From the NCBI RefSeq assembly GCF_000283655.1, contig NC_016585.1, forward strand, positions 458,501-522,500: 64,000 nucleotides of DNA. Direction: 5' to 3'. The first letter of the stretch is position 1. Each line of letters starts with the position of its first letter. The position numbers and the translations under genes are program-made. The notes beneath the pieces are model-generated. The model worked only from the letters and a program-made list of their open reading frames with translations. It was not told the DNA's origin and ran no database searches. This document shows, one piece after another, positions 1 through 64,000 of the stretch. This DNA is from Azospirillum lipoferum 4B (GTDB taxonomy: Bacteria > Pseudomonadota > Alphaproteobacteria > Azospirillales > Azospirillaceae).

Positions 1-741
1 GCCGTCGACCTGGTGAAGGAGGCCGAAGGCCTGCGCCTCACCGCCTACCCGGATCCCGCCACCGGCGGCGCTCCCTGGACGATCGGCTACGGCCACACCG
101 GCCCGGACGTCCGGCCGGGCCTGCGCATCGACAAGGCGCAGGCCGAGCGGCTGTTGCAGGCCGACCTCGACACCGCCGCGGCGGTGGTCGACCGCGCCGT
201 CACCGTGGACCTGACCGACAACCAGCGCGGGGCGCTGGTGGCTTTCGTCATGAACATCGGGGCCGGCCGGAAGGCCAAGGGCAAGGACGCCGGCAAGGAC
301 GGGTTCGTAACTCTGAAGAGCGGCCAGCCCTCCACCCTGCTGCGCAAGCTGAACCTTGGTGACGCTGCCGGCGCCGCGGCCGAGTTCGCCAAATGGACGC
401 GCGGCAACGGCAAGGTGATGCCCGGCCTGGTCAAGCGCCGGGCGGCCGAGGCTGCCCTGTTCCTGTCGGACGAGGTCCACCCGGTGAGCCGGGTTGCCGA
501 GCCGGCACCGGCGATGAAGCCGATGGCCAAGTCGGTCAGCGCCGTCAGCGGTGGCGGTGCGCTCGGCCTCGCCGGCGTCGCCGTCCTGCTGGACCAGGCG
601 CGCGACGTCTCGACCGCCATCAAGGGGCTGCTGGAGACCTTGCCGTCGGGCGCGCTGGGCTGGGCGGTGGCCGCCCTGCTGGGGCTGGCGGTGGCGGTGA
701 TGCTCTACCGGCGCTGGGACGACCAGCGCAAGGCGGCCTGA
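1..741 (+). CDS. Phage-type lysozyme (endolysin), 5' end cut by window
   Basis: Muramidase-like endolysin of glycoside hydrolase family 24, which cuts the glycan backbone of peptidoglycan during phage lysis. The reading frame is open from base 1 (AVDLVKEAEG...), so the true start lies before the window. The first in-window GTG at 13 would cut into the catalytic domain. The E-(8 residues)-D-(5-6)-T arrangement of family 24 is visible in EGLRLTAYPD followed by TIGYGHTG. The enzyme domain ends near residue 155. After a flexible A/P-rich linker there is a hydrophobic segment (about residues 185-200) and a strong membrane helix near the C-terminus (GWAVAALLGLAVAVMLY) followed by basic residues. 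The stop overlaps the start of the next gene by one base. No separate holin gene lies downstream, so the membrane tail may serve in export or holin-like function; that is inference. Confidence 0.85.
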   Translation, partial: AVDLVKEAEGLRLTAYPDPATGGAPWTIGYGHTGPDVRPGLRIDKAQAERLLQADLDTAAAVVDRAVTVDLTDNQRGALVAFVMNIGAGRKAKGKDAGKDGFVTLKSGQPSTLLRKLNLGDAAGAAAEFAKWTRGNGKVMPGLVKRRAAEAALFLSDEVHPVSRVAEPAPAMKPMAKSVSAVSGGGALGLAGVAVLLDQARDVSTAIKGLLETLPSGALGWAVAALLGLAVAVMLYRRWDDQRKAA

Positions 742-986
742 TGCTGGCCTTCCTCACCACGGGCTGGGGCCGGGTGGCCGCCGGCCTGATCCTCGCCAGC
801 CTGGTGCTGGCGGGGATCGCCACCTTCGGCGCGCTTCAGCGCCAAGCCGGGCGGCAGGACGCCGTCCTCGAGTCGACCACGCAGGCACTCCGGAACGCAG
901 AGGTGCGCCATGGGATTGAGGATGATCTGCGCCAGCATCCTGCTGGCGCTGCTGAACGGCTGCACGACCGGTGGAGCCGGGACTGA
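741..986 (+). CDS. Rz-like inner-membrane spanin subunit
   Basis: Small 81-residue protein with an N-terminal membrane helix (about residues 10-30, VAAGLILASLVLAGIATFGAL) followed by a polar, charged, helical periplasmic part. It ends in a DDLRQ...AAERLHDRWSRD tail of the sort seen in Rz proteins of alphaproteobacterial phages. Rz subunits join Rz1 lipoproteins to fuse inner and outer membranes in the last step of lysis. Its ATG overlaps the endolysin stop (TGATG), so it is probably translationally coupled to it. A second lipoprotein-like frame starts inside it at 910, the usual nested Rz/Rz1 layout. The family call rests on size, topology and position rather than on a strong motif. Confidence 0.65.
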   Translation: MLAFLTTGWGRVAAGLILASLVLAGIATFGALQRQAGRQDAVLESTTQALRNAEVRHGIEDDLRQHPAGAAERLHDRWSRD

Positions 987-1127
987 GGAGGGCTGTGCCG
1001 CCTTTTGCCGATCTACACCAGCCGGGTCGATATGTTCAACGATGCTACGGCCGAACAACTGCTGACGCACAAACTGACTCATGCCCGGTTGTGCGGCGGG
1101 ATACCTCTGACCGAAGTCGGCTTTTGA
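910..1127 (+). pseudogene. Rz1-like spanin lipoprotein, apparently frameshifted
   Basis: An ATG at 910, nested in the Rz-like gene in another frame, opens a lipoprotein signal (MGLRMICASILLALLNGC, lipobox LLNGC, Cys18). The frame continues as TTGGAGTEEGCAAF and stops at 1065 after 51 residues. Around 1003-1008 (a run of four T) the next frame carries on smoothly as LPIYTSRVDMFNDATAEQLLTHKLTHARLCGG and ends at 1127. This is what the tail of such Rz1-like proteins looks like (a CAAF-x-PIY-x-SR...T-A-x-Q-x-L-x-H pattern). The simplest reading is a one-base deletion near 1003-1010 that broke the gene. A programmed -1 shift or a sequence error remains possible. Confidence 0.6.
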
Positions 1128-1212
1128 CTGCAACCGCTGTGCGTACAAATTCATTGCTCGTTGCCCACTCGATGTGTAGGAGAGCAACGCGATCATTTAT
1201 AAAGAGGGAATC

Positions 1213-2394
1213 ATGTCTGAGGATGAGAAGCAAGTTCCCGGACGGGTTGCGGCAGAGGACTATAGACGGCAAAGGCAGGAGGCAGATTACGGTCGTGATA
1301 GCTTCGCAAAAGAAGCTCGGGAGGGTTTTCATGAGTACATGAAGACAGGTCGCGATCGGATGATCAAGCTTGCTCGACCCTATACATCCAGTGAGCAAGA
1401 AGCAGAGGCCCTTGCCGACAAAGTTATGAAAGAGGTAACAACAGCTGATATTTCACAGTACGACGACCCTACGGGGAGCCGAGTAATCAAAGACATCGTT
1501 AGCAAAATTGATAAGGCTTGTGCTGAATGCAAAATACCCATGCGTGAGGGCGTTGTTGTGGGCGTCTCCGTAACAAGTGGGTTGCACGCCTACCAGAGCG
1601 AGGTGCTGGCGACCGATGCTAGCATTATCGATTTTGCTATTCCGTTCCTTTCGTTCTGCAACCAAGTAGCAATTCTAGTGACCAGATTGCTGTCACACTC
1701 GCGAAGTGAGGATGAAAAAGTCATAAACTGTGATCCTGAGTGTGTACGCGTTCTTTTGGCCAATGATAACATTATGCTCGCAATATGGAGTGAATTAATC
1801 GCCCATTACGCAATAGAAGGTCAGATGATGAAGTTACCAAGATTGCCTATCGACAATGAAAGGTTATCCACCAGAGTGAGTATACTATATTCGATGGAGC
1901 TTTTTGCTGTGGCTCATGAATATGGACATCACGTTCTGATGCATGGTGTGGTGGAAAGCTCCAGCCCGTCGGGCGACGGGACTGCTATGGAGCATGACGC
2001 CGACACCTTCGCACGGATGATCTCAATGGTGATCGGATGCCTTAGCGAACCACCAAATGCATTCGCAACGTCGGGAGTTGGTGCGGTGCTGATGCTTGGA
2101 GCACTCGAATTAGTGCGACGGGCTAGGCACGTACTCGAGACAGGTAATACCGCGTTTCCTCCCCGTAAGATCCATCCGCCCTTTCATGAGCGCATCATCC
2201 GCATTGGAGAATTCGATAGCTTTGCGCCCGAGGAGTTCCATGAACAGTATTCTGCTATGAGAAAAGATTTTTTTGACATCGTGCAAGTGATCTGGGCTGC
2301 TGTTGAACCCGTAATGCTGGGTATGCATCATGTGGGTGGGGTGAAGTTGTCCCCCCGCGAAGAGGCTCGCGTGGACTGGCTTTCTCTCATCTGA
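1213..2394 (+). CDS. HExxH metallopeptidase-like protein, foreign cargo gene
   Basis: A 393-residue protein without signal peptide. It carries a zinc-peptidase motif HEYGHH at residues 235-240, followed by EHDAD at 260-264. HExxH plus a downstream ExxxD is the arrangement of M48-type and related gluzincin peptidases (ligands His235, His239 and Glu260; catalytic Glu236). A hydrophobic stretch near residue 140 (IIDFAIPFLSFCNQVAILV) could be a buried or membrane helix. The N-terminal 120 residues are charged and match nothing I recognise. An AGAGGGA ribosome site lies just before the ATG. Base composition is strikingly AT-rich with codons (TTA, AGA, ATA, AGT) avoided by all other genes here, a sign of recent transfer. 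Its place just after the phage lysis genes fits a prophage moron or a defence or toxin-type cargo. The specific function is unknown. Confidence 0.7.
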   Translation: MSEDEKQVPGRVAAEDYRRQRQEADYGRDSFAKEAREGFHEYMKTGRDRMIKLARPYTSSEQEAEALADKVMKEVTTADISQYDDPTGSRVIKDIVSKIDKACAECKIPMREGVVVGVSVTSGLHAYQSEVLATDASIIDFAIPFLSFCNQVAILVTRLLSHSRSEDEKVINCDPECVRVLLANDNIMLAIWSELIAHYAIEGQMMKLPRLPIDNERLSTRVSILYSMELFAVAHEYGHHVLMHGVVESSSPSGDGTAMEHDADTFARMISMVIGCLSEPPNAFATSGVGAVLMLGALELVRRARHVLETGNTAFPPRKIHPPFHERIIRIGEFDSFAPEEFHEQYSAMRKDFFDIVQVIWAAVEPVMLGMHHVGGVKLSPREEARVDWLSLI

Positions 2395-3463
2395 ATGGCA
2401 CCTATTTGTGCAGTTTGGCTTCAGTGCCTTTAGGAAGGTGCTTCCTTGCTGAAGGCTTTGGAGCTCTCTGACACAGAAAGTGCGGTTGCAACGATGTCAC
2501 CGCGTGCACAAAATTCCGTAATCTTATACCTGTCAGGTTAACATATTTGCGTAATAATATGTTATGTTTTGGGAGATGATTGAAATTCACAATAAAATAT
2601 TAGTGAGCATATTTTTTTAAATTCGACAAATAAAGCGGTGATAATGTAAGCTCTTCTATATTATTTACTTTACGCTTCTCTGCGGAGAAGTATGCATAAA
2701 ACTATGCGAATTCGTCGAACAGTTCTCAGTGATGTGAGGAAAATTCTTATTTCTTTAAAGTTCCCGTCAAATGCTCGTCTGGCAGGTTGAGACCGTTGAT
2801 TTTGCTTAGCTTCGGACCAGTCCTAATCAGCGCTCTTAGTAAGAAAACCGTATCCTAAGGGACTGTGGAACCATATGCAAAACGGGCGGCCGCTTCACCG
2901 CGACCGCCCATCAAAGGAAAAGACGTATATCTTCCTTGTCTAACCCATTGAAAATTCTAGTTTTCTGCAGATTGTTTCAATCTGTCATAGCCGCGCGCGC
3001 CATGGTCATGTCCTGCCCGGACGCCGGAAATAGCCGCTTCGGTAGGGATCTGCCCATGGCGTATGAAGGGGCACCGGCCTGTCCCTGACCGTTTCGCCGA
3101 CCCGCCTTACTTGCCTCAAAAGCTGCGGGCGGTCCGCCAAGCGCGGCAACCGCCGGGGCAACGGAGCGGTGCATACGCAGATACTATCCTTTTGGACAGC
3201 TGCGGTATCCCTCAGGATGCGCCCGCGACGGCGGCAAAGCCCCTACAGTATTAGGGTCGATCCGGGAGGGGTTCCATGTTGCAGGACGATGCCGTGACGG
3301 CCGGTTCTCTGGCCATCTCCGCCACGTTCCTGCCACTGACGCTGGCCGCATCCGGCAGGCAAGACAAGCAATCAAGAACCTGCCGGGTGCGGACCGGGCG
3401 GCGGTGCATCATGCCGCCATCGCCCCCGCCCTGCGGCGATTCCCAACGGGAAGGAAATCCACC
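2395..3463. other. AT-rich intergenic stretch with no convincing gene
   Basis: About 1.07 kb without a supportable coding region. The first 450 bases (to about 2860) are as AT-rich as the preceding foreign gene and read like its trailing sequence. An imperfect hairpin at 2882-2911 (GGGCGGCCGC pairing with GCGACCGCCC, one mismatch) may be a terminator or the edge of the acquired segment. From about 2990 onward the composition returns to high GC. Short open frames there lack ribosome sites and family resemblance. Confidence 0.6.
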
Positions 3464-3727
3464 ATGGTCTCTCGCATGGCTCGGATCGTTCATATGGGAA
3501 AACTGGGCGGCTATGCGGCTCTTCTGGAGGGCACGCTGCTTGAACTGGACGGCCGTCTGCTCTGGCCTTCGACGGGGGCGCTGAGCGAGGCGATGCGGCG
3601 CGCCGGCATCCAGCCGTCGGACCTGATCCTCGACACCCGCTCGCCCGTCGGGGCCATGACCTCCGTGACGGTCAACGGATCGGCGGCCGGACTGCTCCGC
3701 TCCGGCGCTCTGGCGATGGCGGCGTGA
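3464..3727 (+). CDS. Small hypothetical protein
   Basis: An 87-residue frame (MVSRMARIVHMGKLGGYAAL...) with a good ribosome site (GGGAAGGAAA, 4-13 bases before the ATG). That site decides the start against an in-frame ATG at 3404. I see no signal peptide, membrane helix or known motif; the middle (LDGRLLWPSTGALSEAMRRAG) looks like a small folded cytosolic protein. Its last 56 bases run convergently into the end of the DUF3108 gene on the other strand. Such overlap is unusual, so one of the two ends may be non-functional. I do not recognise a family. Confidence 0.5.
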   Translation: MVSRMARIVHMGKLGGYAALLEGTLLELDGRLLWPSTGALSEAMRRAGIQPSDLILDTRSPVGAMTSVTVNGSAAGLLRSGALAMAA

Positions 3728-4553
3728 CGCCGGTCAGGTGGGCGACCACGCTGCCGAAATCGCTGTCCGTCTCCAGCCGCACCGGCAGGGGCGGATAGCC
3801 GGCGGCGACCGGGGCCAGCCACAGATCCACCGGCGGCCGGTCGGCCGGGTTGCTCCGCTGCCAGAAGCGGCCGGTCGGGCCCGACTTGCCATATCCCGCC
3901 ACCGGCTTGTAGCTGACCCGGCATTGCTGGGCGACCCCGGAGAAGACCGAATACCGTGACGGATCGACGATCCGCCGCCCCACCTCGGTGAACATCATGT
4001 CATAGCGGCGGCGGCCGTCGAACACCGGCAGCGAGCGGTCGCAATGCTGGCTCGCCCCCACCGCGAGCAGCAGGTCGAGCACGGCGGACAGCGGGTCCAG
4101 CGTACCGCGCTGCAGGGCGGGCGGCACCGGCTCGCGGTCGTCGGTCTCCGGCGGGGGAGTGACGGTGGCGGATACATCGCCCTGCGGCCCGTAGGTCAGC
4201 GTTACGGAGCGCGGCTCCCCGCGGAACTGGCTGGATTGCCGGTGGCTGGCCGGCCTCAGGTCCTCGCCCTGGCGGTGGCCGTCGCTCTGCGATTCCGTCT
4301 TCCAGCTGAACAGGCGGCCGATGGTGCCCCCGGTCACCGCCGACACCGCGATCCGGTAGCGGTCGCCGGTCACCTCCAGCGTCGCATCCACGTCCAGTGC
4401 GGTGACGCCGCCGACGAACACGCGGTAGGTCGCCCTCACCGGCTCTGCCATGGCCGCCGGTGCGGCGAGTGTCAGCAGGGGGAGCGACAGGCCGGCGGCC
4501 AGCAGGGCCGTTCCGAAACGGTCGGGGAGGCGGTGAGGGCTGGGATGGGGCAC
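3672..4553 (-). CDS. DUF3108 domain-containing exported protein
   Basis: A 293-residue protein. A Sec signal peptide (hydrophobic core LLAAGLSLPLLTLAAPAAM, likely cleavage after AMA, near residue 36) is followed by a DUF3108-type beta-rich domain. That domain begins with the typical repeated strands ATYRVFVGGVTALDVDATLEV and continues with PLSAVLDLLLAVG and FDGRRRYDMMFTEVG, which are characteristic of the family in alphaproteobacteria. The family is periplasmic, and its biochemical role is not established. The last 30 residues are proline- and arginine-rich. The gene stands alone, pointing away from the tRNA gene. Confidence 0.8.
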   Translation of the reverse strand: MPHPSPHRLPDRFGTALLAAGLSLPLLTLAAPAAMAEPVRATYRVFVGGVTALDVDATLEVTGDRYRIAVSAVTGGTIGRLFSWKTESQSDGHRQGEDLRPASHRQSSQFRGEPRSVTLTYGPQGDVSATVTPPPETDDREPVPPALQRGTLDPLSAVLDLLLAVGASQHCDRSLPVFDGRRRYDMMFTEVGRRIVDPSRYSVFSGVAQQCRVSYKPVAGYGKSGPTGRFWQRSNPADRPPVDLWLAPVAAGYPPLPVRLETDSDFGSVVAHLTGVTPPSPERRSGAVRPPIR

Positions 4554-4741
4554 GGTCCGGGGCTCCTGCGGGCGGCGAAATCTTTTTTAAGATGGTGATG
4601 AATCTGGTGCTTGACACCCGGCAGGGAAGGCCGTAGAAACCCGCCCACCGCAGCGGCGGGGCCGACGACAGACGGTCGCGACGCTCCCGGGAAAGTCAGC
4701 CGGATCGGTTGAACGGAACGGGGCAAAGAGTTTCAGGGTTC

Positions 4742-4816
4742 GGGCGCGTAGCTCAGCGGGAGAGCATTCGCTTCACACGCGAAGGGTCACAGGTTCAATC
4801 CCTGTCGCGCCCACCA
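4742..4816 (+). tRNA. tRNA-Val (anticodon CAC)
   Basis: A full cloverleaf can be drawn. The acceptor GGGCGCG (4742-4748) pairs with CGCGCCC (4806-4812). The D arm is GCTC/GAGC. The anticodon stem TTCGC/GCGAA encloses the loop TTCACAC, giving anticodon CAC. The T arm is ACAGG-TTCAATC-CCTGT. The discriminator A is followed by an encoded CCA (4814-4816). It reads GUG valine codons. A strong terminator follows directly. Confidence 0.97.
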
Positions 4817-4818
4817 TC

Positions 4819-4854
4819 AAAAAGGCTTCGGACGAAAGTCCGGAGCCTTTTCCT
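4819..4854 (+). terminator. Rho-independent terminator of the tRNA-Val gene
   Basis: The hairpin arms AAAAGGCTTCGGAC and GTCCGGAGCCTTTT close a GAAA tetraloop. There is a single mismatch in a 14-bp stem, followed by a T/C-rich tail. It starts two bases after the tRNA CCA end. Confidence 0.92.
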
Positions 4855-4928
4855 TTCCCGGCCATTCTGCCAGGGGCGCAGCCGCTGCAAGCGGTGAGGC
4901 GCGGCGGAGCCACAGGAAAAACGCGCAT

Positions 4929-4945
4929 TATATAATTCTTATATA
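4929..4945. promoter_or_regulatory. AT-rich palindrome, possible promoter or operator
   Basis: TATATAA-TTC-TTATATA is a perfect inverted repeat with 7-base arms, in otherwise GC-rich DNA about 100 bases before a small membrane protein gene. It could be a promoter core with an overlapping operator. No regulator is linked to it here. Confidence 0.4.
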
Positions 4946-5046
4946 GCGGGCGAATCCGCGGTCGATTGACGCAGATCAGCCCCGTTTGCGTTGCAATACG
5001 GTAGATAGGGTCATTCCCTGTCACCCGTTTCGGAAAGCCTCACCTC

Positions 5047-5211
5047 ATGGACGATACCCGCATCGCTCTGCTCTCTGTTGCCCTGCTCGTCGTGGTCCTC
5101 GCCATCATCATCGGCTCGGTGGTTTTCGTCCCGTCCTTCACCGCCCTGCTCGCCACGCTGCTGGCCTGGGCGAACCTGGCCTATCTGGTCGGCATCACCA
5201 TCAAGCGCTGA
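5047..5211 (+). CDS. Small membrane protein, 54 residues
   Basis: Starts MDDTRIALLSVALLVVVL. Two hydrophobic helices (about residues 6-25 and 28-48) are joined by a short PSF turn, and the end is basic (ITIKR). This gives a small two-pass inner-membrane protein. A GGAAAG ribosome site lies about 10 bases before the ATG. No family is recognised. It is separated from panC by 140 bases with nothing notable. Confidence 0.6.
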   Translation: MDDTRIALLSVALLVVVLAIIIGSVVFVPSFTALLATLLAWANLAYLVGITIKR

Positions 5212-5351
5212 TGTTCCAGGGTCGACGCGGCGGGGAAGGGGATGCCTTCGCCGCCGCTTCGGCAACAGTCTGTCTTAGGGAAAGCTTTTCTGGACAGGAA
5301 CGGTCCGACGCGTTATCCAGCCCGCGAATTCGACGCGCAAGGACCGCCGCC

Positions 5352-6233
5352 ATGACGTTGACCGCCGCCCAGACCTCCAGCGACCTGCCGATCCTGAGGA
5401 CGGTCGAGGATCTGCGAGCACAGGTCGCGGCCTGGCGTGCGCAGGGGCTGACCGTCGCCCTGGTGCCGACGATGGGGGCACTGCATGACGGGCATCTGGG
5501 CCTTGTGCGGCGCGGGCGGGAATTGGCCGACCGGGTGGTCGCCAGCGTCTTCGTCAACCCGACCCAGTTCGCTCCGCATGAGGATTTCGACCGCTATCCT
5601 CGTGACGAGGCCGGCGATTCCGCCAAGCTCCTGTCGGCGGGCTGCCACACTCTGTACGCCCCCACCGTACGCGCCATGTATCCGGAGGGGTTTGCCACCG
5701 CCATCTCGGTCGGTGGCCCGGCGGAGGGGCTGTGCGGTGCCTTCCGGCCGCAGATGTTCGGTGGCGTCGCCCTGGTGGTGACCAAGCTGTTCCTGCAGGC
5801 CCTGCCCGATGTCGCGGTGTTCGGCGAGAAGGACTATCAGCAGCTGATGGTGATCCGCCGCTTCACCCGCGATCTCGACATCCCCGTCCGCGTCGAAGGA
5901 CTGCCGACGGTGCGCGAGGTCGATGGGCTCGCCATGTCCTCCCGCAATGCCTATCTCAGCGCCGAAGAGCGCGCACGCGCTCCGGAGCTGCACCGGGCAC
6001 TGACCGCGGCGGCCGAGGCTCTGGCCCGCGGGGCCGAGGCCGAGGGTGTTCTAACCGGGATCCGCAGCCGCATCTCCGAGGCTGGATTCGGCGCCATCGA
6101 CTATGTCGAGCTGCGCGATGCCGCGACGCTGGAGCCGGTGACCGCCGTCGTCCGCCCGGCCCGTCTCCTGGCCGCCGCCTGGATGGGCAAGGCCCGGTTG
6201 ATCGACAACGTACCGGTTGCGCCCGCCGGCTGA
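5352..6233 (+). CDS. panC: Pantothenate synthetase (pantoate-beta-alanine ligase)
   Basis: Cytosolic enzyme that joins pantoate and beta-alanine with ATP to make pantothenate, the precursor of coenzyme A. The 293-residue length is normal for the family. The nucleotidyltransferase signature PTMGALHDGH (His45, His48) is present, as are FGEKDYQQL, which forms part of the ATP/pantoate site, and MSSRNAYLS. The start ATG at 5352 begins 27 residues before the conserved beta-strand VALVPTMG; longer in-frame extensions upstream lack a ribosome site. panB and panD are not in the window. Confidence 0.96.
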   Translation: MTLTAAQTSSDLPILRTVEDLRAQVAAWRAQGLTVALVPTMGALHDGHLGLVRRGRELADRVVASVFVNPTQFAPHEDFDRYPRDEAGDSAKLLSAGCHTLYAPTVRAMYPEGFATAISVGGPAEGLCGAFRPQMFGGVALVVTKLFLQALPDVAVFGEKDYQQLMVIRRFTRDLDIPVRVEGLPTVREVDGLAMSSRNAYLSAEERARAPELHRALTAAAEALARGAEAEGVLTGIRSRISEAGFGAIDYVELRDAATLEPVTAVVRPARLLAAAWMGKARLIDNVPVAPAG

Positions 6234-6306
6234 TCGGGCGGATTGTTTCCTGCACGGTTCGATCGGCATTTGACCGGCCTTTGTTGCAGGCTTAGAATCG
6301 CCGGCG

Positions 6307-6804
6307 ATGGGACTTTTGACCCCCGTGATCGGGGGCGGAAAGGCGATCTTGCGGCTCGTCCGTCGCAACCGGCATGGGGAAACGGTGTCCCTGATGCCGC
6401 TGGTTCTGTTCGGCCTGCTGCTGCTGCTGGCAGCACTCGGCACCACGGGTGCCGTGGTGGCAAGCAAGAACCGCGCACCTGCGCCCCAGGCACAGCCGGG
6501 GGGCGACAAGAAATACGCCGCCCTGCCGATGATGACCTTCACCTTGGGGGGAGGCGGCGCGCGGATGGTCGACGTCAAGGTTCTGCTTGAGATCGACCGG
6601 ACGGTGGACGGCAAGGTCGCCGATCCCTTCGTCCCCCGCATCTCCGACCAACTGTCCGACCGCATGCGCCAGATCGACCCGCAACAGCTGACGGGCGCCG
6701 ATGGGGCGAAGCTGATGAAGAGCACGATCGCCGGTGTGCTCGACCGCGAATTGCGCGGCGTGCGGGTGAAGGAGATTCTGCTGGACCGGATGGTGGTGCG
6801 GTAG
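6307..6804 (+). CDS. FliL-like flagellar basal-body-associated protein (copy 1)
   Basis: A 165-residue protein. A cytosolic N-terminus is followed by one membrane helix (about residues 31-52, MPLVLFGLLLLLAALGTTGAVV), a short linker and a periplasmic FliL domain. In the domain, DVKVLLEIDRTVDGK is the typical central strand and the end is ELRGVRVKEILLDRMVVR, the usual FliL finish. FliL proteins surround the stator of the flagellar motor and affect torque. No other flagellar gene is nearby. A second, diverged FliL-like gene lies at 13426-13926. Whether this copy serves a flagellum or another motor-like complex cannot be told from sequence. Confidence 0.75.
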   Translation: MGLLTPVIGGGKAILRLVRRNRHGETVSLMPLVLFGLLLLLAALGTTGAVVASKNRAPAPQAQPGGDKKYAALPMMTFTLGGGGARMVDVKVLLEIDRTVDGKVADPFVPRISDQLSDRMRQIDPQQLTGADGAKLMKSTIAGVLDRELRGVRVKEILLDRMVVR

Positions 6805-6861
6805 AAAAGGGCGGGGCAGGCGCCGCGAGGACGCCCGCCCGCTCCAATCACTCTGCCCCTA

Positions 6862-8253
6862 TCACTCGGCCGCCACGGCGGCGCGGCGCTGGGCGTCGCG
6901 CGACTGGCGGCCTTCCTTCAGCTTTTCAGCCAGCAGGAAGGCCAGCTCCAGCGACTGGCTGGCGTTCAGGCGCGGGTCGCAGGCGGTGTGGTAGCGGAGC
7001 GCCAGATTGTGGTCGGTGATCGCCTGGGCGCCGCCGGTGCACTCCGTCACGTCCTGGCCGGTCAGCTCGAAATGCACGCCGCCGGCATGGGTGCCTTCGG
7101 CCTGATGCACCTCGAAGAAGCCGCGCGCCTCGGCCAGCACGCGGTCCACGGGCCGGGTCTTGTAGCCCGTGGTCGACTTCACCGTGTTGCCATGCATCGG
7201 GTCGCAGGACCACACCACCGTGCGGCCTTCGCGCTGAACCTTGCGCAGCAGCGGCGGGAACTTCTCCGCCACCTTGTCGGAGCCCATGCGCACGATCAGC
7301 GTCAGGCGCCCGGCCTCGTTGGTCGGGTTCAGGATGTCGATCAGGCGGATCAGCTCGTCCGGGTCGGTGGTCGGGCCGCATTTCAGGCCGATCGGGTTCT
7401 TCACCCCGCGCAGGAACTCGACATGGGCGCCGTCGGGTTGGCGGGTGCGGTCGCCGATCCACAGCATGTGGGCGGACACGTCGTACCAGTCGCCGGTGGT
7501 GCTGTCGACGCGGGTCAGCGCCTGCTCGAACGGCAGCAGCAGCGCCTCGTGGCTGGTGAAGAAGTCGGTCTCGCGGATCTGCGGCGTCGTCTCCGCGGTG
7601 ATGCCGCAGGCGGCCATGAAGGCCAGCGCCTCGTCCAGGCGGGTGGCCAGCTCCTGGAAATGCTCGCCGGCCGGCGACTTCTCGACGAAGCTCAGCGTCC
7701 ACTGATGGACCTTGTGCAGGTCGGCGTAACCGCCCTGGGCGAAGGCGCGCAGCAGGTTCAGCGTCGCGGCGGCCTGGGTGTAGGCCTGCATCATGCGCTC
7801 CGGATCGGGAACGCGGGCCTCGCTGGTGAAATCGAAGCCGTTGATGATGTCGCCGCGGTAGGACGGCAGCTCGACCCCGCCGATGTCTTCCATGTCGGCC
7901 GACCGCGGCTTGGCGAACTGGCCGGCCATGCGGCCGACCTTGATGACCGGGATCGAGGCGCCGAAGGTCAGCACCACGGCCATCTGCAGCAGGACGCGGA
8001 AGGTATCGCGGATGTTGTTGGGGTGGAACTCGGCGAAGCTCTCGGCGCAGTCGCCGCCCTGCAGCAGGAAGGCCTGGCCGGCAGCGGCCTCGGCCAGCTT
8101 GGCCTTCAGCCGGCGGGCTTCGCCAGCAAAGACCAGCGGCGGATAGGAGGACAGACGTTGCTCGACCGCCTCGACCTTGGACTGGTCGGGATAAGTCGGC
8201 AACTGCTTCGCCGGTTTCGTCTTCCAACTGGCGGGTGTCCAACGCTCGACCAT
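6862..8253 (-). CDS. 3-deoxy-7-phosphoheptulonate synthase, class II
   Basis: Class II (plant/AroA-II type) DAHP synthase, which condenses phosphoenolpyruvate with erythrose 4-phosphate in the first step of the shikimate pathway. The 463 residues show the class II marks: QGGDCAESF with the metal-binding Cys, [34 protein letters not shown] and DPMHGNT. The start at 8253 ([19 protein letters not shown]) is the conserved N-terminus of this class. An in-frame ATG 138 bases upstream would add basic, unconserved residues. It is divergent from the AmpG-like gene and apparently monocistronic. Confidence 0.93.
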
Positions 8254-8558
8254 GACGCGCCTGCTCTTCCTTGACGATTGCGGAACGGGGGCCGGGCGGG
8301 CGGCGAACGACCGGCGGCGAATCCCGTTGGGGGGTACTCTATAGCGCGACTCGCGGTAACTTTTCCACAGTTTCGGCCCGGCTGCCGGCAATGCTGTGCC
8401 GCGGCACCCGACGCTCCGCCACCGGGAGTGATTTCAGATGAAAGGAAGTTCGCGTCGGCGCCGCTGGCGGCGGGGGCTTGCGCCCTTTATACATCGGGGC
8501 AACCGGTCACCGCCCCCCGATCATTGGCCTCAATCATTGCCCGAGAGGAGCCATTTTG
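8254..8558. other. Divergent intergenic region between DAHP synthase and AmpG-like genes
   Basis: A 305-base stretch carrying the promoters of two divergent genes. A TATACA hexamer at 8488 on the plus strand could be a -10 element but has no good -35 at the right distance. No open frame here has a ribosome site, and no riboswitch or leader peptide was seen for the DAHP synthase. Confidence 0.4.
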
Positions 8559-9923
8559 GTGAAAGCGACATCCTGGCGGGCAAATCGCCTGTCCTCCTGG
8601 GGGCAGGCCCTGGCGGTCTACCGCGACCCGCGCGTGCTGGCGATCCTGTTCCTGGGCTTTGCCGAAGGGCTGCCGCTGGCGCTGACCGGGGCCACGCTGA
8701 GTGTCTGGCTGACCGAGGAAGGCGTCAGCCGGACCAACATCGGCCTGTTCGCGCTGGTCACCATGCCCTATGCGCTGAAGTTCCTGTGGGCGCCGCTGAT
8801 CGACCGCATGAGGCTGCCGGTGATGACGCGGCTGTTCGGGCGGCGGCGCGGCTGGGCGCTGACGGCACAGGCAGCGCTGATCGCGGCATTGCTGGGGCTG
8901 GGCACCACCGATCCCGGACAGGATCTGTGGTGGACCGCCCTGTGCGCGGTGCTGGTCGCCTTCTGCTCGGCCAGCCAGGACATCGTCGTCGACGCCTACC
9001 GCGTCGAGGTGCTGGAGGAGCACCAGCAGGGCGCCGGTGCCGCGGTGCTGGTGCTGGGCTATCGTTTCGGCCTGATGGCGGCAGGGGCGGGCGCCCTGTT
9101 CATTGCGGAGGCCTATGGCTGGCGCACGGCCTATGAGGCGATGGCGGCGCTGGTGCTGGTGGGGATGGCGACCATCCTGCTGTGCCGCGAACCGAAGGAG
9201 CCGCCGCCCAGCGCCCGCGAAAGGCTGATCGCCGAGTGGCTGGCGCGCCGGCCGCACCTGTCGGGCCGCAGCGCGGTGGCGCTCGCCTGGCTCTATGGCG
9301 CAGTGGTGGCGCCCTTCCTGCAGTTCATGGAGCGGCGCGCCTGGGTGCTGATCCTGGCCTTCATCGCCAGCTACAAGCTGGGGGAGGTGCTGGCCGGCCA
9401 GATGTCGTCGACCTTCTACATCAGCCTGGGATTCACGAAGTCGGAGATCGCCACGGTCGGCAAGCTGTTCGGCCTGTGGGCGACCATCGCCGGCGGGCTG
9501 CTGGGCGGGCTTCTGGTCGGCAAGGTCGGGGTGCTGCGCGGCCTGATGATCGGCGGCATCCTGCAGATGGTGTCGAACCTGGGCTATGTCCTGCTGGCCT
9601 GGACCGGCCATGACGTCTCGATCCTGGCGGTGACGGTGGTGATCGACAATGTCTGCGGCGGCATCGCCACCGCGGCCTTCGTCGCCTATCTGTCGGGGCT
9701 GTGCAACGTCGCCTACACGGCGACCCAGTACGCGCTGCTGTCGAGCTTCTACAAGCTGGGCGGCGACCTGTTCGGCGCCTCGTCCGGCTGGCTGGCGGAG
9801 CGGATGGACTGGATCGGCTTCTTTTTGCTGTCGATGGCCGGCGCCCTGCCGGCGCTGTGCCTGCTGGTCTGGCTGATGGGTCTGCACCGCCGGGACCGGG
9901 AGAGCGCCGTCCCCGCGCAGTAA
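8559..9923 (+). CDS. AmpG-family major facilitator permease
   Basis: A 454-residue polytopic inner-membrane protein with 12 predicted helices in the AmpG subfamily (muropeptide permeases that return anhydro-muropeptides to the cytosol during cell-wall recycling). Typical family stretches are FAEGLPLALTGATLSVWLTE, FLWAPLIDR, CSASQDIVVDAYRVE and the late AAFVAYLSGLCN...TATQYALLSS. The GTG at 8559 is chosen because GAGAGGAG ends eight bases before it; a TTG one codon earlier is also possible. No beta-lactamase or cell-wall hydrolase gene is adjacent, so muropeptide transport is a family-level inference. Confidence 0.85.
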   Translation: MKATSWRANRLSSWGQALAVYRDPRVLAILFLGFAEGLPLALTGATLSVWLTEEGVSRTNIGLFALVTMPYALKFLWAPLIDRMRLPVMTRLFGRRRGWALTAQAALIAALLGLGTTDPGQDLWWTALCAVLVAFCSASQDIVVDAYRVEVLEEHQQGAGAAVLVLGYRFGLMAAGAGALFIAEAYGWRTAYEAMAALVLVGMATILLCREPKEPPPSARERLIAEWLARRPHLSGRSAVALAWLYGAVVAPFLQFMERRAWVLILAFIASYKLGEVLAGQMSSTFYISLGFTKSEIATVGKLFGLWATIAGGLLGGLLVGKVGVLRGLMIGGILQMVSNLGYVLLAWTGHDVSILAVTVVIDNVCGGIATAAFVAYLSGLCNVAYTATQYALLSSFYKLGGDLFGASSGWLAERMDWIGFFLLSMAGALPALCLLVWLMGLHRRDRESAVPAQ

Positions 9924-9968
9924 CTGGCACTATGGTTTACAGCTCCAGCAGGCACGCTCCATCACGGA

Positions 9969-10093
9969 TGCCCTTCTCCCCTTGCGGGAGAAGGGTTGGG
10001 ATGAGGGGGGCGACGGCCGCAGCCCGCTGGGAGTTATGGATTTGCGACCCCTCACCCCAACCCCTCTCCCGCGAGGGGAGAGGGGCTTTCTCG
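9969..10093. repeat. Palindromic repeat pair (REP-like)
   Basis: Two hairpins face each other. The first is CCCTTCTCCC-cttgc-GGGAGAAGGG followed by TTGGGATGAGGGG. The second is its inverted partner CCCCTCACCCCAACCCCTCTCCC-GCGA-GGGGAGAGGGG. They lie between the AmpG-like gene and the converging manganese catalase gene, where they could act as a bidirectional transcription stop. The same sequence family recurs at eight or more places in this window. Confidence 0.85.
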
Positions 10094-10116
10094 GCATGCG
10101 CCGCTCAAGGGAGTGG

Positions 10117-11019
10117 TCAGCCCCCGGTGGTGGTCTTGGTCTTGCCGGCGCCCGGCCCGGCGCCCAGGTCGGCGCCGGTGATCGGATCGGCGTCGGGCTT
10201 GGACATGGTGCGGGCGGCCACCGCGTTGACCGCGGCCATTTCGGATGCGGCCAGCTTGACCGTCGGGTTGCCGTCGCCGCCGTTGACCGGGGCGTCGGTT
10301 CCCTTGATGTCCACGAACTCCCACTGGGTGCCCTGGTTCCAGGGGCCGCGCATGTCGCCTTCGCCCTGGCTCATGTTGTAGTACTTGTCGGTATATTCCG
10401 GCTTGCCCGGCAGCTTGCCCGGCGGGAAGTTGTTGTCGATGGCGTACAGCGCCTTCTCGAAGCTCTTCTGGTGGGCGACTTCGCGGGTCATCAGGAAGCC
10501 CAGCGCATCCTTCACGCCCGGATCGTTGGTGACGTTGATCAGGCGCTCGTAGATGATCTTGGCGCGCGCTTCCGCCGCGATGTTGGAACGCAGGTCGGCC
10601 GTCGGCTCGCCGATGCTGTCGATGTAGCCGCCGGTCCACAGCTGTCCGGCCGAGTTCACCAGGGCCGGGCCGCCGCCATACAGAAGCGACAGGGTGTGGC
10701 TGCCGTTGCCCTGGGTGATGTTGGCATAGAGGTCGGTGGTTTCCTCCGCCCCCTCGGCCAGCTTGCCCTTGGCGCCCTTGGTCAGCATGGCGACGATGGA
10801 GCCGATCACTTCCAGGTGGCTCAGTTCCTCGGTCGCGATGTCGATCAGCATGTCCTTGCGGCCCGGATCCTCGTCGGCGAGACCCTGGGTGAAGTAGCGC
10901 ATGGCCGCGGCGAGTTCACCCTGCGGGCCGCCGAACTGTTCCAGCATCAGGCTGGCGAGCACCGGGTTGGGCTCCGACACGCGCACCGTGTACATGAGCT
11001 TTTTGTTGTGCATGAACAT
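10117..11019 (-). CDS. Manganese catalase
   Basis: Non-haem dimanganese catalase that splits hydrogen peroxide into water and oxygen. It has 300 residues with the ferritin-like four-helix core. Expected metal ligands are all in place: Glu35 (GPQGE), Glu65 and His68 (ATEELSHLE), Glu150 (IAAEARAK) and His183 (REVAHQ). The C-terminal third (PWNQGTQWEFVDIKGT) is the usual arm that locks the hexamer. It ends in a Gly/Thr-rich tail. A GGAGGAG ribosome site precedes the ATG at 11019. It is monocistronic. About 280 bases upstream hold no gene. Confidence 0.95.
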   Translation of the reverse strand: MFMHNKKLMYTVRVSEPNPVLASLMLEQFGGPQGELAAAMRYFTQGLADEDPGRKDMLIDIATEELSHLEVIGSIVAMLTKGAKGKLAEGAEETTDLYANITQGNGSHTLSLLYGGGPALVNSAGQLWTGGYIDSIGEPTADLRSNIAAEARAKIIYERLINVTNDPGVKDALGFLMTREVAHQKSFEKALYAIDNNFPPGKLPGKPEYTDKYYNMSQGEGDMRGPWNQGTQWEFVDIKGTDAPVNGGDGNPTVKLAASEMAAVNAVAARTMSKPDADPITGADLGAGPGAGKTKTTTGG

Positions 11020-11302
11020 GCGAGGGACTCCTCCTGCGTCTGATGGCCCGCCTGGCGGGGGCCGAGGATCGGAGAAATCCGGACCGGCCCATCGCCGGGG
11101 ATGCAGGGGAAACCAGCAGGAGGGGCCGTTCCGGATCGCTCACCCGTCCTCAACCGGGAGACTTTGGAAGCGTTCCAGAAGATCGTCCTGCGCCGGCGTA
11201 TTATATCGACCGGTGTGTACTGGCTGGGCTGGAAGGGGCGTGGGAGACGGGGACCGGCATTCTGCCGGCCTCCGCCATCCTTTAACCGCTCTGCGGCAAG
11301 CC

Positions 11303-11785
11303 TTACTTGGCCTGCGCGCGGCAGGCGTCGAGTGCCGAAATCGCCTTGCGGGTGTCGTCGAGATAATAGGTGTAGGCGTAATCGTCGCTCTTCCCATCCA
11401 TCTCCATGTACAGTTCATTGCCGTTCATCAGCGCGTTGATCGCGGTGGCGGAGGCGGGCAGGCCGACGGCGGCCATCGTGCTGTCGACGGCGACGCCCTG
11501 GACCTTCTCGCTCCATGACTTGTCGACCGCCAGGGAGATGGACAGCGTCTCCTTCTCCTTCAGTTTCCAACCGGTGTCCCGGAACACCATCACCATGGCC
11601 TGTCCCTGGTTGGTGTAGGCAAGCCCCACGCCGGCGGTGTCCTTGCTGTCCGTCTTCCATTCCTGGGAGATCGCGCAGTCCTTGTCGAGCTGCACGGTCC
11701 AAACGCCGATCTTCGTGTCGGCCTGGGCCGTTGCGACCGACGCCAGGACAGCCATGCCGGCGAACGCCGCCAAAATTCCGCGCAT
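11303..11785 (-). CDS. Exported protein of unknown function
   Basis: A 160-residue protein with a clear signal peptide (MRGILAAFAGMAVLASVATAQA, cut near residue 22). The mature part is a small beta-rich domain (KIGVWTVQLDKDCAISQEW ... TINALMNGNELYMEMD-like middle ... TRKAISALDACR). The start at 11785 is preferred over an upstream in-frame ATG at 11824 because it places the signal peptide at the N-terminus. The second half resembles the middle of the larger exported protein at 27804-29123 (INALMNGNEL against VNALMGGNEL, and a final DACR/LRTC helix), so the two probably share a domain. Two cysteines could form a disulfide. Function unknown. Confidence 0.7.
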   Translation of the reverse strand: MRGILAAFAGMAVLASVATAQADTKIGVWTVQLDKDCAISQEWKTDSKDTAGVGLAYTNQGQAMVMVFRDTGWKLKEKETLSISLAVDKSWSEKVQGVAVDSTMAAVGLPASATAINALMNGNELYMEMDGKSDDYAYTYYLDDTRKAISALDACRAQAK

Positions 11786-11936
11786 TTGCAAACAAACTCC
11801 CGATAAAGTCTTATATCGGGGCACTTTAGGAATTGCATTCGAGAGAAGTCCAGCCTCTTCGCCGGTCTGCCGCCGGGGAAGGAAAATCAGCGCCCCGGCC
11901 TTGCATTCGGATGCAGGGACCGGGGCGCCGGGCCGC

Positions 11937-13304
11937 TCAGATCTTCTTTTCCGGCTCCGCCTTTTCGCGCATCAGCACGAATTCCTCCGAGGTGGAGGGA
12001 TGGAGCGCGATGGTTCGGTCGAAGTCGCGCTTGGTGGCGCCGCAGTTCAGCGCGATGGCCAGCGGCTGCATCATTTCCGGCGCGTCCATGCCCATCATGT
12101 GGCAACCCAGCACGCGCTGGCTCTCGCCGTCGACCACCAGCTTCATCAGCACCCGCTCGTCCCGGCCGGACAGGGTATGCTTCATCGGGCGGAAGCCGGC
12201 CTTGTAGATGTCGACCTGCGGGTATCTGGCGCGGGCCTGCATCTCCGTCAGCCCGACGGTGCCGAGCGGCGGCAGCGAGAACACCGCGGTCGGCACATTG
12301 TCGTAGCCGATATGCATGGGGTTGTCGTTGAACAGCGTCTCGGCCAGCGCACGGCCCTCGGCGATGGCGATGGGGGTCAGCGCCATGCGGTCGGTGACGT
12401 CGCCGATGGCATAGATGCTGTCCACGCTGGTGCGCGACCAGTCGTCGACCGGAATCGCGCCGGCCTCGTTCAGCGTGATGCCGACCTCTTCCAGGCCGAG
12501 ATTCTTCGTGTTGGGGCGCCGGCCGGTGGCGGCCATAACCAGCCCCGCCGAATGCTCGCGGCCCATATGGTCGGTCAGGGTATAGCCGCCGGCCCCCTTT
12601 TCCAGCTTTACCGGCTTGCAGCGCGAAACGATGTTGATGCCGCGCTTGCGCATCTCCTGCGCCAGGGCGACGCGGATGTCGTCGTCGAACCCGTTCAGCA
12701 ACTCGTCGCCGCGGATCATCAGCGTCACTTCGGAGCCCAGCCCGCGGAAGATGCTGGCGAATTCCACGGCGATGTAGCCGCCGCCGACGATCAGCACGGA
12801 ATGGGGGAGCTTTTCGAGGTGAAGCGCCTCGTTGGAGGTCGCGGCGAGCTCGATCCCCTCGATCGGCGGCAGCGACGGCCAGCCGCCGGTGGCGATCAGG
12901 ATGTTGCGGGCGGTGTAGCGCTTGCCGTCGACCTCCACCGTATGGCGGTCGACGATCCGGCCGAACCCCTCATACAGGGTCACGCCGGAGTTCTTCAGCA
13001 TGGTGATGTAGATGCCGTTCAACCGGTCGATCTCGCGGTCCTTGCGCGAGATCAGCGTTTCCCAGTCGAAGGCCGGCGTGTGGGAGTTCCAGCCATAGCC
13101 GCAGGAATCCTCGAAACCGTCGCGGAACTGGGCGGCGTAGACCAGCAGCTTCTTCGGCACGCAGCCGCGGATCACGCAGGTGCCGCCGACGCGGCTGCCT
13201 TCGCAGATCGCGACCTTCGCGCCGTAGGACGCGGCGCGCCGGCTTGCGGCGACGCCCCCGGACCCCGCCCCGATGGTGAAGAGGTCGAAATCGAACTCGG
13301 CCAC
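11937..13304 (-). CDS. gor: Glutathione-disulfide reductase
   Basis: FAD- and NADPH-dependent cytosolic enzyme that keeps glutathione reduced. The 455 residues are in the order FAD-binding GAGSGG (residues 12-17), redox-active GGTCVIRGC (Cys43 and Cys48), NADPH-binding GGGYIAVEFASIFRGLG, second FAD motif YAIGDVT, and the dimer-interface end with HPSTSEE containing the active-site His. The GTG at 13304 is chosen because GGAAGGAG stands right before it; a TTG six codons upstream has no ribosome site. It lies next to the second FliL-like gene on the same strand with a gap of about 120 bases. Confidence 0.94.
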   Translation of the reverse strand: MAEFDFDLFTIGAGSGGVAASRRAASYGAKVAICEGSRVGGTCVIRGCVPKKLLVYAAQFRDGFEDSCGYGWNSHTPAFDWETLISRKDREIDRLNGIYITMLKNSGVTLYEGFGRIVDRHTVEVDGKRYTARNILIATGGWPSLPPIEGIELAATSNEALHLEKLPHSVLIVGGGYIAVEFASIFRGLGSEVTLMIRGDELLNGFDDDIRVALAQEMRKRGINIVSRCKPVKLEKGAGGYTLTDHMGREHSAGLVMAATGRRPNTKNLGLEEVGITLNEAGAIPVDDWSRTSVDSIYAIGDVTDRMALTPIAIAEGRALAETLFNDNPMHIGYDNVPTAVFSLPPLGTVGLTEMQARARYPQVDIYKAGFRPMKHTLSGRDERVLMKLVVDGESQRVLGCHMMGMDAPEMMQPLAIALNCGATKRDFDRTIALHPSTSEEFVLMREKAEPEKKI

Positions 13305-13425
13305 GGCCGTCTCCTTCCGCAACTTGACGCTTGAACGCCACGAACGGGTCCCGCGAACGGTCGCGGGCCTGCCGGATGTGGTCGGGCAGGATATGGGGAG
13401 GCGAGGGGCGTTGGGAAGCGCGCCG

Positions 13426-13926
13426 TCAGCGCAGCAGCATATCCTGGATCAGCACTTGCCGAAGCTTCAGCGGCCGCATGGTCTTGTTGGCGACGTGGCG
13501 CAGCGCATCCTTGATATAGACCGGCCCGTCGGCGCCGCGCAGTTCGGCCGGATCGGCCTCCAGCAGGCGCCGGCTGATGGCGTCGGCGATGCGCGGCAGG
13601 TGCGGGGTGACCGTTTCCAGCGGCGTCGCCGGGTCGAACTCCAGCACCGCGCGCAGCCGCAATTCCTGCAGGCGGCGGCCGTCGTTCAGGGTGAGGGTCA
13701 GGGTGGGCAGGACGGCATAGACCGCCGGGGCCGGAGCGGCGTCGATTCGGTGCGCGGCGAAGGCGCCCTGGGCGGGGGCCGGGCGCAGCAGCAGCGCACC
13801 GCCGACCCCGGCGCCGGCGAAGGCGAGCATCAATCCGATCAGCACCAGAACGATCCGGTTCCCCGTCCCATCGAAGGAGGGCAGGGCGGGCGAAGCCGAT
13901 TCGGCGGTCGCGGTCGTGTTCGCCAT
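13426..13926 (-). CDS. FliL-like protein (copy 2)
   Basis: A 166-residue protein. An Ala/Thr-rich cytosolic start is followed by one membrane helix (about residues 24-46, IVLVLIGLMLAFAGAGVGGALLL) and a periplasmic FliL-type domain that ends LKLRQVLIQDMLLR, a standard FliL finish. It shares topology and several positions with the protein at 6307-6804 (ADPAELRGADG against IDPQQLTGADG), so the two are diverged paralogues. The start at 13926 is the ATG closest to the membrane helix; an in-frame ATG at 13995 would add 23 unconserved residues. No flagellar operon is linked. Confidence 0.72.
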   Translation of the reverse strand: MANTTATAESASPALPSFDGTGNRIVLVLIGLMLAFAGAGVGGALLLRPAPAQGAFAAHRIDAAPAPAVYAVLPTLTLTLNDGRRLQELRLRAVLEFDPATPLETVTPHLPRIADAISRRLLEADPAELRGADGPVYIKDALRHVANKTMRPLKLRQVLIQDMLLR

Positions 13927-14323
13927 TCCGTGCAGCCGCCCTGTTGCGATCGAAGCCTGTAGGACGACTTTAAAAGCGCGGAAGTGGCAGGTCAAATAAT
14001 GGTATTTGATCTGGTTTTTCTATGAATACGGCAGGCGAAGGGCGCCAACGATTGCGGCAGCAGCGGGGTGATTTCATGAGCATTTGACCTGTATGCCAGG
14101 AATGCCGGCAGCGGAATTCCCGTCGGAAAATGCAACTCTGCCATCCGTTACCGGTTGGCAGGATGGGAAGCCTCTTCCCCCGCCTGCCCGGGGCGTATAA
14201 TGCTGGGATTCCAACACAACCGGCCGGCTGTCCTGTCCGGCGGCCGGGCCATCCAGAACGAAGCGTCGCAATGCCATGCGCAGACACCGGCGGGGACAGG
14301 GACGAAAGGCGAGGGTTACCGGT
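13927..14323. other. Divergent intergenic region
   Basis: About 400 bases between the divergent FliL-like and nicotinate phosphoribosyltransferase-like genes. Short open frames on both strands have no ribosome site or protein resemblance. The part from 13980 to 14110 is somewhat AT-richer and probably holds promoters, but I could not assign -35/-10 pairs with confidence. Confidence 0.4.
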
Positions 14324-15517
14324 ATGAGCAGCACCGACAACCGATCAGTTGGCAGCCGGGCAGCGGGAAGCGGGATGGCCGGCAAAGGGCCGACCGCCCT
14401 CAACCCGACCTCCGCCCAGGTCCCCGACTGGACGGACACCTATTTCCGCCGCACCAGGGAAGCGGTGGGCAAGTTCGGCGACAAGACCGTGACCTACGCC
14501 ATCTTCATGCGGCGTCCGGTGGTCTGCGCCCCGCGCCTGGCGGTGGACTGGCTGGAGGCGGTGGCGCGCGAGCGCAACACGACGTTCCAGATCGAGCTGA
14601 ACTACCCCGAGGGAAAATGGGTCGGCGCCGGCGAGCCGATCATGTATGTCACCGGCTCCTTCTATCATCTGGTCGATTGCGAGACGATCCTCCTGCAGAA
14701 GCTGGGGCCGGCAAGCGTCGCGGCCTACAACGCCTTCACCATGTGCGCCGACCTGCCGAAGGTCGCCTTCCTTGCCATGGATGCGCGCCACTGCGCCGGG
14801 ACGGAAATGGCGGAGATGATGGCCTATGCCGCCTCCGTCGGCTCGGACCGGGCCAAGCGCAAGGTCGGGGCCAAGGGCTTCATCGGCAATGCCACCGACG
14901 CCACCGCCCCCTATTTCGGGCAGGAGAAGGGGATGGGCACCATGCCCCATGCCCTGATCGGCTATGCCGGCTCGACCGTGCGCGCGGCGGAGATGTTCCA
15001 CGAGACCTTCCCCGACCTGTCGCTGACCGTGCTGGTCGATTATTTCGGCCGCGAGATCACCGACGGGCTGGAGGTCTGCCGCCGCTTCCCGCAGCTCGCC
15101 GCCCAGGGCAAGCTGGCGCTGCGGCTCGACACCTCCGGCGGGCGCTTCGTCGAGGGGCTGGACCCGCCCGGCTCCTACGCCGTGCTGGAGCGCCATGCGC
15201 CGCACGCCATCCGCGGCTATCGCGACGAGACGCAGCTGCGCTACCTGATCGGCACCGGCGTGTCGGCGGCGGCGATCCATTACGTGCGCGAAAGGCTGGA
15301 CGAGGCCGGCTTCCCGGCGGTGAAGATCGTCGCCAGCAGCGGCTTCGGCCCGGCCAAGTGCCGCCTGATGGCGGAGGCCAACGCCCCGGTGGACGTGATC
15401 GGCACCGGCAGCTACCTGCCCGAACGCTGGACCGAGACCTACGCCACCGCCGACATCATCGAGTATGACGGCGAACGCCGCGTGAAGGTCGGCCGCGAGT
15501 TCCTGTTCCGGCGTTAG
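14324..15517 (+). CDS. Nicotinate phosphoribosyltransferase-like enzyme
   Basis: A 397-residue member of the nicotinate/quinolinate phosphoribosyltransferase fold. Family marks are AAYNAFTMCADLP, the central KGFIGNATDA...GTMPHALIGY stretch with the likely phosphate-accepting histidine region, LRLDTSGGRF, and the PRPP-phosphate loop DVIGTGSYLP. NAPRTases convert nicotinate and PRPP to nicotinate mononucleotide for NAD salvage. The start at 14324 has a GAGGG ribosome site; an ATG 48 bases upstream has none. The first 25 residues are a Ser/Gly-rich, poorly structured lead. It is followed by a palindromic repeat and the convergent deo operon. Confidence 0.82.
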   Translation: MSSTDNRSVGSRAAGSGMAGKGPTALNPTSAQVPDWTDTYFRRTREAVGKFGDKTVTYAIFMRRPVVCAPRLAVDWLEAVARERNTTFQIELNYPEGKWVGAGEPIMYVTGSFYHLVDCETILLQKLGPASVAAYNAFTMCADLPKVAFLAMDARHCAGTEMAEMMAYAASVGSDRAKRKVGAKGFIGNATDATAPYFGQEKGMGTMPHALIGYAGSTVRAAEMFHETFPDLSLTVLVDYFGREITDGLEVCRRFPQLAAQGKLALRLDTSGGRFVEGLDPPGSYAVLERHAPHAIRGYRDETQLRYLIGTGVSAAAIHYVRERLDEAGFPAVKIVASSGFGPAKCRLMAEANAPVDVIGTGSYLPERWTETYATADIIEYDGERRVKVGREFLFRR

Positions 15518-15521
15518 GTTG

Positions 15522-15690
15522 CGGATAATCCTCCCTCTCCCGCCCCGGGAGAGGGAAGGGGCCCAAGCGGAGCTTGGGAAGGGTGAGGGGTGATCCAAGG
15601 ATCAGGTCCATGTTCGGATAGCCCCTCACCCTCCCCACGCCTGACGGCGCGGGTCCCCTCCCTCTCCCGGGGCGGGAGAGGGCGTTATCC
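15522..15690. repeat. Palindromic repeat pair
   Basis: Inverted arms GGATAATCCTCCCTCTCCCG and its partner, each containing the hairpin CCCTCTCCCGCCCCGGGAGAGGG, bracket a GC-rich core. It sits exactly between two convergent genes and may terminate both. It is related in design to the other repeats in the window but has a different core sequence. Confidence 0.8.
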
Positions 15691-15691
15691 T

Positions 15692-17011
15692 TCACCCCAG
15701 ACGCTTAGCGATCAGCGGCCCCCGCTCCGGTGCGGCGTCCGTCACCGTGACCGACGCCTTCAGGCGGCGTTCCGCCTCCTCGGCCTGCGCCTCCGTGCGG
15801 GCGTGCAGGATCGCCAGCGGCCGCTCTCCGGGACCCACCGCGTCGCCCAGCCCGGCGACGTCGTCGAAGCCGACGGCGAAGTCGATGGCGTCGGTGGTCT
15901 TGGTCCGGCCACCTCCCAGCGCCACCACCGCCATGCCGACTCCGCGGGTGTCGATGGCGCCGACGAAGCCGGCGCGCTCGGCGAAGACCGGGCGGACGAT
16001 GGGCGCGCTTTCCAGATGGCGGTCCGGCTGCTCCAGCAAATCGGCCGGTCCGCCCAGCGCCGCCACCATGCGGGCGAAGCGCTCCGCTGCCGCGCCGCTG
16101 GCGATGGAGCGGTCGGCCATGACCCGTCCCGCCGCGGCGTCCGGCGCCAGCCCGGCAAGCGCCAGCAGATCCGCTGCCAGCGCCGCCGTCACTTCATAGA
16201 GCCGCGGGTCGGCCGCCTCGCCGCGCAGGATGGCGAGGCATTCGCGCATCTCCAGCGCGTTGCCGGCGCTGCGGCCCAGCACCTCGTTCATGTCGGTCAG
16301 CAGGGCGACCGCCGGCAGGCCGGCGCCCATCGACACGGTGACGATGCTGTCCGCCAGCGCCTCGGCATCCTCGAATCGCTGCATGAAGGCGCCGGTGCCG
16401 AACTTCACGTCCATCACCAGCGCGTCCAGCCCGGCGGCGAGCTTCTTCGACAGGATCGACGCGGTGATGAGGTCGAGCGACTCCACCGTCGCCGTCACGT
16501 CGCGGATGGCGTAAAGGCGCTTGTCGGCCGGGGCGATGTCGTCGGTGGCGCCGATCACCGCGCAGCCGACCTCCTTCACCACCTGGCGCAGCAGCTCGTT
16601 GTCTGGCTTGGCGCGGTAGCCGGGGATGCTCTCGAACTTGTCGAGCGTGCCGCCGGTGTGGCCAAGGCCGCGGCCCGACACCATCGGCACGAATCCGCCG
16701 CAGGCGGCCAGCATCGGCGCCAGGATCAGGCTGACCTTGTCGCCGACGCCGCCGGTGGAATGCTTGTCGATCACCGGGCCGGGCAGGCCCAGCGACTTCC
16801 ACTCCATCACCGTGCCGGAATCGCGCATTGCGCGGGTCAGCGCCACCCGCTCGTCCAGGCTCATGCCGCGGAAGAAGACGGCCATGGCGAAGGCCGCGGC
16901 CTGGGATTCCGAAACGCGGCCGTCGGTGATGCCGCGGACGAAGTCCTGGATGGTGGCGGCGTCGAGCGGCTGGCCGTCGCGCTTGGCGCGGACGATCTCT
17001 TGTGGAAGCAT
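15692..17011 (-). CDS. deoA: Thymidine phosphorylase
   Basis: Phosphorolyses thymidine or deoxyuridine to the base and 2-deoxyribose 1-phosphate. It has 439 residues of the NP-II family. Visible marks are the phosphate-binding KHSTGGVGDKVS, SGRGLGHTGGTLDK (pyrimidine phosphorylase signature) and SKKLAAGLDALVMDVKFG with the substrate-binding lysine. It is the last gene of the nucleoside operon and starts three bases after the deoC stop. Confidence 0.96.
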   Translation of the reverse strand: MLPQEIVRAKRDGQPLDAATIQDFVRGITDGRVSESQAAAFAMAVFFRGMSLDERVALTRAMRDSGTVMEWKSLGLPGPVIDKHSTGGVGDKVSLILAPMLAACGGFVPMVSGRGLGHTGGTLDKFESIPGYRAKPDNELLRQVVKEVGCAVIGATDDIAPADKRLYAIRDVTATVESLDLITASILSKKLAAGLDALVMDVKFGTGAFMQRFEDAEALADSIVTVSMGAGLPAVALLTDMNEVLGRSAGNALEMRECLAILRGEAADPRLYEVTAALAADLLALAGLAPDAAAGRVMADRSIASGAAAERFARMVAALGGPADLLEQPDRHLESAPIVRPVFAERAGFVGAIDTRGVGMAVVALGGGRTKTTDAIDFAVGFDDVAGLGDAVGPGERPLAILHARTEAQAEEAERRLKASVTVTDAAPERGPLIAKRLG

Positions 17012-17014
17012 TGC

Positions 17015-17842
17015 TCAGTACCCTCCCGCCGGGGCCGCTTCGCGCTCGCCTTCCCGCTTTCCATGCCCGGCGGCTGCCAGCAGCGCGTCGAGCAGGCTGG
17101 AGGCGCCGAAGCGGAAGGTCTGCGGCGTCGCCCAGCCCTCGCCCAGGATTTGGTCGGCCAGCGCCAGATAGCGCGCCGCTTCCGCCGCGTCGCGGATGCC
17201 GCCGGAGGCCTTGAAGCCGACCGTCTTGCCCGATTCATAGATGCTGTCGAGCATCACCGCCGCCGCCGGCAGGGTGGCGGCCGGCTGCGTCTTGCCGGTG
17301 GAGGTCTTGAGGAAATCGGCACCGGCGGCGATGGCGTCACGCGCCGCCCAGGCCAGCAGCTCGGCGTCGGGGAAGGCGCCCGATTCCAGGATGACCTTCA
17401 TCAGGGCCTTGTCGGCGCAGGCCTCGCGGCAGGCTTTCACGACATTCATCGGCTGGGTGCGGGCGCCGTCGATGAAGGCCTTGTAGGGCAGAACCACGTC
17501 GATCTCGTCGGCCCCGTCGGCGATGGCGCGCCGGGTTTCCGCCGCCACCGACGATGCGTCGGCCTCGCCGGTTGGGAAATTCACCACGGTGGCGATTTTC
17601 ACCGGCGTGCCCTCCAGCGCCTTGCGGGCGGTGGGCACGAAGCGCGCCCAGACGCAGACCGCGGCGACCGGCCCGACGGGCGTCACGGCACGGGCGCAGA
17701 GAGCCTCCACCACCCGGTCGCTGTCGTCGCCGTTCAGGCTGGTGAGGTCGAGCATGCCCACGGCCCGGCGCGCCAGATCGGCGTCGGACGGGGCGTTCGC
17801 GCTGGCGTCGAGCGCGCTTTGCAGGTCGGCAGACAGTTTCAT
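17015..17842 (-). CDS. deoC: Deoxyribose-phosphate aldolase
   Basis: Class I aldolase that splits 2-deoxyribose 5-phosphate into acetaldehyde and glyceraldehyde 3-phosphate. Of 275 residues, Lys179 in ADFLKTSTGKT forms the Schiff base, and Lys211 in KASGG and the ADEIDVV aspartate complete the site. Its start overlaps the punA stop by four bases. With deoA and punA it supplies a route from deoxynucleosides into glycolysis. A phosphopentomutase gene, needed to link sugar 1-phosphate to 5-phosphate, is absent from the window. Confidence 0.96.
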   Translation of the reverse strand: MKLSADLQSALDASANAPSDADLARRAVGMLDLTSLNGDDSDRVVEALCARAVTPVGPVAAVCVWARFVPTARKALEGTPVKIATVVNFPTGEADASSVAAETRRAIADGADEIDVVLPYKAFIDGARTQPMNVVKACREACADKALMKVILESGAFPDAELLAWAARDAIAAGADFLKTSTGKTQPAATLPAAAVMLDSIYESGKTVGFKASGGIRDAAEAARYLALADQILGEGWATPQTFRFGASSLLDALLAAAGHGKREGEREAAPAGGY

Positions 17843-18672
17843 GACCGGGACCCGTCCTTTTCATGCAGGCGTTCGAGGAAACCGACCAGCAGGCGTTCCA
17901 GGTCGGCGGCTGCCGCCGATGCGGCGGTCAGGGTCTGGCGATGGTCGACCGGTCCGTCGCCGAGCCCGACACCCAGGTTGGTGACGACGGCGCATCCGAC
18001 GACCCGCAGGCCGCAATGGCGCGCGACGATGCATTCCGGGACGGTGGACATGCCGACCGCGTCGGCGCCCAGCAGCTTCATCATCCGCACCTCGGCCGGC
18101 GTCTCGAAGGACGGGCCGGGATAGGCGGCATAGACGCCCTCCGCCAGATCGATGGCGAGCCCGGCGGCGACATCCTTCAGCAGGCCGCGAAGCTCCGGGT
18201 CCCAGGCGTCGGTCATGCTGGGGAAGCGCTCGCCGAAGGCCTCGTCGTTCGGGCCGGTCAGCGGGTTGGCGCCCAGCAGGTTCAGATGGTCGCTGATCGC
18301 CATCAGCCGGCCGGGTCCGACCTCCAGCCGCAGCGAACCGACGGCGGCGGTCAGAACCAGCGTGTCGCAGCCGGCCAGCTTCAGCGCCCGCACCGCGGTT
18401 TTCAGCGCGTCGAAACCATTGCCCTCATAGGCGTGGACGCGGCCCTGCATGCAGGCGACCTCCACCCCGCCGAGTTGCCCGACCACCAGCCGCCCGGCAT
18501 GGCCGGACACGCTGGGAACGGGGAAGCCGGCGATGTCGGTGTAGGGGATGGCGACCGCATCGGCGATGCGGTCGGCGATGCCGCCCAGGCCGGAGCCCAG
18601 CACGATGCCGACCCGCGGCCGGTGGCCGGAGGCACGGTGAAGGATGTCCGCGGCGGCGCGGGCTGCGGTCAT
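17839..18672 (-). CDS. punA: Purine-nucleoside phosphorylase (trimeric type)
   Basis: Phosphorolyses (deoxy)guanosine and (deoxy)inosine to base and sugar 1-phosphate. The 277 residues are of the low-molecular-weight NP-I type. GIVLGSGLGG begins the phosphate loop, SGHAGRLVVG and GRVHAYEG follow, and MKLLGADAVGMSTVPE contains the family signature. It has YPGPSFETPAE at the purine site. It is part of the minus-strand nucleoside operon, 15 bases after cdd. Confidence 0.93.
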   Translation of the reverse strand: MTAARAAADILHRASGHRPRVGIVLGSGLGGIADRIADAVAIPYTDIAGFPVPSVSGHAGRLVVGQLGGVEVACMQGRVHAYEGNGFDALKTAVRALKLAGCDTLVLTAAVGSLRLEVGPGRLMAISDHLNLLGANPLTGPNDEAFGERFPSMTDAWDPELRGLLKDVAAGLAIDLAEGVYAAYPGPSFETPAEVRMMKLLGADAVGMSTVPECIVARHCGLRVVGCAVVTNLGVGLGDGPVDHRQTLTAASAAAADLERLLVGFLERLHEKDGSRS

Positions 18673-18687
18673 GTCGGGAAACTCCGC

Positions 18688-19107
18688 TCAGAAGGCTAAA
18701 TTGGTGGGGCCGAAGGATTCCGGCAACAGGGTTTCCAGCGGGAAGGTCCGCCGCAGCCCGGCCGGGTCGCAGATGTGGATCGGCGTTTCCAGTGTGGCGA
18801 ATTCGCGGATGCGCTGGCGGCAGCCGCCGCAGGGGGTGCAGATTTCCTCCGCTCCCGCCTCGCCGCCCATCACGGCGATGGCGCGGATGCGGCGGTCGCC
18901 GGCGGTCACCATGGCGCCGATGGCGCTCGATTCCGCGCATTGGCCCTGCGGATAGGCCGCGTTCTCCACATTGCAGCCGGCGAAGATGCGCCCCGATTCG
19001 CCGAGGATGGCCGCACCCACCTTGAACTTGGAATAGGGGGCGTGGGCGTTCTCGCGGGCGACGCGGGCCGCTTCGATCAGGCGTGCCAGCTCGGGCGTGT
19101 CGGTCAT
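18688..19107 (-). CDS. cdd: Cytidine deaminase
   Basis: Homotetrameric zinc enzyme converting (deoxy)cytidine to (deoxy)uridine. It has 139 residues. Zinc ligands and catalytic Glu are in CAES (Cys57, Glu59) and PCGGC (Cys93, Cys96), and substrate residues are in CNVENAAYP. The ATG at 19107 lies five bases after the stop of the upstream permease gene. It feeds uridine-type nucleosides to the phosphorylase downstream. Confidence 0.95.
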   Translation of the reverse strand: MTDTPELARLIEAARVARENAHAPYSKFKVGAAILGESGRIFAGCNVENAAYPQGQCAESSAIGAMVTAGDRRIRAIAVMGGEAGAEEICTPCGGCRQRIREFATLETPIHICDPAGLRRTFPLETLLPESFGPTNLAF

Positions 19108-19111
19108 GGCC

Positions 19112-20086
19112 TCAGCGCTCCTTGACATAGGGGATGCCGCTCGCCTTCGGGGCGATGGCCTTGCCGACGAAGCCGGCCAGCAGCAGCACGGTCAGCACAT
19201 AGGGCAGCATCTGGATGAACTGCACCGGAATGACCCCGATCACCGGCAGCTCGACGCCCTGCAACCGCACCTGCACCGCGTCGGTGAAGGCGAACAGCAG
19301 GCAGGCGAACAGGGTCGGCCCCGGCCGCCATTTGCCGAAGATCAGCGCCGCCAGCGCCAGATAGCCCTTGCCGGCGGTCATGTCGCGGACGAAGCCGGCG
19401 CCATGGCCGGTGGACAGGTAGGCCCCCGCCATGCCGGTCAGCACGCCGGTCACCAGCAGCGCCTGATAGCGCAGCGTCGCCACCGACAGGCCGGCGGTGT
19501 CGACCGCCGCCGGATTCTCGCCCACCGCCCGCAGCCGCAGCCCGAAGCGGGAGCGGTGGAGCACCCAATGGGTGGCGATCACCAGGACCAGCGTCACCCA
19601 GATCAGGATGTTGTTGCCGTTGAACAGCTCGCGATAGATCGGCCCCAGCACCGGCACGCCGGCCAGCGCGTCCACTCCCGGCAGATCGACCGCGGGGATG
19701 CGCGCCTGGTTGGGCAGAAGCGGGGTCTGGCCGCCCTGATGGAACCAGGCATAGGCCAGCGTCGGCGCCAGCCCGGCGACCAGGATGTTGATCGCCATGC
19801 CCGACACCACCTGATTGCCGTTGTGGGTGATGCAGGCGAAGCCATGGACCATCGCCAGCGTCACCCCCGCGGCGATGCCCGCCAGCAGCCCGAGCCAGGG
19901 GTTGAGGGTTGCCGAGGCGACGGCGGCGGAGAAGAAGGCGCCGGCCAGCATCTTGCCTTCCAGCCCAATGTCGACCACGCCGGCCCGCTCGCAATACATG
20001 CCGGCGAAGGCCGCCAGCACCAGCGGCGTCGCCACCCGGACGGTGGCGCCCAGCAGCTGCAACGCCAGAAGAAGCGCGTCCTCCAT
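19112..20086 (-). CDS. Nucleoside ABC importer permease (second permease)
   Basis: A 324-residue polytopic permease of the BPD_transp_2 (RbsC/NupQ-like) family used by BMP-type nucleoside importers. It shows ERAGVVDIGLEGKMLAGAFF (the family hallmark near helix 2), GMAINILVAGL and RAVGENPAAVDTAGLSV, the cytosolic coupling loop. It starts three bases after the first permease gene. Its position before cdd-punA-deoC-deoA points to uptake of nucleosides for salvage. Confidence 0.88.
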   Translation of the reverse strand: MEDALLLALQLLGATVRVATPLVLAAFAGMYCERAGVVDIGLEGKMLAGAFFSAAVASATLNPWLGLLAGIAAGVTLAMVHGFACITHNGNQVVSGMAINILVAGLAPTLAYAWFHQGGQTPLLPNQARIPAVDLPGVDALAGVPVLGPIYRELFNGNNILIWVTLVLVIATHWVLHRSRFGLRLRAVGENPAAVDTAGLSVATLRYQALLVTGVLTGMAGAYLSTGHGAGFVRDMTAGKGYLALAALIFGKWRPGPTLFACLLFAFTDAVQVRLQGVELPVIGVIPVQFIQMLPYVLTVLLLAGFVGKAIAPKASGIPYVKER

Positions 20087-20089
20087 CGC

Positions 20090-21229
20090 TCAGCTCCTCC
20101 CCGTCTCGACCGCGGCGGCGCCGCGGCGGCGGAACAGCGCCTCCACCTGCGGCTTGAACAGGTTTTCCATCGCACCCGCGAACAGGATGACCAGACCCTG
20201 GATCACCATCACCAACTCGCGGTTGATCGAGGGGTATTCGAAGGACAGCTGGCCGCCGCCCTGCGCCAGAACCCCGAACAGCAAGGCCGCCAGAATGATC
20301 CCGACCGGATGGTTGCGTCCCATCAGCGCCACGGCGATGCCGACGAAGCCGACACCGCCGGTGAAGTTCAGGATCACCCGGTGCTGCACGCCCAGGATCT
20401 CGTTCACGCCGACGAAGCCGGCAAGCGCGCCGGAAATCAGCATGGCGATGACGATGTTGCGGGCCGGCGAGATGCCGGCATAGACCGCCGCCCGCTCGTT
20501 CCGGCCCACCGTGCGCAGCTCGTAGCCCCAGCGGGTCCGGCGCAGGAACAGATGGAACAGAAGGCAGCAGGCCAGCGCCCACAGGAAGGACAGGTTCAGC
20601 GGCGAGGCCGGAATCGTGATGCCGATCCAGCCCAGCGCCCGGTCCATCGACGGCAGCCAGACGCCGGGATCGAACTCCCGTGTTTCCGGCGACTGGCTGC
20701 CGGGGCGGATCAGCACGTCCACCAGCAGCCAGGTCATGATCGACGCGGCGATGAAGTTGAACATGATCGTCGTGATGACGATGTGGCTGCCGCGCTTGGC
20801 CTGCAGCCAGGCCGGGATGAAGGCCCAGGCGGCGCCGAACAGGGCCGACGCCAGGATCGCCAGCAGCGCCACCACCGGCCAGGGCCAGCCGGTCAGCGCC
20901 AGCGCCACCAGCCCGGCGCCGAGCCCGCCCAGATAGGCCTGCCCCTCGCCGCCGATGTTGAACAGCCCGCAATGGAAGGCAATGGCCACCGCCAGCCCGG
21001 TGAAGATGTAGCTGGTGGTGTAATAAAGGGTGTAGCCGATGGCCTCCGGGTAACCCAGAGCCTCCGTCACCAACAGCGACAGCACGTCCACCGGATTCTC
21101 GCCGATCACCAGGATCACCAGCCCCGACAGCACGAAGGCCGCGACGAGGTTGAGAACCGGCAGCAGCGCATACCCGACCCAGCCCGGCACGGCGCCCGGC
21201 TGCCCCTTCCCCGACCCGCTCAGCAGCAC
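20090..21229 (-). CDS. Nucleoside ABC importer permease (first permease)
   Basis: Polytopic permease of 379 residues, the BMP-type partner of the next gene. NIGGEGQAYLGGLGAG and the coupling stretch LRTVGRNERAAVYAGIS are typical. The GTG at 21229 is chosen because AGGAG lies six bases before it; a TTG at 21274 lacks a ribosome site. It heads the operon, but the usual substrate-binding lipoprotein and double ATPase gene are not next to it: the upstream neighbour is a divergent ferredoxin-like gene. The importer must draw these subunits from elsewhere in the genome. Confidence 0.86.
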   Translation of the reverse strand: MLLSGSGKGQPGAVPGWVGYALLPVLNLVAAFVLSGLVILVIGENPVDVLSLLVTEALGYPEAIGYTLYYTTSYIFTGLAVAIAFHCGLFNIGGEGQAYLGGLGAGLVALALTGWPWPVVALLAILASALFGAAWAFIPAWLQAKRGSHIVITTIMFNFIAASIMTWLLVDVLIRPGSQSPETREFDPGVWLPSMDRALGWIGITIPASPLNLSFLWALACCLLFHLFLRRTRWGYELRTVGRNERAAVYAGISPARNIVIAMLISGALAGFVGVNEILGVQHRVILNFTGGVGFVGIAVALMGRNHPVGIILAALLFGVLAQGGGQLSFEYPSINRELVMVIQGLVILFAGAMENLFKPQVEALFRRRGAAAVETGRS

Positions 21230-21415
21230 CGGCGTCTCCTGGATTGCCCCTTGCCTGGGAGTCTTAACCGGCAACCCCGCCGCTGACCAAGCATTTCGTC
21301 ACGCCGAAAAGCCAAGAGGGGCGAGGACTTGGAAGCGTCACAAAAGTCTTGCCGCAGCGCAGCATTCTGGCATGCTTCTTACCCATATGGAAATTATGGT
21401 TATGGAGCATGCCCG

Positions 21416-21748
21416 ATGCCGCTCGACCTGCCGCAGACCTTCCGCCACCATGTCTTCTGTTGCGCTCAGCAGCGCCCGCCCGGCCATCCGCGCGGCAGCT
21501 GTGCCGCCAAGGGGGCGCATCCGCTGTGGCAGCGGCTGGACCAGAAAATCCAGGGCAAGGGCCTGACGGATGTGGGCATGGCGATGACGGGCTGCCTCGG
21601 CTTCTGCTCCGCCGGGCCGCTGATGGTGGTGTATCCGGAGGGCATCTGGTATCGCCCGGAAACACCGGAGGACATCGACGAGATCGTCGAGTCGCATCTG
21701 GTCGGGGACACGCCGGTGGAGCGGTTGGTGATGGTGCTGACGCGGTGA
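21416..21748 (+). CDS. Thioredoxin-like [2Fe-2S] ferredoxin domain protein
   Basis: A 110-residue protein of the thioredoxin-fold [2Fe-2S] ferredoxin type. The likely cluster ligands are Cys15 or Cys16 and Cys29 (in CCAQQRPPGHPRGSC) plus Cys60 and Cys64 (in CLGFCSAGP). The C-terminal VYPEGIWYRPETPEDIDEIVESHL is the usual ending. A GGAG ribosome site decides the start at 21416 over an ATG at 21329. It is divergent from the nucleoside operon. The electron-transfer partner is unknown. Confidence 0.85.
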   Translation: MPLDLPQTFRHHVFCCAQQRPPGHPRGSCAAKGAHPLWQRLDQKIQGKGLTDVGMAMTGCLGFCSAGPLMVVYPEGIWYRPETPEDIDEIVESHLVGDTPVERLVMVLTR

Positions 21749-21757
21749 GGCGGAGGC

Positions 21758-21872
21758 TTCGGATGCCCCCACCTAACCTCCCCCGCTGGGCGGGGGAGGG
21801 ACTGCCGCAGCCTTCCCGAACAAGCACTTGTCCCCTCCCCCGCCCAGCGGGGGAGGGTTAGGGAGGGGGCAC
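21758..21872. repeat. Palindromic repeat pair
   Basis: Two inverted hairpins, CCTCCCCCGC-tggGCGGGGGAGG on the left and CCTCCCCCGCCCAGCGGGGG on the right, are flanked by inverted CCCCCACCTAACC / GGTTAGGGAGGGGGC. Together they form a roughly 115-base nearly self-complementary unit. Confidence 0.8.
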
Positions 21873-21991
21873 CGTCAGCCGACGCTTAACAAAATCCCAC
21901 GCCTATCAGACCTGCGGTTGCGGCATTGGGACGCGGGCGGATTTGCCCATATTGTGGGCAACCTCCGCCATTGCCCGTCCGAACCGATCCC

Positions 21992-22906
21992 ATGACCGAC
22001 GCCGAAACCGCCGACCTGCTGCCTGCCGAGGCCGATTCGGTTCCCTATGCCGTCGGCTGCTTCCTGGCCGCGATCCTGCTGTTCGCGGCGATGGACACGC
22101 TGATCAAGTTCCTGACCGCCGGCTACCCGGTGCCGCAGTTGATGTTCGTGCGCTCGCTGGTCGCCTTCCTGCTGGTGGGCGGCTACACCCTGTGGCGCGG
22201 CGGCGGAATCGCGGCGATGCGGACGCAGCGGCCCTGGGGGCATGTCTGGCGCGCCTTCGCCGGGCTGATCTCCATGGGATGCTTCTTCTATGCGTTCCGG
22301 GAACTGCCGCTGGCCGATGTCTATGTGCTGAGCTTCGCCGGGCCGCTGTTCATCACCGCGCTGTCCGCCCCGCTGCTGGGGGAGCCGGTGGGTTGGCGGC
22401 GCTGGGTGGCGGTGGTGGTCGGGTTTGGCGGCGTGGTGGTGATGGCGCAGCCGTCGGCCGGGGCGCCGCTGGTGCCGGTGCTGGTCGGGCTGTGCGCCGC
22501 GCTGTTCTATGCGCTGGCGGCGCTGGCCGTGCGCGGCCTGTCGCGGACCGAGACCAGCGCGTCGATCGTGCTCTATCTGCTGCTGACGACGACGGTGGTC
22601 AGCGGCGCGCTGACGGTTCCCGTCTGGATCGCGCCGACCGCCGACGCGCTGGGTCTTATGGCGCTGGTCGGGGTGCTGGGTGCGGGGGCGCAGGTGCTGC
22701 TGACCCAGGCCTTCCGCCGCGCGCCGCCGGCGGTGGTGGCGCCCTTCGAATATACCGGCATGGTCTGGGCCAGCCTGTTCGGCTGGATGGTGTTCGGCGA
22801 CCTGCCGACCGCGCCGGTGCTGCTCGGTGCCATGGTCATCATCGGCAGCGGGCTCTATATCCTGCATCGTGAAACCATGGTGGCGCGCCGCCGGCTGGGT
22901 TCTTGA
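21992..22906 (+). CDS. EamA/DMT-family transporter
   Basis: A 304-residue inner-membrane protein with ten predicted helices in two EamA repeats (AMDTLIKFLTAGYPVPQLMFVRSL in the first, PFEYTGMVWASLFGWMVFGDLP in the second). The drug/metabolite transporter superfamily mostly exports metabolites or takes up small solutes, and the substrate cannot be read from sequence. It starts at the ATG at 21992, 22 codons into a longer frame. It ends 40 bases before the TPP riboswitch that starts the next operon, so it is probably not part of it. Confidence 0.82.
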   Translation: MTDAETADLLPAEADSVPYAVGCFLAAILLFAAMDTLIKFLTAGYPVPQLMFVRSLVAFLLVGGYTLWRGGGIAAMRTQRPWGHVWRAFAGLISMGCFFYAFRELPLADVYVLSFAGPLFITALSAPLLGEPVGWRRWVAVVVGFGGVVVMAQPSAGAPLVPVLVGLCAALFYALAALAVRGLSRTETSASIVLYLLLTTTVVSGALTVPVWIAPTADALGLMALVGVLGAGAQVLLTQAFRRAPPAVVAPFEYTGMVWASLFGWMVFGDLPTAPVLLGAMVIIGSGLYILHRETMVARRRLGS

Positions 22907-22945
22907 CAGGACAGGGCCGGCGGCGACACTCTCGCCGCCTGTTCA

Positions 22946-23041
22946 CGGCTGGGGTGCCTGTGCGGATGCCGGATCGGCGGATGCGCGGGCTGAGACAACA
23001 CCCATCGAACCTGATCCGGGTCATGCCGGCGAAGGGAGCCG
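22946..23041 (+). promoter_or_regulatory. TPP (THI-box) riboswitch
   Basis: Thiamine pyrophosphate-sensing aptamer. The closing stem P1 is CGGCT (22946-22950) with AGCCG (23037-23041). Conserved elements appear in order: GGGGTGCC (22950-22957), GCTGAGA (22989-22995), CACCC (23000-23004), then GAACCTGATCCGGGTCATGC and CGGCGAAGGGA. The last two form the pyrophosphate-binding helices P4/P5 almost letter for letter. Eighty-five bases separate it from the ATG of the binding-protein gene. No run of T follows, and GAGGAG near 23111 is the ribosome site. Control by sequestering that site is therefore more likely than termination (inference). Confidence 0.95.
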
Positions 23042-23125
23042 ACCGGAACCCGACGGACCGGCCGTAAATGCCCCGTCCCCTCCGCGTCGCTCCGCTTGCC
23101 GGCGCGTGTTGAGGAGTTTTCGGTC

Positions 23126-24262
23126 ATGCGGCGTGCGCTTCCCCTTCTGATCGGCCTGCTGGCCGCATCCTCCTGTCTGTCGTCCGCCGCCCGCGCCGAC
23201 GACACGCTGTCCTTTCCGGTGCTGGTGCCGCTGACCGGCTTCCTGTCGCTGGAGGGCACCAGCCAGCGCAACGGTGCCGTCCTGGCGCTGAAGCAGACCC
23301 CGGCCGGGATCGCCATCGCCTCCGAAGTCGTCGACACCGGCACCTCGCCCGAGGCGGCGGTGACGGCGCTGGAGCGCGCGGCCGGCAGCGGCACGGTCGG
23401 GGCGGTCGCCGCCAGCATGCTCGGCACCCAGATGCTGGCGATGCTGCCGCTGGCGCAGGAGCTGAAGCTGCCGCTGGTCACCGTCTCGGGCACCGCCTCG
23501 ATCACCGAGCAGGGCAACCCCTGGGTCTTCCGCTTCTTCCCCGGCGATGCCGTGACCAAGGCCGCCCATGCCCGCTATGTGGTGGAGGAGCTGGGCAAGC
23601 GGCAGCCGGCCGTCATCTACCAGACCACCGCCTATGGCCAGAGCGGCAAGACCCATCTCGACGCCGCCTTCAAGGCTCTGGGCGTCACCCCCGTCTTCGA
23701 GGAGGGGGTGGACCCCGCCGCCAAGGACCTGCTGCCGGTGTTGACCAAGGCGCTGGCCGCCAAGCCCGACGTGCTGGTGCTGCATCTGCATTCCGGCCCG
23801 ACCGCGTTGCTGCTGCGGCAGGCGGCGTCCAGCGGGGTGGCGGTGCCCATCGTCGCCGGCTCCGCCATGCATCAGCCGAGCACCGCCGCCCTGCTGGAAC
23901 CGGCGGAGCTGAAGGGCGTCTGTGCCGAGACCGCGGCCTCGCCCATCTCCGGCGGCACGCCGGAGGTCAAGGCCTTTACCGATGCCTACCGCACCGTCTT
24001 CGGCAAGGAGCCGGATGCCTTCGCGCTCGGCCAGTATGATGGCATGACCATGGTGCTGGAGGCGGTGAAGGCCGGCGCCCGCGGCCCCGACGCGATCCGC
24101 AAGGCTCTGTCGTCGGAGACCTTCAAGGGCCTCGCCATGACCTACAAGTCCGACGGCAAGGGCAACATGGCCCATTCCGCCGTCATCGTCTGCTATGACG
24201 GGACCAGCCGCGTGCCGGTGCTGGCGAAGCGCTACGACGACCCCGCACTCGCGGCGAAGTGA
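23126..24262 (+). CDS. Liv-type ABC importer binding protein under TPP riboswitch control
   Basis: A 378-residue periplasmic binding protein of the Peripla_BP_6 (LivK-like) class. A signal peptide (MRRALPLLIGLLAASSCLSSAARA) is followed by two Rossmann-like lobes. SFPVLVPLTGFLSLEGTSQRNG and LPLVTVSGTASITEQGNPWVFRFFPGD are the usual substrate-cleft segments, and YGQSGKTHLDAAFKALGV starts lobe two. A GAGGAG site precedes the ATG at 23126. Members usually bind branched-chain amino acids, amides or urea. Here the TPP riboswitch just upstream argues that the ligand is thiamine, its pyrimidine or thiazole moiety, or a breakdown product. It is the first gene of a four-gene operon. Confidence 0.85.
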   Translation: MRRALPLLIGLLAASSCLSSAARADDTLSFPVLVPLTGFLSLEGTSQRNGAVLALKQTPAGIAIASEVVDTGTSPEAAVTALERAAGSGTVGAVAASMLGTQMLAMLPLAQELKLPLVTVSGTASITEQGNPWVFRFFPGDAVTKAAHARYVVEELGKRQPAVIYQTTAYGQSGKTHLDAAFKALGVTPVFEEGVDPAAKDLLPVLTKALAAKPDVLVLHLHSGPTALLLRQAASSGVAVPIVAGSAMHQPSTAALLEPAELKGVCAETAASPISGGTPEVKAFTDAYRTVFGKEPDAFALGQYDGMTMVLEAVKAGARGPDAIRKALSSETFKGLAMTYKSDGKGNMAHSAVIVCYDGTSRVPVLAKRYDDPALAAK

Positions 24263-24266
24263 GCGG

Positions 24267-25139
24267 ATGGCGGCGCTTCAACTGCTGGTCAACGGGGTGG
24301 CGCTGGGGGCGGCCTATGCGCTGGTGGCGCTGGGATTCGTGCTGGTGCTGAACGCCACCTCGGCGGTGAATTTCGCCCAGGGCGATCTGGTCATGGCCGG
24401 CGGGCTGCTGGCGGTGGCGCTGGCGCCCCTGATCCCGCTGCCGGGCATCGCCCTGCTGCCGGTGGTGCTGGCGCTGATGGCGGGACTGGGGCTGCTGCTG
24501 GCGCTGGCGGCCTATCTGCCGCTGCGCCGCCGGCCGCCGGTGTCGGTCTTCATCAGCACCATCGCCATCGGCATCATCCTGCAGAACGGCGCCGCCATCC
24601 TGTTCGGGCCGGAGCCGCGCGCTGCGCCGCCGCTGCTCGGCGACGACACCCTTTCCATAGGCGGGCTGGCGGTGCCGGAGCAGTCGCTCGCCATCGTCGC
24701 GGTGGCGGCGTTGCTGATCGGCGCGCAGCAATGGGTGTTCGCCCGCACGCAGCTTGGACGCCGGCTGCGCGCCACGGCGCAGGACCCGGAGATGGCGCGG
24801 GCCTGCGGCGTGCCGGTCACGGCGATGATCCTGGTGACCTTCGCCATCGGTGCCGCCTGTGCCGGGGCGGCGGGGCTGCTGCTCGCCAACCGCTATTTCG
24901 TCACGCCGACCGCGGGCGGGGACCTGATTTTGAAGGCCTACATCGCGGTAACCATCGGTGGCTGGGGGTCGGTGCCGGGGGCTGTGGTGGGGGCGCTGCT
25001 GATCGCGCTGTTCGAGGTGGGGGTGTCGTCGGTGCTGTCCTACCCAGTGGCGCTGGGAGCGCTGTACCTGACGCTGCTGGCGATCCTGGTGTTGCGGCCG
25101 CAAGGCCTGTTCGGCGAAGCGGTGCGCCGCCGTGGCTGA
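24267..25139 (+). CDS. LivH-type ABC permease (riboswitch operon)
   Basis: A 290-residue permease of the branched-chain amino acid (HAAT) family. It has about eight helices. LVNGVALGAAYALVALGFVLVLNATSAVNFAQGDLVMAGG is the signature N-terminus of LivH proteins (seen in two adjoining pieces, residues 6-45). The cytosolic coupling loop LRATAQDPEMARACGVP and the end ILVLRPQGLFGE are typical. It starts four bases after the binding-protein stop, and its stop overlaps the GTG of the LivM-LivG gene. It probably moves the same thiamine-related ligand (inference from the riboswitch). Confidence 0.88.
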   Translation: MAALQLLVNGVALGAAYALVALGFVLVLNATSAVNFAQGDLVMAGGLLAVALAPLIPLPGIALLPVVLALMAGLGLLLALAAYLPLRRRPPVSVFISTIAIGIILQNGAAILFGPEPRAAPPLLGDDTLSIGGLAVPEQSLAIVAVAALLIGAQQWVFARTQLGRRLRATAQDPEMARACGVPVTAMILVTFAIGAACAGAAGLLLANRYFVTPTAGGDLILKAYIAVTIGGWGSVPGAVVGALLIALFEVGVSSVLSYPVALGALYLTLLAILVLRPQGLFGEAVRRRG

Positions 25140-26979
25140 GCCGCGTCCCCCGGTGAAGATTCCCTCTCCCCCCCGGGGAGAGGGTCAGGGTGAGGGGGAT
25201 TCGTTTGCCGAACGATCCTCGCGGCGCGTCCCCCTCACCCCAACCCTCTCCCCGGGGGGGAGAGGGAGTAGTGTCGGGGTGGAGAAGCTTGCGCTGCTCG
25301 CCGGCGCCCTCGCCCTGCTGGTCTACGCGTTCGCCTTCGCCTCTCCCTATGGGCTGCGCGTGCTGACAGTTGCCGGTGTCTATGCGCTGGCGACCTTCGG
25401 GTTCCAGATCGTCTTCGGGCTCGGCGGCGCGTTGTCGCTCGCCCAGGGCGCCTTCTTCGGTGTCGGCGCCTATGTGACGGGCATTCTCGGCAGCCGCTAT
25501 GGGTTGGGCTTCGAGGCGACCTTTCCGCTGTCGATGCTGGTGCCGCTCCTGCTGGCGCTGCCGGTCGGGCTGGCGGTGCTGCGGCTGGAATCCCACTATT
25601 TCGCCCTGGCGACGTTGGGCATCGCGCAGGTTCTGCATTTGCTGGCGGTCAACCTGCCGGAGCTGACCGGCGGCTCCAACGGGCTGGCCGGGGTGCCGGC
25701 GGTGGTGCTGTTCGGCTGGACGGTGCCGCGCGGGCTGCCGATGGCGGCGCTGGTCTGGGGGCTGGTGGCGCTCGGCGGGCTGGTGGGGTGGCGGCTGGCG
25801 CGCGGGCGGCTCGGACGGTCGCTGACCATGCTGCGCGACGATCCGCTGGCGGCGGGAACGCTGGGGCTCGACGTCGGGCGGCTGCGGCTGGCGGCCTTCG
25901 GCATCAGCGCCCTGTTCGCCGGTGCGGCCGGAGCGCTGGCGGTCCACACCCAGCGCGTCGTCTCGCCGGAGGTGCTGGAGTTCCCGGTCATGGTCTCCAT
26001 CCTCACCATCGCCATCGTCGGCGGGCGGGGGCGGATGGCCGGCGCGGTGCTGGGTGCCGTGCTGCTGCTGCATCTGCCGGAATGGTTCCGCTTTCTGGAG
26101 CGCGGCTATCTGGTCGTCTATGGCGCGGCGTTGCTGCTGACCGTGCTGCTGGCGCCCGACGGGCTGACCGGACTGCTCGACCGTGCCGCCGGCCGCCTGT
26201 TCGGCCGTCCGGCCCGTGCCCTGCCGGAGGCGCGCGAACCGCCGCCGCCCGTTGCCATAGACGGGATGACGGTGGAGGAACTGGTCAAGTCCTTCGGCGG
26301 CGTGCGGGCGGTGGACGGCGTTTCGCTGGAGTTGCGGCCGGGCGGCATCACCGGGCTGATCGGCCCCAACGGGTCGGGCAAGACGACGGTCATCAACCTG
26401 CTGTCGGGGCTGGAGCGGCCGGATGCCGGGCGGGTGTGGCTCGGCGGACGGGACGTCACCGGTGCCCGCGCCGACCGTCTGGCCCGTGCCGGGCTGGCCC
26501 GCAGCTTCCAGGCGGCGATCCTGCCGGAAGGGGCCGGCGTGCTGGACGCAGTGGCCGCCGCCCGCCTTGCCGTCGATCCCGACGCGGCGACGGCGGAGGC
26601 GCATGCCCGCTGGGCGCTCGACCGGCTGGGAGTCGGCGAGCTTGCCGGGCAGGGCTGCGACGGGTTGCCGGCGGCGCTGCGGCGGCGGGTGGAACTGGCC
26701 CGCGCCCTGGTCCGCCGGCCCGCCGTGCTGCTGCTGGACGAGCCCGCCGCCGGGCTGACCGACGGCGAGAAGGCGGAACTTGCCGCCCTGCTGCGCGAAC
26801 TGGCGGGGGAGGGGATGGCGGTCCTGCTGGTGGAGCATGACATGGGCTTCCTGTTGCCCTTGGCCGGCCGGGTGCTGTGCCTCGACCGTGGGCAGGTGAT
26901 CTATGACGGCCTGGCCGATGGGGTGCGCCGGGATGCGACGGTGGCGGCGGCCTATCTCGGCCGGGCAGGAACCGCATGA
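25132..26979 (+). CDS. LivM-LivG fusion: ABC permease joined to ATPase
   Basis: A 615-residue fusion. Residues about 50-350 form a LivM-type permease (LALLVYAFAFASPYGLRVLTV, then FQIVFGLGGALSLAQGAFFGVG, and the coupling loop MLRDDPLAAGTLGLDV). Residues about 380-610 form a LivG-type ATPase with Walker A GPNGSGKTT near residue 410, Walker B VLLLDEPAAGL and the switch histidine in LLVEHDMG. The ABC signature is degenerate (LPAALRRRVELARAL in place of an LSGGQ-like motif). Residues about 11-46 are encoded by a palindromic repeat without stops. The GTG at 25132 overlaps the livH stop. A GTG at 25279, after the repeat and preceded by GAGGGAG supplied by the repeat, is an equally possible start and would remove those residues. 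Confidence 0.85.
   Translation: MAEPRPPVKIPSPPRGEGQGEGDSFAERSSRRVPLTPTLSPGGRGSSVGVEKLALLAGALALLVYAFAFASPYGLRVLTVAGVYALATFGFQIVFGLGGALSLAQGAFFGVGAYVTGILGSRYGLGFEATFPLSMLVPLLLALPVGLAVLRLESHYFALATLGIAQVLHLLAVNLPELTGGSNGLAGVPAVVLFGWTVPRGLPMAALVWGLVALGGLVGWRLARGRLGRSLTMLRDDPLAAGTLGLDVGRLRLAAFGISALFAGAAGALAVHTQRVVSPEVLEFPVMVSILTIAIVGGRGRMAGAVLGAVLLLHLPEWFRFLERGYLVVYGAALLLTVLLAPDGLTGLLDRAAGRLFGRPARALPEAREPPPPVAIDGMTVEELVKSFGGVRAVDGVSLELRPGGITGLIGPNGSGKTTVINLLSGLERPDAGRVWLGGRDVTGARADRLARAGLARSFQAAILPEGAGVLDAVAAARLAVDPDAATAEAHARWALDRLGVGELAGQGCDGLPAALRRRVELARALVRRPAVLLLDEPAAGLTDGEKAELAALLRELAGEGMAVLLVEHDMGFLLPLAGRVLCLDRGQVIYDGLADGVRRDATVAAAYLGRAGTA
25161..25267. repeat. Palindromic repeat pair inside the livM-livG reading frame
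   Basis: Left arm 25161-25200 and right arm 25228-25267 are inverted copies of 40 bases with three mismatches, separated by 27 bases. Each arm contains the hairpin CCCTCTCCCCCCCGGGGAGAGGG. All other copies in the window lie between genes. This one is in frame, and read through it encodes SPPRGEGQGEGD and PLTPTLSPGGRG, peptide strings typical of such repeats. Confidence 0.88.
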
Positions 26980-27677
26980 GCGCGCTGCTGTCCATCCGCG
27001 GCATGACCGCCGGCTATGGCGGGGCGACGGCGCTCAATGGTGTTTCGCTGAGCGTCGCGGCGGGGGAGACGGTGGCGCTGCTCGGTGCCAACGGGGCGGG
27101 AAAGTCGACGCTGCTGAAGGCGCTGCTCGGCCTCGTGCCGGCGCAGGGGGAGCTGCGCTTCGACGGCGGCGACCTTGGGCCGCTGGCGACGGAGGTGCGG
27201 GTCCGGCGCGGCATTGGCTATGTGCCGGAGGGGCGGCGGGTCTTCCCCGGCATGAGCGTGCGCGACAATCTGGAGGTCGCCGGCCTGCCCGCCGCCCGCG
27301 ACCGCGCGCAGGATGTCGAGCGCGTCTTCGCCCTGTTCCCCGATCTGGCGGTCAAGAGCCGGGACAGCGCCTGGCGCCTGTCCGGCGGCCAGCAGCAGAT
27401 GCTGAGCCTCGGCCGCGCGCTGATGGGCCGGCCGCACCTGCTGCTGCTGGACGAACCGTCGCTCGGCCTGTCGCCCAAGCTGGCCGACGAGGTGTTCGCC
27501 GCGGTCGGCCGCATCGCCGCCGCCGGCACCGCCGTGTTGCTGGCCGAACAGAGTGCGGCGCGCGCCCTGACGGTCGCCCCGCGCGCCGTCCTGCTGCGGT
27601 TGGGGCGCGTGGTGGGGGACGGGCCGGTGGCGTCGCTGTCGGATAAGGTGCTGCGCGAGGCCTTCTTCGGCGTTTAG
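26976..27677 (+). CDS. LivF-type ABC ATPase (riboswitch operon)
   Basis: A 233-residue ATPase overlapping the preceding stop by four bases (ATGA). Walker A is GANGAGKST, the Q-loop region GYVPEGRRVFPGMSV is typical of LivF, the signature is LSGGQQQMLSLGRAL, Walker B LLLLDEPSLGL and the switch region AEQSA. It is therefore a complete catalytic partner for the degenerate LivG half of the fusion protein. It is the last gene of the operon, and no thiamine biosynthesis gene follows. Confidence 0.9.
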   Translation: MSALLSIRGMTAGYGGATALNGVSLSVAAGETVALLGANGAGKSTLLKALLGLVPAQGELRFDGGDLGPLATEVRVRRGIGYVPEGRRVFPGMSVRDNLEVAGLPAARDRAQDVERVFALFPDLAVKSRDSAWRLSGGQQQMLSLGRALMGRPHLLLLDEPSLGLSPKLADEVFAAVGRIAAAGTAVLLAEQSAARALTVAPRAVLLRLGRVVGDGPVASLSDKVLREAFFGV

Positions 27678-27803
27678 CGCAAATCCCCTGCGTGTCCTGT
27701 GCAACAGGTGTCTGTCTCCTGCAACAGGATGGGCGGTTGGGCTTGCGGATGGGGGCGGGCACGGATAGCTTCGCCGCCGCAACCATCTATGGATTACCTC
27801 GTC

Positions 27804-29123
27804 ATGACCGCCCGTTCCGTCGCTTCGCTGTCCGCGCTTCTCCTGCTGGGTGTGGCGTCGGCTCCGGCGATGGCCGAACTGGTGCCGGTCGAGCCGAGCG
27901 TTCCGCCCGCCGTCTATTACGGCCTGCCGACGCCCGAGGCCGAGATCGTGGTCCCCGGTGCCCCGGCGCAGGATGCCAGGCCCGGCGACAAGCCGGCCGA
28001 GAAACAGGGAACCGCAGCGCCGGCGAAGCCGGAGGGCCCCGGCGAACTGATCGAAAGCTGGGATGGCGGCGCCGCCAAGAAGAAGGACGGCAGCTTCGCC
28101 TATTGCGTGGCCGAGGGGGAATTCACCTCCGGCCATGTGCTGATGTTCGCCCGCAGTCCGCAGGGGGAGACCAACATCGGCATCGGCATCCCCGGCGCCG
28201 ACCTGCCCAAGGGCGGCGAATGGCCGGTCACCATCGAGGTCGACAAGAAGCTGAAACGCGAACGGATCGCCATCGCCTCGCAGCCGGACATGCTGGTGGT
28301 CTCCAACGGCAAGGACGAGGAACTGGTCAATGCCCTGATGGGCGGGAACGAACTGGTGGTGTCGTCGGCCACCGACCGCATCGCCTTCAAGCTGTCCGGC
28401 ACCAAGAAGGTGCTGGGCGACCTGAGGACCTGCGTCGACAAGGGCGGCAACGTTCCGCCGATCAAGGTCGCCGCGGGCCGCCCGGCGGAGAAGAAGAACC
28501 GTCTGCCGGAAGGGCTGGACAGCCTGCTGACCGCGGCCGGCGTGCATGATGCCGAACTGGTGCCGATGGACAAGATCCCGCAGGAGCGCCGCCCGGCCGA
28601 CGTCGCCTGGCGCTTCGGCCCCATCGTCGGCGGCATCCGGGAACGCGCGGTGGGTGAGGACGCCAGGATCGACGAACTGTCGGACGGCTTCGCCGATGCC
28701 ATGAAGCAGCGGTGCGAAGGCACCCCGACCGTCAGCCTGAACCCGTCCGAACAGGCCGGTTCGGTCTGGCTGCGCACCGGCTCGGTCGATTGCGCCATGC
28801 CCCAGGGCACGCTGCACGTCACGCTGAACTTCCTGCTGTCGCAGCGCCGCCTGTTCACCGTGATCTTCCACGAGGCGGCCGAACCGGACTTCGCGCTGGC
28901 CGACAAGGTGCGCGACAACCTCGCCCATGTCCTGCGCCGCGCCGGCACCGCTCCGGCCACGGCACCGGGGGACGCCGCATCCGTCACACCGCCCGCCACT
29001 CCGCCGGCCACACCGCCCGCCGCACCGCCGGCAGCCGAGGCCGCTCCCCCCGCCGCATCTCAGGCGGGCTCCGCTCCTCCCACGGTGAAACCGCAGGCGA
29101 AGCCGCAGCCGGGCAAGCCCTGA
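27804..29123 (+). CDS. Exported protein with Pro/Ala-rich tail, unknown function
   Basis: About 439 residues. The signal peptide is MTARSVASLSALLLLGVASAPAMA. An acidic/proline linker follows, then a beta-rich domain (about residues 85-210: AYCVAEGEF ... NALMGGNELVV ... GTKKVLGDLRTC) resembling the small exported protein at 11303-11785. Next comes a second helical-plus-strand domain (about 230-385) with three cysteines, and a final low-complexity tail of about 50 residues built from P, A and T with a basic PKPQAKPQPGKP-like end. An ATG five codons upstream (27789) is also possible; neither has a strong ribosome site. A short inverted motif CCTGTGCAACAGG (about 27695-27707) lies upstream. Periplasmic or surface location is likely, and the role is unknown. 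Confidence 0.65.
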   Translation: MTARSVASLSALLLLGVASAPAMAELVPVEPSVPPAVYYGLPTPEAEIVVPGAPAQDARPGDKPAEKQGTAAPAKPEGPGELIESWDGGAAKKKDGSFAYCVAEGEFTSGHVLMFARSPQGETNIGIGIPGADLPKGGEWPVTIEVDKKLKRERIAIASQPDMLVVSNGKDEELVNALMGGNELVVSSATDRIAFKLSGTKKVLGDLRTCVDKGGNVPPIKVAAGRPAEKKNRLPEGLDSLLTAAGVHDAELVPMDKIPQERRPADVAWRFGPIVGGIRERAVGEDARIDELSDGFADAMKQRCEGTPTVSLNPSEQAGSVWLRTGSVDCAMPQGTLHVTLNFLLSQRRLFTVIFHEAAEPDFALADKVRDNLAHVLRRAGTAPATAPGDAASVTPPATPPATPPAAPPAAEAAPPAASQAGSAPPTVKPQAKPQPGKP

Positions 29124-29296
29124 CGCCTCTTGGGGCTGGCCTGCCGCCGCCGGCTTCCCGTGCCGCCGCTTTCCGGAAATGTACTGAACATGGCTTTCTG
29201 CGGTCGGGACTTCACGGGAAGTCGTCGACCGTCGATGGCTGGCGCGGCCGCCATGTGCTCCGCGTACAAAACAATCCGCTATCACCATTGTATGCG

Positions 29297-29326
29297 TTGA
29301 CCGGCCGGGCGGGGCGGGCGTACTTT
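29297..29326 (+). promoter_or_regulatory. Likely sigma-70 promoter of the NMT1-type transporter/catabolic operon
   Basis: TTGACC at 29297-29302 and TACTTT at 29321-29326 are separated by 18 bases. The operon's first ATG is at 29394. The -10 hexamer runs into the palindrome at 29324-29343, the arrangement expected for repression. Confidence 0.5.
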
Positions 29327-29343
29327 TAACCAGCCGGTTAAAA
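29324..29343. promoter_or_regulatory. Perfect palindromic operator, probable TetR site
   Basis: TTTTAACC-AGCC-GGTTAAAA is an exact inverted repeat with 8-base arms and a 4-base spacer in DNA that is otherwise very GC-rich. It overlaps the putative -10 element of the operon that ends with a TetR-family gene (37192-37881). Size and symmetry suit a TetR dimer. No second copy was seen in the window. Confidence 0.75.
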
Positions 29344-29393
29344 CATTGCGGCCGCTCCCTCGGCTGCCTGAGCCCGCCGGCCGGAGAAGACGC

Positions 29394-30203
29394 ATGGAAC
29401 GTCGCTCACGCTCGGGCGCAGCGCTGCGCCTGCTCAATTCCGACTGGGTCCGCCCCATCCTGCTGATGGTCATCCTGCTGGTTCTGTGGGATCTGTCGGT
29501 CCGGCTGTTCGGGGTGCCCGCCTATCTGGTGCCGAAGCCCGGCGATGTCGTGCTGGCGATGATCGATGAATGGCCGCGGCTGCTGTCCGAATCCGTCCCG
29601 ACCTTCACGGCGACGCTGGGCGGCTTTGCGCTGTCGGTCCTGTTCGGCATTCCCATCGCGATGCTGATCGCCGGATCGCGCACGGTGGAGGCCTATGTCT
29701 ACCCGCTGCTGGTCTTCTCGCAGTCGATCCCCAAGGTCGCCATCGCGCCGCTGTTCGTGGTGTGGTTCGGCTTCGGCCTGATGCCGAAGGTGATCGCCGC
29801 CTTCCTGCTGGGCTTCTTTCCCGTCGTCGTCTCGGCGGTGCAGGGCTTCAAGTCGGTGGATGGCGAGATGATGGATCTGGCCCGCTCGATGAAGGCGTCG
29901 CGGCTGCAGACCTTCCGGATGGTCAGCCTGCCGCATGCGCTGCCGGCGATCTTCGCGGGCCTGAAGGTCTCCATCACCCTGGCGGTGGTGGGGGCGGTGG
30001 TCGGCGAATTCGTCGGCTCCAACTCCGGCATCGGCTTCGTCCTGCAACGCTCCATCGGCAATTTCGAACTGCCCTTGATGTTCGCGGCGCTGACCGTGCT
30101 GGCATTGATGGGCGTGCTGCTGTTCTGGGTCATCGACGTGCTGGAACGCTTCGCCATCCCCTGGCATGCCAGCCAGCGCGACAAGTTCAGCCCCACCGTC
30201 TGA
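29394..30203 (+). CDS. NMT1/Tau-type ABC importer permease
   Basis: A 269-residue inner-membrane permease of the SsuC/TauC/ThiX family. It has six helices. The coupling motif is in DLARSMKASRLQTFRMVSLPHALPAIFAGLK (the EAA loop, residues about 160-190), followed by VGEFVGSNSGIGFVL. GGAGAAG four bases before the ATG at 29394 sets the start. It is the first gene of an eight-gene unit with its binding protein and ATPase next. Members import sulfonates, nitrate, pyrimidine precursors of thiamine or other small anions and bases; the ligand here is unknown. Confidence 0.87.
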   Translation: MERRSRSGAALRLLNSDWVRPILLMVILLVLWDLSVRLFGVPAYLVPKPGDVVLAMIDEWPRLLSESVPTFTATLGGFALSVLFGIPIAMLIAGSRTVEAYVYPLLVFSQSIPKVAIAPLFVVWFGFGLMPKVIAAFLLGFFPVVVSAVQGFKSVDGEMMDLARSMKASRLQTFRMVSLPHALPAIFAGLKVSITLAVVGAVVGEFVGSNSGIGFVLQRSIGNFELPLMFAALTVLALMGVLLFWVIDVLERFAIPWHASQRDKFSPTV

Positions 30204-30299
30204 CGTCAGTCCAAAACCCGATTCACCGACAAGAACCCCGACGCCGCACAGCGCCGGCCGACGGGGCGATCCACCACCCATGGGAGGACACCGGTCGTG

Positions 30300-31316
30300 A
30301 TGAAGAAAACCATCGTCGCGGCGCTCTGCGCCTTTGCCGCCTCCACCTTGCCGGCGCAGGCCGCCGACAAGGTGACGCTGATGCTGAACTGGTACGTCTA
30401 CGGCGAACACGCGCCCTTCTATTACGGCAAGGACAAGGGCTTGTACGAGGCCGAAGGCATCGACCTGGAAATCCAGGAGGGCCGCGGCTCGGCGATCACC
30501 ACCCAACTGGTCGCTGCCAAGGGCGTCACCTTCGGCTATGTCGACGTGCCGACCATGATCAAGGCCGCGGTGAAGGGCGCGCCGGTGACCTCGCCGGGCG
30601 TGCTGCTGCAGACCAGCCCGATGTCGGCGATGGGCTTCAGCGACAAGAACATCCGCAAGCCGGAAGACATCAAGAACCGCATCGTCGCCATGACGCCGGG
30701 CGACAGCATGTCCCAGATCTGGCCGCTGTTCCTGAAGAAGACCGGCCTGAAGGAGCGTGACTTCGAAGTGGTGTCGGGCGACGCCCAGACCAAGCTGAAC
30801 GCCGTCATCAACGGACAGGCCGATTTGCTGCTGGGCTATGTCATGGACCAGAGCATGAAGATCAAGGACGCCACCGGCAAGTCGGTGACGCCGATCCGCT
30901 TCGCCGATTACGGCGTCAACATGGTCTCGTCGGGCATCATCGCCAACACCGACACGCTGAAGGACAACCCCGACCTCGTCCGCCGCTTCATGGCCGCCAC
31001 CACCAAGGCGGTGGAGGAGGCGGAGAAGGCGCCGAAGGAGGCCGCGGCTGCAATCCTGAAGGCCAACCCCAAGGGCGGCAAGCCCGACACCCTGCAGGAG
31101 GGCTTCGAGCTGACCATCCCGCTCTACCGCACCAAGGAGACGCAGGGCATGCGGCCCTTCCAGGTCACCGACGCCAACATGAAGGAGACGGTGGAGCTGC
31201 TGGTCGAATATGGCGGGCTGGACGCCTCGGCCAAGGAGAACCCCAAGCGCTTCTACACCCGCGACTTCCTGCCGGCCGACCCCGCGGCGAAGGCGATGAA
31301 CGCCGCCGCCAAGTGA
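30300..31316 (+). CDS. NMT1/THI5-like ABC binding protein
   Basis: A 338-residue periplasmic binding protein with signal peptide MKKTIVAALCAFAASTLPAQAA. The mature start VTLMLNWYVYGEHAPFYYGKDKGLYEAEGIDLEI is the NMT1 family hallmark, including the aromatic and His ligand-site positions seen in pyrimidine-precursor and sulfonate binders. GSAITTQLVAAKGVTFGYVD and MTPGDSMSQIWPLFL line the cleft. A GTG one codon before the ATG is an alternative start; GGGAGG precedes both. The ligand is not decided by sequence. The downstream sugar-acid-type enzymes suggest a carbon source, whereas the family suggests a small heterocycle or anion. Confidence 0.85.
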   Translation: MKKTIVAALCAFAASTLPAQAADKVTLMLNWYVYGEHAPFYYGKDKGLYEAEGIDLEIQEGRGSAITTQLVAAKGVTFGYVDVPTMIKAAVKGAPVTSPGVLLQTSPMSAMGFSDKNIRKPEDIKNRIVAMTPGDSMSQIWPLFLKKTGLKERDFEVVSGDAQTKLNAVINGQADLLLGYVMDQSMKIKDATGKSVTPIRFADYGVNMVSSGIIANTDTLKDNPDLVRRFMAATTKAVEEAEKAPKEAAAAILKANPKGGKPDTLQEGFELTIPLYRTKETQGMRPFQVTDANMKETVELLVEYGGLDASAKENPKRFYTRDFLPADPAAKAMNAAAK

Positions 31317-31365
31317 CCGACCCGTGGTGACTGACCGGCCCCCCGCAAGGCACGACGAGGAGAGC

Positions 31366-32190
31366 ATGGCACAGCCTCAGTTGAAACTGGTGGGCGAGGC
31401 GGAAACGCAGCGCCTGTCCGGCGCGCCGCTGATCCGCATCGACGGCGTGAGCAAGACCTACCGCAGCCGCGACGGCGAGGTGCCGTCGCTCCACCCCATC
31501 AGCTTCGACGTGCGGCCGGGGGAGTTCCTGGTGGTGGTCGGCCCGTCCGGCTGCGGCAAGTCCACCCTGCTGAAGATGCTGGCCGGGCTGCTGCCGGTCA
31601 CCAGCGGCACCATCAGCATCGAAGGCGACGTGGTGACCGAGCCGCACGACGACACCGGCATCGTCTTCCAGAGCCCGACCCTGCTGGCCTGGAGGTCGGT
31701 GCTGCGCAACATCATGCTGCCGGTGGAAATCCGCCGCCTGCCGCGGGAGCGCTACCTGGAGCGCGCGCACAAGCTGATCGGGATGACCGGGCTGACGGGG
31801 TTCGAGAACAAATACCCCTGGCAGCTGTCGGGCGGCATGCAGCAGCGCGCCGCCCTGTGCCGGGCGCTGGTGCACGACCCGAAGATCCTGCTGATGGACG
31901 AGCCGTTCGGCGCGCTCGACGCCATGACCAGGGAGCGGATGAATGTCGAGCTGCAGCGCATCCAGTTCGAGACCGGCAAGACGGTGATCCTGATCACCCA
32001 CTCCATCCCCGAAGCGGTGTTCCTGGCCGACCGGGTGATGGTGATGTCGGAACGCCCCGGCACCATCGCCGCCACCTACGAGGTCCCGCTGGAGCGCCCG
32101 CGGACGCTGGACGTCATGGGCGACCCGGTTTTCATCCAGCTGACCCAAACCATTCGCAAGCATTTCGCGGCGCAGGGGCATCTGGATTAG
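31366..32190 (+). CDS. ABC importer ATPase (Ssu/Tau/ThiZ type)
   Basis: A 274-residue ATPase with Walker A GPSGCGKST, Q-loop VFQSPTLLAWRSV (the tryptophan after the Q-loop is typical of the taurine/sulfonate group), signature LSGGMQQRAALCRAL, Walker [13 protein letters not shown] and switch LITHSIPEAVFLADRV. The start at 31366 follows a GAGGAGAG site. It completes the importer with the two preceding genes. Confidence 0.9.
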   Translation: MAQPQLKLVGEAETQRLSGAPLIRIDGVSKTYRSRDGEVPSLHPISFDVRPGEFLVVVGPSGCGKSTLLKMLAGLLPVTSGTISIEGDVVTEPHDDTGIVFQSPTLLAWRSVLRNIMLPVEIRRLPRERYLERAHKLIGMTGLTGFENKYPWQLSGGMQQRAALCRALVHDPKILLMDEPFGALDAMTRERMNVELQRIQFETGKTVILITHSIPEAVFLADRVMVMSERPGTIAATYEVPLERPRTLDVMGDPVFIQLTQTIRKHFAAQGHLD

Positions 32191-32204
32191 GCGCCGGCTG
32201 CGAT

Positions 32205-32354
32205 TGCCCCCTCCCTAACCCTCTCCCGCCCTCGGTCGGCCGAAGGCCGATCCGATCGCGGGAGAGGGAACTCCGCCACCTTGCGAATCCTCCCCTCTCC
32301 CGCGAAGCGGGGGAGGGAGGGACCCGCGGCGAAGCCGTGGGAGGGAGGGGGCAT
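32205..32354. repeat. Palindromic repeat pair within an operon
   Basis: Left half CCCCTCCCTAACCCTCTCCC with an internal hairpin GGTCGGCCGAAGGCCGATCC, and right half CCTCTCCCGCGAAGCGGGGG ending GAGGGAGGGGGCAT. The outer ends are inverted copies. It separates the transporter ATPase gene from the enolase-type gene and could trim or stabilise the upstream transcript. Confidence 0.8.
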
Positions 32355-32382
32355 GCCCCATCACCACGAAAGACTCTCAACC

Positions 32383-33747
32383 ATGCCCGCCCCCCGTCTC
32401 CGCATCCGCGCCATCGAGCTGTACGAGCGGCCGGTCCGTTTCGTGAAGCCGTTCCGCTTCGGCGCGGTGACGGTGGAGGCCGCCCCGCAGGCCTTCGTCC
32501 GCGCCCTGGTCGACGTGGAGGGGCAGGGCGAGGCCTGGGGGGCGACCGCCGAGATGATGATGCCGAAATGGTTCGACAAGCGGCGCGACCGCAGCCCGGC
32601 CCAGACGGTGGACGGCCTGCGCCGCTCGCTGATCGAAGCGCGCGACGCCTATCTGTCCGACGACCGGCTCGACACCGCCTTCGGTCATCACGCCGCCTAC
32701 AGCCCGGCGCTGGAGCCGAAGCTGGCCGCCGCCTTCGGGCCGGCGCAGATCGACAAGGCGGTGTTCGACGGGCTGCTGCGGGTGCTGGGCCTGAATGCAT
32801 TCGACGGGCTGGGCGGCAATGCCGCCGGGCTGGATGCACGGCTGACGCCCGATCTCGCCGGCTGCGATCTGGACGGCTTCCTGCGGGACCTCTCCCCGCT
32901 TGCCGAGGTGGAACTGCGTCACACCGTCGGCCTGCTGGACAAACCCGACGACTTGCGTGCCCTGCTGGAGCGCTCACCGCTGCGCTGGTTCAAGATCAAG
33001 CTGGGCGGCGACGTTTCCGCCGACATCGACCGGATTGGCGAACTGTCGGCCGTGCTGGAGAGGGCCGTTCCAGGCTACCGCGCCACGTTGGACGGCAATG
33101 AGCAATACCGCGATGCCGGTCATGTCGCGGAGCTTCTCGACCGGTTGGACGCTGCCCCGGCGCTGGCCGGTTTCCGCAACGCACTCGCCTATCTGGAGCA
33201 GCCCATCGCACGGGAGACGGCGCTTGCCCGGCCGCTGGGCGCGGTTGCGGAGCGGGCGCCGGTCATCATCGACGAGTCCGACGACGGCTATGACGCCTTT
33301 CCGCGCGCCCGCGCCATGGGCTATCGCGGCGTGTCGTCCAAATCCTGCAAGGGCCTCTACAAGGCGATGCTCAACCGCGCCCGCTGTGGGGCGTGGGGGC
33401 CGCCGCACTTCATCTCCGCGGAGGATCTGACCTGCCAAGCCGGGCTGTCGGTGCAGCAGGACACCGCCCTGGTCGCCTTCCTCGGAATCCCGCACGCCGA
33501 ACGCAACGGCCACCAGTATGGCGAGGGCTTCGGCAGCGAGGCGGAGGCCGACGCCTTCCTCGCCGCGCATCCCGGCTTCTACGCCCGCGACGCCGACGGG
33601 ACGGTCAGGCTCGCCACCGGCACCGGGCGGCTGCCGACGGCGCCGCTGTCCGGCCCCGGCTTCGCTCATATCGCCGACCCCGACTGGTCCGGCCTGTCGC
33701 CCCTTTCAAACCCGACATCAGCGCTTTCCGAAGGAGTTCCGCCATGA
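32383..33747 (+). CDS. Enolase-superfamily enzyme (mandelate racemase/muconate lactonizing type)
   Basis: A 454-residue enzyme. It has an N-terminal capping domain followed by a TIM barrel with enolase-superfamily residues in order: KIK (Lys204/Lys206, acid-base), Asp237 in LDGNE, Glu272 in LEQPI and Asp297/Glu298 in IIDESDD as metal ligands, then SSKSCKG carrying the second possible base. The KxK pattern places it nearer the muconate-lactonizing group. Such enzymes abstract a proton next to a carboxylate, giving dehydration, racemisation or cycloisomerisation. The C-terminal 60 residues (after about 390) are an extra extension. The stop overlaps the next start by four bases. The substrate is unknown; a sugar acid is plausible from the neighbours. 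Confidence 0.78.
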   Translation: MPAPRLRIRAIELYERPVRFVKPFRFGAVTVEAAPQAFVRALVDVEGQGEAWGATAEMMMPKWFDKRRDRSPAQTVDGLRRSLIEARDAYLSDDRLDTAFGHHAAYSPALEPKLAAAFGPAQIDKAVFDGLLRVLGLNAFDGLGGNAAGLDARLTPDLAGCDLDGFLRDLSPLAEVELRHTVGLLDKPDDLRALLERSPLRWFKIKLGGDVSADIDRIGELSAVLERAVPGYRATLDGNEQYRDAGHVAELLDRLDAAPALAGFRNALAYLEQPIARETALARPLGAVAERAPVIIDESDDGYDAFPRARAMGYRGVSSKSCKGLYKAMLNRARCGAWGPPHFISAEDLTCQAGLSVQQDTALVAFLGIPHAERNGHQYGEGFGSEAEADAFLAAHPGFYARDADGTVRLATGTGRLPTAPLSGPGFAHIADPDWSGLSPLSNPTSALSEGVPP

Positions 33748-34895
33748 GCACCAAGCGCCTTGGCCTCATCATGCACGGCGTCACCGGGCGGATGGGCATG
33801 AACCAGCACCTGATCCGCTCGATCCTGGCGATCCGCGCCCAGGGCGGCGTGGCCCTGTCCGACGGCACGCGCGTCATGCCCGACCCGATCCTGGTCGGCC
33901 GCAATGCCGAGAAGATGCAGGAACTGGCCCACCGCCACGGCATCGAGCGCTGGAGCGACAATCTCGACGCCGCACTGGAAAACCGCGACGACGTAATCTT
34001 CTTCGATGCCGGCACCACCCAGATGCGCCCGACCCTGCTGGAAAAGGCGATCCGCGCCGGCAAGCATGTCTATTGCGAAAAGCCCATCGCCACCAACCTG
34101 GACGAGGCGCTGCGCGTCGTCCGTCTGGCGGCGGAGGCCGGGGTGAAGAACGGCACGGTGCAGGACAAGCTGTTCCTGCCGGGGCTGGAAAAGCTGCGCA
34201 TGCTGCGCGACAGCGGCTTCTTCGGCCGCATGCTGTCGGTGCGCGGCGAGTTCGGCTATTGGGTGTTCGAGGGCGACTGGCAGCCGGCGCAGCGCCCGTC
34301 CTGGAACTACCGCGAGGAGGATGGCGGCGGCATCATCCTCGACATGATCTGCCACTGGCGCTATGTGCTCGACAATCTGTTCGGGCAGGTGAAGAGCATC
34401 TCCTGCCTGGGCGCCACCCACATTCCGGAACGCTGGGACGAGACGGGCAAGCCCTACAAGGCCACCGCCGACGACGCCGCCTATGCGATGTTCGAGCTTG
34501 AGGGCGGGGTTATCGCCACCATCAACTCCTCCTGGTGCACGCGGGTCTATCGCGACGATCTGGTGACCTTCCAGGTCGACGGCACCAACGGCTCGGCGGT
34601 CGCCGGCCTGACCGACTGCGTGATCCAGCCGCGCCAGGGCACGCCGCGCCCGGTTTGGAACCCCGACCAGAAGCAGACCATCGACTTCTACGACACCTGG
34701 CAGCCGGTGCCGGACAACGCCGTGTTCGACAACGGCTTCAAAGTGCAGTGGGAGTCCTTCATCCGCCATGTGGTGGAGGATGCGCCGTACCGGCACGGCC
34801 TGATCGAAGGCGCCAAGGGCGTCCAGCTGGTGGAATGCGCGCTGCAGAGCTGGCGCGAGCGCCGCTGGGTGGATGTGCCGGCCATCGAGGGGTGA
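33744..34895 (+). CDS. Gfo/Idh/MocA-family oxidoreductase
   Basis: A 383-residue NAD(P)-dependent oxidoreductase. The Rossmann domain begins GLIMHGVTGRMGMNQH, a G-x-x-G-x-x-G variant. The conserved HVYCEKPIA contains the EKP motif with the catalytic-site lysine, and GGGIILDMICHWRYVLDNLFG provides the later Asp and His. The family oxidises or reduces sugars, inositols and their acids. It is translationally coupled (ATGA) to the enolase-type gene, so the two probably act on successive intermediates. Confidence 0.85.
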   Translation: MSTKRLGLIMHGVTGRMGMNQHLIRSILAIRAQGGVALSDGTRVMPDPILVGRNAEKMQELAHRHGIERWSDNLDAALENRDDVIFFDAGTTQMRPTLLEKAIRAGKHVYCEKPIATNLDEALRVVRLAAEAGVKNGTVQDKLFLPGLEKLRMLRDSGFFGRMLSVRGEFGYWVFEGDWQPAQRPSWNYREEDGGGIILDMICHWRYVLDNLFGQVKSISCLGATHIPERWDETGKPYKATADDAAYAMFELEGGVIATINSSWCTRVYRDDLVTFQVDGTNGSAVAGLTDCVIQPRQGTPRPVWNPDQKQTIDFYDTWQPVPDNAVFDNGFKVQWESFIRHVVEDAPYRHGLIEGAKGVQLVECALQSWRERRWVDVPAIEG

Positions 34896-34907
34896 GGCGT
34901 CGGCTGA

Positions 34908-35048
34908 CGATGCCCCCTCCCTAACCCTCCCCCGCTATCGGACGGACCTTCGGTCCGCCGAGGGCGGGAGAGGGGACTGCCGCTGAACTCCCGCGAAGCT
35001 CCTACCCCCTCTCCCACCGAAGGTGGGGGAGGGATGGGGAGGGGGCAC
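34908..35048. repeat. Palindromic repeat pair within an operon
   Basis: CCCCTCCCTAACCCTCCCCC on the left and GGGGGAGGGATGGGGAGGGG on the right enclose a hairpin CGGACCTTCGGTCCG. It is the same family as 32205-32354. It lies between the oxidoreductase and DUF993 genes, so the operon contains two such units. Confidence 0.8.
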
Positions 35049-35079
35049 GCGGCGACGACCTACCCAGGAACCCCATCCC

Positions 35080-36240
35080 ATGCCCACCATCCACCTCCCC
35101 CGTCCCGACCGCAGCATCGAGACCTACACCCTCTCCCCGCCGCGCGGCTTTCCCGCCCGCACCGAGCGGCCGCTGACCCGCATCGCCTTCGCCGCCGCCC
35201 ATATGGTCGCCGACCCGCTGGCGGAGGGTGATCCATGGCTGGCCCCGGCCATCGACTGGGACCGGACCATCGCCTTCCGCGAGCATCTGTGGGATCTCGG
35301 TCTCGGCGTCGCCGAGGCGATGGACACGGCGCAGCGCGGCATGGGGCTGGACTGGCCGACCTCGCTGGAGCTGATCCGCCGCTCACTGTCGGCCGCCAAG
35401 GCGCGCGGTGGGGTGATCGCCTGCGGCGCCGGCACCGACCATCTGCCGCCGGAAAACGCCCGCGGCATCGACGACGTCATCCGCGCCTATGAGGAGCAGG
35501 TCGAGGCCATCGAGGATCTCGACGGCAGCATCATTCTGATGGCGTCGCGTGCGCTGGCCCGCGTCGCCAAGGGGCCGGAGGATTACGTCCGCGTCTATGG
35601 CCGCATCCTGTCGCAGGTGAAGCGGCCGGTGATCCTGCATTGGCTGGGCGACATGTTCGACCCGGCGCTGGCCGGCTATTGGGGCACCAAGGATATCGAC
35701 GCGGCGATGGACACCGCGCTGTCGATCATCGGCGACTTCGCGTCCAAGGTCGACGGCATCAAGGTCTCGCTGCTCGACAAGGACAAGGAGATCGCCATGC
35801 GGCGGCGCCTGCCAAGTAGTGTCCGCATGTATACCGGCGACGACTTCAACTATGCGGAGCTGATCGAGGGCGACGGGCAGCATCATTCCGACGCGCTGCT
35901 CGGCATCTTCGACGCCATCGCGCCGGCCGCAGCATCGGCACTCGCCCATCTGGCCGACGGCGACCAGGCGGCGTTCCACGACATCCTCGCCCCCACCGTT
36001 CCGCTGTCGCGCCACATCTTCAAGGCGCCGACCCGCTTCTACAAGACCGGCGTCGTCTTCATGGCCTATCTGAACGGCCATCAGGACCACTTCACCATGG
36101 TCGGCGGGCAGGAGAGCACGCGCTCCACCTTGCATCTGGCGGAGCTGTTCCGGCTGGCCGACAAGGCCGGGCTGCTGTCCGATCCTGACCGGGCGGCGCA
36201 GCGGATGGCGGCGGTGCTGGCGGTGCGGGGGATTTCGTGA
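35080..36240 (+). CDS. DUF993 family protein (dihydrodipicolinate synthase-like TIM barrel)
   Basis: A 386-residue protein of the DUF993 group, distantly related to the DapA/NAL aldolase barrel. Conserved stretches are IDWDRTIAFREHLWDLGLGVAEAMDTAQRGMGLDW, seen in two adjoining pieces, ACGAGTDHLPPE, RPVILHWLGDMFDPALAGYWG, DGIKVSLLDKDKE (the lysine is in the position of the Schiff-base lysine of the aldolases) and VRMYTGDDFNYAELI. An aldolase or lyase step on a keto-sugar or sugar-acid intermediate is plausible but unproven. The stop overlaps the next ATG by one base (TGATG). Confidence 0.78.
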   Translation: MPTIHLPRPDRSIETYTLSPPRGFPARTERPLTRIAFAAAHMVADPLAEGDPWLAPAIDWDRTIAFREHLWDLGLGVAEAMDTAQRGMGLDWPTSLELIRRSLSAAKARGGVIACGAGTDHLPPENARGIDDVIRAYEEQVEAIEDLDGSIILMASRALARVAKGPEDYVRVYGRILSQVKRPVILHWLGDMFDPALAGYWGTKDIDAAMDTALSIIGDFASKVDGIKVSLLDKDKEIAMRRRLPSSVRMYTGDDFNYAELIEGDGQHHSDALLGIFDAIAPAAASALAHLADGDQAAFHDILAPTVPLSRHIFKAPTRFYKTGVVFMAYLNGHQDHFTMVGGQESTRSTLHLAELFRLADKAGLLSDPDRAAQRMAAVLAVRGIS

Positions 36241-37121
36241 TGCCCGATTTCAAGACAAGAGACTTCTCCGGAGATCATCGCTGGCTGTCGATCAACACCG
36301 CGACGGTCCGCAAGCAGGGCGATCTGGTTGAGATCCTCGACGCCTGCACCCGCCGCGGCATCCGCGCGGTTGCGCCCTGGCGCGATCAGGTGGCGGCGGT
36401 CGGGCTCGACGCTGCGGTGCGGGCGGTGCGGACGGGGGAACTGGCGCTGTCCGGCTATTGCCGCGGCGGCATGTTCCCGGCCGACCCGTCGAAGGCGGCG
36501 GAGGTCCGCGACGACAACCGGCGCGCGGTGGACGAGGCGGCGGCGCTGGGGGCGGTGTGCCTCGTGCTGGTGGTCGGCGGACTGCCGCAATATTCCCGCC
36601 CCGGATCGCCGGCCAGCAAGGACTTGGCCCTCGCCCGCTCGCAGGTGGAGGACGGCATCGCCGAACTGCTGGATTATGCCCGCGAGGCCGGCATGCCGCT
36701 GGCCATCGAGCCGCTGCACCCGATGTATGCCGCCGACCGCGCCTGCGTGAACACGATGGCCCAGGCGCTCGACCTCTGCGACCGGCTGGATCCGGGGCGG
36801 TCGGGGGCGCTGGGGGTGGCGGTCGACGTTTATCATGTCTGGTGGGATCCGCAGCTGGAGGCGCAGATCCGCCGTGCCGGAAGGGAACGGCTGCTGGCCT
36901 TCCATGTCTGCGACTGGCTGGTGCCGACCACCGACCTGCTGCTCGACCGCGGCATGATGGGCGACGGCGTCATCGACATTCCGCGCATCCGCGGCTGGGT
37001 GGAGGAAAGCGGCTTCACCGGCTTTTCGGAGGTGGAGATCTTTTCGCAAGGCAACTGGTGGGAAAAGCCGATGGGCGAGGTGCTGGACACCTGCATCGAG
37101 CGGCACCGCAGCGTGGTTTGA
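36240..37121 (+). CDS. Sugar phosphate isomerase/epimerase-like TIM barrel
   Basis: A 293-residue protein of the AP endonuclease family 2/xylose isomerase-like fold. Metal-binding positions characteristic of the family can be traced: Glu in LAIEPLHPMY, Asp-x-x-His in VAVDVYHVWWD, His in LLAFHVCDW and the final Glu in GFSEVEIFS. Members isomerise or epimerise keto and aldo sugars, including inositol derivatives. It is the last enzyme gene of the cluster, 70 bases before the TetR gene. Confidence 0.82.
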   Translation: MPDFKTRDFSGDHRWLSINTATVRKQGDLVEILDACTRRGIRAVAPWRDQVAAVGLDAAVRAVRTGELALSGYCRGGMFPADPSKAAEVRDDNRRAVDEAAALGAVCLVLVVGGLPQYSRPGSPASKDLALARSQVEDGIAELLDYAREAGMPLAIEPLHPMYAADRACVNTMAQALDLCDRLDPGRSGALGVAVDVYHVWWDPQLEAQIRRAGRERLLAFHVCDWLVPTTDLLLDRGMMGDGVIDIPRIRGWVEESGFTGFSEVEIFSQGNWWEKPMGEVLDTCIERHRSVV

Positions 37122-37191
37122 ATTCGCCGGCCGACGCTCTACCATCGGGGAAGACCGCAACCTACCCGTATCGCAGGAGCCGGCTTCCCGC

Positions 37192-37881
37192 ATGGACAGC
37201 CTGACCGACGCACCCGAGCCGGTGCAGCCCGCACCGACGCCGAACAGAGCTGCCACGCCGGCCAAGGCGACCCGCGATCCGGAAGGGACGCGGGCCCGCA
37301 TCATGGCCGCCGCGACGGAGGAGTTCGCACGCTACGGCCTGGGCGGCGCCCGCATCGACCGCATCGCCGAGCAGGCCGGCACCAACAAGCGCATGCTCTA
37401 CTACCATGTCGGCAACAAGGAGGAGCTGTATCTGGCGGTCCTCGAAGGCGCCTATGCCCATATCCGCGCCACCGAACGCACGCTGAACCTGGAGAAGCTG
37501 GCCCCGCCCGAGGCCATCGCGCGGCTGATCGAATTCACCTGGCAGTATTTCATCGATCACCCCGAATTCATGGCGCTGCTGAACATCGAGAACCTGCACC
37601 GGGCGGAGTTGCTGAAGACCTCCGCCCATGTCCAGTCGATGCATTCGCCCTTCGTCCAGATGATCGCCGACGTGCTGGCGCGCGGGGTGGAGCAGGGGGT
37701 GTTCCGGGCCGGGGTGGATCCGGTGCAGCTCTATATCTCCATCGCCGGACTGTCCTATTTCTACCTGTCCAACGTCCACACGCTGTCGGTCATCTTCGGC
37801 CGCGACCTGCTGGCCGAACCGGCGCGGGAGGAGCGGCTCGGCCATATGGTGGAACTGGTCCTGAAGGCATTGCGGCCCTGA
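37192..37881 (+). CDS. TetR-family regulator of the NMT1/DUF993 catabolic cluster
   Basis: A 229-residue repressor. A disordered Pro/Ala-rich lead of about 30 residues is followed by the helix-turn-helix domain (TRARIMAAATEEFARYGLGG, then RIDRIAEQAGTNKRMLYYHVGNKEELY). The C-terminal ligand domain (LIEFTWQYFIDHPEFMALLNIENLHR) resembles the RutR-like subgroup. It is the last gene of the transcription unit, so its level follows operon activity. The best candidate target is the palindrome at 29324-29343. Confidence 0.85.
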   Translation: MDSLTDAPEPVQPAPTPNRAATPAKATRDPEGTRARIMAAATEEFARYGLGGARIDRIAEQAGTNKRMLYYHVGNKEELYLAVLEGAYAHIRATERTLNLEKLAPPEAIARLIEFTWQYFIDHPEFMALLNIENLHRAELLKTSAHVQSMHSPFVQMIADVLARGVEQGVFRAGVDPVQLYISIAGLSYFYLSNVHTLSVIFGRDLLAEPAREERLGHMVELVLKALRP

Positions 37882-37915
37882 CCGCCGGTGGCGGCGAATG
37901 CAGTGTCTGCGGCGA

Positions 37916-38752
37916 TCAGTGCGAGACGAGCACGGGAACCCGAAGATCCTCCAATATTCCCCGCGTGGCGCCGCCCAGGACGAAATCCCTCATCCGGGAA
38001 TGGCCGAAGCCTCCCATCACCAGCAGCCCCGCGCCCACATCGCGGACATGCGCCTGCAGGATGTCCGCGATGGGTCGGTCGTCGCCCTGCAGCCGGGACG
38101 GCTGGGCCTCGATGTCGTGATCGGCCAGATACTCCGCCAGCCGTTCGCCCGCATGGTCGTCCGCCAGAGGCTTCTCACCGGCCACCGTGACGATGCTGAC
38201 CGTTCCGGCGCGGCGCAGGAATGGATGGGCATCGGATACGGCCCGCGCGGCGGCACTCCCGCCGTCCCAGGCGATCACCACATGGTCCGGGGCCTCGGTC
38301 GGCGCCGTTTCCGGAACCAGAAGGGTGGGGCGGCCGGACCCGAAGATCACGGCTTCTGCGGTCAGGCGCGGCAGTCCGTCGCGCCGGCCCAAGCCGAACA
38401 GGACGATGTCGTGATAGCGCGCCTGACGGGCGATGACGTCGCCGAACTCCGCTGGATAGCGCTCGGCCTCCAGGCTGCGCAGCGGGATCCCCAGCGGGTC
38501 CAGCTCGGCCCTCATGGCGTCGATCAGCGCCGCCGACCGCGCGCGGCTTCCGGCCTTCGCCTCCCGGATCATCGCGGGCACGTTGATGGCCAGGGAGCCC
38601 AGGATGCTGGACGGGTTCGGCAGGTCGATGTTGCAGGCGAGAGCGCAGACATCCGCCTGCAGGTGACCGGCATACATCGCCACCTGCCGGGCGATGCTGT
38701 CGGGATTGCCGTCGGGATAGGTGTGAAGGGGAACGAGCATCCGCAGTTTCAT
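37916..38752 (-). CDS. Universal stress protein with two UspA domains
   Basis: A 278-residue cytosolic protein. The N-terminal half (MKLRMLVPLHTYPDGNPDSI to about 145) is a diverged Usp fold. The C-terminal half carries the ATP-binding motif in LVMGGFGHSRMRDFVLGGATRGIL (G-x2-G-(9)-G-S/A-T type) and the typical ending VPVLVSH. The start at 38752 follows GGGAGGACGCGAC. It is separated from the downstream end of the TetR gene by 34 bases and is convergent with it. Confidence 0.85.
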   Translation of the reverse strand: MKLRMLVPLHTYPDGNPDSIARQVAMYAGHLQADVCALACNIDLPNPSSILGSLAINVPAMIREAKAGSRARSAALIDAMRAELDPLGIPLRSLEAERYPAEFGDVIARQARYHDIVLFGLGRRDGLPRLTAEAVIFGSGRPTLLVPETAPTEAPDHVVIAWDGGSAAARAVSDAHPFLRRAGTVSIVTVAGEKPLADDHAGERLAEYLADHDIEAQPSRLQGDDRPIADILQAHVRDVGAGLLVMGGFGHSRMRDFVLGGATRGILEDLRVPVLVSH

Positions 38753-38882
38753 GTCGCGTCCTCCCAAAGCAGGCGGCGTCGGCCGTTATCGGGGCGCTCC
38801 TGGTTGAACCGGTGCCATTCCACAAGGAAAGCAGATCTCCGCGGAATCCGCCTTGACCTGCGTCAACCCATGTCCTTCGGGG

Positions 38883-40670
38883 CTAACCGTCCAGGGCGGC
38901 GAGGTCGGCCGGCAGGCCGGGATCGAACAGGCTGTCGTGGCCGCTGCGGATGCGCAGCTCCAGCGCCGCGGTCTCGGGCAGCAGGCGGTTCGCGAAGACG
39001 CGGGCGAGCCCGATCCGCCCGTCCAGATAGGCCCGGTCGTAGCCCTCCGGCCGCCGTGCCGCCGCCGTCGCCATCAGCCCCCACATCCAGCCATAGGTCA
39101 CCAGTGCCATCAGTCTCAGCGTGTCCGTCGCCGCTGCCGCCGGGGCGAGGGGGCTGTGTGACCCCGCCTCCGCCAGCCACGCCACCGTTCCGCGCAGCCG
39201 CTCCGCCGCGTCGCGCAGCGGGCCGGCGATGTCGCGGGTGAGCGGTTCGGCCTCCAGCTCCCTCGCCGCCGCGTCGATGGCCGCAAACAGGCGGGCGACC
39301 GGCCGGCCGCCATGCAGAGTCAGCTTGCGCTGCACGAGGTCGAGCGCCTGGACGCCGTTGGTCCCCTCGTAAATCTGCGTCGCCCGCACGTCGCGGACCA
39401 GCTGCTCCACCCCGTTGTCGCGGATATAGCCGTGGCCGCCCATGACCTGCTGGGCCAGCACCGCCGCTTCGAAGCCGAAATCGGTGCCGGCCGCCTTGAT
39501 GACCGGCGTCAGCAGGGCCGCCCAGTCCTCCGCCTCCTCCACCACGGCGGGGTCGCCGGAGTGATGGGCGCGGTCCATCCACAGGGCGGTCCAGGCGGCC
39601 AGCGCCCGGCCGGCGTCGGTCAGCGCGCGGGCGGTCAGCACCATCCGCCGCACGTCGGGCAGGTGGATGATCGCATCGGCAGGCCGGTCGGGATTGCGCG
39701 GCCCGTCGGGAGCCCGTCCCTGCTCGCGCTCGCGCGCATAGGCCAGGGCGGACTGCGCGGCGCACTCGCCGACGCCGATTCCCTGGATGCCGACGAACAG
39801 CCTCTCGTGGTTCATCATGGTGAACATGGCCGGCAGGCCGCGGTGCGGCTGCCCGACCATCCAGCCCACCGCCCCTTCGTATGAGACCACGCAGGTGGGC
39901 GAGGCGTGCAGGCCCATCTTCTGCTCCGACGACAGCACCGCCCAGCCGTTGCGGGATCCGTCCGGCAAACGCTTCGGCACCAGGAACAGGCTGATCCCCC
40001 GCGTGCCCGGCGGCGCATCGGGCAGGCGGGCCAGCACCAGATGGACGAGATTGTCGGTCAGGTCGTGGTCGGCCGACGAGATGAACATCTTCTGGCCCGT
40101 CAGGCGATGACTGCCGTCCGCCGCCGGCTCGGCCCGCGTGCGCAGCAGGCCGAGGTCGGTGCCGGCGTGGGGCTCGGTCAGGGCCATCGCCCCGGTCCAG
40201 TCGCCGGAGATCATCCGCGGCAGATACACGTCCTTCAGCGCCTCTTCGGCATGCGCCGCGATGGCGCGGATGGCGCCCTGGGTCAGGCCGGGCACGATGC
40301 TGAAGGCGAGGTTGGCGCCGCACACCATCTCCGTCACCAGCGTGTCGAGCAGCGCCGGCATGCCCTGTCCGCCATAGGCGGGATCGCCGGCCAGCCCGTT
40401 CCAGCCGCCCTCCCGCCATGCGCGGTAGGCGTCGGCGAAGCCGGCGGGCATGCGCACGCCGTCCGCCTCGACGCGCACCCCCTCCTCGTCGCCTGAGCGG
40501 TTGAGGGGGAACAGGACCTCCGCGGCGATGCGTCCGGCTTGTGCCAGCACGTCGTCGAACAGGTCGCCCGACATGTCCTCCCAGCCGGCATCCGCCAGCA
40601 CGGCGGGCGCATGGAGCACCTCATGGACCAGGAAGCGCATGGATTGAAGCGGCGGCTGATACACGGCCAT
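38883..40670 (-). CDS. Acyl-CoA dehydrogenase, large FadE-like type
   Basis: A 595-residue FAD enzyme for the first step of beta-oxidation. In order are the short N-terminal domain MAVYQPPLQSMRFLVHEVL typical of the large dimeric class, GAMALTEPHAGTDLG, KMFISSADHDLTDN, QQVMGGHGYIRDNGVEQLVRDVRATQIYEGTNGVQALD (catalytic-base and FAD region, seen in adjoining pieces) and a C-terminal helical extension. It is 12 bases downstream of the hydroxyacyl-CoA dehydrogenase gene on the same strand, so the two are cotranscribed. Confidence 0.93.
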   Translation of the reverse strand: MAVYQPPLQSMRFLVHEVLHAPAVLADAGWEDMSGDLFDDVLAQAGRIAAEVLFPLNRSGDEEGVRVEADGVRMPAGFADAYRAWREGGWNGLAGDPAYGGQGMPALLDTLVTEMVCGANLAFSIVPGLTQGAIRAIAAHAEEALKDVYLPRMISGDWTGAMALTEPHAGTDLGLLRTRAEPAADGSHRLTGQKMFISSADHDLTDNLVHLVLARLPDAPPGTRGISLFLVPKRLPDGSRNGWAVLSSEQKMGLHASPTCVVSYEGAVGWMVGQPHRGLPAMFTMMNHERLFVGIQGIGVGECAAQSALAYAREREQGRAPDGPRNPDRPADAIIHLPDVRRMVLTARALTDAGRALAAWTALWMDRAHHSGDPAVVEEAEDWAALLTPVIKAAGTDFGFEAAVLAQQVMGGHGYIRDNGVEQLVRDVRATQIYEGTNGVQALDLVQRKLTLHGGRPVARLFAAIDAAARELEAEPLTRDIAGPLRDAAERLRGTVAWLAEAGSHSPLAPAAAATDTLRLMALVTYGWMWGLMATAAARRPEGYDRAYLDGRIGLARVFANRLLPETAALELRIRSGHDSLFDPGLPADLAALDG

Positions 40671-40681
40671 GATGGTGCTCC

Positions 40682-42988
40682 TCAGTTCCGCAGGGGTTTG
40701 CCGGTGTCCAGCATGTGCCGGATGCGGGCGCGGGTGGCCGGTTCCCGGATCAGGGCGGACAGCGCCTCACGCTCCAACGCGGCGAGTGTGTCCTCATCGA
40801 CCGGAGTCTGCGGCCCAGCCTCGGATCCGCCGCAGCACACGCCGGCCAGCCAGTCCGCGACCAGTTCGTCATGGGGGCTGGCCCGCCCGTCCAGCCGCCA
40901 GCCCCGGACGATGGCCTGCAACGCCTCCCGCCCCGCCGGTCCGGGGAGGGTGACGGAGCCCACGCAGGGCGGGCGGTAGCCTTCGGCCAACGCCAGCGCC
41001 TTCGCCTTGGCGTCGCCGAGCAGCCGGTCGCGGCCCATGGTGATGCCGTCCTCCGGCCGCAGATAGCCGAGCGTCCGCGCCTCCAGCGCCGAACCGGTGA
41101 TGCGGGCTCCGGCGATGGTCCCGAATGCCGCCTGAGACGTTCCCTTCGGACCGGCGGGCCGGTCGGACCTGCGGCCCCAGCGCAGCAGCAGTTCCGCCGT
41201 ACCGCGCCAGCCCGGAATGATGCCGACCTTCAACTCGACCAGCCCGATATAGGTCTCGGCATGGGCCTGGATGGCATCGCAATGCAGCAGCACCTCGCAG
41301 CCGCCGCCGACCGCCAGACCGGCCGGCGCGCCGACCACCGGGATGGCGGCATGCTTCAGCGCACGGAAGGCCGCCTGCCCCTGCTCGACGAAGCGTTCCA
41401 GCGCGGCGAAGTCCTCCGCCTCCAACCGCTCGACGAAATAGCCGAGGTTGGCCCCGGCGGAGAAGGCGCGCGGGTTGTCGTTGTAGAGGACCAGGGCGCG
41501 GAACTCCGCCGGCACCCGCTCCGCCGCCTCCGCGACCGTGGCGAGGATGCGCTGGTCGATGGCGTTCATCTTGGTGTGGAACTCCAGACAGGCGACGCCG
41601 TCGCCCAAATCCCAGACCGACGCCGAGCCGTTGCCGGCGAAGCGCGGCCCGCGCTCCTTCATCTCGGCAAGGTCGAGCACGCCCGGCGGGCGGCGGACGG
41701 GCGTCCAGGCGCCGGTGGTGGTTCGGGTCTCCCGCCCGGCATCGGCGCGGCGGTGGAAGCCGCCCTCAACCGCGGCGGCGGCGAGAAGCGGCGGCACCTC
41801 GCGCCCCTCCGCCGCCAGCCGGTCGGCGATGGCGGCGCAGCCCACCCGGTCGGCCAGCGCGAACGGCCCCTCGGCCCAGCCATAGCCGAGCCGCATGGCG
41901 GTGTCGATGGCCGCCACGTCGTCGGCGATCTCCCCCGCCACGGCGGCGGTGTAGGCGATGCTGTTGGACAAAACCGCCCAGGCATAGCGTCCGGCCGCAT
42001 CCTCCTGCCGGATCAGCGCCGCCAGATCGCGGTTGGCGGTGGCGTCCACCTGCGGGCGGTACTCCCCGGTGGCGAGGTCCAGCGCCTCGCGCGCCTTGCT
42101 ACCGGGGGCGAGACGGTAGAAGCCGCCCTTGGCCTTGCGGCCGATCCGTCCCTCGGCAATCAGGCGGCGGATCAGTGGCTCTGCGGTCAAATCGTGGTGG
42201 TGATGGGCATCGGCGGCGGGCAGGGCGCCCAGCAGGCTGCCCCACACCAGCGGCACCAGATCGATGCCGACGAGGTCCAGCAGCCCGAAGATCGCCGTGC
42301 GCGGCACGCCGAATGGCGCACCGGCCATGGCATCCGCCTGTTCCACCGTCAGGCCGTGGCGCAGCGCCTCGATGGCGGCGACCGACATCCAATGGCAGCC
42401 CAACCGGTTGGCGATGAAGGCCGGCGTGTCGCGGCAATCCACCACGGTCTTGCCCAGCACGGTCTCCGCCGCATCGCGGACCAGTGCGGCGGTCTCCGGC
42501 GCGGTGTCCGGGCCGGCGACCAGCTCCATCAGCCGCATGTGGCGCGGCGGGTTGAAGAAATGGGTGATGACGAAGTCGCGGCGGAAGGCCTCCGACGCCC
42601 CCTCCGTCAACTGCGCCAGCGGGATGGTGGAGGTGTTGGAGGACACCACCGCTCCCGGCTTGCGCAGCGCATCGAGCCGGGCGAACAGCCGGCGCTTGAC
42701 TACCGGATCCTCCACCACGGCCTCGACGATCCAATCGGCGTCGGCGACGGCGTCCAGATCGTCCTCGATGCTGCCGACGCTGACCAATTCAGCGGCGGAC
42801 GGGTCCATGAAGCCCTGCGCCTTCAGCTGCCGTTCCAGGCCGGCACGGGCCGGGGCGGTGCGGTCGTCTTCAGGGCCGGCGACGTCGAGCAGCACAACCG
42901 GCACGCCGCCGTTGGCGAATTGCGCGGCGATGCCCGATCCCATGGAGCCGGCGCCGATCACCGCGACCTTGCGGATCGCCCTTTTCAT
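40682..42988 (-). CDS. 3-hydroxyacyl-CoA dehydrogenase / enoyl-CoA hydratase (FadN-like order)
   Basis: A 768-residue bifunctional beta-oxidation enzyme. The NAD-binding start KVAVIGAGSMGSGIAAQFA (residues 7-25) is followed by FFNPPRHMRLMELVAGPDT with the catalytic His, two dehydrogenase C-domains (to about 400), and then a crotonase domain (LVLYNDNPRAFSAGANLGYF, AAIPVVGAPAGLAVGGGCE) in the last 300 residues. Dehydrogenase before hydratase is the FadN-like order, opposite to E. coli FadB. The ATG at 42988 has GGAG about nine bases upstream. No thiolase gene lies in the window, so the cycle must be completed elsewhere. Confidence 0.92.
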   Translation of the reverse strand: MKRAIRKVAVIGAGSMGSGIAAQFANGGVPVVLLDVAGPEDDRTAPARAGLERQLKAQGFMDPSAAELVSVGSIEDDLDAVADADWIVEAVVEDPVVKRRLFARLDALRKPGAVVSSNTSTIPLAQLTEGASEAFRRDFVITHFFNPPRHMRLMELVAGPDTAPETAALVRDAAETVLGKTVVDCRDTPAFIANRLGCHWMSVAAIEALRHGLTVEQADAMAGAPFGVPRTAIFGLLDLVGIDLVPLVWGSLLGALPAADAHHHHDLTAEPLIRRLIAEGRIGRKAKGGFYRLAPGSKAREALDLATGEYRPQVDATANRDLAALIRQEDAAGRYAWAVLSNSIAYTAAVAGEIADDVAAIDTAMRLGYGWAEGPFALADRVGCAAIADRLAAEGREVPPLLAAAAVEGGFHRRADAGRETRTTTGAWTPVRRPPGVLDLAEMKERGPRFAGNGSASVWDLGDGVACLEFHTKMNAIDQRILATVAEAAERVPAEFRALVLYNDNPRAFSAGANLGYFVERLEAEDFAALERFVEQGQAAFRALKHAAIPVVGAPAGLAVGGGCEVLLHCDAIQAHAETYIGLVELKVGIIPGWRGTAELLLRWGRRSDRPAGPKGTSQAAFGTIAGARITGSALEARTLGYLRPEDGITMGRDRLLGDAKAKALALAEGYRPPCVGSVTLPGPAGREALQAIVRGWRLDGRASPHDELVADWLAGVCCGGSEAGPQTPVDEDTLAALEREALSALIREPATRARIRHMLDTGKPLRN

Positions 42989-43050
42989 CACGCGCGCTCC
43001 GGGAGAGTGGCGGGCAAGCGGGTGCTGCCCGCGGCGAAGGCGTGGTTCAT
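42988..43050 (-). CDS. Possible 20-residue leader peptide upstream of the FadN-like gene
   Basis: ATG at 43050 opens MNHAFAAGSTRLPATLPERA, ending in a TGA that overlaps the ATG of the dehydrogenase gene (TGATG). AAGGAC lies about ten bases upstream. Translational coupling is possible, but it may equally be a chance frame. There is no attenuator hairpin or codon bias to suggest sensing. Confidence 0.3.
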   Translation of the reverse strand: MNHAFAAGSTRLPATLPERA

Positions 43051-43123
43051 CGCATTGGGTCCTTGAGTGCAAGGGGGTAGGTTGGGCGATCGCATTGAAC
43101 GTCGAACAGTCACGCATCCATAT

Positions 43124-43492
43124 CGGATGCCCTTCTCCCCTTGCGGGGCGGGATGAGGGGTGCTGCCCGGCCGAAGGCCGATGCAAATCAGGCTTGCAAC
43201 CCCTCACCCCAACCCCTCTCCCACAAGGGGCTACGGCATTCACACATTTCGCATTTGCGAAAAGATGTGCAACTTGACATTGAGAAAAGCCCCTCTCCCC
43301 TTGCGGGAGAGGGGTTGGGGTGAGGGGCGGAAACTTGATTTCCACGGGCTTTCAGCCGGTCGCACCCCTCATCCCAACCCTTCTCCCGCGAGGGGAGAAG
43401 GGCCTTCACCGCCTGTGGTTGCCGTCATTTCGCAGAGGCGAGATGTGTGAATGCCATAGCCCACAAGGGGAGAAGGGCTTTCGCAGCGCGTG
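43124..43492. repeat. Palindromic repeat unit interrupted by a nested element
   Basis: The outer unit begins CCCTTCTCCCCTTGCGGGGC at 43127 and includes an inner inverted GGCCGAAGGCC. It then reads AACCCCTCTCCCACAAGGGG up to 43230 and resumes at 43460 with CCCACAAGGGGAGAAGGGCT. Removing bases 43231-43470 restores a continuous unit that matches the repeat at 48252-48418. The gap holds the MITE-like element described separately. No gene lies between 43051 and 43525. Confidence 0.85.
43231..43459. mobile_element. MITE-like element with terminal inverted repeats and 11-bp flanking duplication
   Basis: A 229-base element. The left end CTACGGCATTCACACATTTC and the right end read inward, CTATGGCATTCACACATCTC, are inverted repeats of 32 bases with four mismatches, closing GCGAAA. 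The inside carries the hairpin pair CCCCTCTCCCCTTGCGGGAG / CTTCTCCCGCGAGGGGAGAA. It is flanked on both sides by CCCACAAGGGG (43220-43230 and 43460-43470), and the uninterrupted target is present at 48389-48399. It encodes no protein. A larger relative is at 56982-57247. Confidence 0.82.
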
Positions 43493-43525
43493 AACATCAA
43501 ACGCGATATCCACCGATAAAGACGC

Positions 43526-45070
43526 TCAGGCGCTGTGGGACTTGCGCAGTTCGCGCTTCAGCAGCTTGCCGGCGGTGTTGCGGGGCAAGGTATCGAGGAA
43601 CTCGATCCGCTTGGGCACCTTGAAATGGGCCAGATGTTGGCGGACATGGGCGACCAGCTCCTCCTCCGTCGCGGTCTGGCCATCGCGCAGCACGACGAAG
43701 GCGCTGATCGCCTCGATCCATTTCGGGTCGGGCAGGGCGACCACCGCCACCTCCGCCACCGCCGGATGGGTGTAGATCGCTTCCTCCACCTCGCGGCTGG
43801 CGACCAGGACGCCGCCGGTGTTGATGACGTCCTTGATGCGGTCGACGATAAAGAGATAGCCCTCCTCGTCGAAATAGCCGACGTCGCCGGAATGGAACCA
43901 GCCGCCGGTGAAGGCCTCCGCCGTTTCCTGCTCCTTGCCCCAATAGCCGACCATCAGCTGGGGGGAACGGTGGACGATCTCGCCATGGGTGCCCGGCGGC
44001 ACATCGTTCATGTCGGGATCGACGACCCGCGTCTCGACATTCAGCACCGGACGCCCGGCGGAGGCGGGGCGCGCCTCATGCTCCTCCGGCCGCAGGACGG
44101 TGGCGAGCGGCCCGATCTCGCTCTGGCCATAGCAGTTGAAGGCCTGGGCGTTGGGCAGGCGCTGGCGCAACTCCTGCAGCACCGGCACCGGCATGATCGA
44201 GGCGCCGTAATAGAGCTTGCGAAGCGAGGACAGGTCGTGCGCGTCGAAATCGGCATGGCGCAGCAGCCCGACCCACACCGTCGGCGGCGCGAAGAAGGAG
44301 GTGATGCCGTGGCGCTCGATCAGCTCCAGGCAGCGCTTCAGCGCCGGGGCCTGGATCAGCCGTGTCGTCGTCCCGATCAGCAGCTGCGGCATGACGAACA
44401 CATGCATCTGCGCCGAATGATAGAGCGGCAAGGCGGCCAGCGAGCGGTCGTCCTGGTCCAGGCGGCAGCTGTAGATGCAGCTCTGATACTCCGCCAGCAG
44501 CGCGCCATGCGTCATCATCGCCCCCTTCGGCGCCGCCGTGGTGCCAGAGGTGTAGAGAAGCTGCGCCACATCGTCGGCGCGAACCGCCGCATCGACTTCC
44601 GCCGGGGCCGTTTCGTCGAGCGCCACCGCGAGGATGTCCAGGCCGCCGGCATCACCGCCCGTCAGCGTGCCGAACCGCTCCACCCGGCCGGCGGCGCGCA
44701 CGCCCTCCAGGTTCGCGGCGAGGTCGGGGTCGTGCAGCAGCATGCGGGCGCCCGACTGCTCGACGATATAGGACAGCTCCTCCCCCGTGAGGGCGTAGTT
44801 GATCGGCACATGGATGAAGCCGCCGACGGCGCAGCCGAGCCAGGCGATCACATAGGCGTCGGAATTGCGGCCATAGGCCGCCACCCGGTCGCCGGGACGC
44901 ATGCCGAGGTCGCCCAGCCGCCGCGCCACCCGCAGCGCGGCACGGTGCAGTCCGGAAAAGCTCCAGTCCCGCTCCTCGTAGGTCAGGGCGGTCCGCGTGG
45001 CGTTGCGCCGGGCGCTGCGGGCGAGCGCCGCGCCGATGCTGTCGGTCCGGGCCGTGGCGATGCTGTCCAT
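43526..45070 (-). CDS. Acyl-CoA synthetase (AMP-forming)
   Basis: A 514-residue ANL-superfamily ligase that activates a carboxylic acid to its CoA thioester via an acyl-adenylate. Motifs in order are LLYTSGTTAAPKGAMMTH (P-loop-like A3), NCYGQSEIGP (A5), GWFHSGDVGYFDEEGYLFIVDR (A7), KDVINTGGVLVASREVEE (A8) and the C-terminal PRNTAGKLLKRELR with the acyl-adenylation lysine. A GGAGGAGG ribosome site lies before the ATG at 45070. It is divergent from a TetR gene, and the shared promoter carries a palindrome at 45101-45114. Chain length or substrate type cannot be read. Confidence 0.92.
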   Translation of the reverse strand: MDSIATARTDSIGAALARSARRNATRTALTYEERDWSFSGLHRAALRVARRLGDLGMRPGDRVAAYGRNSDAYVIAWLGCAVGGFIHVPINYALTGEELSYIVEQSGARMLLHDPDLAANLEGVRAAGRVERFGTLTGGDAGGLDILAVALDETAPAEVDAAVRADDVAQLLYTSGTTAAPKGAMMTHGALLAEYQSCIYSCRLDQDDRSLAALPLYHSAQMHVFVMPQLLIGTTTRLIQAPALKRCLELIERHGITSFFAPPTVWVGLLRHADFDAHDLSSLRKLYYGASIMPVPVLQELRQRLPNAQAFNCYGQSEIGPLATVLRPEEHEARPASAGRPVLNVETRVVDPDMNDVPPGTHGEIVHRSPQLMVGYWGKEQETAEAFTGGWFHSGDVGYFDEEGYLFIVDRIKDVINTGGVLVASREVEEAIYTHPAVAEVAVVALPDPKWIEAISAFVVLRDGQTATEEELVAHVRQHLAHFKVPKRIEFLDTLPRNTAGKLLKRELRKSHSA

Positions 45071-45100
45071 GCGTTCCTCCTCCCTCATTGTTTGCGCCCT

Positions 45101-45114
45101 CAACATACTTGTTG
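45101..45114. promoter_or_regulatory. Possible operator between acyl-CoA synthetase and TetR genes
   Basis: CAACA-TACT-TGTTG is an inverted repeat with 5-base arms 31 bases upstream of the synthetase start. It lies in the intergenic region shared with the divergent TetR gene. A similar but less symmetric TTACTTGT string follows at 45124. Confidence 0.4.
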
Positions 45115-45284
45115 GAAGGCATGTTACTTGTGAGTAGGATGGGGCAGATCGATGCGCTGGTCAACAGTGCGTGTGGCGATCAATCGGCCATGGCTGCGGC
45201 GGCGGCTTTCGGGGCGATGGACATTGGCGGAGGGGAATGCAAAGGCTGGGGGATGAGCGCGTGCCGGAACGGAGTGATGACGCG

Positions 45285-45941
45285 ATGCAGGATTCTTTAG
45301 ACAGCGAATCGCCTTGGAAGGCATCGGCCGACCGCCAGACGGAGCGGGAGGCGAAGCGCGTCGCCGTGCTGCGGACGGCGGCGCGGGCCTTCAACGAGAT
45401 GGGCTATCACAACACCTCGCTGGACGACATCGCGCGGCGGCTGAACGTCACCAAGCCGACCATCTATTATTACGTCCGGAACAAGGAGGAAATCCTGTTC
45501 GAATGCGTGCGCATCGGGCTGGAGATGCTCGACGAGGCCTCGAACGACGTGAGCGGCCATGATGGCAGCACCTATGACGAACTGATCGCGGTGATGCGCA
45601 AATATGCCGAGATCGTCACCATGGATTTCGGCATGTGCGTGATCCGCGTCGGCGAGGAGCCGCTGACGGAGGAAAGCCGCCGCACGCTGCGATCCCTGAA
45701 GCGCAGCATCGACCGCAAGTTCCGCCGCCTGATCGAACGCGGCATCGAGGAGGGCAGCATCGCCCCCTGCGATCCGAAGATCGCCGCCTTCACCGTGGCG
45801 GGTGCCCTCAGCTGGATCGCCCGCTGGTACCAACCGAACGGCGGTCTCAGCGCCCACGACATCGCCGGCCAATGCATCGACCTGCTGATGAACGGACTGG
45901 GCAAGGCCGCATCGTCCGGAGACGGACGCCCGCCAACCTGA
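45285..45941 (+). CDS. TetR-family regulator
   Basis: A 218-residue regulator. The helix-turn-helix domain is LRTAARAFNEMGYHNTSLDDIARRLNVTKPTIYYYVRNKEEIL, seen in adjoining pieces, residues about 27-70. The C-terminal domain (FRRLIERGIEEGSIAPCDPKIAAFTVAGALSWIARWY) is of the kind common in fatty-acid and aromatic-acid regulators. GGAG about ten bases before the ATG at 45285 supports this start; a GTG at 45261 is an alternative. It is divergent from the acyl-CoA synthetase gene and upstream of the BKACE gene on the same strand, so it may control both. Confidence 0.85.
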   Translation: MQDSLDSESPWKASADRQTEREAKRVAVLRTAARAFNEMGYHNTSLDDIARRLNVTKPTIYYYVRNKEEILFECVRIGLEMLDEASNDVSGHDGSTYDELIAVMRKYAEIVTMDFGMCVIRVGEEPLTEESRRTLRSLKRSIDRKFRRLIERGIEEGSIAPCDPKIAAFTVAGALSWIARWYQPNGGLSAHDIAGQCIDLLMNGLGKAASSGDGRPPT

Positions 45942-46026
45942 CAGGTCCCGACGCGCCTCCGTCGCCATCGTGCCTGCCTGCCGCCAATCGGCCTCGACAT
46001 CACGAACAACGAGGGAGGAGACACCC

Positions 46027-46959
46027 ATGAAGCGCGCCGACAAGGTCATCATCACCTGCGCGGTGACCGGTTCGATCCACACGCCGACCATGTCACTGCA
46101 TCTGCCGGTCACGCCGGACGAGATCGCCCGCGACGCCGTGGCGGCGGCGGAGGCCGGTGCGGCGATGCTCCACCTGCATGCCCGCGATCCCGAGACGGGC
46201 AAGCCCTCGCCCTCGCCGGACCTGTTCATGGAGTTCCTGCCGCGCATCAAGCAGCAGACCGCCGCCATCCTGAACATCACCACCGGCGGCGGGCTGGGCA
46301 TGACGCTGGACGAGCGGCTGGCCGCGGCGAAGCGGGCCCAGCCGGAAGTGGCGTCGATGAACATGGGGTCGATGAACTTCAACATCTCCGGCGCCGCGGC
46401 GAAGTTCGGCAGCTTCAAGCACGACTGGGAGAAGCCTTATCTGGAGTCCACCACCGACTTCATCCTGTCCAACACCTTCGCCCAGATCGAGCGCGGCATG
46501 CGTGAGCTTGGCGACGTCGGCACCCGGTTCGAGTTCGAGTGCTACGACGTCGGCCACCTTTACAATCTGGCCCATTTCGCCGACCGCGGCATCGTCAAGC
46601 CGCCCTTCTTCACGCAATGCATCTTCGGCATCCTCGGCGGCATCGGCCCGGACCCGGAAAACCTGATGCACATGAAGGCCACCGCCGACCGGCTGTTCGG
46701 CAACGACTATTACCTGTCGGTGCTGGCCGCCGGGCGCCACCAGATGTCCTTCGTCACGCTGAGCGCCATCCTCGGCGGCAATGTCCGCGTCGGGTTGGAG
46801 GACAGCCTCTATGCCGGCCGGGGCAAGCTGGCGACCTCCAACGCCGAACAGGTCGCCAAGATCCGCCGCATCCTCGAAGAGTTGAGCCTGGAGATCGCCA
46901 CGCCGGAGGAGGCGCGGGCGATGCTGCAGACCAAGGGCGGCGACAACGTCGCCTTCTGA
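46027..46959 (+). CDS. BKACE family beta-keto acid cleavage enzyme
   Basis: A 310-residue zinc-dependent Claisen-type enzyme of the 3-keto-5-aminohexanoate cleavage (DUF849) family. VIITCAVTGSIHTP opens the barrel, MLHLHARDPETGKPS holds the two zinc-ligand histidines, NITTGGG and FECYDVGHLYNLA follow, and GGNVRVGLEDSLYAGRGKLA is the typical finish. The family swaps an acyl part of a beta-keto acid onto acetyl-CoA, yielding acetoacetate and a new CoA ester. Known substrates include 3-keto-5-aminohexanoate and dehydrocarnitine. GAGGGAGGAG precedes the ATG. A Liv-type binding protein gene follows 37 bases later, hinting that the substrate is taken up by an ABC importer. Confidence 0.92.
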   Translation: MKRADKVIITCAVTGSIHTPTMSLHLPVTPDEIARDAVAAAEAGAAMLHLHARDPETGKPSPSPDLFMEFLPRIKQQTAAILNITTGGGLGMTLDERLAAAKRAQPEVASMNMGSMNFNISGAAAKFGSFKHDWEKPYLESTTDFILSNTFAQIERGMRELGDVGTRFEFECYDVGHLYNLAHFADRGIVKPPFFTQCIFGILGGIGPDPENLMHMKATADRLFGNDYYLSVLAAGRHQMSFVTLSAILGGNVRVGLEDSLYAGRGKLATSNAEQVAKIRRILEELSLEIATPEEARAMLQTKGGDNVAF

Positions 46960-46996
46960 CCGACCGATAAAACAAACCAACAGGGAGGAAACATCC

Positions 46997-48202
46997 ATGA
47001 AACGCTGGATTCTGGCCGCCGGTGTCTGTTCCGCCGCACTGATCGCCGGGGCTGCACAGGCTCAGATCTCGGACGACAAGGTCAAGATCGCCGTCCTGAA
47101 CGACATGACCGGCGTCTATGCCGACCCGACCGGCATGGGCTCGGTCGAGGCGGTGCGGATGGCGGTGGAGGAGATGGGCGGCAAGGTCGCCGGCAGGCGG
47201 GTGGAGGTGATCTTCGCCGACCACCAGAACAAGCCGGACATCGGCGCGTCGCTGGTGAACAAGTGGATCGACACCGAGCAGGTGGACGTCATCGTCGACG
47301 TCCCCACCTCCTCCGTCGCGCTGGCGGTGCAGGACATCACCAAGCGCAAGAACCGCATCTTCCTGATCTCCGGCGGCGGAGCGGCGCAGCTGACCGGCGA
47401 GGCCTGTTCGCCGACCACGGCGCACTGGACCTACGACACCTATGCGCTGGCCCAGGGCATGGGCAAGGCGGGCGCCAAGATCCTGGGCGACAGCTGGCAC
47501 TTCCTGACCGTGGACTACGCCTTCGGCCATGCGCTGGAGCAGTCGCTGACCGAGGTGCTGAAGGCCAACGGCGCCAAGGTCACCGGCTCCGTCCGGCATC
47601 CGCTGAACACCGCCGACTTCTCCTCCTACCTGCTGCAGGCGCAGGGGTCGGGGGCGAAGGTCATCGCGCTCGCCAATGCCGGCGGCGATACTGCAAACTC
47701 GATCAAGCAGGCGCAGGAGTTCGGCCTGCCGCAGGGCGGCCAGACCCTGGCGAGCCTGCTGATGTTCCCGACGGACGTGCATTCCCTCGGGCTGCAGGCG
47801 GCGCAGGGGCTGGTGCTGATGGATGGCTGGAACGCCGACCGCGACGACGATGCCCGCGCCTTCGCCAAGGCCTATATGGCGAAGACCGGCAAGATGCCCA
47901 GCATGATCCAGACCGGCAGCTATTCCGCCGTGCGCCATTACCTGAAGGCCATCGAGGCCGCCGGCACCGACGAGGCCAAGGCGGTGATGGAGAAGATGCG
48001 TGCGACGCCGGTGAACGACGCCTTCGCCAAGGGCGGCAAGCTGCGCGCCGACGGCCGCATGGTCCACGACATGTACCTGATGCAGGTGAAGACCCCGGCC
48101 GAATCCAAGGGGCCTTGGGATTATTACAAGGTGTTGACCACCATCCCGGGCGATGAGGCCTACCGCCCGATGGACAAGGGTGGCTGCCCGCTGGTGAAGT
48201 AA
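46997..48202 (+). CDS. Liv-type ABC binding protein linked to the BKACE gene
   Basis: A 401-residue periplasmic binding protein of the Peripla_BP_6 class. The signal peptide is MKRWILAAGVCSAALIAGAAQA. KVKIAVLNDMTGVYADPTGMGSVEA and WHFLTVDYAFGHALEQSLTEVLKANG mark the two lobes. Conserved cysteines (CSPTT and the C-terminal KGGCPLVK) are typical of a subgroup tied to aromatic or branched acid uptake. The permease and ATPase genes are absent, so it must share components encoded elsewhere. Confidence 0.88.
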   Translation: MKRWILAAGVCSAALIAGAAQAQISDDKVKIAVLNDMTGVYADPTGMGSVEAVRMAVEEMGGKVAGRRVEVIFADHQNKPDIGASLVNKWIDTEQVDVIVDVPTSSVALAVQDITKRKNRIFLISGGGAAQLTGEACSPTTAHWTYDTYALAQGMGKAGAKILGDSWHFLTVDYAFGHALEQSLTEVLKANGAKVTGSVRHPLNTADFSSYLLQAQGSGAKVIALANAGGDTANSIKQAQEFGLPQGGQTLASLLMFPTDVHSLGLQAAQGLVLMDGWNADRDDDARAFAKAYMAKTGKMPSMIQTGSYSAVRHYLKAIEAAGTDEAKAVMEKMRATPVNDAFAKGGKLRADGRMVHDMYLMQVKTPAESKGPWDYYKVLTTIPGDEAYRPMDKGGCPLVK

Positions 48203-48251
48203 GTCGGACCAAAGATATCGTACTCAGGTCCGAGCAGCCACATTGCGGTTA

Positions 48252-48418
48252 CGAATGCCCTTCTCCCCTTGCGGGGCGGGATCGGCCAAACGCCAACGGC
48301 GTTTTGCCGACCCGCGGGTTGGGATGAGGGGTGCTGCGGCCGCAGGCCGTTGGAAATCTAACTTGCTCCCCCTCACCCCAACCCCTCTCCCACAAGGGGA
48401 GAGGGGCTTTAACAGACG
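48252..48418. repeat. Palindromic repeat pair, intact version of the 43124-43492 unit
   Basis: The left arm CCCTTCTCCCCTTGCGGGGC and right arm AACCCCTCTCCCACAAGGGG followed by AGAGGGGCTTT enclose an inner hairpin CCAAACGCCAACGGCGTTTT. The right arm contains CCCACAAGGGG at 48389-48399 without interruption, which serves as the empty-site reference for the MITE-like element at 43231. Confidence 0.85.
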
Positions 48419-48429
48419 ACATCTTAGGA

Positions 48430-49140
48430 TCAGCGCCCCGCCGCCTGGACCCTCCTCGATCCCACCGCCGCCTCGACGAAGGCGATCAGCTGCTCGGCGT
48501 AGAGATCCGGGGTGACGCCGCGGCGGCGGTGCTTGGCGCGCTTCACGTACCAGTCCTGAAGCATCGGCTTGATAAGGACTGCCGCCATCGTCACGTCCGG
48601 CACCGCGAACAGCCCGCAGGCCACGCCGTCGGCCAGCGCATCGGCGATCATCGATTCCGTCATCATCTCGCTGCTGACGGCCAATTCGCGCCCTTCCTTC
48701 GAGAATGCCTTCGCCTCCATGTAGGCGAAGACGAACCAGGGGTGCATCGCCTCGGTCAGGTAGAGGTGCGTTTTCAAAAGCCAGCGCAGCCGGCCGGCGG
48801 GATCGGTCGCAAGTGCTTCCGGCGGGTTGTCCAGCACCTCCTCCACCACGCCGACGACCTGACCCAGGATCATCATCAGCAGCGTGTCCTTGCTGTCGAA
48901 ATAGGCGTACAGCGCGCCCATGCTCAGCCCCGACTGTTCGGTCAGGTCGCGCAGGCTCATGGAATGGAAGCCCTTGCGGTTCGCCAGCGTCAGCGTCGTC
49001 TCCACGATGCGCGCGAGGTTGGCGATGGCGACCGCCGGCTTCTTCACCCGGATCGTCGCGGCATGGCGTTCCAGGATGCGGGCGCACAGCGCCTCCATCG
49101 ACAGATCGTGCCGGGCCTGGAACTCCTGAAAGCTGCTCAT
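48430..49140 (-). CDS. TetR-family regulator
   Basis: A 236-residue regulator. An N-terminal lead of about 40 residues precedes the helix-turn-helix (ARIVETTLTLANRKGFHSMSLRDLTEQSGLSMGALYAYFDSKDTLL, in adjoining pieces, residues about 44-90). The ligand domain contains WLLKTHLYLTEAMHPWFVFAYMEAKAFS. It is divergent from the SDR/acyl-CoA dehydrogenase operon. The perfect palindrome at 49205-49218 in the shared gap is the likely operator, allowing autoregulation and control of the operon. Confidence 0.85.
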   Translation of the reverse strand: MSSFQEFQARHDLSMEALCARILERHAATIRVKKPAVAIANLARIVETTLTLANRKGFHSMSLRDLTEQSGLSMGALYAYFDSKDTLLMMILGQVVGVVEEVLDNPPEALATDPAGRLRWLLKTHLYLTEAMHPWFVFAYMEAKAFSKEGRELAVSSEMMTESMIADALADGVACGLFAVPDVTMAAVLIKPMLQDWYVKRAKHRRRGVTPDLYAEQLIAFVEAAVGSRRVQAAGR

Positions 49141-49204
49141 GTGGTCGGGTCCTATCGTTCGTGACGCTAATCGTTCTTGCACAAGACGGCCGTCAGGAAT
49201 ATAA

Positions 49205-49218
49205 AGCGAGCGCTCGCT
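49205..49218. promoter_or_regulatory. Perfect palindrome, probable TetR operator
   Basis: AGCGAGC-GCTCGCT is a 14-base perfect palindrome 65 bases upstream of the TetR start and 83 bases before the SDR start. A CG and a run of six T follow it. Its position between divergent regulator and target genes is the classic autoregulated layout. Confidence 0.65.
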
Positions 49219-49300
49219 CGTTTTTTCAAGCTCGCTGTTCGGAGCGCCTGCGGCGCCGCCCACCAAAAATCCCAACCACGGCCCAATCACCGGAGGAAGC

Positions 49301-50080
49301 ATGAGCTTCACCATCGACCTGACCGGCAGGACGGCGCTGGTCACCGGCGCGTCGAGCGGCCTGGGCCGCCATTTCGCCGGGGTCCTGGCGAAGGCGGGTG
49401 CCCGCGTGGCGCTGGCCGCCCGGCGCACCGACGCGCTGGCCGAGACGAAGGCCGCTATCGAGGCCGCCGGCGGCACCGCCCAGGTCGTCGCGATGGACGT
49501 CACCGATGCCGGCTCCGTCTCCGCGGCGGTGGCGCAGGCCTGGGACGGGCACGGCCGCATCGACATTCTGGTCAACAATGCCGGCGTGACCGCAACCCGC
49601 CCCTTCCTCGACATGAGCGAGGAGGAGTGGGACCGGGTGATCGACACCAACCTGACCGGCTGCGCCCGCGTCGCCCGCGCGGTGGCGCAGCGCATGCGCG
49701 ACGACGCGCAGGGCGGAGGTCGGGGCGGGGCCATCGTCAACATCGCGTCGATCCTCGGCATGCGGGTTGCCGGCCATGTGTCGTCCTACATCGCCGCAAA
49801 GGGCGGGCTGGTGCATCTGACCAAGGCGATGGCGCTGGAACTGGCCCGCCACGGCATCCGCGTCAACGCGCTCTGCCCCGGCTATGTCGAGACCGAACTG
49901 AACGCCGATTTCTTCGCCAGCGACGCCGGCAAGGCGCTGGTCAAGCGCATCCCGCAGCGCCGGCTCGGTCGGCTGGCCGATCTGGACGGGCCGCTTCTGC
50001 TGCTGGCGTCGGATGCCGGCGCCTACATGACCGGATCGGTCCTCGCCGTCGATGGTGGCCATCTGGTGTCCTCCCTCTAG
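49301..50080 (+). CDS. Short-chain dehydrogenase/reductase
   Basis: A 259-residue classical SDR. Cofactor motif TGASSGLG is at residues 15-22. NNAG is near residue 90. Catalytic Ser is in IVNIASILG and YIAAKGG supplies Tyr and Lys (YxxxK). The end LASDAGAYMTGSVLAVDGGH is standard. AARR at the end of strand 2 suggests NADP preference. CGGAGGAAGC precedes the ATG. It is the first gene of a five-gene operon with an acyl-CoA dehydrogenase, so a 3-hydroxyacyl-CoA or alcohol substrate is likely. Confidence 0.92.
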   Translation: MSFTIDLTGRTALVTGASSGLGRHFAGVLAKAGARVALAARRTDALAETKAAIEAAGGTAQVVAMDVTDAGSVSAAVAQAWDGHGRIDILVNNAGVTATRPFLDMSEEEWDRVIDTNLTGCARVARAVAQRMRDDAQGGGRGGAIVNIASILGMRVAGHVSSYIAAKGGLVHLTKAMALELARHGIRVNALCPGYVETELNADFFASDAGKALVKRIPQRRLGRLADLDGPLLLLASDAGAYMTGSVLAVDGGHLVSSL

Positions 50081-50096
50081 TGAACGGAGCCGTTCC

Positions 50097-51293
50097 ATGG
50101 ACTTCACCCTTCCCCCGGAGCTGGACGACACCCGCCGCCGGGTGCGCGCCTTCGTCGAGGAGGAGATCCTCCCGGTCGAGGCCGACCGCGCCAACTGGGA
50201 CGAGCATGAGAACATCGCCGACGCCCCCCTGGCGACCTTGCGCGCCAAGGCGAAGGCCGCTGGCCTGTGGACGCTGCAACTGCCGAAGGAGGTGGGCGGG
50301 CAGGGCCTGCCGATGGTCGGCGTCGCCGCCTGCTACGAGGAGATGAACCGCTCCATCTTCGGCCCGGTCTGCTTCAACGCCGCCGCCCCCGACGACGGCA
50401 ACATGCGGCTCTTGAGCATGGTCGGCACGCCGGCCCAGAAGGAGCGCTGGCTCGCCCCCATCGTCGAGGGCCGGGTGCGCAGCGCCTTCGCCATGACCGA
50501 ACCGCATCCCGGCGGCGGCTCCGACCCGTCGATGATGAAGACCAGGGCGGAGCGCAAGGGCGACCGTTGGGTCGTCACCGGGCGCAAGTGGTTCATCACC
50601 GGGGCCGACGCGGCGCAGCATTTCATCCTGATGGCCCGCACGTCCGACGATCCGCGCAAGGGGCTGACCGCCTTCCTGTTCGACAAGGACCAGCCCGGCT
50701 GGCACATCGAGCGCCGCATCCCCATCATGGGGCCGGAGGAGCATGGCGGCCATTGCGAGCTGATCTTCGACGGGCTGGAGATCGCGGACGAGAACGTGCT
50801 GATGAAGGTCGGCGACGGGCTGAAGGCGACGCAGATCCGCCTGGGGCCGGCGCGGCTGACCCACTGCATGCGCTGGACCGGCCTTGCCAAGCGCTGCCTG
50901 GAGATCGCCGCGGCTTACGTGAAGGAGCGCGAGAGCTTCGGCATGCCGCTGGCCGAACATGAGGGCGTGCAGTGGATGCTGGGCGAGACGGCGATGCAGA
51001 TCGAGATCGGCCGGCTGCTGACCATGAAGGCCGCCCATGCGCTGGACAGCGGCAGCTATGCCCGCAAGGAGGTGTCGATGGCCAAGGTGCAGGTCGCCGA
51101 CACCCTGTTCAAGGCGGCGGACACGGCGATCCAGCTCTGCGGCGCGCGCGGCTATTCCAAGGACACGGTGCTGGAATGGATCTACCGCTACGCCCGTCAG
51201 GCCAAACTGGTAGACGGCGCGTCGGAGGTCCACAAGATGGTGCTGAGCCGCAGCTATCTGGCCGAGGGTGACGATTTCTGGGGCTGGCGATGA
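50097..51293 (+). CDS. Acyl-CoA dehydrogenase
   Basis: A 398-residue FAD enzyme. N-terminal helical domain (MDFTLPPELDDTRRRVRAFVEEEILPVE), FAMTEPHPGGGSDPSMMKTRAERKG (FAD/substrate strand), KWFITGADAAQHFILMART, and C-terminal QLCGARGYSKDTVLEWIYRYAR close to the active site. It belongs to the subgroup often found with an APH-like kinase gene, related to eukaryotic ACAD10/11. It overlaps the next gene by four bases. Confidence 0.92.
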   Translation: MDFTLPPELDDTRRRVRAFVEEEILPVEADRANWDEHENIADAPLATLRAKAKAAGLWTLQLPKEVGGQGLPMVGVAACYEEMNRSIFGPVCFNAAAPDDGNMRLLSMVGTPAQKERWLAPIVEGRVRSAFAMTEPHPGGGSDPSMMKTRAERKGDRWVVTGRKWFITGADAAQHFILMARTSDDPRKGLTAFLFDKDQPGWHIERRIPIMGPEEHGGHCELIFDGLEIADENVLMKVGDGLKATQIRLGPARLTHCMRWTGLAKRCLEIAAAYVKERESFGMPLAEHEGVQWMLGETAMQIEIGRLLTMKAAHALDSGSYARKEVSMAKVQVADTLFKAADTAIQLCGARGYSKDTVLEWIYRYARQAKLVDGASEVHKMVLSRSYLAEGDDFWGWR

Positions 51294-52336
51294 GCGGCGG
51301 CGACACCGGCCTGACCGCGGAGCGCAAGGCGGCGCTGGAATCCTGGCTGGCCGGGCAGGCCGGCGCCAAGTCCGTGACGGTGACGGAGGAGGGGCGGCTC
51401 AGCGGCGGCGCCATCTCGCTCAATCTGGCGGTGACGCTGGATATTGACGGGGGGCGGCTGGACGGCAGCCATGCCTGCGTGCTGCGCACCGGCTCCGCCT
51501 CCGGCGTGTCGGCCAGCCTCGGCAAGGTGCAGGAGGCGGCGGTTCTCGGCGCCGTCTTCGCGGCCGGCGCCACGGTTCCGGAGCCGCTGTTCGTCGGATC
51601 GGACCCGGCGATGCTGGGCGCGCCCTTCTACATCATGCGGCGGGCGGCGGGCATCGCCGCCGGATTCCGCATCGTCAAGAGCGAGGAGCCGCAACGCGAT
51701 CTGGCTCGCGAACTCGGGCGTCAGCTCGGCTTGATCCACCGCGTGCGGCCGGGAACCGCGGGGCTGGAGTTCCTGGCCCTGCCCGAACCGACGGCGGCGT
51801 TGCAGGCCGCCCACGATTTCCGCCGCTGGGCCGGGCGCTATGCCGTGACCGATCCGGTTCTGACCTATGGCCTGCGCTGGCTGGAGCGGAACGCGCCGCC
51901 GGTGGGCGATCTCGTGCTGTGCCACCGCGATTACCGCACCGGCAACTACATGGTCAAGGGCGGCCAGCTGTCCGCGATCATCGATTGGGAGTTCGCGGGC
52001 TGGTCCGACCCGATGGAGGATCTGGGCTGGTTCTGCGCCGCCTGCTGGCGCTTCGGCCGCAACGACCGCGAGGCCGGCGGCATTGCCGACCGCGCCGATT
52101 TCTATGCGGGCTATGAGGAAACCGCCGGCCGCCGGGTGGACCCGCATGCCGTCGCCTATTGGGAAGCGGCGGCCTGCATGCGCTGGGCGGTCATCGCCAT
52201 CCAGCAGGCCAATCGCCACATCTCCGGCACCGAACCGTCGCTGGAACTGGCGCTGACCGGGCGGATGCTGCCGGAGATCGAAATGGACCTGTTGCTGCAC
52301 CTGGACGCCGTCGCGGCGCGCGGAGTTTTCCTATGA
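51290..52336 (+). CDS. APH-like phosphotransferase family protein
   Basis: A 348-residue kinase-fold protein. The Brenner-type catalytic motif LCHRDYRTGNYMV (the usual HGDxxxxN reads HRDYRTGN, with catalytic Asp present) and the metal-binding IIDWEFAGWSDPMEDLGW are clear. Relatives sit beside acyl-CoA dehydrogenases, and in animals the two are fused (ACAD10/11), where phosphorylation of 4-hydroxyacyl-CoAs has been reported. A similar role in turning hydroxy acids into oxidisable acyl-CoAs is an attractive inference here. It is coupled by ATGA overlaps on both sides. Confidence 0.85.
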   Translation: MSGGDTGLTAERKAALESWLAGQAGAKSVTVTEEGRLSGGAISLNLAVTLDIDGGRLDGSHACVLRTGSASGVSASLGKVQEAAVLGAVFAAGATVPEPLFVGSDPAMLGAPFYIMRRAAGIAAGFRIVKSEEPQRDLARELGRQLGLIHRVRPGTAGLEFLALPEPTAALQAAHDFRRWAGRYAVTDPVLTYGLRWLERNAPPVGDLVLCHRDYRTGNYMVKGGQLSAIIDWEFAGWSDPMEDLGWFCAACWRFGRNDREAGGIADRADFYAGYEETAGRRVDPHAVAYWEAAACMRWAVIAIQQANRHISGTEPSLELALTGRMLPEIEMDLLLHLDAVAARGVFL

Positions 52337-52731
52337 TCAACGACGATTCCAAGGCCGGCGACCTCGTCGCCATCGCGCTGCGCAGTTTCCGCGAGTCGAT
52401 CCTGCCGGTGATCCCGGCCGACCAGCGCTTCACCGCGCTGATGATCGCCAACGCGCTCGGCGTGGCCGAACGGGAACTGGCGGCCGGCGGCAAGGCCGAC
52501 GCGGAGCTTGCCGACGCGGTGGGGAAGCTCATCGATGCCAAGGGCGATCTGCGGGCGCTGCTGCCCCGGCTCTGCACCGACATCGACGCCGGACGGTTCG
52601 ATTCTCCCGAGCGGCAGCAGGCATTGCGGGCGGTGCTGAAGGACATCACGCGGGCGAGGCTGGCGGTGAGCAATCCGAAGCGGCTGGCGGCGGAAACGTC
52701 CCGATCCGATGCGCCGGGATCGGTAAGATGA
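52333..52731 (+). CDS. DUF6285-type protein
   Basis: A 132-residue, mostly helical cytosolic protein. It has no catalytic motif that I can name. The sequence DLVAIALRSFRESILPVIPADQRFTALMIANALGVAEREL is the recognisable family core (in adjoining pieces). It always seems to travel with the APH-like kinase/acyl-CoA dehydrogenase pair and overlaps both neighbours by four bases, so it is probably a subunit or stabiliser of one of them. The DUF number is from memory. Confidence 0.7.
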   Translation: MINDDSKAGDLVAIALRSFRESILPVIPADQRFTALMIANALGVAERELAAGGKADAELADAVGKLIDAKGDLRALLPRLCTDIDAGRFDSPERQQALRAVLKDITRARLAVSNPKRLAAETSRSDAPGSVR

Positions 52732-53441
52732 GCCTGTTCGCCCCGCTGGACGGCACCGTCGCGCGGCGGCGGCTGTATCTGCTGCGCCACGGCCATGTCG
52801 CCTATTACGATGCCGATGGCAAGCCGTTGAACCCGAAGCTGGCCGCCCTGACCGAGCGCGGACGGGAAGAGGCGCGGGCGGCCGGCCGGCTGCTCTCCGC
52901 CGTGCCGCTCGACCGCGTGCTCTGTTCCGGCCTCGCCCGGACGCGGCAGACGGCGGAACTGGTCGCCGAACCGCATGGGCTGGCGGTGGAGGACCATCCG
53001 GCCTTCCTGGAAATCCGCGCCGGGCGGCTGGCCGGCGTTCCGAAGGAGAAGCGCGAGGCCGCCTATGTCTACGGCTTCGATGCGGCGACGGAAGAGGGCA
53101 GCTTTGCCGGCGGCGACGGCTTCGCCGCGGTCCGTGACCGGGTGGTGCCGGCCATCGAGGCGCTGGTGCTGGAACCCGGCTGGACCCATCTGGCGCTGGC
53201 CGCCCATGACGGCGTGAACCGCATGCTGCTGTCCTGGGCCTGCGGGGCCGGGCTGTCCGCCTTGTCGGCCTTCGAACAGGATTACGGCTGCATCAACATC
53301 ATCGACGTCGATGTGGCCGACGGCCGGGTGCTGCGCCGCCTGATCCGTGCCGTGAACCTGACCCCCGGGAACCCGGCAAAGCTCAACCTCCACCGCACCA
53401 GCCTGGAGGAGGCCTTCGGTCCGCTGCTGGATTTGGACTGA
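52728..53441 (+). CDS. Histidine phosphatase family protein
   Basis: A 237-residue protein of the phosphoglycerate mutase-like superfamily. The phosphohistidine motif LLRHGHVAYYD is at the N-terminus, VLCSGLARTRQTAE supplies the second Arg, and LALAAHDGVNRMLLSW contains the second catalytic His. It is the last gene of the SDR/ACAD/APH operon. A phosphatase beside a kinase and a dehydrogenase fits a phosphorylate-eliminate or repair cycle (inference). Confidence 0.85.
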   Translation: MSLFAPLDGTVARRRLYLLRHGHVAYYDADGKPLNPKLAALTERGREEARAAGRLLSAVPLDRVLCSGLARTRQTAELVAEPHGLAVEDHPAFLEIRAGRLAGVPKEKREAAYVYGFDAATEEGSFAGGDGFAAVRDRVVPAIEALVLEPGWTHLALAAHDGVNRMLLSWACGAGLSALSAFEQDYGCINIIDVDVADGRVLRRLIRAVNLTPGNPAKLNLHRTSLEEAFGPLLDLD

Positions 53442-53462
53442 CGGCCGCCGCCGGGCAGTCCG

Positions 53463-53789
53463 TCAGTGCCGTGCCGCCTTGTGGTCGCCATGTTCGCGCT
53501 TCTCGGCGGTATCGCGGCCGATCAGCTTGTTGAAGTTGGAGCCCTCTTCATAGAGCAGCGCCAGCTGAGAGTCCTCGAACTGCTGGAAGAATTCGTTCCA
53601 GTCGATTTCCTCCAACTCGCCATGGTCGGATTGGCGGGCCTTGGGGAACATCAGGCGCAGCAGGCCGACGCCGGTCTTGCGGTTCTTGCCGCCGTCTTCG
53701 TCATGGGTGCTGCGGACGACAGCGGGCTTGCCGCCGTGGCTTTCGGCCCAGCGGCGGATCTCGTCGTGGTCGGTGGTGGTCTTTGCCAT
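53463..53789 (-). CDS. Small conserved protein, unknown function
   Basis: A 108-residue acidic cytosolic protein. The pattern DHDEIRRWAESHGGKPAVV at the start and ELEEIDWNEFFQQFEDSQLALLYEE near the end is familiar from short stand-alone proteins in many bacteria, whose function is unknown and which are sometimes labelled as branching-enzyme-like. A strong GGAGGATACCC site precedes the ATG at 53789. It is convergent with the phosphatase gene (21-base gap) and follows pyk on the same strand by 115 bases. Confidence 0.75.
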   Translation of the reverse strand: MAKTTTDHDEIRRWAESHGGKPAVVRSTHDEDGGKNRKTGVGLLRLMFPKARQSDHGELEEIDWNEFFQQFEDSQLALLYEEGSNFNKLIGRDTAEKREHGDHKAARH

Positions 53790-53904
53790 GGGTATCCTCC
53801 GGGTCGGTGTCCTGGCGGGACGCATTCCCGTACCAGAACAGCCGGCGCCGGAAGGTGTTGCGGGTTCAGCGGGCCGCAGGGTCTGCCGCCCGCCCTGCTG
53901 CCGA

Positions 53905-55404
53905 TCAGGCTTCGGTAAGCTCCATCGTCTGGCGGGCGAGGCTATCGCGCTCGCGGTCCTGGCGGCTCGGCGCCTCGACCCAGGCGATGCGCAGGATGTT
54001 GGTCGATCCCGGCATGCCGAAGGGAACGCCGGCGGTGATGACCAGCCGCTGCCCTTCCTCGGCCAACCCATGGACGAAGGCCAGACGGGCGGCCTTGTGC
54101 ACCATGTCGGAGAAATTCTGCACATCCTCGGTCAGCACGGCGTGGACGCCATAGGCCAGCACGAGGCGGCGGGCGATGGCGGCCTTTTCGGTCATGCAGA
54201 GGATCGGCACCTCCGGCCGTTCGCGGGCGGCCCTGAGCGTGGTGGAGCCGCTGCTGGTATAGGTCGCGATGGCCGCCGCCTTGATGGTGTGGGCGACCTG
54301 ACGGGCGGCGGCGGTGATGGCGTCGGACGCGGTCTGCTCCGGATCGGCGTGCTGCGCGTCCATCATGGTGCGATACAGCGTGTCGCCTTCGACCCGCCGG
54401 GCGATGCGGTCCATGATGGCCACCGCTTCGATCGGATACTCGCCCGACGCGGTTTCCGCCGACAGCATGACCGCATCGGCGCCGTCGAACACCGCTGTAG
54501 CGACGTCGGAGGCCTCGGCACGGGTCGGGGCGGGGGCGGAGATCATCGATTCCAGCATCTGGGTGGCGACGATCACCGGCTTGCCGGCCAGACGGGCGGC
54601 ATGCACGATGCGCTTCTGGATCGACGGCACATCCTCCGGCGGCATTTCCACGCCCAGGTCGCCGCGGGCCACCATGACGCCGTCCGACATCTCGACGATG
54701 CGGTCGAGATGCTGGATCGCCTGCGGCTTCTCCAGCTTGGACAGCAGGGCGGCGCGGCCGCCGATCAGCTTGCGCGCCTCGGCCACGTCCTCGGGACGCT
54801 GGACGAAGCTGAGCGCCACCCAATCGACCCCCTGGTCGAGGGCGAAGTCGAGGTCGGCGCGGTCCTTGGCGGTCAGCGGCGACAGCGGCAGCACCACGCC
54901 GGGGACGTTGACGCCCTTGCGGTCGGACAGCTTCGTGCCGGAAACCACCACGGTCTCGGCGAAGTCGGCACCGCAGGCGGTCACCCGCAGCCGCACCTTG
55001 CCGTCGTCCAGCAGCAGTTCGGCGTCCGGCACCAGGGCGGCGAAGATCTCCGGATGCGGCATGCCGACCCGGCGGGCGTCACCCGGCTCCGACAGCAGGT
55101 CGAGGCAGAAGGACTGGCCGGCGGTGAGCGTCACCGGACCGTCGGCGAAGCGGCCGAGCCGCAGCTTCGGTCCCTGCAGGTCGGCCATGATGGCGATGGG
55201 GCGGCCGGTCTCCTCCTCCAGCGCGCGGATGGCGCGGACGCGCTCGCCATGGTCCTCGTGGCTGCCGTGGCTGAAGTTCAGGCGGAAGACGTCGACGCCG
55301 GTTTCGAACAGGCGGCGGATCATCGCGGGCGAGGAGGAGGACGGACCCAGCGTGGCGACGATTTTCGTCTGCCGGTAACGGCGGATCGGCTTGGCAGTGC
55401 TCAT
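53905..55404 (-). CDS. pyk: Pyruvate kinase
   Basis: Final ATP-forming step of glycolysis. It has 499 residues. TKIVATLGPSS opens the barrel, RLNFSHGSHEDH binds K+/substrate, SKLEKPQAIQHLD holds the catalytic Lys, MVARGDLGVEMPPEDVPSIQK is the signature with Mg2+ ligands, and ATQMLESMISAPAPTRAEASDVATAV follows. The C-terminal allosteric domain is present. The start at 55404 matches the family. It may be cotranscribed with the aldose epimerase gene 70 bases upstream. Confidence 0.96.
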   Translation of the reverse strand: MSTAKPIRRYRQTKIVATLGPSSSSPAMIRRLFETGVDVFRLNFSHGSHEDHGERVRAIRALEEETGRPIAIMADLQGPKLRLGRFADGPVTLTAGQSFCLDLLSEPGDARRVGMPHPEIFAALVPDAELLLDDGKVRLRVTACGADFAETVVVSGTKLSDRKGVNVPGVVLPLSPLTAKDRADLDFALDQGVDWVALSFVQRPEDVAEARKLIGGRAALLSKLEKPQAIQHLDRIVEMSDGVMVARGDLGVEMPPEDVPSIQKRIVHAARLAGKPVIVATQMLESMISAPAPTRAEASDVATAVFDGADAVMLSAETASGEYPIEAVAIMDRIARRVEGDTLYRTMMDAQHADPEQTASDAITAAARQVAHTIKAAAIATYTSSGSTTLRAARERPEVPILCMTEKAAIARRLVLAYGVHAVLTEDVQNFSDMVHKAARLAFVHGLAEEGQRLVITAGVPFGMPGSTNILRIAWVEAPSRQDRERDSLARQTMELTEA

Positions 55405-55474
55405 GGGGTAACAGGCTCCGAAGAGAAGATGGTGGCCGTGCGGGACAGGAAGGGGGGCGGGCGGCGTCGCCGCC

Positions 55475-56554
55475 TCAGGCCACCCCGAACCGGTAGACGA
55501 TGGACCCGGCATACCATTGGCCGGGGCGCAGCACGGTCGAGGGGAAGGAGGGAATGTTGACGGAGTTCGGGAATTTCGACGGTTCGGCGCAGAAGGCGCT
55601 GTGTTTGGTGTAGAGCGTGCCGCCCTTGCCGACGTCGCGGGGGGCTTTGCCCTCCAGGAAATTGCCGGTGTAGAGCTGAAGGCCGGGCTCGGTCGACAGC
55701 ACCTCCAGCGTCCGGCCGCTGCCGGGGTGGAGGATGCGGGCCTGCAGCGCCGGCGCCGAACCGGATGCCGGCTTGTCGATCACATAGTGCAGGTCATAGC
55801 CCTTGCCGAGCGCCAGCATGCGGTCGTCGGCGTCGATGCGGTCGCCGAAGGCCGCCGGGGTACGGAAGTCCAGCGGTGTGCCGGTGACGTCCACCACCTC
55901 GCCGGTCGGCACCGCGGTGTCGCTGAGCGCCAGATAGCGGCCGGCATGGACGGTGGCGACATGGTCGAGGATGGACGATCCGAGATCGCCCGACAGGTTG
56001 AAGAAGGTGTGGTCGGTGAAGTTGGCGATGGTGGTCTTGTCGGCCGCCACAGCGGTCCAGGCGATGGTCAGGGCGTTGTCGTCGCCGACCGAATAGACCA
56101 GCCGCACCGGCAGGGTGCCGGGGAAGCCTTCCTCGCCGTCCTGGAAGACGTAGGTCAGCTCCAGGCTGGATTCGTCCAACTGTCGGGCGTCGAAGACGCG
56201 GAAGCGCGAACCGCGCTGGCCGCCATGCACGGTGTTGGGCGGGCTGTTGACCGAAGCCTGATGCTCCACGCCGTCCAGCGTGAAGCGTCCGCCGTCGATG
56301 CGCCCGCAGTAGCGCCCGATGAAGGAGCCCATGGAGGGCTGGCCGCCCATCGCGCCATCGATGGTGTCATAGCCCTGGACGACGTCGCCCAGCGTGCCGT
56401 CGCGGTCGGGAACCAGGATCTGTTCGATCTTGGCGCCGTAATTGGTGATCCGCACCACCATGCCCCGGCCGTTGCGCAGGGTGAACAGGTCCACCGGCTT
56501 GCCGTCGATGGTGGCGCGGTAATCGTCGCGCTTTAAGTCGGTGTAGGTCGCCAT
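55475..56554 (-). CDS. galM: Aldose 1-epimerase (mutarotase)
   Basis: Interconverts alpha and beta anomers of glucose or galactose. It has 359 residues. FIGRYCGRI and NTVHGGQRGSRFRVF give the first catalytic His region, ANFTDHTFFNLSGD the second, and FCAEPSKFPNSVN the catalytic Glu near the end. It lacks a signal peptide, so it is cytosolic. It is located directly upstream of pyk on the same strand. Confidence 0.92.
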   Translation of the reverse strand: MATYTDLKRDDYRATIDGKPVDLFTLRNGRGMVVRITNYGAKIEQILVPDRDGTLGDVVQGYDTIDGAMGGQPSMGSFIGRYCGRIDGGRFTLDGVEHQASVNSPPNTVHGGQRGSRFRVFDARQLDESSLELTYVFQDGEEGFPGTLPVRLVYSVGDDNALTIAWTAVAADKTTIANFTDHTFFNLSGDLGSSILDHVATVHAGRYLALSDTAVPTGEVVDVTGTPLDFRTPAAFGDRIDADDRMLALGKGYDLHYVIDKPASGSAPALQARILHPGSGRTLEVLSTEPGLQLYTGNFLEGKAPRDVGKGGTLYTKHSAFCAEPSKFPNSVNIPSFPSTVLRPGQWYAGSIVYRFGVA

Positions 56555-56579
56555 GGTCCAGGCATCCCCGTGGAAGAAA

Positions 56580-56660
56580 TTACAGAAAACCGAGAAGCAG
56601 CAGCCCCAGGATCATCACGACGCGCAGGAGCAGTGCCGTTTCCAATGGGTCCGCGGTCAT
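56580..56660 (-). CDS. Possible 26-residue membrane peptide
   Basis: MTADPLETALLLRVVMILGLLLLGFL is a single hydrophobic helix with a short acidic lead. GAGG lies about eight bases before the ATG. It sits 25 bases upstream of galM on the same strand. It is too short to judge by family, and a chance frame is possible. Confidence 0.35.
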   Translation of the reverse strand: MTADPLETALLLRVVMILGLLLLGFL

Positions 56661-57303
56661 GGTTTGGGCCTCACCGGAAGCATCGTGGTATTATTATACT
56701 AATATATTAGAGCCGAAGGCAAACCGCTTCGGCATTTTCACGACGGTGCGGACAGTATGCCGCAGGGGGCGGGTGGTAAGGCTGGGAAACTTTGCGAAGC
56801 TTCGGGGCGTGAGGTGGGGGATTGCCCTTGCCTTCGAAGCTCTTGATCCTGACCAGCTCGCGTCAGGAGCCGTCAGTATGGCGGATAGAACCGACCGGGA
56901 TCGTGGCCGACGGCCGGTTGTTCCGCGTCGACAGATCAGGGAAATCGCATCTGGCGAGCATGAGCGCACGCAAGGAATCTCGTCATCCCCGCCTGCGCGC
57001 TATGGGATACACAGATCTCGCACTTGCGAAATGACGTGCAGCTTGGCATTGAGGACAGCCCCTCTCCCCTCGCGGGAGAGGGGTTGGGGTGAGGGGGCGC
57101 AAACTGAATTTCCCTGGCCTTCGGCCTGCCGCACCCCTCATCCCAACCCTTCTCCCGCAAGGGGAGAAGGGCCACTCGCTGCCAAAGGCTGCTGTCCTTT
57201 CGCAAATGCGAGATCTGTGCATCCGATAGAGCCAGCGCGGGGATGACAGATGTTCTCTCATGGGAAACAGCCGGTCAAATGCGATTGCCTCGGCGCGGAA
57301 TGC
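56661..57303. other. Intergenic region: AT-rich promoter zone plus MITE-like element
   Basis: An AT-rich patch (56690-56710, containing ATACTAATATATT) probably holds the galM/pyk promoter region. The same 13-mer occurs inverted at 58148-58160. Bases 56982-57247 are a repeat element listed separately. Short frames here have no ribosome sites, and I see no gene. Confidence 0.5.
56982..57247. mobile_element. Larger MITE-like repeat element
   Basis: A 266-base unit with long inverted ends. The left end GTCATCCCCGC ... GATACACAGATCTCGCACTT and the right end read inward, GTCATCCCCGC ... GATGCACAGATCTCGCATTT, match at roughly four of five positions over about 50 bases. Between them are TGCAGCTTGGCATTGAGGAC and the hairpin pair CCCTCTCCCCTCGCGGGAGA / CCCTTCTCCCGCAAGGGGAG. 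Layout and inner sequence match the element at 43231-43459, so they are two copies of one family. It carries no coding sequence. Confidence 0.75.
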
Positions 57304-57966
57304 TCACGCCCGGCCCAGAACCGTCGCGATGGCGCTTTCCAGCGCGGTCAGGTCGGGTTCGATGTGGGTTCCGGCGGGAAAGACAGTCTCCGCACCGGGG
57401 CGGACGATGCCGATGAAGGGCAGGCCGTTGGTCTGCGCCGCCTCCAGGTCGGTCAGGGCGTCGCCGACGAAGACGCTGCGGCTGGTGTCGATGCCGTGGC
57501 GGGCGATCAGGTCGGCGACGACGATGGTCTTGTGGCGGGGGCTGCCGGCGACCTCGGCGAACAGCGGCGTCCAGCCGCGGCGCTCCACGATACGCCGCAG
57601 TTCCGTCTCCGGCGTGCCGGAGGCGATGAACAGCGGGTGCCGCTCGCCATTGCGGCGAATGAAGTCGAGCGCGCCGGGGATCTCCTCGCAGGCGGTGACG
57701 GCGTCTTCCACCATCGCGCCGACGCGCCGGACCATGTCCTCGATCCGCGTCTCGTCCCGCGGCAGACCCAGCAATTCCCGGTCGAAGTGGTGGAGCATCT
57801 GCCCCCGCGGCAACCCGCCATTGCGGTGGTAGAAATCGGCGATTGCCCGGTCCACCTCCGGGCCATGCCCGCGGTACAGGCTGAGAAAGGCTTCAAGCTT
57901 GATCGCGTTCGAGTCGACGATCACTCCGTCGAAGTCGAACAGGACCGCTTGGCAGGGCAAGGTCAT
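57304..57966 (-). CDS. HAD-superfamily phosphatase
   Basis: A 220-residue HAD subfamily IA hydrolase. Motif I FDFDGVIVDSN gives the nucleophile Asp and acid-base Asp, motif II is in FIASGTPETEL, motif III is the Lys in SPRHKT, and motif IV is VFVGDALTDLEAA. A helical cap domain (residues about 18-85) suggests a small phospho-sugar or phosphoglycolate-like substrate. The start at 57966 is the ATG adjoining motif I. It lies downstream of the PRTase-kinase fusion gene on the same strand with a 196-base gap, which may link them functionally. Confidence 0.85.
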   Translation of the reverse strand: MTLPCQAVLFDFDGVIVDSNAIKLEAFLSLYRGHGPEVDRAIADFYHRNGGLPRGQMLHHFDRELLGLPRDETRIEDMVRRVGAMVEDAVTACEEIPGALDFIRRNGERHPLFIASGTPETELRRIVERRGWTPLFAEVAGSPRHKTIVVADLIARHGIDTSRSVFVGDALTDLEAAQTNGLPFIGIVRPGAETVFPAGTHIEPDLTALESAIATVLGRA

Positions 57967-58162
57967 ATCCAGGTCCCGTTTGCAGGTCTCGATAAGGGGG
58001 GAGCATCCGCAGGACGGAAAGGAAGCCGCCGGCCATAATAGCATGGCGGGCCTTCGGTCCGAGTGGAGCATCCGGAAGCTGCCCCATGGAACGGTCACTG
58101 GAAGCGGCCGTGCGGCAAAATATGGGGCAGGCTGCGGCACCGATTGCAATATATTAGTATGC

Positions 58163-59977
58163 TCAAGCCTTGGAAAGCCCGTTTGCCGGTCTGCTGCCCT
58201 TCGACGCAGGCGCTACCCCAAACGGGGCTGACGATTGGACGGCGACCTTGCCACCCCTGCGGCGCCACTTGTCTTCGTAGCGCCGGCGTTCGGCCGCGGC
58301 GGATGGATCGCTGCCCATGGCGAAGGTCCAATAGCCGATCTGGAAGGCGATGTAGCAGGGCAGGAGGAACTCCAGCAGCCGCCGGTCCAGCCCCACGGCT
58401 GCGTCAACCGCGCGGCACAGGGTGCGCGCCTGCGCATCGGACAGGTCGAACTCCACGATGCCGCCGGCCACATCCCAGGCGACATCCTGGCAACCGATCA
58501 GGTCATGCGCGGCGGCATGGTCCAGCGCATCGGCCTTCATCAGGCGCCCGTCCGGCAGCCGCAGCCATTCCCAGCGATGCAACCGGTTGTCGGTGACCAC
58601 GCGCCGTATGGCGGTCTCCAACCCGGCGAGCCGGTCCGGCGTCCAGCGGTCCAGCACCATGGCGGCATCGCTGCCCAGCGCCTCCGCGACATTGGTGCGG
58701 GCCATGGTCAACAGGTCGGGCAGGGGTGCGCCGGAGCCCGGAAGGGCCGGCAGATGCCGGGCGCGGAAGGTGAGATAATCGGCGAGGCGGTCCACGGCTC
58801 CCGGCGCAACATCCGTCAGCGGGCGGGCATCCTCCAGCCAGCGTTCGGCAAGGAAGCCATGGCGCAGACCCGCCGGTTCGGGGGTGAAACCCGCAGCATG
58901 GAGCGTACGGGCGCGTTCAAGCAGGTCCGCCCCGGCCCGGCCCAGGCCGGCGAACTTCAGCAGCCACGGGCCGCTGCCGGTGCGCAGAAGGAACTTCCGG
59001 CGCTCCTGCCGTGGATTGGCCGGGAGGGAGCCGGTGGAGTTGTGCATCCGCCGCCACGCCCCGCCCGACAGGTCTTCCAGCGGTTCGATTGGCGGGCCGA
59101 GCAAATCCTCGAACCAGCGCTCCAGTGGTGGGAACGGCCCGTCGCCCGACCGGAACAGCGAATCGAAATCGACCACCGGGCGCGCTGCCGCGGCCCAGCG
59201 CCGGCGGTGCTGCTCGGATGCCTGGGGGCCGAGCTCGCCGCCATGGCCGGGCAGGAAGGCGATCCGGTCCGCGGCGACGCCCTGTGCTTCAAGCCAGTCG
59301 GCCACCGCGCCGAAGGAACTGCCGGACAGCCCCGGCCCTTCGTCCACGATGACGTAACCGGTGCTTGGATCCGCCATCATCCTGGCGCGCAGCCGGTTCG
59401 AGATCCGCAATTCCCGCCGGAACGGATGCCCCACCGGGCGCAGCGTTATCGGTGGACAGGATTTCAGCGCCACTGACGCCAAAGCCGCCAGTCCGGTGCC
59501 GATGCTGCGCAGACCGATCACCACCGGGCCGGCGGAAAAGCTCGGTGGCAATTTCGTTGCGGCCTCCAGGTAGGCTTCGGGATAAAGGCTGTAGAAGGCA
59601 TAGCCCTCTGCCCGCCGCATGCGGATCATGACCGGCAGGGGGAAAGCGGCGAGGCTTTCCAGAGGATGCGGGTCGAGCGGAACCGCGGTTTCCTGCCGCT
59701 CCACCGGCCGCCAGGACCGGGCGACGCGATGGGCGAGGTCCATGACAATCGTCATGGCCGCCTGCTGCAACGGCGTGCAATCATCCTCGCCGTTGCTGTG
59801 GAATTCCCAATCCGCAAGACCCTGCGCCAGTTCCGCCGCTTCGATGAACAACGTTACCAGGGCGCCGTGCCGCTCCGCTCCGCGGCCGAGCCGGGCGACA
59901 CGGGTAAGCCCCTGTTCCAGCCGTGCGATGGTGCGGCGCGGATCCTCGCTGGTGTCCCGGTCGCCATAGACCAGCAT
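58163..59977 (-). CDS. Phosphoribosyltransferase-like / kinase-like fusion protein
   Basis: A 604-residue protein with two recognisable parts. Residues about 140-265 resemble a type I phosphoribosyltransferase: VVIGLRSIGTGLAALA, then the PRPP-loop-like VIVDEGPGLSGSSFGAVADW (residues 209-228). Residues about 325-550 resemble an APH/choline-kinase-like fold: RRKFLLRTGSGPWLLKFAGLG (ATP-loop-like strands) and HRWEWLRLP from residue 467, followed by KADALDHAAAHDLIGCQDVAWDVAGGIVEFDLSD, where the Asp residues could serve catalysis and metal binding. There is no signal peptide. PRTases of this general sort occur in predicted nucleoside-like biosynthesis or stress operons with HAD phosphatases, and a HAD gene does lie downstream. 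No specific reaction can be assigned. Confidence 0.65.
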   Translation of the reverse strand: MLVYGDRDTSEDPRRTIARLEQGLTRVARLGRGAERHGALVTLFIEAAELAQGLADWEFHSNGEDDCTPLQQAAMTIVMDLAHRVARSWRPVERQETAVPLDPHPLESLAAFPLPVMIRMRRAEGYAFYSLYPEAYLEAATKLPPSFSAGPVVIGLRSIGTGLAALASVALKSCPPITLRPVGHPFRRELRISNRLRARMMADPSTGYVIVDEGPGLSGSSFGAVADWLEAQGVAADRIAFLPGHGGELGPQASEQHRRRWAAAARPVVDFDSLFRSGDGPFPPLERWFEDLLGPPIEPLEDLSGGAWRRMHNSTGSLPANPRQERRKFLLRTGSGPWLLKFAGLGRAGADLLERARTLHAAGFTPEPAGLRHGFLAERWLEDARPLTDVAPGAVDRLADYLTFRARHLPALPGSGAPLPDLLTMARTNVAEALGSDAAMVLDRWTPDRLAGLETAIRRVVTDNRLHRWEWLRLPDGRLMKADALDHAAAHDLIGCQDVAWDVAGGIVEFDLSDAQARTLCRAVDAAVGLDRRLLEFLLPCYIAFQIGYWTFAMGSDPSAAAERRRYEDKWRRRGGKVAVQSSAPFGVAPASKGSRPANGLSKA

Positions 59978-60002
59978 GGCGTCCTCCCCGCCGGCCGCCC
60001 CG

Positions 60003-60143
60003 TCACCAGGTCGGGAAGAACAGCAGCAGCAGGGCCATGACCGCGAGGATGCCCAGAATTGTCCACATGGCGGGACGACCCAAGCCCCGCGAGGTGCCGG
60101 CCTTCGGGAGTTCAGTGCCTACTTTCCGGAAAGGGCCAGCCAT
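60003..60143 (-). CDS. Small membrane protein, 46 residues
   Basis: MAGPFRKVGTELPKAGTSRG is a polar, basic lead, followed by one helix (MWTILGILAVMALLLLFFPTW) that ends the protein. An AGGAG site eight bases before the ATG is excellent. It lies 25 bases upstream of the PRTase-kinase fusion gene on the same strand, so it is probably the first gene of that unit. Family unknown. Confidence 0.55.
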   Translation of the reverse strand: MAGPFRKVGTELPKAGTSRGLGRPAMWTILGILAVMALLLLFFPTW

Positions 60144-60456
60144 CGTGTGTGCTCCTGAATTCGTCGATCTGTCGGTAATCAACAGGGCAGGGCTGGCAAA
60201 GTTGCCGGTTCCGGATGCGGTTCCCCATCCGGCGCAGCGTCCGCCATGGCGTGCCGAACGAGGTCGCCGGAGGAGCTTTCCGCTTTAACGCCATAGGGTT
60301 GATCGCCATCCGCAATTTTCCTGCGGACAAACGCGAAAAAACCACTTCCCAAGCAACGCGCCTATGGGCAAACTCTATAGCAGCAATAGAAAAAACGACA
60401 CGGATACCACTAAAGAATTTCGTGCAATACAGGAAACACGGAAGGAGACCCCCACG
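60144..60456. other. Divergent promoter region of the sulfate importer operon
   Basis: A 313-base gap, AT-rich from 60300 to 60450 (for example GCAGCAATAGAAAAAACGAC), expected to hold the promoter and regulator sites of the sulfate operon. I could not pick a CysB-type site or a -35/-10 pair with confidence. No open frame here is supported. Confidence 0.45.
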
Positions 60457-61464
60457 ATGCCGCTTCGCCGCCTCACCCTTCTCGCCGCCGGCCTGACGAT
60501 GGCCTGGCTGGGTGTTGCCGCAGCCGGTTCCAAGGATACGCTGCTGAACGTTTCCTACGATCCCACGCGGGAATTCTATGTCGAGTTCAACAAGGCATTC
60601 GCCAGAAAGTGGGAGGCGGAGACCGGCCGTGCCCTGACCGTGCGCCAGTCGCATGGCGGCTCCGGCAAACAGGCACGGTCGGTCATCGACGGGCTGGACG
60701 CCGACATCGTGACCCTGGCGCTGGGATACGACATCGACGCCATCGCCGATGCCGGCCTGCTGCCGAAGGACTGGCAGACCCGCCTGCCGAACAACAGCGC
60801 CCCCTACACCTCGACCATCGTGTTCCTGGTGAAGAAGGGGAACCCGAAGGGGATCAAGGACTGGAACGATCTGGTGAAGCCGGGCGTCCAGGTCGTCACG
60901 CCGAACCCGAAGACCTCCGGCGGCGCCCGCTGGAACTATCTGGCCGCCTGGGCCTACGCCCTGCAGGCGAATGGCGGCGACGAGGGCAAGGCCAAGGAAT
61001 TCGTGTCGCAACTGCTGAAGAACGTCCCGGTCCTGGACAGCGGCGCCCGCGGTTCCACCGTGACCTTCACCCAGCGGGAGATCGGCGACGTCCTGCTGGC
61101 CTGGGAGAACGAGGCCTATCTGTCGCTGCAGGAATTCGGCGCCGACAAGTTCGAGATCGTGGTGCCCAGCCTGTCGATCCTGGCCGAGCCGCCGGTCGCC
61201 GTCGTCGACAAGGTCGTCGACCGCAAGGGAACCCGCAAGGTGGCCGAGGCCTACCTGCAATTCCTCTACACCCGTGAAGGGCAGGAGATCGCGGCCAAGA
61301 ACTATTACCGCCCGCGACTTCCGGAGCTCGCGACCCGGTATGCGGGTCGATTTGCCGATGTTAAGCTGGTCACAATCGACCAATTCGGGGGCTGGCGTGC
61401 CGCGCAAGAGAAGCATTTCTCCGACGGTGGTGTCTTCGACCAGATCTTCCAGAAGGGGCGCTGA
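60457..61464 (+). CDS. Sulfate ABC importer binding protein
   Basis: A 335-residue periplasmic sulfate/thiosulfate-binding protein (Sbp/CysP class). The signal peptide is [44 protein letters not shown] and [15 protein letters not shown] are the anion-site signatures, and [19 protein letters not shown] is the second. GGAAGGAG precedes the ATG at 60457. First gene of sbp-cysT-cysW-cysA. Expression is probably raised under sulfur limitation, as is usual for the family. Confidence 0.95.
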
Positions 61465-61467
61465 TCC

Positions 61468-62385
61468 ATGGTCGCCGCTGCCGGCAGCGACGGCGCTCCG
61501 GCGGGAAAGGGTGGCGCGGTGACGGTCCGCGCGCCGGTTCCCCTCTTCCGGAAGCCCCTCTTCCGAAAGCCGAGCGTGCTTCCGGGTTTCGGGCTGACGC
61601 TGGGCTTCACGCTCACCTATCTCGGCTTCATCGTGCTGATTCCGCTGGCCGCCCTGATCCTGCGGGCCAGCGGTCTGGGGTGGAGCGGCTTCTGGTCGGC
61701 GGTGACCACGCCCCGGGTGATCGCCGCGTTCGAGGTCAGTTTCGGCCTCTCCTTCGCCGCGGCGCTGACCAACGCGGTGTTCGGCTTTCTGGTGGCCTGG
61801 GTGCTGGTGCGCTACGACTTTCCCGGCAAGCGGCTGGTCGACGCGCTGGTCGATCTGCCCTTCGCCCTGCCGACCGCGGTGGCCGGCATCGCGCTCAGCG
61901 CGCTTTATGCACCGAACGGCTGGCTGGGCAGGCCGCTGAACGAGCTGTTCGGCCTGAAGGTCGCCTTCACGCCGCTGGGCATCGCCATCGCTTTGACCTT
62001 CATCGGCCTTCCCTTCGTCGTCCGCACCGTCCAGCCGATCCTGCAGGACCTGCCGGCGGAGGAGGAGGAGGCCGCGGCCTCCCTCGGCGCCTCGCGCTTC
62101 CAGACCTTCCGCAGCGTGATCCTGCCGGCGGTCCTGCCGGCGCTGGTGACCGGCTTTGCGCTGTCCTTCGCCCGTGGCGTCGGTGAATACGGGTCGGTCA
62201 TCTTCATCGCCGGCAACATGCCCGGCCTGACCGAGATCCTGCCGCTGCTGATCGTCATCAAGCTGGAGCAGTACGACTATGCCGGCGCCGCCGCGGTCGG
62301 CACTGCCATGCTGGGCGTCTCCTTCGTCATGCTCCTGATCCTCAACCTTCTGCAGCAGTGGATGAGGTCGCGCCATGCCCGCTGA
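61468..62385 (+). CDS. cysT: Sulfate ABC importer permease CysT
   Basis: A 305-residue inner-membrane permease. It has six helices in the usual order, with VRYDFPGKRLVDALVDLPFALPTAVAGIALS and the coupling EAA-type loop DLPAEEEEAAASLGASRFQTFRSVILPAVLPALVTG (each seen in adjoining pieces). A tandem duplicated LFRKPLFRKP stands in the N-terminal lead before helix 1, from a near-perfect 15-base repeat at 61540-61569. It starts three bases after the binding-protein stop and overlaps cysW by 11 bases. Confidence 0.95.
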   Translation: MVAAAGSDGAPAGKGGAVTVRAPVPLFRKPLFRKPSVLPGFGLTLGFTLTYLGFIVLIPLAALILRASGLGWSGFWSAVTTPRVIAAFEVSFGLSFAAALTNAVFGFLVAWVLVRYDFPGKRLVDALVDLPFALPTAVAGIALSALYAPNGWLGRPLNELFGLKVAFTPLGIAIALTFIGLPFVVRTVQPILQDLPAEEEEAAASLGASRFQTFRSVILPAVLPALVTGFALSFARGVGEYGSVIFIAGNMPGLTEILPLLIVIKLEQYDYAGAAAVGTAMLGVSFVMLLILNLLQQWMRSRHAR

Positions 62386-63274
62386 GATCCCGGCCCGCAC
62401 CGGTATTTCCGCGCCGGCCTCCATGCCCATGCCGCCCGCGCAATCGGCCCTGAACGAACCCGCCTGGGTCCGCGCCGCGCTGATCGGGGGAGCCCTGCTG
62501 TTCCTGGCGCTGTTCCTGCTGCTGCCCCTGGTGGCGGTGTTCGTCGAGGCGCTGCGCCGCGGGTTCGACGCCTACTGGACGGCGCTGGTCGAACCGGATG
62601 CCGTCGCCGCGATCCAACTGACGCTGATCGTCGCCGCCATCTCGGTGCCGGCCAACCTGCTGTTCGGCGTCGCCGCGTCCTGGTGCATCGCCAAGTTCGA
62701 CTTCCGCGGCAAGAACCTGCTGATCACGCTGATCGACCTGCCCTTCTCCGTCTCGCCGGTGATCTCGGGCCTGATCTTTGTGCTGCTGTTCGGGATGAAC
62801 GGCCTGTTCGGCACCCATCTGCGCGACATGGGCGTCCAGATCATCTTCGCGGTGCCGGGGCTGGTGCTTGCCACCGTCTTCGTCACCTTCCCCTTCGTGG
62901 CGCGCGAACTGATCCCGCTGATGCAGGAACAGGGCTCCGACGAGGAGGAAGCGGCGCTGGTTCTGGGGGCCTCCGGCTGGCAGACCTTCCGGCGGGTCAC
63001 GCTGCCCAACATCAAGTGGGCGCTGCTCTATGGCGTGCTGCTGTGCAACGCCCGCGCGATGGGCGAGTTCGGCGCGGTGTCCGTCGTCTCCGGCCATATC
63101 CGGGGCGAGACCAACACGATGCCGCTGCATGTCGAGATTCTCTATAACGAATACAATTTCGTCGCCGCCTTCGCGGTCGCCTCGCTCCTGGCCATGCTGG
63201 CCCTGGTCACGCTGGTCGTGAAGACCGCGCTGGAGTGGCGATTCGGGGACGAGCTGGCGGCGGCCCGGCACTGA
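62375..63274 (+). CDS. cysW: Sulfate ABC importer permease CysW
   Basis: A 299-residue permease partner of CysT. Helical core from about residue 30. [35 protein letters not shown] and [34 protein letters not shown] (coupling loop) are characteristic, as is [38 protein letters not shown] near the end (each in adjoining pieces). The ATG lies inside the last codons of cysT. Confidence 0.95.
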
Positions 63275-63304
63275 TCGCCGGATTCTGGAGAGGACAACGC
63301 GACC

Positions 63305-64000
<696 letters not shown>

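Follow-up and report, generated by a model that had tools for sequence, protein, structure and literature searches.

Why should a TPP riboswitch stand ahead of an operon for an ABC importer of the branched-chain amino acid (Liv, or HAAT) type? The question is raised by a locus in the window, the 64 kb stretch of Azospirillum lipoferum 4B DNA analysed here, for which a first-pass annotation had proposed the uptake of thiamin, of one of its halves or of a degradation product. That proposal is supported both by the TPP control of the operon and by the thiamin-gene content of the genomes that carry it, and the importer very probably carries some B1 vitamer. We favour a TPP-repressed HAAT-type ABC importer whose most likely substrate is the thiazole half of B1 (HET or its carboxylated derivative, cHET), and assign this choice of substrate a probability of roughly one half. 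The riboswitch match, the operon, the conservation of both and the thiamin genes of the carriers are observed; the substrate, the repression by TPP and the thiazole kinase step discussed below are what we infer.

The TPP riboswitch aptamer (THI element) occupies positions 22940..23054 on the plus strand and matches RF00059 over model positions 1-105, the full length of the model, with 64.5 bits (E 2.3e-10). This score clears the gathering threshold of 54.3 bits, in keeping with the annotation's expectation of a significant covariance match. In the Rfam scan the aptamer is the sole gathering-level riboswitch in the 64 kb, and the other match is a tRNA. Agreement between the RF00059 and Pfam matches upholds the proposed arrangement of an aptamer ahead of a four-gene Peripla_BP_6/LivH/LivM-LivG/LivF operon; however, the intervening gap, previously given as 85 bases, is 71 bases when counted between the end of the RF00059 model and the ATG at 23126.

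The operon begins with a periplasmic binding protein of 378 amino acids (P0001; 23126..24262, plus strand), which belongs to Peripla_BP_6 (PF13458, E 3.1e-47) and has an N-terminus that by eye resembles a signal peptide. It is followed by a LivH-like permease with a BPD_transp_2 domain (24267..25139, plus strand; PF02653, E 1.4e-34), which was scanned as an open reading frame from 24264 and has its ATG at 24267. The third gene (25132..26979, plus strand) fuses a LivM-like permease (PF02653, E 7.1e-35) to a LivG-like ATPase (PF00005, E 6.5e-25) in one open reading frame. Because its first ~45 residues resemble translated repeat sequence, the true start may lie further downstream than 25132. A reading frame of fusion length (448-911 aa) is present in 59 of 63 clustered relatives. 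The fourth gene (26976..27677, plus strand) encodes a LivF-like ATPase (PF00005, E 1.5e-32). All four genes lie on the plus strand and overlap or nearly touch, and the Pfam matches (Peripla_BP_6, two BPD_transp_2 and two ABC_tran domains) complete the HAAT architecture within one operon. The annotation's remark that no thi biosynthesis gene is linked holds for the four operon genes.

Despite this architecture, the proteins fall below the NCBIfam cut-offs for the listed Liv families (LivF 185.3 of 441 bits, LivH 93.7 of 379, LivG 164.8 of 362, binding protein 48 of 477) and below those for the Urt equivalogs (UrtB 128 of 250.3 bits, UrtD 156.6 of 304.1, UrtE 191.2 of 285.8). For the two ATPase proteins these comparisons cover the best 25 of 186 and 187 families, among which UrtE and then LivF rank highest for the LivF-like ATPase, both under cut-off. 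The gene 3' of LivF in 16 distant loci had suggested a link to pyrimidine nucleotides; NCBIfam identifies the two such genes scanned (L100, L116) as PyrE equivalogs of the ordinary kind, and the neighbourhood is therefore treated as synteny.

Conservation of the pairing was examined at increasing distance. Within the nearest genus (G001-G037), 36 of 37 genomes carry an ortholog of the importer, at 77-97% identity; the genome without one, G014, gave only matches near 30%. The genus orthologs among the 80 loci described below are Azospirillum except one named Roseomonas. Each of the 36 orthologs is preceded on the same strand by an RF00059 match, at a distance of 56-138 bases from the aligned part. 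As these genomes carry only 3-5 RF00059 matches each, the pairing of aptamer and importer in the window is confirmed as real and not a product of chance. The aptamer-core pattern was present in 29 of 30 genus loci checked as DNA, and at the thirtieth (L038, in G029) RF00059 scores 62.7 bits.

For more distant relatives, loci were taken from the best 80 of 119, and the 51 that were not of the Azospirillum type were scanned with Rfam; two Azospirillum loci (L067, L069) lie outside these scans. Gathering-level TPP matches were found just upstream in 25 loci, and four more (L086, L092, L093, L103) have sub-threshold RF00059 matches of 47-53 bits at the right coordinates, on contigs of agreeing length. 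Together these make 29 of the 49 distant loci with upstream DNA, a count that excludes two loci beginning at the gene (L087, L102) and treats L074, with only 233 bases upstream, as lacking the riboswitch. The other 20 orthologs show no riboswitch, and no match was found at the loci titled betaproteobacteria, Lautropia, Rubrivivax and Reyranella. The class was also sampled evenly, with a completeness of at least 90% requested. Of the 387 genomes in this sample, 33 have an ortholog at E <= 1e-50; a riboswitch precedes 23 of these, spread over nine families (three of the 23 matches fall under the gathering score), and is absent from 10. Ten contigs, recognised by equal length, occur both in this sample and in the distant set. 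The arrangement, which the annotation had expected to recur in relatives, is thus kept far past the genus.

In four of the 25 loci examined for spacing (L077, L080, L085, L095), the AGGGA of the aptamer is followed at 7-9 bases by an in-frame ATG, and L082 is a fifth such locus by eye (AGGGAGGTACGTCATG). With AGGGA at this distance from the start, the aptamer should act on the importer gene itself, and the position of its 3' strand at the expected ribosome-binding site in the five loci argues for translational control of that gene. We infer the mechanism of control in the window, where the aptamer stands further from the start than in these five loci. There, the sequence GAGGAG (23111..23116, plus strand) reads as a probable Shine-Dalgarno site and CCCCTCC (23077-23083) as a possible anti-Shine-Dalgarno element, but their pairing is absent from the minimum-energy folds of the window leader. 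Sequestration of the Shine-Dalgarno site in a CCTCC/GAGGAG hairpin looks plausible when several Azospirillum leaders are read by eye, but the minimum-energy folds do not contain it and it was set aside.

Which part of the B1 pathway might such an importer serve? Thiamin genes were surveyed in 60 genomes, comprising 10 of the window's genus and 50 others. ThiE exceeded its cut-off in 56 genomes, ThiC was found in 28, ThiG exceeded 300 bits in 23, ThiM was found in three (with a partial match in G104) and ThiB exceeded its cut-off in two (G072, G086); thiamine pyrophosphokinase (TIGR01378) was matched in none of the 60. All 10 genomes of the window's genus possess ThiG, ThiC and ThiE, and there the importer would serve salvage only. 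The picture is different in the distant genomes that carry both riboswitch and importer: in 26 of 28 the ThiG search gave nothing above 35 bits, where true ThiG scores exceed 300, although many of the distant carriers are MAGs in which the absence of a gene can reflect incompleteness. The two exceptions are both Skermanella. The 26 genomes lacking ThiG have retained ThiE in 24 cases, together with ThiC in five, ThiM in one and ThiB in two. Among importer genomes without the riboswitch, ThiG is present in 11 of 20 and missing from nine. THI4 was also considered as a hidden thiazole synthase, but while PF01946 is matched at E <= 0.001 in all 60 genomes, none of the matches is a plausible THI4; the best (E 3.5e-9, 37 bits) covers ~50 residues of a nucleotide-binding fold.

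Other genes under TPP control in the same genomes indicate what the importer would have to provide. In one Azospirillum genome (G007), five riboswitches precede thiXYZ, thiC, thiO/thiG, the Liv-type importer and a LuxE/LuxC/NMT1 cassette. Of the 26 distant riboswitch carriers without ThiG, 20 have another TPP riboswitch ahead of some or all of the thiXYZ genes; the RF00059 search behind this count used strict filters, by which weak matches are lost. In the stretches read, thiXYZ is complete in 16 of the 20; the partial cases are G092 and G093 (ThiX and ThiY), G102 (ThiY with TenA) and G110 (a fragment of ThiX where the contig ends). The remaining six comprise G072 and G086, which have ThiB, G079 and G087, which show no other riboswitch match under the strict filters, G090, with riboswitches at a LuxE/LuxC cassette and at a contig end, and G091. 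Pyrimidine supply is thereby visible in most of the riboswitch carriers without ThiG, through thiXYZ in 20 and ThiC in five, with overlap, whereas the known thiazole sources looked for are missing from them.

Thiazole fits these genomes best because ThiXYZ covers the pyrimidine, and because most of the distant riboswitch carriers lack ThiG yet keep ThiE. With TPP-controlled thiXYZ in 20 of 26, thiazole is the need left unfilled, and the Liv-type importer, as the TPP-controlled system that has no other explanation, most simply supplies it. The best reading is therefore one of two importers, one for each half of B1, with the Liv-type system taking the thiazole. Judged by its gene content, G091 is the clearest case for thiazole import: thiC, thiM and the importer (locus L098) each stand behind a TPP riboswitch and ThiE is present, whereas ThiG was not found, an absence that is provisional because this genome is a MAG. 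The wider proposal, that the HAAT importer is dedicated to the thiazole half and is paired with ThiXYZ in several alphaproteobacterial families, marine ones included, so that B1 is built from two imported halves, we offer tentatively, at slightly under even odds.

In the proposed scheme, scarcity of TPP would cause the aptamer to free the ribosome-binding site, allowing the binding protein, the two permease domains and the two ATPase domains to be made. Imported thiazole would then be phosphorylated, and since ThiM is missing from nearly all tested carriers, this route needs another kinase. ThiE would couple the phosphorylated thiazole to HMP-PP. Where neither half is made in the cell, ThiXYZ would bring in the pyrimidine and the Liv-type importer the thiazole.

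Several observations count against thiazole as the substrate, among them the scarcity of ThiM, the presence of ThiG in all 10 tested genomes of the window's genus and the 20 of 49 distant orthologs without a riboswitch. Nine of the 20 genomes whose distant orthologs have no riboswitch also lack ThiG, and two conserved acidic residues of the binding protein (E43, D141) would equally suit positively charged thiamin. The available portions of two marine papers point the same way, with thiazole auxotrophs rare in the coastal system of one (PMC10881298) and dual-precursor auxotrophs rarely assembled in the other (PMC12236431).

The association with ThiG loss was also evaluated in the class sample, where ThiG is absent from 18 of the 23 genomes that have riboswitch and importer, from three of the 10 that have only the importer and from 154 of the 354 that have no importer (present in five, seven and 200, respectively). 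Within family f70, two genomes (G157, G255) have the riboswitch and importer and lack ThiG, and three (G335, G402, G463) have ThiG and lack the importer. Fisher tests that ignore kinship gave p 0.0005 for lack of ThiG in 26/28 distant carriers with the riboswitch versus 9/20 without it, and, in the class sample, p 0.016 for 18/23 versus 3/10, p 0.0018 for 18/23 versus 157/364 and p 0.029 for any importer versus none (21/33 versus 154/354). On the binding-protein tree, however, the riboswitch state changes five times and ThiG 10 times, and a kinship-aware test finds 2-5 independent pairs and no significance. In this test, 75 of 77 rows were counted (L087 and L102 have no riboswitch label), and the window, L048, L059 and L065 were assigned the ThiG state of the genus, their own genomes not having been tested by name. 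We had considered the distribution as statistical proof that the importer replaces ThiG, but with so few independent pairs we do not claim the link as statistically established.

The binding pocket bears on the choice of ligand. The amino-acid contacts of LivJ, which we take to be Y18, S79, T102, D121, Y150, Y202 and E226, were compared with 51 orthologs aligned with LivJ and LivK of E. coli. In all 51, Y18 is replaced by E, S79 by G and Y202 by H, and A100-A101-T102 reads S-G-T; T102, D121 and Y150 are kept. E226 falls beside a gap, where alignments with 3td9 and 4gnr place an invariant S246, which probably occupies the LivJ E226 position. That the pocket is invariant, and yet unlike the amino-acid site, suggests that it holds a single specific ligand other than an ordinary alpha-amino acid.

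An importer for thiamin or its phosphates, standing in for a near-absent ThiBPQ with a thiamin kinase and ThiL to finish the pathway, is the alternative that survives best, although we consider it unlikely. ThiB, the sole thiamin importer searched for, exceeds its cut-off in just two of 60 genomes, and E43 and D141, invariant in the 51 orthologs, could hold a cation. However, ThiE in 24 and TPP-controlled pyrimidine-importer genes in 20 of the 26 carriers without ThiG would both be idle if thiamin entered whole. Import of whole thiamin would also require a kinase, and TIGR01378 is matched in none of the 60 genomes.

Import of a pyrimidine vitamer (HMP, AmMP or FAMP) is improbable. The commonest other TPP-controlled transporters in this clade are indeed pyrimidine importers, but with ThiXYZ genes already in 20 of the 26 carriers without ThiG and ThiC in five, two systems would then serve one half and none the other, leaving ThiE without a partner. 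Even less probable is that the importer takes up glycine, cysteine or tyrosine as an ordinary amino acid for use in thiazole synthesis. This protein family does take in amino acids and amides, and three positions of the amino-acid site (D141, Y170, T123) are retained, but the changes at Y18, S79, Y202 and probably E226 speak against such a ligand. Since a thiazole synthase that it could feed is missing from 26 of 28 distant carriers with the riboswitch, this was discarded as the main reading. That the aptamer is a relic or belongs to another gene, with the importer unrelated to B1, is very improbable: it does begin 33 bases past the end of a same-strand EamA gene, and 20 of 49 distant orthologs show no riboswitch match, but it stays beside the importer in 36 of 36 genus orthologs and in nine families and sits at the ribosome-binding site of the importer gene in five loci.

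We recognised no report of a TPP riboswitch with a Liv/HAAT operon in the open-access literature as far as its texts were available, supplements aside. In the available portions of related papers, the TPP riboswitch belongs to an alga (PMC9870897), a different RNA motif lies near livM/livK (PMC2704228), 19 transporter orthologs are counted with their list in a supplement (Sun et al. 2013; PMC3766115), and the pairing is not mentioned (PMC2258182). Thus the RNA is known and the transporter architecture is known, and within this literature their pairing is new, though it may have been listed earlier; the substrate is probably new too. The B1 transporters named in the accessible text of PMC10881298 are ThiB, ThiT, ThiY, ThiV, CytX, YkoF, a nucleobase-type permease and omr1, and those in the accessible text of PMC12236431 are ThiT, ThiBPQ, ThiXYZ, CytX, YkoCDEF and omr1. 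None of those named is of the Liv type, and a thiazole importer is not among them. The same portion of PMC12236431 describes Rhodobacterales that have ThiE but not ThiC or ThiG as capable of using pyrimidine and thiazole that they import. If the importer is dedicated to thiazole, it would explain how such cells could obtain that half, annotations as 'branched-chain amino acid transporter' would need correcting, and a missing thiazole kinase other than ThiM would be pointed to. The Nisaea type strains offer a direct testbed for thiazole import; in Nisaea denitrificans DSM 18348, a carrier, ThiC was found and ThiG and ThiM were not.

Compared with known systems, the importer combines familiar parts in an unfamiliar way. 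As in E. coli LivJK-HMGF and the urea importer UrtABCDE, a single operon supplies the Peripla_BP_6 binding protein, both BPD_transp_2 permease domains and both ABC ATPase domains; unlike them, the window operon is under a TPP riboswitch, has LivM and LivG fused, scores below the listed Liv and Urt cut-offs and has several substrate-site positions replaced. ThiW of the Firmicutes, a predicted thiazole transporter, is a membrane protein not known to have a periplasmic binding protein or dedicated ATPases; it resembles the importer described here in its TPP riboswitch and predicted thiazole cargo, whereas our importer has a periplasmic binding protein and ATPases of its own. A ThiW gene with a TPP riboswitch is recorded for Clostridium lundense in the part of PMC6478431 available. 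ThiBPQ also has a TPP riboswitch ahead of ThiB in G072 and G086, but uses a binding protein of another family, and ThiB is not over cut-off in 58 of the 60 genomes. ThiXYZ, listed as an HMP transporter in the accessible text of PMC12236431, is likewise a TPP-controlled ABC importer and is found in many of the same genomes, but it relies on an NMT1 binding protein of an unrelated family and on one permease gene and one ATPase gene.

Within the importer operon, the LivM-LivG open reading frame opens with ~45 residues (window positions 25132-25280) that bear a likeness to translated dispersed repeats (SPPRGEGQGEG, LSPGGRG), so the true start codon probably lies further in than 25132. The operon is followed by a gene for a secreted-looking protein (27699-29123), whose start in the longest reading falls 21 bases past the end of the LivF gene. 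This protein has no match in Pfam or NCBIfam; relatives occupy the equivalent position in 27 loci of Azospirillum and its near kin. Further downstream (29394-37121), additional genes come after an NMT1-type ABC importer that carries no riboswitch. Judged by eye, the products of these additional genes resemble a member of the enolase superfamily, an oxidoreductase of the Gfo/Idh type and a sugar isomerase or epimerase, and the entire region has the appearance of a catabolic operon unrelated to vitamin B1.

Among importer orthologs outside the Azospirillum type, 16 loci (L099, L100, L097, L109, L116 and 11 more) carry a PyrE-like gene 3ʹ of the importer on the same strand. The copies at two of these 16 loci, L100 and L116, were scanned with NCBIfam and proved to be ordinary pyrE genes, and therefore this association probably reflects synteny. 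Near orthologs that lack a riboswitch, iron-containing alcohol dehydrogenase genes are present (loci L073-L076 and L088; three of the five scanned), and an additional protein with a weak, below-cut-off match to AurF is encoded at L073, L075, L076, L081 and L083 (one scanned).

TPP riboswitches also precede other transport genes. Two reside directly upstream of ThiB-like binding proteins that score below the ThiB cut-off (C55 of genome G065; C37 of genome G066), and another (L176, genome G074) directly precedes a putative binding protein recognized solely by eye. In a further arrangement, a TPP riboswitch stands in front of a cassette for a LuxE-like acyl-protein synthetase, an acyl reductase resembling LuxC and the ATPase of an ABC importer (L122, G007; L194, G022; L195, G012; L181, G090), the ATPase being accompanied in the three Azospirillum cases (L122, L194, L195) by a permease and an NMT1-type binding protein. 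Such a cassette could serve to reduce a carboxylated breakdown product of vitamin B1 back to the alcohol.
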